Shown piece by piece: positions 1-41,173 of a stretch of 41,173 bases of DNA (the first letter of the stretch is position 1; each line of letters begins with the position of its first letter). Under the pieces are notes generated by a model. That model worked only from the letters and a program-made list of their open reading frames with translations, searched no databases and had not been told where the DNA came from. Source of the stretch: a virus. The translations under genes and the position numbers were made by a program. Location: the IMG/VR virus record IMGVR_UViG_3300020190_000129, positions 1 to 41,173 of that record. One strand, written 5' to 3'.

Positions 1-3000
1 GGTGATAATCCAATCTACACTCTTAGTGGATCTGCTGTTGAGAAGTTCGCAACTCAAGGTGGAGAATCAACTCAACTCTTCATTCTATCTGGTAATGCAG
101 ATCAAAAGAATACAGAATCATATGTTGCTACTGGATCTCTCTTCAGCATCGTTGATGGCAGCGAGGCGAGAACATATATCTATGTTGCTCAGTCGCCAGA
201 TACACCAGCAACGATTATTACCGAGACTTATGATGATATTACACAGACAGCAAATGCTTATGAGAACTATGGATTCATCACTGATGTAGTAACCACTTCC
301 GAAGACTATGGCATCACTGATGTTATAGAGTTCTTTGTACTCAAGGGTGCTGCTGACGAATCGTTCAATAAGGGTCTATACACAGCTTCTGGTTCTATTA
401 ACATCAGTGGAGTTGGCAAAGTTAGAGAGATTCCAAGATGGGTTGGCGGTGGTACGATTGCCATTGCTGGCACTATTACCGAGAAGAATACTGAGTCTTA
501 TACGGGCACAGGATCTATTGCTGCTCTATCTGGTGCTGCTGAAGCATTTGGTGCAAATCCACCAGAGAATACTCAAGCATTCACTTACAGTGGATCTGCA
601 GTTGAGAAGTTCAGAGCGAACCCACCAGAAGACTTTGCTCAGTACACCTTCGGCAACTTTGCAACCGAAAGCTTCACTGCACAGACGCCCGATAATACAG
701 TTGCGATTAGTATTGATGTTGATTCAGTTGAAAGAAATACTGAGTCTTATACGGGCACAGGATCTATTGCTGCTCTATCTGGTGCTGCTGAAGCATTTGG
801 TGCTAACCCACCAGAATCTACACAAGCATTTACTACTTCTGGTACTGCTGTTGAGAAGTTTAGAGCAAACCCACCCGAAGACTTTGCTCAGTACACCTTC
901 GGCAACTTTGCAACCGAAAGCTTCACTGCACAGACGCCCGATAATACAGTTGCGATTAGTATTGATGTTGATTCAGTTGAAAGAAATACTGAGTCTTATG
1001 TTGGTACTGGTAATGCATTCACCTTCGTTGATTCTGACGAAAAAGTAACATTTGACTATACTGTTGAGATACCAGAAGTTCTTAATGAGTATAGAAATCT
1101 TATTAAGGATGCCACTGTATCCACAGAAGATTATGGATTGATTTCCGTTGCTGCGGATTCGTTTGATGATTGGGGTGCAACTGCAAGAAGTTATATTGAG
1201 ATCATTCCAACATCTATTGTTCGTTCTGCTCCTAGAGAGTTTGGTGTCGGTAATCTATTTGCAGTATCTGGTGCAGCAGAAGTCTTTGGTGCTAACCCAC
1301 TAGAGAACACCCAGATCTTTAGCTACACTGGCACTGCTACGGAGAAGAATACCGAGTCTTATGTTGGTGTAGGACAATCTGATCTGACTGGTGATGCGGG
1401 TGAAGATTTAGTTAAGACTTACGAAGGTTCTGGTGGATTGTTCAATATTGGTGGATCTATCTTCTTCATTGGATACTATCCATACGTTGATTATATAACA
1501 TTATTTACTTCTGGCGCTGCTTCATATATTGAAGTTAATGCATTCAATGGAACTGGCACAACTTCGCTGACTGGTGATGCGGGTGAAGATTTAGTTAAGA
1601 CTTACAAAGGTTCTGGTGGATTGTTCAATATTGGTGGCGGATCTGAGGCAAGAGTATATGTATATGGTTCTGATGTTATCATCGGATTTAATGAAGTTGA
1701 TTACGGATTTATCACTGAAACACCAACTGCTGATATTGACTACAGTACCATCACTATTGGCGAAATCGGTGGAATCTTTGATTATGGCAAGATAACATTT
1801 GAAGAGACTATTATTTCTGCAACGGGTCTTGTTGATATTTCTGGTGCTGTATATGTTACCACATCTCCAGCATACTATGGATCTGGTACTCTCACTCTTA
1901 GCGACACTGCACTTGAAAGAAACACTGAGGCGTTCAACGGAACTGGTACTGCTTCGCTTACTGGTGTTGGACTTGAGAATAATACAGAAAGATATATTGG
2001 TGTTGGCAATCTATTTACAACTGGAGGACATAGCGAAGTATTCGGTGCTAACCCAGTTGAATCCACTCTACTCTTCATCTACGCTGGTGCTGGAGTTGAG
2101 AAGAACACTGAGTCTTACGTTGGTACTGGCACCGCAACTGCTAGCGGTGTTGGTATTGAGAAGAACACCGAAATATTCAATGGTTCTGGTAATCTATTCA
2201 CTACATCTGGTGCTGCTGAGGCATTCATTGTTGATGTACCACCATCAACTCAGATCTTTAATATCGCTGGATATTCAGTTGAGAAGTTCACTGCTAATCC
2301 ACCAGAAGACTTTGCTCAGTTCAGCATCAACGTTACTTCTGTTGAGAAGAACACTGAGGATTATGTCGGTATTGGATCTGTATCTATTGACATCACTTCC
2401 GTTGAGAAGAACACTGAAGTATATGTTGGTACGGGAACTTCAACTCTAAGTGGCGTTGGATTAGCGAATAACACAAAAGTTTATATTGGCGTCGGTTCTC
2501 TGTTCACTGTTGGTGGATCTGCAGAAAGAGTTCGTTTCAACCCACCAGAAGGCACACAACTATTTGCTGTAACTGGTTCTATCACAGAGAAGAACACAGA
2601 GTCTTACGTTGGCGTTGGATCTACTGCTCTCACTGGAGCTGGTATTGAGAAGAACACTGAGGTATTTGTCGGCACTGGTTCCACTGCTCTCACTGGAGCT
2701 GGTGTTGAGAAGAACACTGAGGTATACATCGGAACTGTAGTTTCTGCTTCGTTTGATGGAGTTGCTGAAACTAAATTCATCACGGTTTACACTGCTGTTG
2801 TTTCTGGTGATGGAAAGTACGTTGTTTCGGTATCTTCGGTTGAAAGAAATACCGAGTCTTACGTTGGTACTGGCACTGCAACTGCTACTGGTGTTGGTAT
2901 TGAGAAGAATACCGAAGCATTCCTTGGTACTGGAGAACTATTCTCGTTCAATGGTCTTGCAGAAAGCTTTACCGTCAACCCAGAAAAAGGTACAGTTCTC

Positions 3001-5148
3001 TACACATTCGTTGGCGCTGGCGTTGAGAAGAACACCGAGAAGTGGGTTGGAACTGGCACAACGACTCTCAGTGGAACTAAGATTGAGAAGAACACTGAGT
3101 CCTACGTTGGTGTTGGTACTGAGACTCTCGGCGGTGCAGCAGTTGAGAAGAACACCGAAATATTCAATGGTTCTGGTAATCTATTCACTACATCTGGTGC
3201 GGCTGAAGTCTTTGGTGCTAACCCACCAGAGAATATTGTTCTCTTCACTTATGCTGGAGCTGCAGTTGAAAGAAACACTGAGTCTTATGTTGGCACTGGC
3301 ACCGAGACTCTTACAGGAACTGCAGTTGAGAAGAATACAGAATCCTATGTCGGAACTGGTATTCTCAACGCTTTATCTGGTGCTGCAGAAGCATACAGTG
3401 CTCAGAAACCAGAGAATACTGTTCTCTTTACATTCGCTGGTGCTGGCACAGAAAGATTCATTGCTCAAACCCCAGAGAATACTCAACTCTTCAAAATCAC
3501 TGGATTCTCTGTTGAGAGAAATACCGAAGCACACTTCGGTACTGGAACTACAACTGTCGCAGGAACTGCAGTTGAGAAAAACACTGAAGTATACAACGGT
3601 ACTGGCACTTTCACTGCATCTGGCGTTGGACTCGAATCTTTTGCACCAGTATATATTGCATCTGGAAATCTATTTACTACATCTGGTTCTGCCGAGTCGT
3701 TTGGTGCTAACTCACCAGAAGATACTTCTCTCTTCACTATTCTTGGCTTTGCAGTTGAGAGAAATACAGAAGCACACTTCGCAACTGGTGAAGCAACTGT
3801 AACTGGCACAGCAGTTGAGAAGAACACCGAGTCTTATGTTGGTATCGGTCAACTATTCTCCTATACTGGAGCGGCAGAAAGTATAACTGTAAATCCAGAA
3901 GAAAATACTGTTCTGTTTACATTTGTTGGTTTCGCTGCCGAAAGTTTCTCTGCTCAAACACCAGAAAATACACAACTATTTGAAATCACTGGATTCTCTC
4001 ATGAAAGAAATACAGAAACATATGATGGTAGTGGAACACTAACTGCTTCTGGTGATGTATATGCTCCAATATTCAAATCATATTTTGGTTCTGGTTCTGT
4101 ATTTGCAATAAACGGAGCAGCAGAATCCTTTGGTGTCAATCCACCCGAAGATACTGTTCTCTATAACTTTGTTGGCGCTGCAACAGAAAGAAATACTGAA
4201 GTATACTATGGCGAAGAAATAATCTATGTTGAGATCGATTCTGATGAATCATCTTCAAGAATATATACTGGTTTTGGATCACTTTCCAGTGTATCTGGTG
4301 CAGCAGAAGTCTTTGGTGCTAACCCACCAGAGAACACTCAGTTATTTACATACACTGGCGCGGCTACAGAGAAAAACACCGAGTCTTATAGTGGTGTTGG
4401 AAATATCAATATTGATGTTTCTTCAACAGAAAAGAATACAGAATCATATGTAGGTGCTGGAACTTTAACTACATCTGGTTCTGTAAATGTTTCAGAAACA
4501 AATATTGTTATTGCTTCTGGATCTCTGTTTACATTCTACGGTGCTTCAGAATCTATAGGCGTAAATCCACCAGAAAGTATTGTTCTGTTTGCTTATAATG
4601 GAGCAGCAGTTGAAAGAAATACAGAATCATATGAAGGATTTACTGATATTTCAATTACTGGATTTATTGAAGAAAGAAATACTGAATCGTATGAGGGAAG
4701 TGGTTCACTAACATTTAATGGTATTTCTGATATTTCTTCCACAAATATTTACTTAGGTGAGACGGATATCCAACTATCTGGAACTGCAAACGAAGAATAT
4801 GTGCCTAGTGGATATAGAGGTAGAGGAACAGCTACTATATCAGGTGCTAGTGTAGAATCTATTAGTGAAGTATTTGTTGCTTCTGGTTCTCTATTTGGTG
4901 TTGGAGGTTCGGCAGAAGCAACCACAAATGTTGTTGACAGTAATATTTTTGCAACTATTAGTGGTTCTGCAGTTACCACCAAGACAAATATTGTTCTCGG
5001 GAACGGAACATTATTCACATTTAATGGTGTGGCAGAATCTATTAGTAGAAATCCAGACACACAAACAACAGCATTTGTTATTTCTGGTTCAAGTGCAACT
5101 GTCAATAATCCATATCGCCCACCCAGAACTTACGTCTCCATTATCTAA
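1..5148 (+). CDS. Giant repetitive virion (fibre/adhesin-like) protein, 5' end outside window
   Basis: The frame is open from base 1 to the TAA at 5146-5148 (1715 visible residues), so the gene starts upstream of the window. A TTG at 1138 is only an internal codon. The protein is built almost wholly of short beta-type repeats. I count 31 copies of an [EQ]-[KRN]-NTE motif, usually followed by S/V-Y-V-G-T/V-G, alternating with segments that contain SGAAE.FGANPPE and LF.Y.GA. It is rich in Gly, Thr, Ser, Val and Ala; I saw no cysteine, signal peptide or membrane segment in the part I read. Such a composition and its place ahead of other fibre genes suggest an extended tail-fibre or capsid-decorating structural protein of the kind seen in cyanophage myoviruses. 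No enzymatic motif is visible. The structural role is inferred from composition and context; the exact location in the virion is unknown. Confidence 0.85.
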   Translation, partial: GDNPIYTLSGSAVEKFATQGGESTQLFILSGNADQKNTESYVATGSLFSIVDGSEARTYIYVAQSPDTPATIITETYDDITQTANAYENYGFITDVVTTSEDYGITDVIEFFVLKGAADESFNKGLYTASGSINISGVGKVREIPRWVGGGTIAIAGTITEKNTESYTGTGSIAALSGAAEAFGANPPENTQAFTYSGSAVEKFRANPPEDFAQYTFGNFATESFTAQTPDNTVAISIDVDSVERNTESYTGTGSIAALSGAAEAFGANPPESTQAFTTSGTAVEKFRANPPEDFAQYTFGNFATESFTAQTPDNTVAISIDVDSVERNTESYVGTGNAFTFVDSDEKVTFDYTVEIPEVLNEYRNLIKDATVSTEDYGLISVAADSFDDWGATARSYIEIIPTSIVRSAPREFGVGNLFAVSGAAEVFGANPLENTQIFSYTGTATEKNTESYVGVGQSDLTGDAGEDLVKTYEGSGGLFNIGGSIFFIGYYPYVDYITLFTSGAASYIEVNAFNGTGTTSLTGDAGEDLVKTYKGSGGLFNIGGGSEARVYVYGSDVIIGFNEVDYGFITETPTADIDYSTITIGEIGGIFDYGKITFEETIISATGLVDISGAVYVTTSPAYYGSGTLTLSDTALERNTEAFNGTGTASLTGVGLENNTERYIGVGNLFTTGGHSEVFGANPVESTLLFIYAGAGVEKNTESYVGTGTATASGVGIEKNTEIFNGSGNLFTTSGAAEAFIVDVPPSTQIFNIAGYSVEKFTANPPEDFAQFSINVTSVEKNTEDYVGIGSVSIDITSVEKNTEVYVGTGTSTLSGVGLANNTKVYIGVGSLFTVGGSAERVRFNPPEGTQLFAVTGSITEKNTESYVGVGSTALTGAGIEKNTEVFVGTGSTALTGAGVEKNTEVYIGTVVSASFDGVAETKFITVYTAVVSGDGKYVVSVSSVERNTESYVGTGTATATGVGIEKNTEAFLGTGELFSFNGLAESFTVNPEKGTVLYTFVGAGVEKNTEKWVGTGTTTLSGTKIEKNTESYVGVGTETLGGAAVEKNTEIFNGSGNLFTTSGAAEVFGANPPENIVLFTYAGAAVERNTESYVGTGTETLTGTAVEKNTESYVGTGILNALSGAAEAYSAQKPENTVLFTFAGAGTERFIAQTPENTQLFKITGFSVERNTEAHFGTGTTTVAGTAVEKNTEVYNGTGTFTASGVGLESFAPVYIASGNLFTTSGSAESFGANSPEDTSLFTILGFAVERNTEAHFATGEATVTGTAVEKNTESYVGIGQLFSYTGAAESITVNPEENTVLFTFVGFAAESFSAQTPENTQLFEITGFSHERNTETYDGSGTLTASGDVYAPIFKSYFGSGSVFAINGAAESFGVNPPEDTVLYNFVGAATERNTEVYYGEEIIYVEIDSDESSSRIYTGFGSLSSVSGAAEVFGANPPENTQLFTYTGAATEKNTESYSGVGNINIDVSSTEKNTESYVGAGTLTTSGSVNVSETNIVIASGSLFTFYGASESIGVNPPESIVLFAYNGAAVERNTESYEGFTDISITGFIEERNTESYEGSGSLTFNGISDISSTNIYLGETDIQLSGTANEEYVPSGYRGRGTATISGASVESISEVFVASGSLFGVGGSAEATTNVVDSNIFATISGSAVTTKTNIVLGNGTLFTFNGVAESISRNPDTQTTAFVISGSSATVNNPYRPPRTYVSII
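491..999 (+). repeat. In-frame 249-bp tandem duplication inside the giant repeat gene
   Basis: Units begin at 491, 740 and 989 with a spacing of exactly 249 bases (83 codons). Bases 491-554 are identical to 740-803, and 628-750 are identical to 877-999. The middle of the unit has diverged and the third unit stops matching after about 11 bases. This is a recent in-frame duplication with partial divergence. Confidence 0.9.
1384..1637 (+). repeat. 71-bp direct repeat, 183 bp apart, in the giant repeat gene
   Basis: Bases 1384-1454 and 1567-1637 are the same except for one substitution (GAA versus AAA in the codon after GACTTAC...). The spacing is a multiple of three, so both copies encode nearly the same peptide, containing LTGDAGEDLVKTY. 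Confidence 0.85.
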
Positions 5149-5151
5149 TCT

Positions 5152-5159
5152 TATAAATA
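5152..5159 (+). promoter_or_regulatory. T4-type late promoter TATAAATA
   Basis: This is an exact match to the T4 late consensus. It lies just after the stop of the giant repeat gene and 30 bases before the start at 5190. It would drive the 62-residue protein and probably the 5408 gene. Confidence 0.7.
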
Positions 5160-5189
5160 AGAAAAGAAAGCATTCGGATAGGGAATTCC

Positions 5190-5378
5190 ATGACTACCAG
5201 AGTCAAACTAAGAAGAGGAACGACCGCTGAACATAATGTATTTACTGGTGCTGAAGCGGAAATTACATTTGATACTGATAAAAAATCAGTAATCATGCAT
5301 GATGGTACAACTCAAGGTGGATTTGAAGTTGCCAAACAGAGCACAGCAGTAGCCCTATCAATCGCCCTAGGTGGTTAA
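5190..5378 (+). CDS. 62-residue stand-alone fibre N-terminal-module protein (Mtd_N-like)
   Basis: This small protein is essentially one domain: RRGTT..H..FTGA.AE.T.DTDKK followed by V..HDG.T.GG. The same pattern forms residues 1-45 of the fibre encoded at 12060, and it resembles the N-terminal domain of phage fibres related to the major tropism determinant (recognition by eye). Residues beyond about 46 (AKQSTAVALSIALGG) are unrelated to the fibre shaft, so the module ends abruptly. A late promoter lies 30 bases upstream and the next gene follows after 29 bases. It may be an attachment cap or adaptor for the neighbouring large fibre, or a remnant of a longer fibre gene. The structural role is inferred. 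Confidence 0.75.
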   Translation: MTTRVKLRRGTTAEHNVFTGAEAEITFDTDKKSVIMHDGTTQGGFEVAKQSTAVALSIALGG

Positions 5379-5407
5379 TCTAGTAATATTAAGAGAGACA
5401 TAAAAAA

Positions 5408-8400
5408 ATGGCAAAACGCTTAGTACATAGTTACACCTTTTCCCCATCAACTAATACGGTAGTTATTGATGGCAATATTCATCTAAGAAGATTACTTCTG
5501 ATTACTAATGTATCAGAAAATATTCTCATTTACAACTTTGCAGAACCAACCTTAGGTGCGAGTTCCGTAACATTTGATTCTGTTACCGAACAGACAACTC
5601 TTGTCTTGGCAAAAAATTGTTCTGAAATGAGTGCTACGGATAGTCTTCAAATCTTCATTGAAGAGGATGCAGTTAAGTTTGAACCAGACGAGGCATATAC
5701 TGACCCAGTATCTAAGTTTAGAATCTCAGAAGCTCAGACTTTGATTGATACTGACTTTGAATATGGTCTTCAGTCAACTAAGTGGGAAACTCTTGAGATG
5801 CTCAATAATATCCCATCGTTTTTCAGCAGAAGTGGAGATACTCCTCTTGCGGTTACAAACGTAACCGTAACTGCAGATAATGATACATTGATTGTAACTG
5901 CACCTTCTCATGGTCTCTCGACAGGAACTCCCATTGATGTCCGTGGTCTTAGTGTAACTACACTTGAAGGTAGTTATATTATTAGATCGGTATTAGACTC
6001 CGATAGATTCACTTTTATCGCTAGAGAAGAAGCAACTTTTACTGGATCTGTTTTTGGTAGTTATACTACTATTGTTCCTGGGCAGTTTTATCAGAGTGCA
6101 TCAGTATCATATAAAAAAATCATTACAGATGCTGCAACCCCATCAACGATTACGATTGAAACCCCATTCCCATCTGGGTTTGTTTCTGGTGCTTCATTTT
6201 ATCTAACTAATACGATTGCTCTTACAAACATTTCGTTTGATTCTACTTTAGTAGATGTTGCCGATACTTTAACAAGCACCGCAACATTCGATCCAACTGG
6301 AACTCAGTCCGCTGGAACTTTAGATGGATATAATGTAACTATTTGGGATAAGCAAGGTGTTTCTGGTATCGCAAATAGCAGAACTATTACTAGCGATTCT
6401 ATTGATATTTCAACAAATAATATCACATTAAATGCTCACGGATTTACTGATGATACAGCTGTAGTTATTTTCCCTGCTGCTGGTGCTTCAATCCCTGACG
6501 GATTAACTGGTGGTAGAGCATATGTTCTCAGAACTGTTGATGCAAACGTTTTCTACCTAACAAGATATTGGGGTTCAACGTCAGCAGTTGATATTACTAG
6601 TGTAGGTTCTGGTCAGTTCCTTATTGTCAAGGCATATGGCGTAAGATCTATTAATCCTTCAACAGATAACTTTAAGTTCTACGAGTCTCCTGGGTGGGCA
6701 GCAACACAAAGATTTGTTTACTATAGAGGTGATCAATCCCCATCTCTTATTCAATCAACTTCTTACTCAGGCGCTTCTTCTGTATCTGGTCCTGCCGATG
6801 CAGTTGGAACTATTGGGGAATGGTATACTGCTGACACAGCAAACTTATCTAGTACATATTTTATTACTGCTGGTTCTACTGTTGATTGGACCACAAATAC
6901 TGCGTCAACTGGCACATACAATATTACAGAAGGACCACTTCTTGCCTTAAACTCACTAAGAAAAGAAGCAGGTTCTTTCAGTGGAACTGGTACTATTTCT
7001 ACCACTACTTTAACCATTTCAGCTGTAACTGATGGTCGTTTAAGAATCGGCAGTGTTATTTCTGGTACTGGTGTAACTGTTGGTACTAGAATCACTGCCC
7101 TTGGTACTGGTACTGGTGGTATTGGAACTTATACCGTAAGTGCTTCACAGACTGTTTCCGCCGCAACAACGATTACAGGTAACCTACAATATTCCGTAGA
7201 CTCACTAGCAGTAACTCCACTTGGAGCTACATCGCGCAAAGGAGAAACATATGATACTACTGGTTCTAGTGGTATTGCTCTTGTTACTCCGAATATGATC
7301 TCGGGTAACTTGATTAACTTTGGTGCAAACACACAACCATTCACAGATGCTCAAGGTGTTGCTGTTATTCCTCTTCCTGGAACAACTCTTCCTTCTGGTT
7401 TGATTGGTGGTAGAGCATATGCTATCAGAACAACTGGTCCTTCTGGAGCTTCAGCATCTACTCCAGCTCTAGTACTGGCACAAAACAGCACTACAGCACA
7501 GACTCTAACAGGATTTTCTGGTCCTGGATTCTTGCTGATTGCTGGTATGGTAATCAGCACCGTTGCTAATAACAGTGCAACGATTACCATGCAAGCTGCT
7601 GATGTCAATAATAACAATGCTGGTAGAGGTTTTGCGATCAATGGAACAACTGACCAAAAGTTTGTATACTTCAATGGTCCTGCTCTAAACAACCTTTCTT
7701 CAGCAGGAAACGTTTTCCAAAGTGCTATTAGTGGCGTTGGTTCTTCTGGTAACTCATGGGCAGCATCTGAATGGACTACTAATGGTAGCACATTTATTGG
7801 TACTGTTGCCACAACTAATGCCAGTGCTACTATTACCGTTTCTGCCTCACCAACTGCTATTACAGGATCACTTGAAATTGGTTCGGCAGTTGCTGGTCCT
7901 GGTATTCCAAACGGCGCATTTATCACTGCATTTGGAACTGGTACTGGTGGTGCTGGTACTTATACGATCAGTGCTGCTGCTGGTGCTGGATTTGGTACTG
8001 GAGTTATTACGGGTCAAAATATTAGTCTTACAAATACTTTCTTCAGTAGATCATATCCATCTGCAACCACAATGACTCTTTCTACTACAAGAGGTGGTAC
8101 AGCATTCAATTTCTCTGCTGCGTACTCATTTTCTACTGGTCAACAGATTCACCTTCTAGTTCCTTATCGTTCATTAGAAACCGCTTGGTCTATCTTCCAA
8201 CCTAATCACGGATATTCAAATAATGATGTAGTACGTTATGATTCCCACGGTTCTACTGCTATCAGTGGTTTAACATCTGGCACAGATTATTACGCAAGAG
8301 TCTACGATGTAAACAGATATTCACTATCTACAACTTCAGGTGGCGTTAAGATTAATCTCACTAACTTTGGCGCTACTGCAGCAAACACTCATGTGTTTGC

Positions 8401-11400
8401 TCAGACTAAGGGTATTCATGCATTCTTACCATACCAAGAATATACTGGAAGAAACCTTATCAACTTCCCATCTGCACACGGATTCTCAGATAACGACATC
8501 GTTACCTATTCAAATGGTGGGGGAACAAGTATTGCTGGTCTAACTCAGAATGCTGCAATATCAGTCTCTGCTATTACATCAAATTCTACTACATTTACAG
8601 TAACTACATCTTCAACTACATGGGCTGCAGGAGATGGTGTTGTAATCAATAATGTAACTCCTTCTGCTTATAACGGTAGTTGGACGATTGCTAGCACAAA
8701 CGGAAGTACTTCATTCACTGTTAACAGCACAGCAAACCCAGGATCAGCAACTGCTTTCGGAACGGCAACAAAAGGATATTTTGTTGAGCTTAGTACGCCA
8801 TTGAAGTTTGGTCTTAAGCAGACTGCAGCTGGTTCGCGTATAGATTTGGAAAGTTTTGGTTCTGGTTCTGCTCATGTCTTCACTGAAACTGTTTCCAATT
8901 CAACTGCCGATACTATTTTGAAAGTAAACCACGGATTAACTCCTGGAACAGAACTTGTCTATGATGATGGAGGTAACACAACGATTGGCGGTCTTACTGA
9001 CTTACAGACATATTATGTCAAAGAAGTTATTGGACTTGATAGATTTACTCTTGCTTCAGAACCAAATGGCGTAAGAGTTAACTTATCATCTGCTGGTACA
9101 GGAACACAGTCCTTTAATGTTCAGACTGCTGGTTCATTTGATGGTGCATATGATATTAGCAATGTTATTTCTCCAACTGAATATAGCTTCTCTGTATCGT
9201 CGCAAGTTCCAAAGATTCAACGAAGCGTAAACCCAACAACTCAGCTTAACACAACTACTGACCTGTTCACAATCACAAACCACCGTTTTGCTACTGGTAC
9301 TGCTGTTGAGTATAGCAATAACGGTAATACAAGCATTGGCGGTTTAACAAATAATGCAACTTATTTTGTTATTCGTACTGATAAAGATACATTCAAACTT
9401 GCGGATACTTATGTTGATGCACTAGCTGGAAACGTCAGAGATATTACTAATGCTGGTTCTGGAACTTCACACGTTTTTACATCATTCAGTGTTGTTGGCG
9501 AAGTTGTTGGAACTGGAACAGTTGCTGTATCAAGTGGTCTTTCAACTATAACTGGTGCTGGAACTACATTCCTTTCCACATTCCGTGTTGGCGATACCAT
9601 CATAATCAACCTAGGAAATGGATCAGTTCTTCAATCAGAGATCATCGCAATCAAGGACAACTTATCACTTACGATTGCGACAGCAGCTTCAACAACTTCT
9701 TCAAATCTAGCATATCTGATTCCTTCTGGTCTGTATGTACGTCCTGGTTGCTACAGTCTACATAGACCATTTGACGGTGGTGTTGAAATCAATGCTGGTT
9801 ATGGTGCTGACTCTCAGATCGTTCGTCAGACTCGTAGATACTTCCGTTATCAGTCAGGTAAAGGTCTTGTCTGTCAGTTTGCGATTAACTTCAATCCATC
9901 TATTGAGATTCAGTCAATCACTGCATCTGGTAATGTTGCTACAGTGTCTACTCTACTTCCACATGGTCTTATTCCTACTAAGACATTTATTGTTGAAGAA
10001 GCTGAAGTTACTTCTGGTGTGAATCACTACAATGGATCTTTTTCTGTTCAATCTGTTCTTTCTAGTACCACATTTACTTATGTGATGGCGGGAGAACCAG
10101 ATGACGCATCTGCAAACGGATTCCCCAAACTACAGGTTAGAAACTGGAATGGTGCTGCTATTCGCTGTGGTATGAATGACTTCCAAAATGGTATGTTCTG
10201 GGAGTATGATGGAACCACTCTGTATGCTGTGAGAAGAAACAGCACTCAGCAGGTTGCTGGTACAATCAACGCAACTAGGAATAGCTCTGTTATCATTGGA
10301 AACGGAACTCGTTTCGTAGAACAACTTTCTCCTGGTGACTATGTTGTTATTCGCGGTCAATCATACAAGATTACTAGTATCGCATCTAATACTACAATGT
10401 ATGTTTCGCCTTCATATAAGGGAGTAACTACATCTCGTGCAGTTATTACCAAAACTATTGATGTCAAAGTTCCACAAAATGAGTTTAGTATTGATAAATG
10501 TGATGGAACAGGTCCATCTGGTTATGTATTGGATATTGGCAGGATTCAGATGACCTATATTGATTACTCTTGGTACGGTGCAGGTAAGATTCGCTTTGGA
10601 TTCAAGGACCAAGATGGTCATGTTAAGTATGTTCACGAGTTCAAGCACAACAACAAAGAGTATGAAGCGTATCTACGTTCTGGTAACTTACCTGCTCGTT
10701 ATGAGATTGTTAACACAGGAACTCCACAGTTTGCTCCTTCACTAGCACACTGGGGTACTACGGTTGCTATGGATGGTAAGTATGAAGATGACGGTTCATA
10801 CCTCTTCACTGGTTCGTCCTCACTCCTTTCGTTCTCTGGTAGCTCAACGACAACTAACGGTGATACTACTGGCAACTACTTATATGTAAATACTGATGGT
10901 TCTACAAGTACGATTCCAACTACGTTTACAAACACAACAACGATTGGTACTGCATCAGTTAATGTTGTAACAAACAGAATCACTCTGGCAAACCATGGAT
11001 TTGCTGCAAACTCGTTGGTTCAATATCAAAACGGTGGTGGTGCTGGCATTAACGGATTAACTAATGGTGCGTACTACTTTGTAATCTCACCACAAACGAA
11101 TGACTTCCAACTATCCGCAACTAAAAGTGGTAGTGTTATTGATATCACCAGTACAGGAAACGCCGCTCAGTTCTTCCGCCATAACTTCAGATTTGCAGTA
11201 ACTCTTACTAACATTCCTGGTTATGGCAATAAACTGATTCATAGATTCACCACTGACGCTTCTGGTTTTGCTGCTATTGGATCTATTTCGTTCGGTACTC
11301 AAATCAAAGCAACTGCCATTAACTCAGTAACTGCAACTGCTGGTGGTCAGGCAAGAGTATATCGTGTTCTGAATGCTGGTAGCGGTAAAGCATCTATTGA

Positions 11401-12028
11401 CTTCTTCTTCACTGCTGATGCTGCTTCACAAACAACCAACCCACCTGGAACCACTGGATTCATTCCTGCTTCAACATCTTATGGCAGTGTTCAGCATACC
11501 GTTGGTACTGATACTCCAATCCCACCATTGATTCCACTACTTTCGATTCGTCTTGCGCCTTCTGTTGATAGTGGTCTTGTTGGTCTAACTGGTGTCCGTG
11601 ATATTATCAACCGAATGCAGTTGGATTTACAAACTGTAGGTCTACTCACAACGCACGACGTTGAGATTCGTTTGATTCTGAATGGTTCTCTAAACCAGTA
11701 TAACTGGCAGAACATCGGTAGACCTTCTCTGTGTCAGTTTATTTCTCACGTTAATGATGATACTGTAACTGGTGGTACTATTGTGTTTACCTTCCGTGCT
11801 ACTGGCGGATCTACAGAAGCTAGCGGTAAGAAGTTGGCAAACGTATTCAATCAGTCTATTGATAACCTACTATCACTAGGTAACTCAATCCTAGGTGGAG
11901 ATGGTGTATTCCCTGACGGACCTGACGTTCTAACGGTTGCTATCGCGCCATTGAACACTTCTGGTATTACTGTTAACTCACCGTTCTCCCTATCATCTAG
12001 GATCACTTGGTCTGAATCACAAGCATAA
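5408..12028 (+). CDS. 2206-residue repeat-rich tail fibre / virion structural protein
   Basis: The protein has a distinct N-terminal segment (residues 1-140, starting [13 protein letters not shown]) and then many beta-rich repeats. A roughly 70-residue repeat occurs at about residues 336, 932, 1016, 1173, 1290 and 1856. Its pattern is HGF/HGL, then D/GT.V.Y..GG..SI.GLT, then YYV....DRF.LS, then G....I...G.G..H.F. A second type, with G.GTGG.GTYT.S, occurs near residues 523-585 and 795-868. The region from about 1450 to 1760 is less repetitive, with more aromatic and charged residues, and may be an assembly or receptor-contact domain. No catalytic motif is visible. The gene is unusually long (6.6 kb). 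Its position between other fibre genes and the preceding late promoter support a structural role. I do not recognise a T4 orthologue. Confidence 0.85.
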
Positions 12029-12029
12029 T

Positions 12030-12037
12030 CATAAATA
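12030..12037 (+). promoter_or_regulatory. Late promoter CATAAATA
   Basis: This NATAAATA match lies directly after the stop of the 2206-residue gene and 22 bases before the ATG at 12060. An SD-like AGGAAA follows. The short leader is typical for a T4-like late gene. Confidence 0.6.
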
Positions 12038-12059
12038 TCTAATAAAGAGATAGGAAACA

Positions 12060-13676
12060 ATGACTAAAGAAGTACAATTTAGAAGGGGTACTACAACCCA
12101 GCACAGCACCTTCACAGGTGCTCTTGCTGAGGTAACCGTTGATACTGATAAAAAGGTTGTCGTAGTACACGACGGTGTGACTGCTGGTGGGCAGGAGATG
12201 GTAGGTAGGACCGCTACACAAACACTCACAAATAAAACGCTCACCTCCCCGACTATTTCTGGTGGAACGATTAATAACGCTTCCGTTGGTGCTACTACCA
12301 GAGGTACTGGTGCATTTACAGCACTGGATGCAAATGGAAACGTCATTCTCGGTAGCGATACTGCTGATACTGTTACTATTAACGGTACTGTCAACAGTAC
12401 CCTCATTCTTGGAGATGGAGTTCAGATTCATGGTCCATCTACTCTAGTTATTGACCCAGCTGTTGTTGGAGATGATACTGGCACGGTTCAAATCAAAGGT
12501 AACCTAGAAGTTCTTGGAACTACTACTACTATTGATTCAACCACAGTCACATTCAACGATCCTTTGATTGTTTTGGGTGATGGATTGACAACTTCTGCAG
12601 GAGTAGATACTGGTGGTTTTACTCTAGGTACTACTGGCATCAGTATCAAATACAATAATACTGATACGAGATTTGACTGCACCGAAAGTATTGCTCTTGC
12701 ATCTGGCAAGTCATTAATCATCGGATCAACTACTGTCCTCACTGGTACTACAGTGTTTGGAAAAACTATTGGCGGAACAAACGCAGGTGATATTGTTTCT
12801 ATTGATGGAACACAAACACTAACAAATAAAACTTTAACAGCACCTAGGTTTGTCAATGATGGTTTTATTGCTGATAGTAATGGCAATGAGTTGATTGAGT
12901 TTGGCGTTGTTGCTGACGCGGTAAACGAAGTAAAGATCACCAACGCTGCAACTGGAGTTACTGGTCCTCTTATTCAATCAATCGGTGAAACAAACGTAGA
13001 TCTTCGTATCGGTGCTGCTGGCACTGGTGATATTGTTTTATCAAATGCTTTAAAGCCCCTCGCTGGTACAACAACAAAAGCACCTATTCATTTTACTGCA
13101 GGTTCAGAACTTTCTACTACAACAGCTGGTGCTTTTGAATATAATGGTACTCAGTTTTTCTTAACAAATGCTGATACCACAAACGGTAAAAAATATGTAG
13201 AAGCACTAGCACGTTACCAAGTAACAGCAAACCAAAGTTCTATTACTGGTACTTCTATTACTGATGTTTATGCTGCAAACAGTGCCTATTCTACTCTCGC
13301 TGGTGCTTATTATGAGATTGAATATCACATGTACTGGACTCGCGCAACAACTGCTGGTACTCACACATACACACTAGTAAGTACACAGAACTGGCAGTAT
13401 GCTGCATTGAGTGGCAATGGTTTACTAACTTCAGGAACAGCTGGTTTACACGTTAATACTGGTGCAGCTGGATCTCTTGCTCTTCCAGCATCTGCATCAA
13501 TGGCAATTGGCAACCATTACCATGTAGTTAGAGCATACTTCCAAGCAAACGCATCAACAGCAGGAAACATTCGTCTTCGTGTAACATCCTCCGCTAACGG
13601 TATTACACTTCAAAGAGGAAGTTTCTACGTTGTTAGAAGACTACCAGCGGGAAGCATCGGTACATTCGTTGCTTGA
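12060..13676 (+). CDS. Tail fibre protein with Mtd_N-like N-terminus and conserved tip domain
   Basis: The 538-residue protein is modular. Residues 1-45 match the 62-residue protein at 5190 (RRGTT..H..FTGA.AEVT.DTDKK). LTNKTL shaft motifs occur at about 55-61 and 254-259. Residues 145-175 (GNLEVLGTTTTIDS) resemble residues 1398-1450 of the 1773-residue protein encoded at 15145. From about 333 onward, GTTT.AP..FT.G..L.TT..G.FEYN begins a C-terminal domain that matches the C-terminus of the same 15145 protein. The layout of N-terminal attachment, fibrous shaft and C-terminal head suggests a trimeric tail fibre with a receptor-binding tip. Its own late promoter lies upstream and a strong terminator lies 22 bases downstream, so it is probably a single-gene late transcript. 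Fibre identity is supported by several motifs; the receptor is unknown. Confidence 0.85.
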   Translation: MTKEVQFRRGTTTQHSTFTGALAEVTVDTDKKVVVVHDGVTAGGQEMVGRTATQTLTNKTLTSPTISGGTINNASVGATTRGTGAFTALDANGNVILGSDTADTVTINGTVNSTLILGDGVQIHGPSTLVIDPAVVGDDTGTVQIKGNLEVLGTTTTIDSTTVTFNDPLIVLGDGLTTSAGVDTGGFTLGTTGISIKYNNTDTRFDCTESIALASGKSLIIGSTTVLTGTTVFGKTIGGTNAGDIVSIDGTQTLTNKTLTAPRFVNDGFIADSNGNELIEFGVVADAVNEVKITNAATGVTGPLIQSIGETNVDLRIGAAGTGDIVLSNALKPLAGTTTKAPIHFTAGSELSTTTAGAFEYNGTQFFLTNADTTNGKKYVEALARYQVTANQSSITGTSITDVYAANSAYSTLAGAYYEIEYHMYWTRATTAGTHTYTLVSTQNWQYAALSGNGLLTSGTAGLHVNTGAAGSLALPASASMAIGNHYHVVRAYFQANASTAGNIRLRVTSSANGITLQRGSFYVVRRLPAGSIGTFVA

Positions 13677-13697
13677 TATTTACTTACATTTTCCGAG

Positions 13698-13723
13698 TCC
13701 CTCCTTATGGGGGGATTTTTTTT
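13698..13723 (+). terminator. Rho-independent terminator after the 12060 fibre gene
   Basis: The stem TCCCTCC / GGGGGGA (7 pairs with one G-T) has a TTAT loop and is followed by eight T residues (13716-13723). The last T is also the first base of the next late promoter. Confidence 0.85.
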
Positions 13724-13730
13724 ATAAATA
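13723..13730 (+). promoter_or_regulatory. Late promoter TATAAATA
   Basis: This exact T4-type late octamer abuts the T-run of the preceding terminator. It would start the unit of the 13766, 14470 and 15145 genes. Confidence 0.7.
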
Positions 13731-13765
13731 TCTATGAAACATTATGGGGGGGAGAGTGAACCTTC

Positions 13766-14458
13766 ATGGCACTAGAAAACAAAAACTTTTCTGTTAAGAA
13801 TGGTTTATCCATTATTAACACTGAAGTAATCAGCGTAGACAGAAAAGCAAAAAATCTCACGTTTGATACTGCCGATTCTAATACATTAAAGTTAAATGGG
13901 AATCAGTTAGTAGCATCAGGTGCAGGAACATCTACTATTACTATACCAAGTGTCACTGATACATTGGTTGCTAAGAATACTGTAGATACTCTTACTAATA
14001 AAACACTTGATGATTTTGTTGTTCTAGGGACAATGACTGTTAATGGTTCTTATGGAACCGAAGGACAGATTTTGAAAGCAACAGGAAATGGAATGACGTG
14101 GGCAGATACATTCAATGGTCTACCTAGATTTGTTCCCAAAACTGCCAATTTTGTTGCAGAATCTCAAGGTCTATATTTAGTTGATTCTTCAAATAATACT
14201 ATTGAAATAACTTTACCTGATACAACAGAAATAGATTTATCGACAGGATTATATAAAGTTGAAAAAGGAGAAGGTATTGAGTTTATTGATGCTAAGGGTA
14301 TGTGGGGAATAAACTTCGTTAGATTAATATTAGGAGATAACACATCAAAATTTATTAACGCAGCAAACATTGAAGATGTCGAATATATATTCGATGTTTC
14401 TAACGTAATCGTTAGAGTTGTTTGGGATGGAGTATTTTGGAGAGTATTCTCAAAGTAA
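13766..14458 (+). CDS. Fibre-like accessory structural protein
   Basis: This 230-residue protein carries an LTNKTL motif (about residues 75-80) followed by VLGTMTVNGS, the same shaft-type sequence as in the 12060 fibre. Its N-terminus (MALENKNFSVKNGLSI) is a form I associate with cyanophage fibre-region proteins. The C-terminal half, from about residue 118, is a separate beta-rich domain ending in a W-rich patch (VVWDGVFWRVFSK). There is no enzyme motif, signal peptide or membrane segment. It lies behind a late promoter and 12 bases ahead of the 14470 gene, so the two are probably co-expressed. A short fibre or an adaptor for the large protein at 15145 is a reasonable inference. Confidence 0.7.
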   Translation: MALENKNFSVKNGLSIINTEVISVDRKAKNLTFDTADSNTLKLNGNQLVASGAGTSTITIPSVTDTLVAKNTVDTLTNKTLDDFVVLGTMTVNGSYGTEGQILKATGNGMTWADTFNGLPRFVPKTANFVAESQGLYLVDSSNNTIEITLPDTTEIDLSTGLYKVEKGEGIEFIDAKGMWGINFVRLILGDNTSKFINAANIEDVEYIFDVSNVIVRVVWDGVFWRVFSK

Positions 14459-14469
14459 GGAGAAAATAA

Positions 14470-15126
14470 ATGGCACTATATTTAAGTAGTGATTTATCTG
14501 GTTCTAGCTCTAGTTTTGGAGGTGGTAGTGGTAACATTAGTTCAGTTATTAGAACTACTACTAGTTGGTACTTTCATGCTTTAAGAAGAGATTCTGAAGG
14601 CATGTTGTATTACAACACCCTAAGACCAACTGATCCTGGAACTATTGATGTTTTCAACGAAGAAAATACACAGTTGTCGGATTTATTAGATGGCATAGAT
14701 AACGTAGATGCTAGATCTCCTATTTTGAGATTAAACTTATTGGCGGGTGGAACTAAAGTTGCTTCAGAGGCAAATGAAACATATTCAGTAAATAGTTTAG
14801 TATCTAACAATACAGGAAAAAATTTATCTTTAAATATTACTAGAGATGCTGAAGGTGTTATTAACAATATAGAAATAGTGAATGGTGGTAATGATTTTGC
14901 TTTAAAAGATCAAATCATTGTTTCGTCATCTTTGATCAAGGAAGAAAACTCCCAATCTGATTTATACTTAGAAGTAAGCGAACTAGTAAAAACATATTCA
15001 AACTCACCATCTGATAAATATCAACAGTATAGATTTGATGCGAGAAAAATTTCATATTATATTGACAATGAAGGATATTTGGTTGCTAAGTTTGGAAACC
15101 ACGATTATTCACAAGGACCACAATAA
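14470..15126 (+). CDS. Unknown protein in the fibre operon
   Basis: I do not recognise this 218-residue protein. The N-terminus is low in complexity (SSDLSGSSSSFGGGSGN, residues 6-22), suggesting a flexible linker or attachment arm. The middle contains the ...EIVNGGNDFALKDQI... type of sequence (about residues 135-152), which resembles beta-solenoid or fibre repeat units such as .I.NGG.GY...D.I seen in other phage structural proteins. It starts with an SD-like AAGGAG nine bases upstream, 12 bases after the previous gene, and is followed 18 bases later by the 1773-residue gene. A virion role is inferred from position only. Confidence 0.65.
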   Translation: MALYLSSDLSGSSSSFGGGSGNISSVIRTTTSWYFHALRRDSEGMLYYNTLRPTDPGTIDVFNEENTQLSDLLDGIDNVDARSPILRLNLLAGGTKVASEANETYSVNSLVSNNTGKNLSLNITRDAEGVINNIEIVNGGNDFALKDQIIVSSSLIKEENSQSDLYLEVSELVKTYSNSPSDKYQQYRFDARKISYYIDNEGYLVAKFGNHDYSQGPQ

Positions 15127-15144
15127 CAACAGGAAGTACTAAAA

Positions 15145-18100
15145 ATGGCTGAATTTAGACTAGGTAGATTAAAGTTCAACTGGACTGGAGCATGGCAACC
15201 AAACCGTGCTTATGTACTGGACGATATCATCTCCTTCAAAGGCAACACCTATGTCTGTGTTGTCAATCACACTTCCGCTGCTAGCCAGGAAGCATGGGAA
15301 GATACAGATCTTAACGCAAGTCCAGCGGCAAAATGGGAACTCTATGTTCCTGGTGTCAGAAACGCTGGTGCGTGGACTCCAAATACCTTCTACGCAAGTC
15401 AGGATCTTGTGAGGTATGGTGGCAACATTTATATCTGTAAAGATAATCATACTTCCCCTTCTAACGAGAATCTTTTTTACCTAACCAACTTTGCTGGTAA
15501 CTGGGATCTGTTTCTTTATGGAAATGAAAATAAAGGAACTTGGCAAGCAACTACTTGGTATAAAGTCAACGATTTAGTAAAATACGGAAATAATATTTAT
15601 CTCTGTAATATTGGTCACACTTCGACAACAGCATTTGATATTACTAAGTTTAGTATATTTTTAGAAGCAGTTAAGTTTGAAGATAGTTGGAGCAATGACG
15701 TAGAATATCAACCAGGAGATATTGTTCTCTTTGGTGGTTATTCATACACCGCAAAAACTATTAATATAAACAAACAACCAAACAACTATGTAAACACTGA
15801 TTGGGAAGTAATCAGTGTCGGTTTTGATGCCAAGGGTATCTACAATTCAGCAACCATTTATGTTCCTGGAGATGTTGTAAGATATGGTGGTAATACTTTT
15901 GTAAAACTATTAACTAGTGTTGCTGGTGTTGCTCCCTCAGAATCTGGAGATGGTGCTCTCAAGTGGAGTTTGATTTCCGAAGGTCTTTCATATAAAAATG
16001 AGTGGGATAATCTGACCACTTATCAAAAGAATGATGTTGTAACATCAGCTTCGAGTACTTATGTTAGTATTGCATACAATAACACTGGAAGAGACCCTGG
16101 AACTAATGACGCAGATGGGTTCTGGGCAGTTGTTGCACGCGGAGATGAAGAGAGTACTATTACTGTTAAAGGTGATTTACTTTATAGAGCAACTGCTACC
16201 AATGCAAGATTACCAATCGGCAATCCTGGTCAAATCTTGTATGCCACAGAAAATGGCATTCCTGGATGGGGAAATGCAAAGACTAGAAAAGTATACTTCG
16301 TAACTCTAGATGGGGAAGATGATTTTTCTGAGGGTTATGGTGGTTCTATCGGCAGATCGTTTAGAACTGTAAAATATGCTACACAGATTGCCGCACAAGA
16401 AGGATGCGATGAGCAGAATCCTGCAACCATTTATGTAAAAGCTGGTGTTTATGACGAGCAGTGTCCCATCACTGTGCCACCTTATTGCTCTGTCGTTGGT
16501 GATGACAGTAGAGGAACTATTATTGAGCCTGGTCCTGGGGTCAGTCATATTCAAAAACTAATCATTGCTTCTACTTGTTTATTAAAACCAGGAGATACTT
16601 TAACGGTAAATACTCTTGCTGGCGCAACAAGAACTGCTAGAGTTCTTCACTTTGCTGATACAGACGCAACTCCTGTTGGTTCTGGGGAAGCAAATAGAAA
16701 GAAAATGGTTTATGTTGAAAGAATCGCAGGTGGTCCTATCATTGACACTGACACTTTCCTAAATGGAACTAACTTAGGTACTGCTCCTCAAGTAGATATA
16801 GTTTCGGTAGAAAATCTAGATAACACAAAAGCAACATTATTCTTCCTTTCGGAAGGTGTAATGCTAAAAGATTTAGTATTTAATAACCCAGATTTAGATG
16901 CAGGTTTTATCAAACCAGATATCACTGGATTAACGATCGAAGAACAGATTACAGATCAACTTGCAGATATTACAAAATCCCAAGTTGGATTTGTGTTCTT
17001 CAGAATCAATCCATTCCTCGTTTCACAAACAATCATTAAGAGTCCTTATATCTATAGTTGTGCATCTTATTGTCACAAAGGTATAGGTGCTATTGTTGAT
17101 GGTTCGGTTAACGAAGGAAAAGATCACCCTTCACACTTTGCTTCAGGTCACCAAAGTTTACTATTTGGTAACGTAACTCAATTCCCAGAAGACGGTGTTG
17201 CTATTTGGTGTAAAGATAACGGAAACTCTGAGATTGTTTCTTGCTTCACTTATTATTCTCATATTGGTTACGCTTGCTCTGGTGGCGCTCGTATGCGTTC
17301 ACTCGGAGGAAACAACTCATGGGGTAACTTCGGATGTTCCGCTAGAGGATTTGACCCAACCGAAATTCCTTTAGAAGCAACTATTCGTGGTACTGAGTTA
17401 AACTTCTACAATGCAGCAACAACTGCTGCAGAAACAGCAACTGTTAATGGTAACTTAGTATTAGGGACCATTACTCAGTCAGGAAAAGTGAATGGAGATT
17501 TCCAAGTTGGTTCTATTATTTCCAACGAAGGAGTTGCAAATGATACTGGTATTACTGACGTTGTTGGTAATGGAACAACTGCTACGGTTTCTTTTAATAC
17601 TAAACCATTCAATCCTTTCGTGATTGGCAAAAAGATTACTATCAGTGGTGTATCAAACAATGCTTTCAACGGAACTTTCACTATTACTGGTGTAGTAGGA
17701 ACTCAGGGTGTTATTACTGGTGTTCAGTTTGCTTCGACCACAACTGCTACTTCTTTAGGTTCAGGTGGTACTGTAAGACCTGCATTAGGAAAAGCAAGAG
17801 TTCTTTATGTTCTTGCTGGTAATGATTATACTAAAGTTCTCATTGAACCTATTACTGGATTTATTGGCGATGGACAAAGATGTGCTCAGATTACTGGAGC
17901 AGATCCAAACAATCCACCTCCAGTAAGTATTCCAGCAGCATCAACTGTTATTGCAAATAGTCAGTATCCTGCTGCTGACAATAGTACTAGTGCTGCAAAC
18001 CGAGCAACAAGAGGAGCTAAGTTTGCTGTTATTAATCTACCAGAAAAACCAAAGATTACTAGTGCTGTAACTTTTGCCAACAGTGGTGATAATATCAACT

Positions 18101-20466
18101 ATGTTGTTCAAGAGATTGAAAATTATAGCGATGGTCCATCTGCATCATTCAAAACTCTTGACGTAACTAGAACAGCAAGTTTACAAAACAGTGTTGTTAC
18201 TATTCCAATCGCTAAAACTGGTACTTTCCCAAATGGCGTTAATGTAGCAGCAGAGACTCATGTTGGTGGAACTGATATTTCTCTTTACAGTTTATTAACT
18301 GGCGCCAACAATCAAGTAGTTATTGATAATCCTGGAGATTTGTTAACTTCAACTTCAGCAACCAACATCAATATTCTAAATCCAGAAAGAGTAACTAATG
18401 CTTTACAAACTTACAATACTGCATCAACGACTCTATATCTATTAGTTGGAAATGAGTTGATGCTACCATCGACGGTTACCGATGATGCATTTAATAGCTA
18501 TGTAACTGTTACTAGAGGTCAAGAAGGTACGATTGCACAAGAGCACGCAGACCAAGATTCCCCCAACTTCCCACAAAATGCTGTTGTTAGATTTGTAGTT
18601 AAGTACACTCCAGTTACTACACTTCGTCAAGATGCAAATAATCTATCTAATGTTTTAACCTACAGTACATTAACTGGTAATGGAGGTTTACCTGTATTCT
18701 CATTTACAGATCAAGAAGGTTCACCAACAAAAACTATTGTTGAGGGAGATTTTATTAAGATTGATAACGAGTTTTTCCGAGTTGATTTGAAGACTTCGGC
18801 AAATCCAGGAACTGCTATTCTCACATTTTTCCCAGTAAAACTAATACCCGAAGCAAGTGGAAATGAGATACGGATTCGTTATCGCTACAGTCAGATTCGC
18901 CTAACTGGTCATGACATGCTTGAGATTGGAACTGGTGGTATTGCTACCACTAACTTCCCAGATGAGCCACTTGTCCGACCAGATGAAACTAGGGAAACTA
19001 ACTTTATTGCTCCTGCTAGAATTTATTATGTAACTACCAATCAAGATGGAAACTTTAAGGTCGGTCAGTTCTTTAGGATTGACCAAGCAACTGGTAAGTC
19101 AACTATTGATGCTTCAACCTTTGACCTAACTGGTTTATCAAACTTACAGTTTGCTTTACCAGATGGAACTAAAGTTGGTGTAGAAATTAATAAGTTTGAT
19201 GCAGATGGTACTTTAGGTGGTAGTGAAACTAGTGATTCATTTGTACCTACCCAAAAGGCAGTTAAAACCTATGTAGATACTAACTTTATTAACTCAAATG
19301 ATGATGTTACGGTTGGTTCCGAGCTATTAAGCAGGAACTTAACTGTAAACGGTAATACTAATATTACTGGCGATACAATCATTGGTGGAAGTTTACAGGT
19401 TAGTGGTACTACTACCAGTGTTAATACTACAGAACTTGTGGTAGAAGATGTTAATATTACTCTTGCTGCTGGTAATGTTACGGGAGACTCTGCTATTCAG
19501 GGTGCTGGTTTAACTATCAAAGGAACTATTGATAAAACTATTACATATGATGGTCTTGGTGATCTTGGAAGATTTGCAGTTAGCGAAAATGTTCTTCTTG
19601 CTCCTGGCAAATATATTGCTTCAAAACCAGCATTGGCAGATGGTACTGGAGTTTTAGCAACGGAAGAAATTATGATCGATACTAATGTCAGTGGATCCAC
19701 TGGTATTGGTCTTGTATTCCCAACTATTGCTCAGTTAGATATTGGTAATTCTTCAACTGCTATTACTCTTGGTGGTACATCTGGAACTACTTCAGTAAGA
19801 AATAGTTTGGTTCTTCCATCTGGAACCACTACACTAGCTCCAATGAGGTTTACTCCAACAGGTGCTGCTCTACTCACAACCGCACTGCAAGGTGGTTTTG
19901 AATATAACCAGATTGCATTCTATGCAACCCCAACTACTGAAAGTGGAAGAGGAATCATTCTCGCTCCACATATCCTGAGAGCTGCTGCAGATTTTGCACA
20001 AACAGGCACAACTAACACTGTTAGAAACGTATTCAGTCCAACTACGGCGGATGCCGCTCCCCTCAGAGCAAATACATTATACAGATTTAGAGGTGTTTAT
20101 TATCTATCTAAATCAACCACAACATCTGGTACTTGGAACTTACTGTTTACTTTCACAAACACGCCATCTAACTTCCGTTACACTGCTATTGGAGCAAACT
20201 CAGCCTCATCAACGGCCGCCTTGATTATGAACACAACTGCTCAAACATCAACGGCAGTTACTCAAAATGTAACTAATAATCAGGATTGCGCCATACGGTT
20301 TGAAGGTTACTTTGTATCAAACGCAACAACTGGTGGAACATTAACTCCTCAGTTTAACAAGAGCGATGCGGCCAACGCAACTGTAACTACTCGTATTAAC
20401 TCATACTTTGAGATTCAAGCTATGGGTGCTGCCAACCCATCGATTATCGCGGGTAACTGGAGTTGA
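15145..20466 (+). CDS. 1773-residue virion protein: six carbohydrate-binding-like repeats, beta-helix segment, fibre tip
   Basis: Residues about 13-330 form six imperfect repeats of about 50 residues with the pattern W....Y...D.V.Y.G..Y......T, ending in a W and a G. This resembles CBM5/12-type (chitin-binding-like) modules. From about 381 the sequence FRTVKYAT, ATIYVKAGVYDEQCPI and VVGDDSRGT is typical of the start of a pectin-lyase-like beta-helix and runs to roughly 725. Mixed beta-repeat sequence follows. At about 1373-1450 come VKTYVDTNF and a segment like residues 145-175 of the 12060 fibre. From about 1553 the GTTTLAP..FT...FEYN domain matches the tip of that fibre. It is probably a host-surface-binding, possibly polysaccharide-recognising, baseplate or fibre component. 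No clear depolymerase active site is identifiable by eye. Three late-promoter-like sites lie just after its stop. Confidence 0.85.
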   Translation: MAEFRLGRLKFNWTGAWQPNRAYVLDDIISFKGNTYVCVVNHTSAASQEAWEDTDLNASPAAKWELYVPGVRNAGAWTPNTFYASQDLVRYGGNIYICKDNHTSPSNENLFYLTNFAGNWDLFLYGNENKGTWQATTWYKVNDLVKYGNNIYLCNIGHTSTTAFDITKFSIFLEAVKFEDSWSNDVEYQPGDIVLFGGYSYTAKTININKQPNNYVNTDWEVISVGFDAKGIYNSATIYVPGDVVRYGGNTFVKLLTSVAGVAPSESGDGALKWSLISEGLSYKNEWDNLTTYQKNDVVTSASSTYVSIAYNNTGRDPGTNDADGFWAVVARGDEESTITVKGDLLYRATATNARLPIGNPGQILYATENGIPGWGNAKTRKVYFVTLDGEDDFSEGYGGSIGRSFRTVKYATQIAAQEGCDEQNPATIYVKAGVYDEQCPITVPPYCSVVGDDSRGTIIEPGPGVSHIQKLIIASTCLLKPGDTLTVNTLAGATRTARVLHFADTDATPVGSGEANRKKMVYVERIAGGPIIDTDTFLNGTNLGTAPQVDIVSVENLDNTKATLFFLSEGVMLKDLVFNNPDLDAGFIKPDITGLTIEEQITDQLADITKSQVGFVFFRINPFLVSQTIIKSPYIYSCASYCHKGIGAIVDGSVNEGKDHPSHFASGHQSLLFGNVTQFPEDGVAIWCKDNGNSEIVSCFTYYSHIGYACSGGARMRSLGGNNSWGNFGCSARGFDPTEIPLEATIRGTELNFYNAATTAAETATVNGNLVLGTITQSGKVNGDFQVGSIISNEGVANDTGITDVVGNGTTATVSFNTKPFNPFVIGKKITISGVSNNAFNGTFTITGVVGTQGVITGVQFASTTTATSLGSGGTVRPALGKARVLYVLAGNDYTKVLIEPITGFIGDGQRCAQITGADPNNPPPVSIPAASTVIANSQYPAADNSTSAANRATRGAKFAVINLPEKPKITSAVTFANSGDNINYVVQEIENYSDGPSASFKTLDVTRTASLQNSVVTIPIAKTGTFPNGVNVAAETHVGGTDISLYSLLTGANNQVVIDNPGDLLTSTSATNINILNPERVTNALQTYNTASTTLYLLVGNELMLPSTVTDDAFNSYVTVTRGQEGTIAQEHADQDSPNFPQNAVVRFVVKYTPVTTLRQDANNLSNVLTYSTLTGNGGLPVFSFTDQEGSPTKTIVEGDFIKIDNEFFRVDLKTSANPGTAILTFFPVKLIPEASGNEIRIRYRYSQIRLTGHDMLEIGTGGIATTNFPDEPLVRPDETRETNFIAPARIYYVTTNQDGNFKVGQFFRIDQATGKSTIDASTFDLTGLSNLQFALPDGTKVGVEINKFDADGTLGGSETSDSFVPTQKAVKTYVDTNFINSNDDVTVGSELLSRNLTVNGNTNITGDTIIGGSLQVSGTTTSVNTTELVVEDVNITLAAGNVTGDSAIQGAGLTIKGTIDKTITYDGLGDLGRFAVSENVLLAPGKYIASKPALADGTGVLATEEIMIDTNVSGSTGIGLVFPTIAQLDIGNSSTAITLGGTSGTTSVRNSLVLPSGTTTLAPMRFTPTGAALLTTALQGGFEYNQIAFYATPTTESGRGIILAPHILRAAADFAQTGTTNTVRNVFSPTTADAAPLRANTLYRFRGVYYLSKSTTTSGTWNLLFTFTNTPSNFRYTAIGANSASSTAALIMNTTAQTSTAVTQNVTNNQDCAIRFEGYFVSNATTGGTLTPQFNKSDAANATVTTRINSYFEIQAMGAANPSIIAGNWS

Positions 20467-20476
20467 TAAATAAATA
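20465..20476 (+). promoter_or_regulatory. Two overlapping late-promoter-like octamers (GATAAATA, AATAAATA)
   Basis: GATAAATA (20465-20472, overlapping the preceding stop codon) and AATAAATA (20469-20476) lie 44-55 bases ahead of gp13. Transcripts from these would include the complete hairpin at 20488-20515. Confidence 0.45.
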
Positions 20477-20484
20477 ACATGATT

Positions 20485-20492
20485 TATAAATA
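20485..20492 (+). promoter_or_regulatory. Late promoter TATAAATA overlapping the gp13 leader hairpin
   Basis: This is an exact late consensus. Its last five bases form the start of the left arm of the hairpin at 20488-20515. T4 late transcripts begin about 6 bases after the octamer, here near 20498, so they would lose most of the left arm. Confidence 0.65.
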
Positions 20493-20519
20493 CCTCTAGG
20501 AAACTAGAGGTATTTTTTT
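20488..20519 (+). terminator. Perfect 12-bp hairpin plus T7 run, containing the gp13 ribosome-binding site
   Basis: The left arm is 20488-20499, the GAAA loop 20500-20503 and the right arm 20504-20515, all 12 pairs perfect. A continuous T-run spans 20513-20519. It has the form of an intrinsic terminator for the 15145 gene. The right arm also contains GAGG (20507-20510), the only SD-like sequence for the gp13 ATG at 20520, nine bases away. Confidence 0.8.
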
Positions 20520-21344
20520 ATGGCTAAACCAGCCAGCAGAGAAGAACTAAAACAATATTGCCTCAGAAAACTAGGTGCTCCAGTTTTAGAAATAAATGTT
20601 GATGATGATCAACTAGAAGATTTGATTGATGATGCTCTACAATATTTTAATGAGCGTCATTTTGATGGCATGGAAAAACTATATTTGAAGCACAAGTTTA
20701 CAGAGGCAGAACTAGAAAGATTTAGAGAAGAAAACACCATTCATACATCAGATGACGGAAGTGAGTGGGAAGAAAGAAACAACTATATTGAACTTCCAGA
20801 TCATATCGTTGGTATCGAAAGAGTTTTTTCTTTGTCTATGACTGCTCTACGTTCTGACTTTTTTGGATTTGGAAACCAGTATTTCCTGATGGATATGTTT
20901 TCTTTAAACGCTGGTTACTCCTTAGGTAATGTTGATTTAGTTAACTACTATATGTTTAAACAATATTTTGAAACACTCGATATGGTTTTGAACAGTGGTG
21001 CTATTATTCAATGCAGATTTACAAAAAGAAACGGTAAACTTTTTATTGACTACAATCCTAAAGTATTGCAACAAGATAACTACTTTATTGTAGAATGTCA
21101 TCGTCTTCTCAATCCAGCAGATGCACCAAAAGTTTGGAATGATTGGTTTTTAAAAAGATATGTAACTGCATTGTTTAAAAAACAATGGGGTCAAAACTTA
21201 ATCAAGTTCAATGGCGTTCAACTTCCTGGCGGTGTTTCTATTAATGGAAGAGAACTTTTCGAAGATGCACTAAGAGAGATTGATGAGCTAGAAAGCAGAA
21301 TGATTTCTGATTATGAACTTCCACCACTAGACGCAATAGGATAA
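20520..21344 (+). CDS. 13: Neck protein gp13 (head completion)
   Basis: The 274-residue protein has the typical cyanophage gp13 start: MAKPASREELK.YCLRKLGAPVLEINVDDDQ.EDL.DDALQYF..RHFDG (residues 1-50). T4 gp13 is 309 residues; it forms the neck with gp14 and closes the DNA-filled head before tail joining. The start codon directly follows the T-run of a hairpin, and the SD-like GAGG is within the hairpin's right arm, an unusual arrangement that suggests control of translation. gp14 follows after one base, so gp13-14-15-16 form a tightly packed unit. The identification rests on the N-terminal sequence and on gene order. Confidence 0.92.
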   Translation: MAKPASREELKQYCLRKLGAPVLEINVDDDQLEDLIDDALQYFNERHFDGMEKLYLKHKFTEAELERFREENTIHTSDDGSEWEERNNYIELPDHIVGIERVFSLSMTALRSDFFGFGNQYFLMDMFSLNAGYSLGNVDLVNYYMFKQYFETLDMVLNSGAIIQCRFTKRNGKLFIDYNPKVLQQDNYFIVECHRLLNPADAPKVWNDWFLKRYVTALFKKQWGQNLIKFNGVQLPGGVSINGRELFEDALREIDELESRMISDYELPPLDAIG

Positions 21345-21345
21345 T

Positions 21346-22245
21346 ATGTCAAAGAGCGTTTATTTTCCACAATACGGTGGAGTCAATACCGAACAAAGTT
21401 TAGTTCAGGATTTAGTTGATGAACAGATTCATCTGTTTGGAATGGATTTATTTTACATTCCAAAAACTATGTTGATTGATAGAAGTTTGAATGATGTCGT
21501 TTTAAACGAGTTTAGAGAAGCTCATCTTATAGAAATGATGTTAATCAACGTAGAAGGATTTGGTGGTTCTGGCGCAGTTGCGATGAGTAAGTTTGGATTA
21601 AAGTTATCTGATGAAATCACACTTGCTGTATCAAAAAGAAAGTGGTCATTGAAACCAGATTTAATGAGTTCTACATCTGTGCCTGGAAGACCAAATGAAG
21701 GTGATTTAATTTATGTTCCAATGACGAAGAACATTTATGAGATTAAGTTTGTAGAAAGAGAAGTTCCATTTTATCAGTTAGGTAAAAACTATATTTTTGC
21801 TTTGACATGCGAACTACTACAAAATGCGGATAATCTATTTGATACAGGTAATGAGGACATTGATGATTACAAAAAAGAAAACTATGTTTTTCCAGTATAT
21901 CTAAAAGCAGGTGGTGTTGGCAACTATGCTATTGGAGAGCAAGTTCAACAATCATATACTTTAGGCGGTTCATCTGTAGTCGTAACTGCGACTGTTGCCG
22001 CTTGGAATGCCCCAACTAGAAAATTAGATTTAACGTATATCGATGGAGTATTGCAACAAAATGTAGAACTTGAAGGACTAGATAGTAACTCTACGTGGGA
22101 AGTTGAATCATTTTCAACTATTGATTTTGATATCGATAACTTCGATAATGCTCAGAATAAATACTACGAAGATAAAGCCGATGAGATTCTGGACTTTAGT
22201 GAAGGAAATCCATTTGGTGAGTTTGGAGATATGGGAGTATTCTAA
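21346..22245 (+). CDS. 14: Neck protein gp14 (head completion)
   Basis: The 299-residue protein begins SKSVYFPQYGGVNTEQ.L.QDLVDEQI..FGMD..Y.P, a pattern I recognise from T4-like gp14. T4 gp14 is 256 residues; the extra length here lies in the C-terminal half (about residues 185-240), which carries beta-rich sequence. It works with gp13 to form the collar ring between the portal vertex and the tail. AGGATAAT directly upstream of the ATG provides an SD. The stop codon overlaps the gp15 start by one base (TAATG), indicating translational coupling. Confidence 0.9.
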   Translation: MSKSVYFPQYGGVNTEQSLVQDLVDEQIHLFGMDLFYIPKTMLIDRSLNDVVLNEFREAHLIEMMLINVEGFGGSGAVAMSKFGLKLSDEITLAVSKRKWSLKPDLMSSTSVPGRPNEGDLIYVPMTKNIYEIKFVEREVPFYQLGKNYIFALTCELLQNADNLFDTGNEDIDDYKKENYVFPVYLKAGGVGNYAIGEQVQQSYTLGGSSVVVTATVAAWNAPTRKLDLTYIDGVLQQNVELEGLDSNSTWEVESFSTIDFDIDNFDNAQNKYYEDKADEILDFSEGNPFGEFGDMGVF

Positions 22246-23042
22246 TGTTAGGACAATATTATTATCACGAAATCATAAAGAAAAACGTCAAAGCTTTTGG
22301 AACCCTTTTTAATAATATTCAGATTGTTAAAAAAGATCCACAAACAGGTGATGTTATTCGGCAAGAAAAAGTTCCTCTTGCGTATGGACCTAAGAGTAAG
22401 TTCTTAGCCAGACTAGAACAAGATCCAAGTACAGAACGTAAAGTAAGTATTACGATGCCTCGCATCTCTTTTGAGATGACTGATATCACTTATGATTCAT
22501 CTAGAAAAACTTCTCCCATACAAAAATATAAACTGAGTGATACTGGTGAGAGTGTGAAGGTTCAGTATATGCCTGTTCCATATAATCTCAGATTTGAACT
22601 CGGAATACTTTCAAAAACCCAAGATGACGCATTGCAGATTTTAGAACAGATTCTGCCATTTTTTCAACCATCTTTTAATGTGACTATTATGCTCATTCCA
22701 GAAATGGAAGAGAAAAAAGATTTACCAGTAATATTAAATGGTATTTCATATGAAGATGATTATGAAGATGACATGATGCAAAGAAGAAGTATTACGTATA
22801 CTTTAGATTTTACTCTCAAGACTTATATGTATGGTCCTGTTAGTGATGCGGCAATCATTAAAAAAGCAACTGTGTTTGAAAATCTTGGAGATTTTAATGA
22901 ACATCGCAGATTTCTCAAGTATGAGGTTACTCCAGAAGCTATTACTGATTTAAATAATGATGGAGTTATTGATTCGACAGATGATAGCTTACTCATGCCA
23001 GACGATGACTTTGGATTCAATGAAGGCATTACACTACTATGA
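22245..23042 (+). CDS. 15: Proximal tail sheath stabiliser gp15
   Basis: The 265-residue product is close to the 272 of T4 gp15. It begins MLGQYYYHEIIKK.V.AFGTLFN and includes VPLAYGPK.KFLAR, typical of T4-like gp15. In T4 a gp15 hexamer caps the contracted or extended sheath and joins the tail to the neck. It overlaps gp14 by one base and gp16 by four (ATGA). The C-terminal part (about residues 240-258) contains DLNNDGVIDSTDD, a dockerin- or EF-hand-like acidic calcium-binding pattern; this may be functional or only a loop. Identity is supported by sequence and by position. Confidence 0.9.
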   Translation: MLGQYYYHEIIKKNVKAFGTLFNNIQIVKKDPQTGDVIRQEKVPLAYGPKSKFLARLEQDPSTERKVSITMPRISFEMTDITYDSSRKTSPIQKYKLSDTGESVKVQYMPVPYNLRFELGILSKTQDDALQILEQILPFFQPSFNVTIMLIPEMEEKKDLPVILNGISYEDDYEDDMMQRRSITYTLDFTLKTYMYGPVSDAAIIKKATVFENLGDFNEHRRFLKYEVTPEAITDLNNDGVIDSTDDSLLMPDDDFGFNEGITLL

Positions 23043-23452
23043 ACGAGTTTGAAAAAAATATGGAAGAAATCTTTGAGATTGATATAGCACCTATAGAAAA
23101 AACTACTGAAATGATTACGCAAGCAAATAGTGAAGTATCTGTTGATGCCAACAAAGATTATGAATATACCAGAGGAGAGTTATACAGGCTCATCTCACAG
23201 GGTCAGGAAGCGGTTCAGGGAGCGTTAGAGGTCGCACAGGAGTCTGGGCACCCTAGGGCGTATGAGGTCGCTGTGAACGCTATGAAGCAGGTCTCAGACA
23301 TGACTGACAAACTGATAGACCTTCAGCATAAAATGAAGAATCTCGGTAAAGAAGATAAGAAATCAACTCCAACTACTGTCAATAATACTATGTTTATTGG
23401 CACAACTGCAGATCTTCAGAAGATGATTAAAGATGCTGCTAAGAATAAATAG
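23039..23452 (+). CDS. 16: Terminase small subunit gp16 (DNA packaging)
   Basis: The 137-residue protein has an acidic N-terminus, then the helical segment YEYTRGELYRLI.QGQEA..GALEVAQES.HPRAYEV (about residues 41-78), characteristic of the T4-like small terminase family, and a second helix MTDKLIDLQHKMKNL (about 88-102). T4 gp16 is 164 residues; it forms ring oligomers, regulates gp17 and helps start headful packaging. Expression is coupled to gp15 through an ATGA overlap. Bases about 23200-23290 are noticeably richer in G and C than the flanks. The large subunit does not follow directly: three small genes come between. Confidence 0.88.
   Translation: MNEFEKNMEEIFEIDIAPIEKTTEMITQANSEVSVDANKDYEYTRGELYRLISQGQEAVQGALEVAQESGHPRAYEVAVNAMKQVSDMTDKLIDLQHKMKNLGKEDKKSTPTTVNNTMFIGTTADLQKMIKDAAKNK
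23444..23451 (+). promoter_or_regulatory. Possible late promoter AATAAATA
   Basis: The octamer overlaps the last codons of gp16 and lies 21 bases before the ATG at 23473, the usual spacing for this phage. It is within coding sequence, so a chance match is possible. Confidence 0.45.
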
Positions 23453-23472
23453 AAAATAAACGGTAAGTAATA

Positions 23473-23748
23473 ATGAGATTAAAGATTTTAGGAACGGAAG
23501 TAGCACTTCCAACTACATCAGGCACAGCAACTACTGTTGGTGGAGCAGTAGAAGTTCGTCTTGTACATGATGCTGGCGGCAATCAAACACATTTAATAAC
23601 CATCACTGATGGAGAAGCATCACCAACAACGGTAGCAACTTTTAGTATGACTCCAAGTGAATCTTTAGTAATCAGAAAACTACCTACTCAAAAAATCTAT
23701 GCATCAAATGATGATGTAAGAGCTGTAGCAGTTTCGTATCAATCATGA
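23473..23748 (+). CDS. Small beta-rich protein of unknown function
   Basis: The 91-residue protein starts MRLKILGTEVALPTTSG.AT and contains LVHDAGGNQTHLITITDG (about residues 31-48) and VIRKLPTQKIYASND. It looks like a compact all-beta protein without cysteines, signal peptide or membrane segment. Small proteins of this kind lie near the gp16-gp17 genes of related cyanophages, and I suspect a virion or decoration component, but the function is unknown. It may have its own late promoter and is coupled to the next gene by an ATGA overlap at 23745-23748. Confidence 0.7.
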   Translation: MRLKILGTEVALPTTSGTATTVGGAVEVRLVHDAGGNQTHLITITDGEASPTTVATFSMTPSESLVIRKLPTQKIYASNDDVRAVAVSYQS

Positions 23749-24248
23749 AAACTTTTAAACAACTCAAAGAATCACTTTCAGAAAATCATGTAGCAGTTGC
23801 CATGGGCAGAGAGATTGATGATGAAGGCGGAATGATTATGAGTCAACTAGACACGATTGATAACGCAGTGCAGCGTCTACGTGGTGTAGTGCAAGACCCT
23901 AAGATGCAACTTCCTGGTTGGGTTCAATCCAAAGTCACTCTTGCTTGCGACTACATTGATACTGCTGCCGATTATATGACTAGTAAGACTGAAGAGTATG
24001 TTGCTGAGGGGGCTGCTTGGACTAAAAAATCGGGTAAAAATTCCGAAGGTGGTTTAAATGAAAAGGGAAGAAAATCTTACGAGCGTGAGAATCCTGGAAG
24101 CGACCTTAAGGCACCTTCAAAAAAGGTTGGAAATCCCCGTAGGAAGAGTTTCTGTGCAAGAATGAAAGGTATGCGTAAGAGACAAAAAGATAGCAATAAC
24201 ACTGGAGAAGACCGTCTATCTAAATCGCTTCGTGCGTGGAACTGCTGA
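23745..24248 (+). CDS. DUF6321-like basic C-terminal domain protein
   Basis: Two parts are visible in 167 residues. Residues 1-87 form a helical domain (MKTFKQLKESLS..., MSQLDTIDNAVQRL, VTLACDYIDTAADYM). From about 90 the sequence GAAWTKKSGKN..GGLNEKGRKSYERENPGSDLKAP, then RKSFCARMKGM, and a final LSKSLRAWNC match what I know as DUF6321, a small domain widespread in marine phages. This tail is strongly basic and could bind nucleic acid; its function is unknown. It is translationally coupled to the 23473 gene, and a sigma70-like promoter follows it. Confidence 0.75.
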   Translation: MKTFKQLKESLSENHVAVAMGREIDDEGGMIMSQLDTIDNAVQRLRGVVQDPKMQLPGWVQSKVTLACDYIDTAADYMTSKTEEYVAEGAAWTKKSGKNSEGGLNEKGRKSYERENPGSDLKAPSKKVGNPRRKSFCARMKGMRKRQKDSNNTGEDRLSKSLRAWNC

Positions 24249-24279
24249 CATTTCTCCACAAAACCATATCATTTGTTAC

Positions 24280-24307
24280 TTAACAAACATTCTTTTTCAT
24301 ATATAAT
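24280..24307 (+). promoter_or_regulatory. Sigma70-like promoter (TTAACA-N16-TATAAT)
   Basis: The -35 TTAACA (24280-24285) and perfect -10 TATAAT (24302-24307) are separated by 16 bases, and the ATG at 24334 is 26 bases after the -10. A perfect inverted repeat TTTGTTA-CT-TAACAAA (24272-24287) overlaps the -35 and could be an operator. Confidence 0.65.
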
Positions 24308-24333
24308 ATCATTACAATATCAAGCTAAGACAC

Positions 24334-24573
24334 ATGGATACTAAAACCTGCCCCAAATGCGGGGCGTGCTGGATTGGTGGTCAGCATTTTTGGTCTGGCA
24401 CTACCAAGAAAGGCAGCGAGACAGAGCTTGCTAGTTTAGTTTGTGATAACAAAAGAATGAATGATGACAGATGCATCAACCCAGCAAAAGGAACAACAGC
24501 GGGTGATGGTTGGAAAAAAAGGTTAAATACATTTAAGAGTTTAGAAAGAGATTTAGAAAAAACAAATGAGTGA
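24334..24573 (+). CDS. Small cysteine-rich (zinc-ribbon-like) protein upstream of terminase
   Basis: The 79-residue protein begins with CPKCGACW (C6 and C9, plus C12) and has further cysteines at about 37 and 47 (VCDNKRM, DRCINP), a spacing compatible with a single zinc-binding site. The C-terminal third is charged and helical. I do not recognise the family. It is the first gene after a sigma70-like promoter and overlaps the gp17 start by eight bases, so it is likely to be co-expressed with the packaging motor. A regulatory or DNA-contacting role is only a guess. Confidence 0.7.
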   Translation: MDTKTCPKCGACWIGGQHFWSGTTKKGSETELASLVCDNKRMNDDRCINPAKGTTAGDGWKKRLNTFKSLERDLEKTNE

Positions 24574-26227
24574 TGCAGTATATCTTGGTAATCCTAATCT
24601 AAAAAAAGCGAATACCGCTATTAGTTTTACAAAGGAACAAGTTGAAGAGTTCATCAAATGTAAAGATGACCCAGTTTACTTCGCAAGAAACTATGTAAAG
24701 ATTATCTCACTGGATGAGGGTCTTGTTCCTTTTGACATGTATGATTTCCAAGAGCAACTCATTTCAAACTTCCACGAGAATAGATTTAATATTGCAAAAC
24801 TTCCAAGACAGACAGGAAAATCTACAACCGTTATTTCCTATCTGTTGCATTATGCTGTCTTTAATGACAACACCAAGATTGCTATTCTTGCAAACAAAGC
24901 AGAAACGTCAAGAGAACTTCTATCACGTTTGCAGTTGGCATATGAGAATCTACCCAAGTGGATGCAGCAAGGTATTATAGCATGGAACAAAGGTTCGATG
25001 GAACTGGATAATGGTTCCAAGATTATAGCAGCATCTACTTCATCATCCGCTGTTCGAGGTAACTCTTTCAACATCATCTTCCTTGACGAGTTTGCGTTCG
25101 TTCCAAACCACATTGCCGAGCAGTTCTTCTCCTCTGTATATCCTACCATCTCGTCTGGTAAGAAGACAAAGGTGATTATTATTTCTACCCCACAGGGTAT
25201 GAATATGTTCTACAAGCTATGGCATGACGCAGAGCGTGAGAAGAACGGTTACGTGCCCCTGGAAGTGCATTGGAGTCAAGTTCCTGGCAGAGATGCCAAG
25301 TGGAAGGAAGAGACCATTAGAAACACCTCAGAGAGGCAGTTTACACAAGAGTTTGAATGTGAGTTCTTGGGATCGGTTGATACTCTTATCACGGCGTCTA
25401 AGCTGCGCTCTATGGTTTATGATGACCCATTGCATACTAACAAGGGATTGTCTGTTTACGAGGACGTAATAGATGACCATGATTATATTATGACCGTTGA
25501 CGTATCCCGTGGAACCAACAATGATTACTCCGCTTTTGTTGTATTTGATATTACCACTCTACCTTGGAAGGTAGTTGCCAAGTATCGAAACAATGAAATC
25601 AAACCAATCCTGTTTCCTAACATTATTGAGCAAGTTGCCAAAAACTATAACAAGGCATACATTTTAGCAGAAGTCAATGACATTGGAGAACAGGTCACAA
25701 ATATTCTTCACTATGACTTGGAGTATCCCAACATTCTGATGTGTGCTATGCGAGGTAGAGCAGGTCAGATTGTGGGTCAAGGATTCTCTGGCACCAAATC
25801 TCAGATGGGGTTGAAGATGTCTAAGGTGACTAAAAAAGTTGGGTGCTCAAACCTCAAGACATTGATTGAAGATGATAAGTTATTAATATCTGATTATGAA
25901 ATCATCAGTGAGTTGACAACATTCATTCAAAAAAATCAATCGTTTGAAGCTGATGACGGATACAATGATGACCTCGTGATGTGTCTGGTTCTTTTTGCGT
26001 GGTTGGCAGTTCAACCTTACTTTAGGGAGATGACTGATAATGATGTTCGTAAGAGAATCTACGAAGAACAGAAGAATCAGATTGAACAAGACATGGCACC
26101 GTTTGGATTTATATCAGATGGTATTATAGACGCCGAAGAAAAGTTTGTAGATGAAGATGGAAACATTTGGTATACCGATGGTTATGGAAATCCTTATGCA
26201 GATGTAGAGTACATGTTGGGATTCTAA
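24566..26227 (+). CDS. 17: Terminase large subunit gp17 (packaging ATPase-nuclease)
   Basis: The 553-residue motor protein has all expected landmarks. The ATPase domain carries Walker A PRQTGKST (residues 80-87), Walker B IIFLDE (170-175, with D174 and E175) and the coupling motif ISTPQG (206-211). The RNase H-like nuclease domain starts with VDVSRGTNNDYSAF (D312), has LAEVND (E369, D372) and ends with YNDDLV (D468 and D469), giving the acidic metal-binding set. T4 gp17 is 610 residues. It pumps DNA through the gp20 portal and cuts the concatemer. No late octamer precedes it closely; transcription probably comes from the sigma70-like promoter at 24280 or by read-through. Confidence 0.97.
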   Translation: MSDAVYLGNPNLKKANTAISFTKEQVEEFIKCKDDPVYFARNYVKIISLDEGLVPFDMYDFQEQLISNFHENRFNIAKLPRQTGKSTTVISYLLHYAVFNDNTKIAILANKAETSRELLSRLQLAYENLPKWMQQGIIAWNKGSMELDNGSKIIAASTSSSAVRGNSFNIIFLDEFAFVPNHIAEQFFSSVYPTISSGKKTKVIIISTPQGMNMFYKLWHDAEREKNGYVPLEVHWSQVPGRDAKWKEETIRNTSERQFTQEFECEFLGSVDTLITASKLRSMVYDDPLHTNKGLSVYEDVIDDHDYIMTVDVSRGTNNDYSAFVVFDITTLPWKVVAKYRNNEIKPILFPNIIEQVAKNYNKAYILAEVNDIGEQVTNILHYDLEYPNILMCAMRGRAGQIVGQGFSGTKSQMGLKMSKVTKKVGCSNLKTLIEDDKLLISDYEIISELTTFIQKNQSFEADDGYNDDLVMCLVLFAWLAVQPYFREMTDNDVRKRIYEEQKNQIEQDMAPFGFISDGIIDAEEKFVDEDGNIWYTDGYGNPYADVEYMLGF

Positions 26228-26460
26228 TGGAACAAGAAGATCAGTTTTCTCTAGAGATAGAACACTTGCTTTTCAAAGAAAGAACTTGTAAAGTTTGTGG
26301 AGAAACCAAAGATCTTTTATCGGATTTTTATTTAACTAGAAAATCAAAAAGATATTTGCCATCTTCATATTCATATGAGTGTAAAGATTGCACCGTAAAT
26401 AGAATACTTTCTAAAAGAACCAAAACCATACATAAAGAATATGAATACCCTGACTGGTGA
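26227..26460 (+). CDS. Small two-CxxC (zinc-binding, HNH-like) protein
   Basis: The start is taken at ATG 26227, which overlaps the gp17 stop by one base (TAATG); the frame is open further upstream only because it runs through gp17. The 77-residue product contains CKVCGETKDLLSDFY (C20 and C23 approximately) and CKDC about 33 residues later. These paired CxxC units resemble the zinc-binding part of small phage HNH-like or recombination endonuclease VII-like proteins, but no clear catalytic His-Asn-His set is present. The function is unknown. It is coupled to gp17 and precedes the sheath gene. Confidence 0.75.
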   Translation: MEQEDQFSLEIEHLLFKERTCKVCGETKDLLSDFYLTRKSKRYLPSSYSYECKDCTVNRILSKRTKTIHKEYEYPDW

Positions 26461-26463
26461 CTA

Positions 26464-26483
26464 GTTCATGCATCGTTCATGCA
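26464..26483 (+). repeat. Two 9-bp direct repeats (GTTCATGCA) upstream of gp18
   Basis: Identical copies at 26464-26472 and 26475-26483 are separated by two bases and lie 29 bases ahead of the late promoter. This may be a regulator-binding site or chance. Confidence 0.5.
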
Positions 26484-26511
26484 AAAATTCTCGATTTGAA
26501 ATACTCATTTT

Positions 26512-26519
26512 CATAAATA
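26512..26519 (+). promoter_or_regulatory. Late promoter CATAAATA for gp18
   Basis: The octamer is 41 bases before the gp18 ATG, in a non-coding gap of 100 bases, and a strong GAGGAG SD follows. Confidence 0.7.
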
Positions 26520-26560
26520 CTTTTAGATTAAAATGAACTACTTTTCACGAGGAGAAAAAC

Positions 26561-28189
26561 ATGGCAGGTCAAGTATCACCTGGAATTGTTCTTAGAGAGC
26601 GTGATTTAACAGCACAAACTATCGTCAATACTCAAGCAAATACAGCAGCACTTGTAGGTTTGTTTGAGAAAGGACCAGTTGGCGTTATTACTAATATTGC
26701 ATCAGAAAGAGAACTTCTAGACGTATTTGGGGGACCAAATACAAGTAACCACGAAGATTGGTTTACAGCTTCAACTTTTCTATCATATGGCGGACAACTA
26801 TTGATTGTTCGTATAGCACCATCAGATTCCGAAAATGCTACTGATAATGGAACTGGTGTATTGATTGCATCAAAAGATCAATACGAAGCACAATACACAA
26901 CATACAACTGGAAGTTTGCTGCAAGAACAGCTGGAGCATGGGGCAACAATCTAAAAGTTGTTATTGTAGATTACACTGCAGATTATGCAGATGCTGTTCT
27001 TTACGAAGACAACAACGGAAATGATGTAATGTGGTCAGCATTTGCTCCTGATTTTTCTTTTGCGGCAAATAATACATGCCACGTTGCCGTCTTAAATGAT
27101 GAAAACGAAGTATTGGAACTATATCAATATGTTTCTACGAATGAATCTGCATTAGATTCTGAAGGTGGTTCGATCTATTATGTAAATGTTTTAAAAAATA
27201 GATCACGTTATGTATATGCAGGAGACAACTTCACTTTAGTAAATGGAAAAGGCACTTTCAATCTAAGTGGTGGAACTGATGATTACACTGCTTCTGTTGC
27301 AGATTACACTGATGGTTATGACGTATTTTCTGATACCGAAGCAATCGACATTAATTTCATTCTAACTGGCGGCAGTCTTTCGACACAAAATGATACAGTA
27401 ACTAAAGCTCAAGCTGCAATCGCCCTTGCAACAGGAAGAAAAGATTGCATCACCTTTGTTTCCCCATATAGAAATTTTGTTGGGTTAGCATCTGCATCAG
27501 ATCAAAGAGATGCTATTATCGCATACTTTAATCAACTCGGCACTAGTAACTCATATACTATTTTTGATAGTGGATATAAGTATGTTTACGATAGATACAA
27601 TGATGTTTATCGTTACGTACCTTGCTGTGGAGATGTAGCTGGTCTTTGTGTACAAACTTCAGAAACATTAGAAGATTGGTATTCGCCTGCTGGAACACAA
27701 AGAGGCAATCTTAAAAACGTAGTTAAGTTAGCATATGTTCCAGGTAAAACCGATAGAGATAAACTCTACCAGAAAAGAATCAACCCAATCACTTCTTTTG
27801 CTGGACAAGGTGTAGTTTTATTCGGTGACAAAACTGCTTTAGCAACGCCTAGTGCATTTGATCGCATTAATGTTCGTCGTCTTTTCTTAGCTATCGAAAG
27901 AAGAATAGGAAATCTAGCAAAAAATGTTTTATTTGAACTAAACGATGAATCAACTAGAGCAACATTTTCAAATGCTGTAAGCTCATACCTCACAGAAGTA
28001 AAAGCAAAGCGTGGCGTTACCGACTTCTTAGTTGTTTGTGACGATTCCAATAATACTCCTGATGTGATTGATAGAAATGAGTTTGTTGCTGACATTTATG
28101 TAAAACCAACCAGATCTATTAACTTCATTACTCTTACTTTTGTTGCCACTCGCACTGGCGTATCATTCTCTGAAGTTGTTGGTAGATAA
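26561..28189 (+). CDS. 18: Tail sheath protein gp18
   Basis: The 542-residue protein begins MAGQVSPGIVLRERDLT and continues ANTAALVG.FEKGPVG....I.SE.EL...FG.P, the hallmark of contractile sheath proteins. The conserved C-terminal core includes INPI.SF.GQGVVLFGDKT (about 409-428), NVRRLF.AIERRI and the final FITLTFVATRTGVSF, which forms the inter-subunit strand exchange in T4. It is shorter than T4 gp18 (659), mainly through smaller protruding domains, as in other cyanophages. It forms the contractile outer tail tube. It has its own late promoter and a GAGGAG SD, in keeping with high expression. Confidence 0.96.
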   Translation: MAGQVSPGIVLRERDLTAQTIVNTQANTAALVGLFEKGPVGVITNIASERELLDVFGGPNTSNHEDWFTASTFLSYGGQLLIVRIAPSDSENATDNGTGVLIASKDQYEAQYTTYNWKFAARTAGAWGNNLKVVIVDYTADYADAVLYEDNNGNDVMWSAFAPDFSFAANNTCHVAVLNDENEVLELYQYVSTNESALDSEGGSIYYVNVLKNRSRYVYAGDNFTLVNGKGTFNLSGGTDDYTASVADYTDGYDVFSDTEAIDINFILTGGSLSTQNDTVTKAQAAIALATGRKDCITFVSPYRNFVGLASASDQRDAIIAYFNQLGTSNSYTIFDSGYKYVYDRYNDVYRYVPCCGDVAGLCVQTSETLEDWYSPAGTQRGNLKNVVKLAYVPGKTDRDKLYQKRINPITSFAGQGVVLFGDKTALATPSAFDRINVRRLFLAIERRIGNLAKNVLFELNDESTRATFSNAVSSYLTEVKAKRGVTDFLVVCDDSNNTPDVIDRNEFVADIYVKPTRSINFITLTFVATRTGVSFSEVVGR

Positions 28190-28223
28190 TAAAAATCATT
28201 CTAGTTTTACGAGGTAACAAAAA

Positions 28224-28817
28224 ATGGCAATCACAAGTAGTATTCAAACTTTTTTAAATAATGTACAAAATGGTGTAAGACCAAATCTTTATGAAGTCGA
28301 TTTCAGTTTCCCTGGGGAAACATCTTTAGCCGATGACGCCACCGATCAGTTAAGTGGACTGCTCTGCAAAGCAGCAGCATTACCTGCTTCTAACTTAGGC
28401 GTTATTGAAGTTCCTTTTCGTGGCAGAACTGTGAAAATTGCGGGGGACCGCACCTTTGATACATGGACTGCAACATTCATCAACGATAGAAACTTCGCTA
28501 TTCGCGGAGCTATGGAACAATGGATGGAAGCTATTAACGCACATGAAAAGAATAGTGCTACTCTTGTTCTCCCAGATACAACAAGTGGATATCTAGCAAA
28601 CATTCTAGTTAAGCAACTAGAAAGAGATGACAGTGCAGGTGGTGCTGTAAAAACTGTTTATAAACTATGGGGATGTTTCCCAACTAATATTTCTCAAATC
28701 GATCTTGCTTATGATAGCAATGATCAGATTGAAGATTTTACAGTTGAGTTTCAGATTCAATACTGGACTCGCGGCGATGCTGATCCATATACAAATATTA
28801 TCCAAGGACAAGCCTGA
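28224..28817 (+). CDS. 19: Tail tube protein gp19
   Basis: The 197-residue protein (T4: 163) starts with helical ITSSIQTFLNNVQNGVRPNLYEV, then LPASNLGVIEVPFRGRTVKIAGDRTFDTW (about residues 55-82), typical of the T4-like tube family, and ends with a beta segment VEFQIQYW. It polymerises inside the gp18 sheath into the DNA conduit. The gap to gp18 is 34 bases with a GAGG SD and no late octamer, so it probably reads from the gp18 promoter. The protein encoded at 34057 has a similar layout. Confidence 0.94.
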   Translation: MAITSSIQTFLNNVQNGVRPNLYEVDFSFPGETSLADDATDQLSGLLCKAAALPASNLGVIEVPFRGRTVKIAGDRTFDTWTATFINDRNFAIRGAMEQWMEAINAHEKNSATLVLPDTTSGYLANILVKQLERDDSAGGAVKTVYKLWGCFPTNISQIDLAYDSNDQIEDFTVEFQIQYWTRGDADPYTNIIQGQA

Positions 28818-28823
28818 TAAATA
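28816..28823 (+). promoter_or_regulatory. Late promoter GATAAATA for gp20
   Basis: The octamer overlaps the gp19 stop codon and precedes the gp20 ATG by 24 bases. Confidence 0.55.
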
Positions 28824-28847
28824 TCAATAAAGTGAGTAAGTTTAAAC

Positions 28848-30464
28848 ATGAGTCAACTATTTGGATTCTCTATTAAACAAGAGGGGGGATTGAAAGGTCA
28901 ATCCCCCATTCCACCAAATGCCGACGATGGAGTAACCGCTGTAGCAGGCGGTTATTTTGGTTCGTATGTAGACATTGAAGGAGTAGCGCGTAATGAGTTT
29001 GAGCTCATTAGGCGCTATCGTGATATGGCACTTCACCCAGAAGTAGATTCTGCTATTGACGAAATCGTAAACGAAACTATTGTATCTGATTTAGATGATA
29101 GTCCCGTTCAGATAGAACTATCTAATCTAGAAGTAAGCACAAGTATTAAAAATAAAATCAGAGAAGAGTTTGATTATATTAAAAGACTTCTCAAATTTGA
29201 TTCTCGTTCTCACGAGATTTTTAGAAACTGGTATATTGATGGTAGACTTTATTATCACAAAGTAGTAGATTTAAACAATCCCAAATCAGGTATTCTCGAA
29301 CTTCGTTACATTGACCCAATGAAAATCAAGAAGGTCAAAGTTCAGAATAAAGATCAAAAAGAAATAATGAGTCAAGAGACTCGTGGCACAGCACTACAAT
29401 ATAACTTCGGAGAGTTTATTGAATATTACTTATACAATCCAAAAGGTTATGTAACTAGTGCAAACTTTGATGGCAATGCTATGGCAAATGGCATGAAGAT
29501 TGCTGCCGATGCTATTACATATGTTCCTTCAGGAATCCAAGATCTCAACAAAAAAATGACGTTGAGTTTCATGCACAAAGCAATCAAATCACTTAACCAA
29601 CTTCGCATGATTGAAGATGCGTTGGTTATCTATCGTTTGTCTCGTGCCCCAGAAAGAAGAATTTTCTACATTGACGTAGGTAATCTTCCCAAAGTAAAAG
29701 CGGAGCAATATCTACGCGAAACAATGGCACGTTACAGAAACAAACTTGTTTATGATGCAGCCACAGGAGAAATCCGCGATGACAAAAAGCATATGAGTAT
29801 GCTTGAGGATTTTTGGCTCCCTCGTCGTGAAGGTGGCAGAGGAACTGAAATCACAACTCTGCCTGGTGGTCAAAATTTGGGAGAGTTAAAGGATGTCGAA
29901 TACTTTAAAAAGAAACTATACAACTCACTTAACTTACCTCCATCACGTTTAGATGATGCAAACCAAGGATTCTCTCTTGGTCGTTCATCTGAAATCCTTA
30001 GAGATGAACTCAAGTTTTCCAAGTGGATTGGAAGATTAAGAAAGAGATTCAGTACTTTATTCCACGACACACTAAGAACTCAACTTATTCTAAAAGGAAT
30101 CATCACTCCCGAAGATTGGGAAGAGATGCAAGAGCATATTCAATATGACTATCAGTTTGATAATCATTTTGAAGAACTAAAGCAGGCAGAACTGATGGGT
30201 AATCGTCTGCAGGTTGCAACAGCTCTCGATCCTTTCTTAGGTAAATATTATTCTATTGAATATGTTCGCCGTCAAGTTCTCATGCAAAATGACGCAGAGT
30301 ATGACGAAATAACTAAGCAGATGGAAGCAGAGATTGCGGAAGGTAAAATACCAGATCCAATCCACACAAACCTAATGAACGCAGCAACTCTGGAGATGGG
30401 AGCTGTACCACCACCAATGCCAGAACCAGCAGCAACGCCAAAACCTAAAACATCTCAATCATAA
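28848..30464 (+). CDS. 20: Portal vertex protein gp20
   Basis: The 538-residue protein (T4: 524) shows typical gp20 sequence: YRDMALHPEVDSAIDEIVNE (about residues 55-74), LRYIDPMKIKKVKVQ, APERRIFYIDVGNLPK.KAEQYLR, a region of W-rich clip sequence EDFWLPRREGGRGTEI (about 322-337), and LPPSRLDD followed by RSSEIL. It forms the dodecameric ring at the vertex that starts head assembly, admits DNA pumped by gp17 and joins the neck. The C-terminal tail is proline-rich (VPPPMPEPAATPKPK) and probably flexible. It has its own late promoter. Confidence 0.97.
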   Translation: MSQLFGFSIKQEGGLKGQSPIPPNADDGVTAVAGGYFGSYVDIEGVARNEFELIRRYRDMALHPEVDSAIDEIVNETIVSDLDDSPVQIELSNLEVSTSIKNKIREEFDYIKRLLKFDSRSHEIFRNWYIDGRLYYHKVVDLNNPKSGILELRYIDPMKIKKVKVQNKDQKEIMSQETRGTALQYNFGEFIEYYLYNPKGYVTSANFDGNAMANGMKIAADAITYVPSGIQDLNKKMTLSFMHKAIKSLNQLRMIEDALVIYRLSRAPERRIFYIDVGNLPKVKAEQYLRETMARYRNKLVYDAATGEIRDDKKHMSMLEDFWLPRREGGRGTEITTLPGGQNLGELKDVEYFKKKLYNSLNLPPSRLDDANQGFSLGRSSEILRDELKFSKWIGRLRKRFSTLFHDTLRTQLILKGIITPEDWEEMQEHIQYDYQFDNHFEELKQAELMGNRLQVATALDPFLGKYYSIEYVRRQVLMQNDAEYDEITKQMEAEIAEGKIPDPIHTNLMNAATLEMGAVPPPMPEPAATPKPKTSQS

Positions 30465-30477
30465 ATAAAAATAAATA
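30460..30477 (+). promoter_or_regulatory. Two late-promoter-like octamers (CATAAATA, AATAAATA)
   Basis: CATAAATA (30460-30467) and AATAAATA (30470-30477) lie directly after gp20; the second is only 9 bases before the ATG at 30487. The first gives the more usual spacing. Confidence 0.55.
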
Positions 30478-30486
30478 TTAAATCAA

Positions 30487-30687
30487 ATGGATACTATTGA
30501 AGTTGTAAATGCCGTTCGTAACGGCGATAGAGTTCAAGCACTCGATAAAATCGCTGACATCCTCTATGGAAAAGCAGCGGAAGCAATGCAAGATTACAAG
30601 CAAGTCGTTGCTCATTCTTTTTTCGATGAACCAGAATCTCCTGACGAGGAGGTAGAAGAAACACCATCAGAGGAAACAGACCAATGA
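30487..30687 (+). CDS. 67: Prohead core protein, gp67-like
   Basis: The 66-residue product begins MDTIEVVNAVRNGDRVQALDKIADILYGKAAEAM, an amphipathic helical start, and ends in a very acidic tail (DEPESPDEEVEETPSEETDQ). T4 gp67 (80 residues) is a small acidic core protein encoded between gp20 and gp21, and this gene has the same position, size and charge pattern. In T4 it shapes the prohead core and is degraded by gp21. It overlaps gp21 by four bases (ATGA). The name rests on synteny and composition. Confidence 0.7.
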   Translation: MDTIEVVNAVRNGDRVQALDKIADILYGKAAEAMQDYKQVVAHSFFDEPESPDEEVEETPSEETDQ

Positions 30688-31328
30688 AACTAATCACCGA
30701 GAGCATTGAGGATATTCGAATCCTCGAAGAAGAATCAAACGGTAGAAAAATTCTACACATTGAAGGTGTATTTCTTCAAGGTGATATTAAAAATCGTAAT
30801 GGTCGCGTCTATCCATTTGGCGTTCTTGAACGCGAGGTTGGTAGATACAATGAGCAATATGTAAATGTTGGTCGTGCTCTCGGTGAACTAGGTCATCCTG
30901 ATGGTCCCACTGTAAATCTAGATCGTGTGTCACATAAGATCGTTTCACTCAAAGCAGAAGGAAGCAACTTTGTTGGTAAGGCACAAATCTTAAATACACC
31001 TATGGGAAATATCGCCAAGTCTCTTCTGGAGTCAGGAGTTAAACTTGGAGTTTCTTCTAGAGGCATGGGTTCGATCGAAGAAAAGAACGGGGCTAACTAT
31101 GTACGTGATGATTTTATGCTCGCTACTGCTGCCGATATTGTAGCAGATCCCTCTGCACCTGACGCATTCGTGAATGGAATCATGGAAGGAAAAGAGTGGG
31201 TGTGGGAAAATGGGATTATTAAGGAAGTTAATATTGCTAAATACCACAGATATATTTCTGAATCAACCAGAAAAAATATTGAGGAGAGGTCGTTGAAGGC
31301 GTTCAACCACTTCTTACAAAGTTTGTAA
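30684..31328 (+). CDS. 21: Prohead core scaffold protein and protease gp21
   Basis: The 214-residue protein (T4: 212) contains NRNGRVYP (about 38-44), GRALGELGHPDGPTV (candidate catalytic H71) and KLGVSSRGMGS (candidate nucleophile S124 or S125), typical of the T4 prohead protease family (S77 type). It matures the head by cutting gp23, the core proteins and itself. It is translationally coupled to the gp67-like gene through ATGA. The catalytic assignment follows family knowledge; only the conserved His and Ser motifs are seen here. Confidence 0.94.
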   Translation: MKLITESIEDIRILEEESNGRKILHIEGVFLQGDIKNRNGRVYPFGVLEREVGRYNEQYVNVGRALGELGHPDGPTVNLDRVSHKIVSLKAEGSNFVGKAQILNTPMGNIAKSLLESGVKLGVSSRGMGSIEEKNGANYVRDDFMLATAADIVADPSAPDAFVNGIMEGKEWVWENGIIKEVNIAKYHRYISESTRKNIEERSLKAFNHFLQSL

Positions 31329-31331
31329 TTT

Positions 31332-31339
31332 CATAAATA
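31332..31339 (+). promoter_or_regulatory. Late promoter CATAAATA for gp22
   Basis: The octamer lies three bases after the gp21 stop and 42 bases before the gp22 ATG, followed by a GAGG SD. Confidence 0.65.
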
Positions 31340-31381
31340 ATCATAGAATAAACATATAGTAAGTATTACGAGGAATCTCAA

Positions 31382-32512
31382 ATGTCAGATAACTTAAACG
31401 AAAAGTTTGAGGAGCTTGTAACTGAGTCAGAAGTTGGCACAAGTGCGCTTTCTCCCGCAATCGTTCCTGGCCAATCATCTGGTATCGGTCAATACATGCA
31501 TCCTGTAACTGGTCAAGTCGGTGACGCACAAACTCGCGGTGGTGGAAAAGATAGTGGATTTACACTTGCCACTTCACTTGCTCCTGGTCAATCAGAAGAA
31601 GACAATGGTGGTTCGGATTTTGAATCACCAGAGGGTGAGGACAATCCTGGAGCAAAAGCAGCAAAGCATAACAAAAAAGTTAGCGATGCTCAAACTACTT
31701 CCAAAGGTGTTGAGTCGGCATTTTCAGTTAAGTCATCTGGTTATGGCGTAGAGAATGGTCAGAACAATACTAAAGTATTTGGCATGGAAGCAATCGAATA
31801 TTCCGCTGCGGAAGACGTTGCTGCCCTCACCGAAGGCGAAGAGTTCTCCGAAGATTTCAAAGCGAAAGCAACGACAATCTTCGAAGCTGCTGTTAAGTCG
31901 CGTATCGAAGAGCAAGTATCTTCAATCGCAACTAAACTCGAAGAGCAGTTCTCCGCCAAACTCCAAGAAGAGATTGCTACTCTCTCCGAAAAAGTTGATG
32001 AAACACTCAGCTATGCAATCACCACTTGGGTAGAAGAGAACCAAGTTGCACTCGATGCAGGTCTCAAGCTTGAGATTGCTGAAGAGTTCATGGGTGGTCT
32101 GAAAAAAGTTTTTGAAGAAAACTACCTCAATCTCCCAGAAGAGAAAGTCGATGTTGTAGAAACAATGACTGAGGAGCTTTGTGAAATGGAAGGTCGCTTA
32201 AACGAACAGATTGAGCGTAATATTGATCTTAATAATAAACTCGCTGGTTATCAAAAAACCGTTATCCTCAATCATATGAGCGAGGGTCTCGTTGATACTC
32301 AAAGAGAAAAACTTGCTTCTCTTGCTGAAGGAGTAGAGTTTGTTTCTGAAGAAGACTTCAAGAACAAAGTCGCAACTCTCATTAGCAGCTACTTCCCTAA
32401 GCATGTAGTTAATGAGCAAGTAGTCCCTGAAGTCTCAGGTGAGCAATCAACTGAAGAAGTATCGCCAGTAATGGCAGCATATCTTCAGGCGATTTCACGC
32501 TGGAGCAACTGA
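31382..32512 (+). CDS. 22: Major prohead scaffolding core protein gp22
   Basis: The 376-residue protein is rich in Glu, Lys and Ala, with long helical coiled-coil stretches (about residues 145-305: EEQVSSIATKLEEQFSAKL, ELCEMEGRLNEQIERNIDL). The C-terminus (SPVMAAYLQAISRW) resembles the conserved end of T4 gp22, where the sequence is similarly aromatic. The N-terminal 120 residues are low in complexity, with Gly, Ser, Gln and Thr, longer than in T4 (269 residues). The protein builds the internal scaffold around which gp23 assembles and is later degraded by gp21. Its location between gp21 and gp23 fixes the identity. Confidence 0.92.
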   Translation: MSDNLNEKFEELVTESEVGTSALSPAIVPGQSSGIGQYMHPVTGQVGDAQTRGGGKDSGFTLATSLAPGQSEEDNGGSDFESPEGEDNPGAKAAKHNKKVSDAQTTSKGVESAFSVKSSGYGVENGQNNTKVFGMEAIEYSAAEDVAALTEGEEFSEDFKAKATTIFEAAVKSRIEEQVSSIATKLEEQFSAKLQEEIATLSEKVDETLSYAITTWVEENQVALDAGLKLEIAEEFMGGLKKVFEENYLNLPEEKVDVVETMTEELCEMEGRLNEQIERNIDLNNKLAGYQKTVILNHMSEGLVDTQREKLASLAEGVEFVSEEDFKNKVATLISSYFPKHVVNEQVVPEVSGEQSTEEVSPVMAAYLQAISRWSN

Positions 32513-32516
32513 TAAT

Positions 32517-32524
32517 AATAAATA
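32517..32524 (+). promoter_or_regulatory. Late promoter AATAAATA for gp23
   Basis: The octamer lies after the gp22 stop, 35 bases before the gp23 ATG, and a GGAG SD follows. Confidence 0.65.
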
Positions 32525-32559
32525 ATTTTAACCCAATCACTCAACGGAGTAAAAGCAAA

Positions 32560-33981
32560 ATGTCTGATACAAGAATTTTGCAGGAAAAGTGGGCACCTGT
32601 TCTAAATCACGGTGGTCTTCCTGAAATCAAGGATGCATATCGTAAACAGGTTGTTGCTACCCTGCTAGAAAACCAAGAGCGTGCTATTCGTGAAGAGTAT
32701 GCAATGCTCGGAGAAGTTACCTCTCAGGTAAACTCACTCGGCGCTGCAACCATCGCACCTGCTGGTTCAGCTCTATCCTCAAGCAACACTGCTGGTCTTG
32801 CTGGTTTCGATCCTATCCTAATCAGCCTAATCCGCCGTTCAATGCCTAACCTTGTCGCTTATGACATCGCTGGCGTTCAACCAATGAGCGGTCCTACTGG
32901 TCTCATCTTTGCGATGAGAGCTCGTTACGAGAACCAGAACGGTGCTGAAGCACTCTACTACGAACCAGACGAAGGTTTCTCAGCTGGTTACGATGCCAAC
33001 AAGGGCGACTACAATGTTCGTTCTGCTGCTGGTGTTGGTGGCGATGCTGAGGGTAATAACCCTGCTGTTCTTAATGACGGCACTCCTGGCACCTATGAAG
33101 TTGCTCGTGGCATGAGCCGTGAGACTTCTGAAGTTCTAGGCGAAGCAAATACTCTGTTCCGCGAGATGGCGTTCAGCATCGAGAAAACCTCGGTGACTGC
33201 TAAGACACGCGCACTCAAGGCAGAGTACACCTTAGAACTAGCACAAGACCTTAAGGCAATCCACGGTCTTGATGCTGAGCAAGAGCTCGCCAACCTACTC
33301 TCAAGCGAGATCCTCGCTGAGATCAACCGCGAAATCATCCGTACCGTTTATACTGTTGCACTTCCTGGTGCTCAGCAAGACGTTGCTACTCAAGGTACTT
33401 TTGACCTTGATATCGATTCAAACGGTCGTTGGATGGCAGAAAAGTTCAAGGGTCTCCTATTCCAGATTCAGCGTGATGCAAACGCAATCGGTCAACTCAC
33501 ACGTAGAGGTAAAGGCAACTTTATGATCTGCTCAGCAGACGTTGCTTCCGCTATGTCGATGGCTGGTATGCTTGATTACGCTCCTGCTCTCAACACTTCA
33601 CTTAACGTTGATGACACTGGTAACGTATTTGCTGGTGTTCTTCAGGGTGGTATCCGTGTTTACATCGATCCATTCGGTGCTCCTGTTTACTCACAGGGTC
33701 AGGCTGCTAAACACTACTACGTCATGGGTTATAAGGGCACCTCACCTTATGATGCAGGTCTCTTCTACTGCCCATACGTTCCTCTCCAAATGGTTCGTAG
33801 TATCAATCCTGATACCTTCCAACCTAAGATTGGATTCAAGACACGTTACGGTATGGTCAGCAACCCATTCGTTTCAACAACGAATAGCAATGGTATCGCT
33901 GGTGCTACTCCTGACGGTTCTGCTCTCACCGCTAATACTAACCAGTATTACAGAAGAGTTAAGGTTACTAACCTCACCTGA
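32560..33981 (+). CDS. 23: Major capsid protein gp23
   Basis: The 473-residue protein has the classic T4-like capsid sequence: GFDPILISLIRRSMPNLVAYDI.GVQPM.GPTGLIFAMR.RY (about residues 84-125), EMAFSIEK..VTAKTRALKAEYT.ELAQDLKA.HGLDAE.EL.NLLS.EI..EINREI, and GYKG.SPYDAGLFYCPYVPLQM. T4 gp23 is 521 residues; the shorter form is usual in cyanophages, which often lack gp24. The first 60 or so residues are likely removed by gp21. It forms the hexameric lattice of the head. Codons here are clearly richer in C- and G-ending forms than in the fibre genes, as expected for a very highly expressed gene. A strong terminator follows. Confidence 0.98.
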   Translation: MSDTRILQEKWAPVLNHGGLPEIKDAYRKQVVATLLENQERAIREEYAMLGEVTSQVNSLGAATIAPAGSALSSSNTAGLAGFDPILISLIRRSMPNLVAYDIAGVQPMSGPTGLIFAMRARYENQNGAEALYYEPDEGFSAGYDANKGDYNVRSAAGVGGDAEGNNPAVLNDGTPGTYEVARGMSRETSEVLGEANTLFREMAFSIEKTSVTAKTRALKAEYTLELAQDLKAIHGLDAEQELANLLSSEILAEINREIIRTVYTVALPGAQQDVATQGTFDLDIDSNGRWMAEKFKGLLFQIQRDANAIGQLTRRGKGNFMICSADVASAMSMAGMLDYAPALNTSLNVDDTGNVFAGVLQGGIRVYIDPFGAPVYSQGQAAKHYYVMGYKGTSPYDAGLFYCPYVPLQMVRSINPDTFQPKIGFKTRYGMVSNPFVSTTNSNGIAGATPDGSALTANTNQYYRRVKVTNLT

Positions 33982-33998
33982 TTTACAGGTCAAGGTAG

Positions 33999-34024
33999 AG
34001 ACCCCCAAAAGGGGGTCTTTTTTT
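33999..34024 (+). terminator. Rho-independent terminator after gp23
   Basis: The perfect 8-bp stem AGACCCCC / GGGGGTCT with an AAAA loop is followed by seven T residues. It ends the head gene block. Confidence 0.93.
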
Positions 34025-34029
34025 ATGCA

Positions 34030-34037
34030 AATAAATA
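34030..34037 (+). promoter_or_regulatory. Late promoter AATAAATA after the gp23 terminator
   Basis: The octamer is five bases after the terminator T-run and 19 bases before the ATG at 34057. Confidence 0.6.
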
Positions 34038-34056
34038 GTGAAAAAAGGATAAGGTC

Positions 34057-34569
34057 ATGCCTGCTAAGTGGTTTGATGAACAACCAAAAAATAGAAACTT
34101 TCTTGCCCCAGCTGGATTTAAGTTGGAGTTGGAGTTATTTCCTGGCGTAGATTTTTTCTGTCAACGTTCTGGTGTTCCAGATATTTCTGTAGGAACTACT
34201 GAAGTTCCAACTCCATTCAGAAGTCTACCGATCCCTTCTGCAGGTGGAGTTCGTTATGGTGATTTTAGAGTTCGATTTATTATTGATGAAGATTTAAAAA
34301 ACTATTTAACTATATTTGATTGGATACAAAAAAATAATCTAGCAGAAACATATGATGACAGTGGTATACAATTTTGTAATGCAGAGCTGCATATTTTAAA
34401 TAGTAACTTTAGAACAAATAGAATAGTAAACTTTGAAAAACTTTTCCCAGTTGATTTATCTGGTGTTGAGTTTGACGTAGCAGACCAAGACGTTGATTAC
34501 ATTACAGCTGATGTAACATTTAAGTTTTTTAAATATTATTTTACAGATAAAAATCACAAGGAGTTATGA
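34057..34569 (+). CDS. Tail-tube-fold protein, candidate tail completion protein gp3
   Basis: The 170-residue protein shares the layout of gp19: GFKLELELFPGVDFFCQRSGVPDIS (about 20-44), VPTPFRSLPIP.GGVRYGDF.VRFIIDEDL.NYL..FDWI (50-91) and a C-terminal beta strand ADVTFKFFKYYF. This suggests the tail-tube fold. Its length is near T4 gp3 (176), and a gp3 gene lies after gp23 in related cyanophages as I remember them, so gp3 (tail tube tip / sheath stabiliser) is the best guess. Another tube-fold baseplate protein such as a gp54-type initiator is possible but would normally be larger. It has its own late promoter. Confidence 0.72.
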   Translation: MPAKWFDEQPKNRNFLAPAGFKLELELFPGVDFFCQRSGVPDISVGTTEVPTPFRSLPIPSAGGVRYGDFRVRFIIDEDLKNYLTIFDWIQKNNLAETYDDSGIQFCNAELHILNSNFRTNRIVNFEKLFPVDLSGVEFDVADQDVDYITADVTFKFFKYYFTDKNHKEL

Positions 34570-34572
34570 TAT

Positions 34573-35049
34573 ATGAAGTTTGATGATTTGAGAACACTTT
34601 TTAATCATGTTAAATCAGAATGGCAAGAAGATTCACATATCGATTTCCAGTTTAAAAACAAACAATACTCAGCAGACCTAGCACAAATATCGCTAGACAT
34701 TCCTTACCAGCACAATAAATATTTAAACTTCTATAACGATTTCTCAACAGAGAAGACAGCACTGGAGTTCCAGTATCGTATGAAGTTAAAAGAAAAAAGA
34801 GAATATTATCAAGGGGAAGCAGATCCCGAAGTTTACAAAGAAAAACCTTTTGGACAATCCATTAAAACATCCGAGAAGATGAAAGTATATTTGGAAGCGG
34901 ATGAGGATTTGATTAATATTGAAATGAAGATAGAGTTTATTAACAAGGCACTTTTCTTTTTGGATAATATTCTTAAAATGATATCCAACAGAAGTTTCCA
35001 AATCAAAAACGCTATCGAGTGGGAGAAATTTATTAATGGTAGCACCTAA
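34573..35049 (+). CDS. uvsY: Recombination mediator UvsY
   Basis: The 158-residue protein (T4: 137) aligns by eye with UvsY: the N-terminal MKFDDLRTLF, a central segment of Lys/Arg-rich helix ending REYYQGEADPEVY (about 76-88), then IKTSEKMKVYLEADEDLI (about 96-113) and the C-terminal RSFQIKNAIEWEKFINGS (about 140-157). UvsY loads UvsX recombinase on gp32-covered single-stranded DNA. It overlaps the uvsW start by one base (TAATG), pairing a mediator and a helicase of the same pathway. A chance NATAAATA at 34714 lies inside. Confidence 0.88.
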   Translation: MKFDDLRTLFNHVKSEWQEDSHIDFQFKNKQYSADLAQISLDIPYQHNKYLNFYNDFSTEKTALEFQYRMKLKEKREYYQGEADPEVYKEKPFGQSIKTSEKMKVYLEADEDLINIEMKIEFINKALFFLDNILKMISNRSFQIKNAIEWEKFINGST

Positions 35050-36527
35050 TGTCAGAACTTGTAGTAGCAAAGAAGAATAACATCTTCCTCACAATCAAAG
35101 CAGAACCACACGTTCACTATGAACTCGCAGATTATTTCACATTTGATATCCCTAACGCCAAGTTTATGCCCCAGTATAAAAGTGGCATGTGGGATGGAAA
35201 GATTCGACTCTACTCGCCAGGAACAGGCGAGCTCTATTGTGGTCTCATCTCACACCTCAAAGAGTGGAGCGGAGTCAAAGGTTATTCAATCGAGTATCAA
35301 GGTAATAAGTTCTATGGAGATGTAGAAGAAGTTAATCCACAGATTACACCAGAAGGTGTTAGTGGATTCATGAATGCTATCTGCTCCAATCATACACCAA
35401 GAGATTATCAAGTCAAGGCAGTATACGAAGCTCTTCTAAACAATCGCCGTCTGTTACTTTCTCCCACTGCTTCTGGTAAGTCACTGATGATTTACTCGTT
35501 AGTGAGATACTACTATGCTTCTGAGTATAAAAAGACAGGAAAGAAAACTCTCATCATTGTTCCCACCACTTCACTGGTCGAACAGATGTATAAAGATTTT
35601 GAAGATTACGGTTGGGATGTAGAAGAACATTGTCATAAGATTTACGGAGGTAAAGATAAGAACGTAGAGAAAGCAGTTATCATTTCTACGTGGCAATCTA
35701 TCTACAAGTTTCCTAAGCGTTGGTTTGATGACTTCTCCTGTGTGATTGGAGATGAAGCACACCTATTCAAATCTAAATCACTCACTGGCATCATGACTAA
35801 ACTCCATGAAGCTAAGTATCGTTTTGGTTTTACTGGAACACTTGATGGTTCTGCTACACACAAATGGGTGCTGGAAGGATTGTTTGGTGAATGTAAGCAT
35901 GTTACTAAAACAGAAAAGTTAATCAAAGAAGGTCATCTATCGGATTTTCGTATTAAGGTTCTTTTACTCAAACATGAAACAGAGCAGTTCTTTGATTATC
36001 AAAATGAAATCGATGCGATTGTAGATAATCCAAAACGTAATCGTTTGATTAGAAACTTAGTGCGTGACTTAGAAGGTAACACTTTGGTTCTCTTCAACTA
36101 TGTTGAGCGTCACGGAATGCCTCTATACGAAAGCATAAATAGAGTTGTTAAAGAAGGTCGTAAAGTTTTTCTGGTCTATGGTGGTGTAGACACAGAAGAG
36201 CGCGAAGAGATTAGAAGGATTACTGAAACTGAAAATGACGCAGTAATCGTAGCTTCATACGGAACATTCAGCACTGGCATTAACATTCGTAATCTACACA
36301 ATGTTGTGTTTGCCTCACCATCAAAATCAAGAGTAAGAAACTTACAATCTATTGGGCGTGTATTGCGTAAGGGCGATAACAAAACTTATGCAACTCTTTA
36401 TGATATTGCTGATGAGTATTGCAGAACTCCTCAGAAAAACTACACCCTGAAACATTTAGATGAACGATTGAAAATATACGAAGAAGAAAAGTTTAATGTA
36501 GAAATAATAAAAATAGATTTAAGATAA
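35049..36527 (+). CDS. uvsW: Recombination helicase UvsW
   Basis: The 492-residue superfamily 2 helicase begins with the T4 UvsW-type DNA-binding domain (FTFDIP.AKFMPQYKSGMWDGKIRL, about residues 31-54). Helicase motifs follow: RDYQ (118-121), Walker A PTASGKS (139-145), DEAH (235-238), GFTGT (260-264), VASYGTFSTGINI (401-413) and QSIGRVLRKG (433-442). UvsW unwinds branched recombination intermediates and R-loops and helps switch T4 replication from origin-dependent to recombination-dependent. It is coupled to uvsY and followed after one base by the Sm-like gene. Confidence 0.95.
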   Translation: MSELVVAKKNNIFLTIKAEPHVHYELADYFTFDIPNAKFMPQYKSGMWDGKIRLYSPGTGELYCGLISHLKEWSGVKGYSIEYQGNKFYGDVEEVNPQITPEGVSGFMNAICSNHTPRDYQVKAVYEALLNNRRLLLSPTASGKSLMIYSLVRYYYASEYKKTGKKTLIIVPTTSLVEQMYKDFEDYGWDVEEHCHKIYGGKDKNVEKAVIISTWQSIYKFPKRWFDDFSCVIGDEAHLFKSKSLTGIMTKLHEAKYRFGFTGTLDGSATHKWVLEGLFGECKHVTKTEKLIKEGHLSDFRIKVLLLKHETEQFFDYQNEIDAIVDNPKRNRLIRNLVRDLEGNTLVLFNYVERHGMPLYESINRVVKEGRKVFLVYGGVDTEEREEIRRITETENDAVIVASYGTFSTGINIRNLHNVVFASPSKSRVRNLQSIGRVLRKGDNKTYATLYDIADEYCRTPQKNYTLKHLDERLKIYEEEKFNVEIIKIDLR

Positions 36528-36528
36528 T

Positions 36529-36948
36529 ATGGAAGAAGAATTTTACGCATCCATAAAACTTACTTCGGGTGAAGAGATTGTAGCTAAAGTTAGTTACGAT
36601 TCAAATGATGATGTTATTGTGGTATTAGAACCTAGAGTGATTGAAAAAGTAGAACAAAAAAAAGGAAAGATGATTGTGGAAGGAATCGTCTTTGATGATT
36701 GGATGAATGCTACTTTTGAAAATATGTTTATTATTCCTCGTTCTCAAATTATTACTATGATTGAACTTGATGAACGTATTATTTCTTTCTATGAAGATCA
36801 TTTAAAAGATAAAAGTCAATATAGAAAATCAAGAAGCAAAGAATCAAACTCTTCATCTAAAAGACAAAATCCCAGAAACTCAGAAGGTTATCTGGGATCT
36901 ATTAAAGAATCTAAGAAGTTATTAGAAGAGATATATAATAAATCTTGA
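36529..36948 (+). CDS. Sm-like fold protein of unknown function
   Basis: The 139-residue protein starts with an Sm/Lsm-like beta pattern: ASIKLTSGEEIVAKVSYDSNDDVIVVLEPRVIE (residues about 6-39), then an insertion with basic residues, and FIIPRSQIITMIELDE (about 67-82) as a possible Sm2-like strand pair. The C-terminal 55 residues are Ser/Lys/Arg-rich and probably disordered or RNA-binding. Similar short proteins next to gp55 or uvsW occur in cyanophages as I recall. An Hfq-like RNA role is only an inference. It is one base from uvsW, so it is co-transcribed with it; a promoter for gp55 follows. Confidence 0.72.
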   Translation: MEEEFYASIKLTSGEEIVAKVSYDSNDDVIVVLEPRVIEKVEQKKGKMIVEGIVFDDWMNATFENMFIIPRSQIITMIELDERIISFYEDHLKDKSQYRKSRSKESNSSSKRQNPRNSEGYLGSIKESKKLLEEIYNKS

Positions 36949-36978
36949 AAGCGCAACACTGCTATTATATACGATTTT

Positions 36979-36999
36979 AAGGGTTGTGTCAAGCCCCTT
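36979..36999 (+). terminator. Weak hairpin overlapping the gp55 promoter
   Basis: AAGGGTTG pairs with CAAGCCCCTT around a TGT loop, with small bulges, and is followed by few T residues. It may act as a weak terminator for the uvsW/Sm-like transcript or as a regulator site. Its 3' end touches the -35 of the next promoter. Confidence 0.35.
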
Positions 37000-37026
37000 T
37001 ACAATAACCGTTAGGTGTGTTACAAT
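36998..37026 (+). promoter_or_regulatory. Sigma70-like promoter for gp55 (TTTACA-N17-TACAAT)
   Basis: The -35 TTTACA (36998-37003) and -10 TACAAT (37021-37026) have the optimal spacing of 17 bases. The likely start is near 37033. No late octamer is near. Host-type transcription of the late sigma gene is expected, since it must be made before late genes. Confidence 0.7.
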
Positions 37027-37040
37027 ATTAACACCAACGG

Positions 37041-37565
37041 ATGTACACTATGCTAACAGTCGAAAAGCCAATGGGTAGACGCACAACCAAGGAAAACTAT
37101 GTTAATAACCGAGAGTTCCTCGATGCCCTGATGGTGTATCGACAGCAGGTTTCTGCAGCTAAAAAAGCAGATCTACCCAAACCTAAAGTTCCCAACTATA
37201 TTGGGGAATGTTTTTTAAAGATTGCTACCCACCTATCATACAAACCTAACTTTGTCAACTACATGTTTAGGGATGATATGATCTGTGATGGGATCGAAAA
37301 CTGTCTTCAGTATATCGATAACTTTAATCCAGAGAAGTCAACCAATCCATTTGCTTACTTCACTCAGATTATCTATTATGCTTTCTTGCGTAGGATTCAA
37401 CGTGAGAAAAAGCAACTAGAAATCAAAACTAAGATTCTTGAAAAGTCTGGGTTTGATGAAGTTTTGTATACAGACAGTTACAGCGGTGACATGGCTGGTT
37501 ATAATAGCAGTTACTCTGATATGAATAGTATCAAAGAATCCCTTGAAATGAGATCTAAACGATGA
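37041..37565 (+). CDS. 55: Late transcription sigma factor gp55
   Basis: The 174-residue protein (T4 gp55: 185) contains SYKPNFVNYMFRDDMICDGIENCLQYIDNFNPEKSTNPFAYFTQIIYYAFLRRIQREKKQ (about residues 67-124, given as the recognised block with gaps read by eye), the sigma region 2-like core of gp55. It replaces the host sigma factor to direct polymerase to NATAAATA sites. The ATG at 37041 is only about eight bases after the inferred transcript start; the ATG at 37050 (MLTVEKPMGRR), with an ACGGA nine bases before, may be the true start. It overlaps gp47 by four bases (ATGA). Confidence 0.93.
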   Translation: MYTMLTVEKPMGRRTTKENYVNNREFLDALMVYRQQVSAAKKADLPKPKVPNYIGECFLKIATHLSYKPNFVNYMFRDDMICDGIENCLQYIDNFNPEKSTNPFAYFTQIIYYAFLRRIQREKKQLEIKTKILEKSGFDEVLYTDSYSGDMAGYNSSYSDMNSIKESLEMRSKR

Positions 37566-38611
37566 CAGTAGCATTGATTACAGACCAACATCTAGACGGG
37601 AGAAAGGGAAGTGTTGCGTTTTGGGAATACTTCAAAAAATTCTATGACGAGGTATTCTTTCCTACACTTGAGAAACATGGAATCAAAACTGTTATTGACC
37701 TCGGTGACACGTTTGATAATCGTAAGGGGATTGATTTTAATGTTTGGAGCAGGGTGCGTCAACATTATTTTCAACGCCTTGAAGACATGGGTATCTTCGT
37801 TCACATGATTCTTGGCAATCACTGTACCTATTATAAGAATACCAACGAGATTAACTCACCCGATTTGCTGCTAAAAGATTTTAGTAATATTGAAATCTAC
37901 TCTCGCCCAGAGACAGTAATGATTGATGGCACTAAGATTCTTATGATGCCATGGATTAACTCTTCTAACATGGAAGAGACAATGGCTTGGATTAATGATA
38001 CCAGTGCTGAGATTGCCATGGGTCATTTAGAGCTGAATGGTTTTGAAGTTACTCCTGGTATGAAGATGGAGCATGGCATGGATCCTTCTATCTTCAAAAA
38101 ATTCAAACAAGTATTCTCTGGGCACTTTCATCACAAATCTACCAGAGGTAACATTACATACTTAGGTAACCCCTATCAAATGTTTTGGAATGATTATAAA
38201 GACGAGCGAGGATTTCATCTCTATGAGCCAAAGACAAATAAACTCAAGCGGGTCAAGAACCCTTATGAGATTTTCCAGAAAATCTATTATAATGATTCTA
38301 CTAGTTCTCATCTCAGCTTCGATACCTGTGAGTGTGCAAATACTTTTGTCAAGATTATTGTAGAAGATAAAAAAGATTACTTGGCATTTGAAAAGTTCGT
38401 TGACGAAGTATTTGCTAAGCAACCACATGACGTAAAGATTATCGAGACATTAGTGAACGATGCATTTGTTGAAGATGATGAAGTCACTGAGGTTAAAGAT
38501 ACATTAACTCTTCTCAACGAATATATTGATGAGGTAGAGTTAACCGTTGACAGAAACAAACTTAAGAGTATCATGAAGACACTATATATTGAAAGCTGTG
38601 AGGTAGTATAA
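37562..38611 (+). CDS. 47: Recombination nuclease subunit gp47 (SbcD/Mre11-like)
   Basis: The 349-residue protein (T4: 339) has the metallophosphoesterase motifs in order: TDQHLD (D8, H10), DLGDTFDNR (D49), LGNH (N86, H87), GHLE (H155) and GHFHH (H188, H190). With gp46 it forms the complex that processes double-strand ends and degrades host DNA, feeding recombination-dependent replication. The C-terminal 130 residues are acidic and lack catalytic motifs, as usual for the cap and partner-binding part. The gene is coupled to gp55 by ATGA and abuts the DUF3110-like gene. Confidence 0.96.
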   Translation: MTVALITDQHLDGRKGSVAFWEYFKKFYDEVFFPTLEKHGIKTVIDLGDTFDNRKGIDFNVWSRVRQHYFQRLEDMGIFVHMILGNHCTYYKNTNEINSPDLLLKDFSNIEIYSRPETVMIDGTKILMMPWINSSNMEETMAWINDTSAEIAMGHLELNGFEVTPGMKMEHGMDPSIFKKFKQVFSGHFHHKSTRGNITYLGNPYQMFWNDYKDERGFHLYEPKTNKLKRVKNPYEIFQKIYYNDSTSSHLSFDTCECANTFVKIIVEDKKDYLAFEKFVDEVFAKQPHDVKIIETLVNDAFVEDDEVTEVKDTLTLLNEYIDEVELTVDRNKLKSIMKTLYIESCEVV

Positions 38612-38899
38612 ATGTTTCTGATCACTCTCCAAGAACAACCAGACGGTGTTTACTCGGTGCTTGACGAAGAGGGCGATCATGTAGTATACTTCTTTCGGGA
38701 GGAAGATGATGCCGAAAGGTATCTTGGTTTGTTGGAAGCAAACAGCACAGAAGAAAATCTTCCTCCTTTAATGACATACGAAATAGATGCCAAAGCTGGT
38801 ATCGGAATGTGTGAGATGAGAAACATGAAGTATCTCATCGTTGAACCCGACGACATTATTGTTCCCCCTCATTACTATGATAATCTTCAAGACGATTAA
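38612..38899 (+). CDS. DUF3110-like protein between gp47 and gp46
   Basis: The 95-residue protein contains GVYSV (about 12-16), VVYFFREEDDAERYLGLLEA (about 24-43) and a C-terminal VEPDDIIVPP.YYDN. This is the pattern I recognise as DUF3110, a small domain mainly known in cyanobacteria and their phages. It is strongly acidic, without cysteine clusters or a membrane segment, and its function is unknown. It starts immediately after the gp47 stop and ends inside the gp46 gene (23-base overlap), so it is made together with the nuclease subunits. An accessory role with gp46/47 is plausible. Host-derived origin is an inference. Confidence 0.8.
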   Translation: MFLITLQEQPDGVYSVLDEEGDHVVYFFREEDDAERYLGLLEANSTEENLPPLMTYEIDAKAGIGMCEMRNMKYLIVEPDDIIVPPHYYDNLQDD

Positions 38900-40601
38900 A
38901 TGGAAAAACTTTCTATCTACTGGCAATCAGTTTACTGAAATTTCGTTAACTGACAGTAAAAGTAGTTTGATTGTGGGGGCAAATGGTGCTGGCAAGTCAA
39001 CCATTCTCGATGCCCTCACTTTTGCTTTGTTTGGTAAACCATTTAGAAAGATTAACAAACCACAGCTACTCAACTCTATCAATCAATCAGATTGTGTTGT
39101 GGAAGTTAACTTTGATGTTGGTAGAAATAAATATACAGTAACTCGTGGTATTAAACCTAACAAGTTTGAAATACAACAGAATGGTGTGCTGCTTGATCAA
39201 GATGCATCTGCTGTAGATCAGCAAAAACATTTTGAGCAAACCATTCTCAAAATGAACTACAAATCATTTACTCAGATTGTGGTGCTAGGTTCATCTACCT
39301 TTGTGCCTTTCATGCGTCTTCCCCTGGCAGCTCGTAGAGAAATCATCGAAGACATCCTTGACATTCAAATCTTCTCAACAATGAATGTCAATCTAAAAGA
39401 AAAGATTAAAGTAATCAATGATGAGTTGAAAGACCACGAATATAAACTGTCTTTGGTCAAAGAGAAGATTGACATGCAAAAGCAGTTTATGCTTGACATT
39501 GAAAAGAAGAATAAAGAAGACATTCAGGAAAAAGAGAATCGTAAAGACACCCTATTAAAAGAGGCACTAGATTATGAATCGGAAATCCTCAATAACGACA
39601 CGGAAATCAACGCTAAGACCACTGCCGTTTCAGACACGCAGACTCTTAAAACAACGATATCTAAGATCACTTCGATCAAAGAGAAACTGTCAACCAAGCG
39701 AAAGTCACACGCAAAAGAGAAGAAATTCTTTGAGGAGAATGATGCTTGCCCAACATGCGGTCAGAGTATCGCAGAGCATTTTAAACAAGAAAAGATCACG
39801 ATTCTCTCGGATAAACTTGCTGAGGTGGAGAAAGGCGTGTCTGATTTGGGACAACAACTTTCAGATCTCCAAAGTAAAGAAGATACCTTTATTCTTTTGA
39901 TTGATGAAATAAACGAACTCAATCAAAAAAATAGACAACTCAATAATGAAATTAAGTCACTTCATAAACGAATTGAAGAACTGGACGACGACATCAGAAA
40001 ACTCAGGGATTCAGATGTCAATCAACGGGAGCAGTTTTCAATTCTTAAATCCCTTAGCGAAGACGGGAAGCGAGTCCAAGAAACAATTTCTGAAACAAAA
40101 GAAGAAAAAGACTGCTTACTCACAGCGGCACAACTTCTCAAAGATTCGGGCATCAAAACGCGCATCATCAAAAAATACTTACCGACGATGAATAAACTCA
40201 TCAACGATTACCTAGAAAAAATGGAGTTTTCTGCAAGTTTTATGCTGGATGATAACTTTGAAGAAGTAATCAAATCACGTTACCGAGATGAATTTAGTTA
40301 TGAATCTTTTTCTGAAGGTGAAAAAGCTAGAATTGATATTGCTCTATTGCTTACTTGGCGTAGTGTTGCTAAACTTAAGAATAGCGTGGATACTAATCTT
40401 TTAATCTTAGATGAAATCTTTGATGGGTCACTTGACCAATCTGGCAATAGCGACCTTGGATGGATTCTAAGAAGCTTTGATGATAAAACAAATGTGTTTG
40501 TTATTTCTCATCGAGAAAATATGGCGGATAAATTTGAAAGATGCTTAAGATTTGAGAAGCATAAAAATTTCTCATACGTCACTGACGAAGTATTTGATTG
40601 A
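38877..40601 (+). CDS. 46: Recombination nuclease ATPase subunit gp46 (SbcC/Rad50-like)
   Basis: The start is set at ATG 38877 (MIIFKTIKWKNFLSTGN), because the frame's upstream TTG at 38841 would add 12 residues unlike the family. The 574-residue protein (T4: 560) has Walker A VGANGAGKST (33-42), a Q-loop near 133, coiled coils (about 170-285 and 300-410), the zinc-hook CPTCGQS (C291, C294), ABC signature SFSEGEKAR (477-485), Walker B LLILDEIFD (508-516) and the ISHRE H-loop (543-547). It drives gp47 nuclease on DNA ends. It overlaps the DUF3110-like gene by 23 bases. Confidence 0.96.
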   Translation: MIIFKTIKWKNFLSTGNQFTEISLTDSKSSLIVGANGAGKSTILDALTFALFGKPFRKINKPQLLNSINQSDCVVEVNFDVGRNKYTVTRGIKPNKFEIQQNGVLLDQDASAVDQQKHFEQTILKMNYKSFTQIVVLGSSTFVPFMRLPLAARREIIEDILDIQIFSTMNVNLKEKIKVINDELKDHEYKLSLVKEKIDMQKQFMLDIEKKNKEDIQEKENRKDTLLKEALDYESEILNNDTEINAKTTAVSDTQTLKTTISKITSIKEKLSTKRKSHAKEKKFFEENDACPTCGQSIAEHFKQEKITILSDKLAEVEKGVSDLGQQLSDLQSKEDTFILLIDEINELNQKNRQLNNEIKSLHKRIEELDDDIRKLRDSDVNQREQFSILKSLSEDGKRVQETISETKEEKDCLLTAAQLLKDSGIKTRIIKKYLPTMNKLINDYLEKMEFSASFMLDDNFEEVIKSRYRDEFSYESFSEGEKARIDIALLLTWRSVAKLKNSVDTNLLILDEIFDGSLDQSGNSDLGWILRSFDDKTNVFVISHRENMADKFERCLRFEKHKNFSYVTDEVFD

Positions 40602-40606
40602 CTTAT

Positions 40607-40631
40607 AAAGGGTTGCATCGGCATCCCTTTT
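40607..40631 (+). terminator. Possible weak terminator after gp46, overlapping a promoter
   Basis: AAAGGG (40607-40612) pairs with CCCTTT (40625-40630), with an inner TGC/GCA extension around an ATCG loop and a T-T mismatch. It ends in four T residues. Its left arm overlaps the -35 of the following promoter. Confidence 0.45.
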
Positions 40632-40641
40632 GTCGTATACT
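40613..40641 (+). promoter_or_regulatory. Sigma70-like promoter (TTGCAT-N17-TATACT)
   Basis: The -35 TTGCAT (40613-40618) and -10 TATACT (40636-40641) are 17 bases apart, and the ATG at 40665 is 23 bases downstream. The -35 lies in a hairpin, similar to the gp55 promoter region. Confidence 0.65.
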
Positions 40642-40664
40642 AGGTGCAACACCGAAAGAGACCG

Positions 40665-41173
40665 ATGCTTAACACCGAAGTCAAAGGCAATCTCGCCCGA
40701 CTGCTTGCCGCCGAGAATCTCATCGTAGAGCACCGTCATGTTGAGACGGCGATGTTTAATATTAAGGATCGTGTGTTGACTCTTCCTATGTGGGAGAAAG
40801 CATCTGCCAATGTCTACGACATGCTGGTGGGTCATGAAGTCGGTCACGCACTCTATACCCCCGACAAGTGGGGTAACGATTATGGCATTCCTCAGTCCTA
40901 TCTGAATGTATGTGAGGATGCTCGTATTGAGAAATTGATGAAGCGTAAGTTTCCTGGTCTGGCTCGTAACTTCTATGCTGGTTATAGGGAGCTTGCCGAT
41001 GATGACTTCTTCTGCATTGGTGATCGTAGCATGGATTCTTATCAACTGATTGACCGTATCAATCTTTACTTTAAGATTGGCGTCCATGCTGGTGAAGTAT
41101 TCACTTGGAAACCCGAAGAAAAAGTATTTGTTGATGCTCTCTCTGCTGCAGAAACCTTTGATGAGGTTGTAGA
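40665..41173 (+). CDS. HExxH-type putative metallopeptidase, 3' end outside window
   Basis: The frame is open from ATG 40665 to the window end (169 codons visible). The N-terminus MLNTEVKGNLARLLAAENL is followed by VGHEVGHALYTP, where H57-E58-x-x-H61 is a zinc-peptidase motif, and by NVCEDARIEKLMKRKFPG, with E84 a possible third ligand. I recognise this as the large putative peptidase of cyanophage myoviruses, often longer than 400 residues and compared with CobT/VWA-type proteins. Its substrate is unknown. It lies behind a clear sigma70-like promoter, so it may be expressed early. Codons are richer in G and C than those of gp46. The remainder, including any VWA domain, cannot be judged. Confidence 0.82.
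   Translation, partial: MLNTEVKGNLARLLAAENLIVEHRHVETAMFNIKDRVLTLPMWEKASANVYDMLVGHEVGHALYTPDKWGNDYGIPQSYLNVCEDARIEKLMKRKFPGLARNFYAGYRELADDDFFCIGDRSMDSYQLIDRINLYFKIGVHAGEVFTWKPEEKVFVDALSAAETFDEVV

Follow-up and report, generated by a model that had tools for sequence, protein, structure and literature searches.

The window, which is the whole stretch of DNA analysed (41,173 nucleotides, IMG/VR virus record IMGVR_UViG_3300020190_000129, from a virus of marine cyanobacteria), carries on its + strand a tail-fibre-like gene of 1773 aa (15145-20466; phrog_9851, E 6e-246), followed by the gene for gp13, a head-tail adaptor or neck protein (20520-21344, +; phrog_211, E 1.1e-42, with relatives found by tblastn). 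With its ATG at 20520, gp13 is the first gene of the downstream unit and is followed by gp14, gp15, the small and large terminase genes, sheath, tube, portal, protease, scaffold and major capsid. The upstream gene is expected to be late because it is tail-fibre-like. Three CBM_5_12 carbohydrate-binding stretches were found in the fibre-like protein, and an Mtd_N domain at the start of the ORF at 12060-13676. Two tail-tube-like genes (28224-28817 and 34057-34569, both phrog_45) flank the head genes.

The superposition of a late promoter, a hairpin and the SD of gp13 that a first-pass annotation had described was confirmed in the sequence, base for base for the octamer, the hairpin, the run of seven T, the GAGG and the ATG. 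The octamer TATAAATA (20485-20492, +) begins 35 nt 5′ of the gp13 ATG and is a T4-type late promoter motif (NATAAATA) in front of a late gene. The hairpin (20488-20515, +) has 12 base pairs, four of which are GC pairs, with AAATACCTCTAG (20488-20499) and CTAGAGGTATTT (20504-20515) as its left and right arms around a GAAA loop (20500-20503). It is continued directly by a U-tract of seven (20513-20519, +), the first three T of which lie inside the right arm. The right arm also contains an SD-like GAGGU (20507-20511, +; GAGG at 20507-20510), 8 nt 5′ of the ATG. The best SD 8-mer was UAGAGGUA, with -7.1 kcal/mol against the sequence that we take to be the anti-SD. There are 21 nt between the stop codon of the fibre gene (20464-20466) and the hairpin, so that a ribosome terminating there probably would not melt it. 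According to PMC1524935, the T4 late octamer occupies positions -13 to -6; by this rule the +1 of the element is predicted at 20498, within the left arm, where the annotation had expected the start. Two further octamers, GATAAATA (20465-20472) and AATAAATA (20469-20476), overlap each other and together span 20465-20476 (+), and their predicted starts (around 20478 and 20482) are both 5′ of the entire hairpin.

The isolated hairpin folded at -16.1 kcal/mol (z -6.8), lower than all 200 shuffles, and the fold of the 121-nt gp13 leader had a z of -4.1 (1 of 200 shuffles as low). With this stable stem-loop and U7 directly after it, the element is an intrinsic-terminator-type signal, with release predicted just before the gp13 ATG. 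The pattern CCTCTAGN{2,8}CTAGAGG occurred once in the window and ATAAATACCN{8,24}GGTATTTTTT once in the window record, that is, as one fused element. ATAAATA was present in 20 copies in the window against 11.7 expected, and octamers on their own are weak evidence. No Rfam family matched at its gathering score in the window; three sub-threshold matches were within 20300-20700.

Three + strand terminators in the window scored 20 or more, and all of them were paired with a late octamer (the terminator of the 20485 element is booked under an identical copy in locus L120, since terminators were de-duplicated by sequence). A weaker + strand terminator, with a score of 12, was at 29199. The other two strong ones are plain punctuation. 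At 13695-13730 (+), a terminator hairpin (13695-13718) and a T-run are followed by TATAAATA (13723-13730), 5 nt from the stem; at 33997-34037 (+), a hairpin (33997-34020) after the major capsid gene is followed by an octamer (34030-34037), 10 nt from the stem. Three strong terminators with octamers suggest that the late region is split into a tail and fibre unit and a unit from gp13 to the major capsid gene (gp23).

The placing of octamers at terminators was non-random in related genomes. At 159 terminators in seven cyanophage records, ATAAATA (347 copies overall) was nested in 9 cases, downstream in 14 and upstream in 2, and the 20 other letter permutations together (8209 copies) were nested in 14, downstream in 39 and upstream in 22. 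Fisher's p for ATAAATA nesting was 6e-8 in the first four records. This control is conservative because one-base shifts of the octamer are among the permutations. CTAAATA was nested at 4 of the 159 terminators. Nested and downstream cases numbered, respectively, 3 and 2 in S-SCSM2R, 2 and 2 in S-PM2, 1 and 1 in Syn1, 2 and 5 in contig G001, 1 and 1 in S-CAM3, 0 and 2 in S-SM2, and 0 and 1 in S-SSM7, the last two being the ones of the seven without a nested case. A late octamer nested in a terminator or at most 30 nt downstream of one was thus present in all seven records scanned. A nested octamer puts a promoter within the stem or loop of the terminator. For T4, in which the same detector recognised 16 terminators, the counts were 0 nested and 2 downstream.

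For a protein-selected sample of relatives, we took the best 80 loci of 599 stretches in each of four protein searches, which gave 154 distinct gp13 leaders. A gp13 match was present in 304 loci (pattern-selected loci included), and 14 of them had been dropped before leaders were counted, 2 because the match started after residue 20 and 12 because an ATG or 60 nt of upstream sequence was lacking; in L362 the gp13 start was not found by the start motif. Among these 154 leaders (best 80 per search), most (89) had neither octamer nor terminator, 26 had an octamer only, 22 had the octamer fused to the foot of a hairpin with a U-tract, 9 had the octamer or CTAAATA in the loop of a U-tract terminator, 5 were fused without a U-tract and 3 had a terminator and then an octamer. 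Four leaders (L126, L139, L348 and L176) were assigned by hand, after which the same sample comprised 23 fused leaders with a U-tract, 8 without, and 22 with an octamer only.

A U-tract terminator at most 95 nt from gp13 was found in 34 of the 154 leaders (best 80 per search), and all 34 had an octamer-like motif: ATAAATA at the foot in 22, a motif in the loop in 9 (2 with ATAAATA, 7 with CTAAATA only) and a downstream motif in 3. The classifier found no such terminator without an octamer-like motif in this sample. In phage Aeh1, according to PMC1524935, the putative late consensus is CTAAATA. In the 15 leaders from isolates or single cells, one was fused (S-SCSM2R), three were of the in-loop form (S-PM2, Syn1 and Sf-CH3), S-BM3 had a terminator and then an octamer, one had an octamer only and nine had none of these. 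The annotation had considered the arrangement unusual; that it is a one-off is not supported, since many phages have it before gp13 and nested or downstream octamers occur in all seven cyanophage records. The annotation had named a lack of conservation of the hairpin in relatives as a refutation of its reading; the hairpin was found to be conserved before gp13.

Some in-loop cases can be located individually: an octamer or CTAAATA lies in the loop before gp13 in L361 (1090-1170, S-PM2), L355 and L359. A blastn search with the S-PM2 in-loop copy returned 23 cyanophage records, duplicates included and inspected in part. The S-PM2 element also resembled 109 records of enterobacterial phages. Three folded enterobacterial loci (L386-L388) were plain terminators without an octamer, and the likeness was therefore taken as chance. 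In the leaders of L121 and L328, AGGAAA persists near the predicted +1 though the terminator lies separately upstream.

Loci with at least 1.5 kb of upstream sequence numbered 136 of the 154, the other 18 being shorter. An octamer-bearing terminator was found within the last 1.5-2.5 kb in 39 of the 136: 21 fused, 8 in-loop, 3 with a terminator and then an octamer, and 7 about 240 nt upstream of gp13. For the other 97 loci, which include all 7 U-less ones counted, these last 1.5-2.5 kb contained no terminator with an octamer nested in it or downstream of it; six loci of the classes with an octamer only or with neither signal had a terminator without such an octamer upstream. Seven loci with no such signal beside gp13 had a nested terminator and octamer 227-241 nt upstream, before a gene of about 72 aa. 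Ahead of such a gene, the octamer core starts 8 nt before the terminator stem in L154, L197, L198, L265, L277, L299, L308 and L349. By the T4 rule, predicted starts near gp13 terminators fell in the left arm in 14 cases, the right arm in 4, upstream in 5 and downstream in 5; elsewhere in the gp13 loci they fell in the left arm in 8 (all before the gene of about 72 aa), upstream in 8 and downstream in 3. When nesting was judged by overlap with an arm, it was seen in 0 of 103 other terminators; judged by predicted start, eight octamers were nested, before one gene of about 72 aa. Because of the de-duplication, some terminators of protein-selected loci are counted under pattern-selected loci and are absent from these counts.

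The annotation had proposed to look for covarying stem pairs. In 25 distinct elements, 93.6% of cells were paired, 5 of the 12 pairs had changes on both sides, and none of 500 shuffles reached the covariation score; cells changed on both sides numbered 15 against 2.2 in shuffles. When the register was slid, pairing fell to 32-60%, and every slid control was worse than the true register. Eleven of the 25 rows came from the pattern scan only, and that pattern fixes the octamer and the outer pairs, not the inner ones. When only the 14 protein-selected rows were kept, of which 7 are U-less and L176 was aligned without its gap, 86.9% of cells were paired. Three pairs had changes on both sides, a number that 62 of 500 shuffles matched or exceeded, and the covariation score was reached by 17 of 500. 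Covariation was thus found in the larger set and is only suggestive in the protein-selected elements.

On the gp13 tree of 168 rows (one of 169 proteins, shorter than 200 aa, was omitted), the U-tract form requires 8 changes, which suggests that it was gained, lost or exchanged repeatedly. An identical 35-nt element stands before gp13 of L124 and L150, the proteins of which are 47.8% identical. Related phages are not independent events.

Scanning viral contigs with the octamer form of the pattern gave at least 119 loci. Among the matches listed, 71 of 120 places were before gp13 (70 by the motif and one more by reading). Among the same matches 50 of 120 places were scored as other, and 40 of these precede an ORF of at least 60 aa with a fold of -6 or lower. 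The ORFs of at least 60 aa scored as other formed 17 groups among the matches listed, one of which is the gp13 missed by the motif and another a distant gp13 relative (phrog_211, E 1e-23). In a control with one base changed outside the stem (TTAAATACC, TTAAATA), the same viral collection gave 17 loci, none of them before gp13; 5 of the 17 precede an ORF of at least 60 aa with a fold of -6 or lower. The combination of octamer and hairpin is not chance.

This control bears on the explanation that terminator and late promoter overlap through genome compaction only, because ATAAATACC is nearly complementary to GGTATTTTTT, with the overlap having no effect of its own. A T-run and the A-tract of the octamer pair naturally, and a promoter just 3′ of the terminator serves equally well in the window, at 13.7 and 34.0 kb, and at two T4 terminators. 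However, the TTAAATA control has the same stem and never occurred at gp13, the complementarity of A-tract and T-tract leaves the in-loop form unexplained, and an identical 35-nt element precedes gp13 proteins as different as those of L124 and L150. We therefore consider compaction alone unlikely.

A slightly wider pattern, applied to seven larger records, had one match each in S-SCSM2R (244 kb) and contig G001 (171 kb), both preceding gp13, and none in the remaining five. A blastn search of phage records with the 51-nt element found one isolate, Synechococcus phage S-SCSM2R, and a weak match in a Pelagibacter phage. A second octamer core within 60 nt, as in the window, is a minority feature (9 of 69 fused leaders). 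A nested terminator and late promoter was also seen before a RusA-like resolvase gene in L430 and in loci such as L008 and L027, the RusA likeness coming from a protein search made on L008 only.

Predicted folds agreed with the annotation that read-through RNA would hide the SD and RNA from 20498 would free it. In the window, the predicted cost of opening the SD was 14.0 kcal/mol for read-through RNA and 2.3 kcal/mol for RNA from 20498. The SD was almost never unpaired in predicted folds of RNA from 20400, 20478 or 20482, so RNAs from the two upstream octamers would hide it too, as had been claimed. The late RNA was not fully open in its predicted fold: GGU of the SD and UG of the AUG were paired in a weaker downstream structure. 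In 61 leaders with a U-tract, the median opening costs were 13.8 and 2.7 kcal/mol, and the cost was at least 4 kcal/mol higher in the read-through RNA in 61 of 61. In eight leaders without a U-tract, the medians were 4.2 and 1.95 kcal/mol, with a difference of at least 4 kcal/mol in 2 of the 8.

The precedent named by the annotation (T4 genes e, soc and 49) is in print, with I-TevI as a further case (PMC3014915 and PMC2988022). As here, the late promoter overlaps the left arm of a hairpin that hides the SD, long RNA hides the SD, and late RNA lacks the arm. The pattern of e, soc and I-TevI, with the SD hidden in long RNA and free in late RNA, is seen in the predicted folds at gp13. The element might then serve mainly in translational control of this type, the hairpin hiding the gp13 SD, the nested start freeing it and the U-tract being incidental. 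The GAGGU in the right arm, the opening costs in the window and in all 61 U-tract leaders, and the likeness to T4 speak for it. Eight U-less leaders keep the octamer and the hairpin, one of which (L132) has a compensatory C-G replacing U-A. In four of the eight, however, 27 to 69 of 300 shuffles folded equally well, and on this ground a role of the hairpin alone in U-less leaders was rejected; such leaders may have arisen by decay or may represent a translational variant.

Other observations argue against mainly translational control. Most foot-fused leaders have the SD in the arm, but the in-loop form mostly does not: in the 12 in-loop leaders counted with isolates, the best SD-like stretch was mostly outside the arm or poorly spaced, with L335, L340 and L341 as exceptions (their right arm contains GAAGGGAU, at 12 nt from the ATG). 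The GG of the ATTC-ATG subclade is 13 nt from the ATG, and the lock drops to 4.2 against 1.95 kcal/mol where the U-tract is missing. In the T4 cases the silencing acts on early or middle RNA; the gene before gp13 should itself be late, and an early RNA that would need silencing is not evident here. The T4 hairpins also differ in that no U-tract terminator is described for them in the cited passages of PMC3014915 and PMC2988022. Mainly translational control thus seems rather improbable to us, though less so than compaction.

The U-tract also bears on a third explanation, in which the hairpin does not terminate transcription but is cut by a nuclease or stabilises the 3′ end of the fibre mRNA. 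Stable hairpins often protect 3′ ends. The equivalent fibre/neck junction of T4, the wac/13 boundary, has a strong hairpin as well (L385, 6594-6624; GGGGCC-GCAA-GGCCCC), but neither a late octamer nor a long U-tract lies in the interval from wac to 13. Against RNA processing or 3′-end protection, 23 of the 31 protein-selected leaders fused at the foot have a U-tract (four leaders being assigned by hand), and loss of the U-tract mostly goes with a weaker hairpin. We regard this explanation as very unlikely.

The element at 20485-20520 is probably a compact boundary between transcription units, which would terminate the fibre RNA and restart the gp13-to-gp23 RNA inside the same hairpin. Polymerase arriving from the fibre gene would make the full hairpin and the U-tract and be released immediately 5′ of the gp13 ATG. 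A new RNA would start around 20498, inside the hairpin, from the late promoter, the octamer of which reaches into the foot of the left arm. The new RNA would lack ten of the twelve left-arm bases and express gp13 to gp23; without most of the left arm it should neither terminate nor hide its own SD. Read-through RNA that escapes termination would carry gp13 with a buried SD, as a second lock. We infer the start site, the termination, the polymerase used and the effect on translation from the sequence. The upstream octamers should give RNAs of about 35-40 nt ending at the terminator, and the model does not need them. Further points against this reading are that 89 of the 154 leaders have neither signal, that S-SM2 and S-SSM7 lack a nested case, that only four of the twelve stem pairs are GC, that eight leaders have lost the U-tract and that the covariation is only suggestive in the protein-selected rows.

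The foot, loop and downstream forms share the property that only an arriving polymerase makes the whole terminator, which favours termination and restart as the selected function. The SD lock looks secondary, a by-product or a second safeguard in the foot form, because the arm of S-PM2-type elements mostly contains no SD and leaders without the U-tract have only a weak lock. The SD-hiding logic of the annotation thus stands as a prediction in the U-tract leaders, and the emphasis moves to ending and restarting transcription. More tentatively, cyanophages may mark the boundaries of late units with self-immune punctuation, the promoter lying in the stem, loop or tail of the terminator, to which the SD is added at gp13. 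If this is true, only incoming RNA is terminated, and at gp13 35 bases serve as stop, start and translation gate.

The element is real and conserved; its parts are known ones, put together in an arrangement that we did not find described. The stem, 4-nt loop and immediately following U-tract are those of T4-like intrinsic terminators in PMC2988022. The octamer and its position before late genes are like those of the T4-type late promoters (NATAAATA) of cyanophages in the cited passages of PMC2984593, which report gp55, gp33 and gp45 for cyanomyoviruses and do not mention an overlap with terminators. Among titles and openings of abstracts, no late promoter nested in a terminator was found; a mapped late start near gp13 may already be in print, in the transcriptome study of Syn9.

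The element yields a rule, at the level of sequence, that indicates where late operons in marine T4-like phages may stop and start; ordinary scans for promoters and terminators handle the combined signal as two unrelated ones. It extends a translational device of T4 to transcriptional punctuation, and it would make testable both the escape of a promoter inside a terminator from its own stop and the balance of fibre transcripts with head-neck-capsid transcripts.

Matches to sigma-70 type promoters in three stretches numbered 48 against 47.7 in shuffles, 28 against 42.1 and 39 against 27.5, with an excess in the third only, and were set aside; on the + strand there was none between 19151 and 21838. 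One match of 12/12 with a 17-nt spacer (36964-36992, -) lies back to back with a match of 10/12 (36998-37026, +), and the pair (36964-37026) is perhaps an early divergent promoter.
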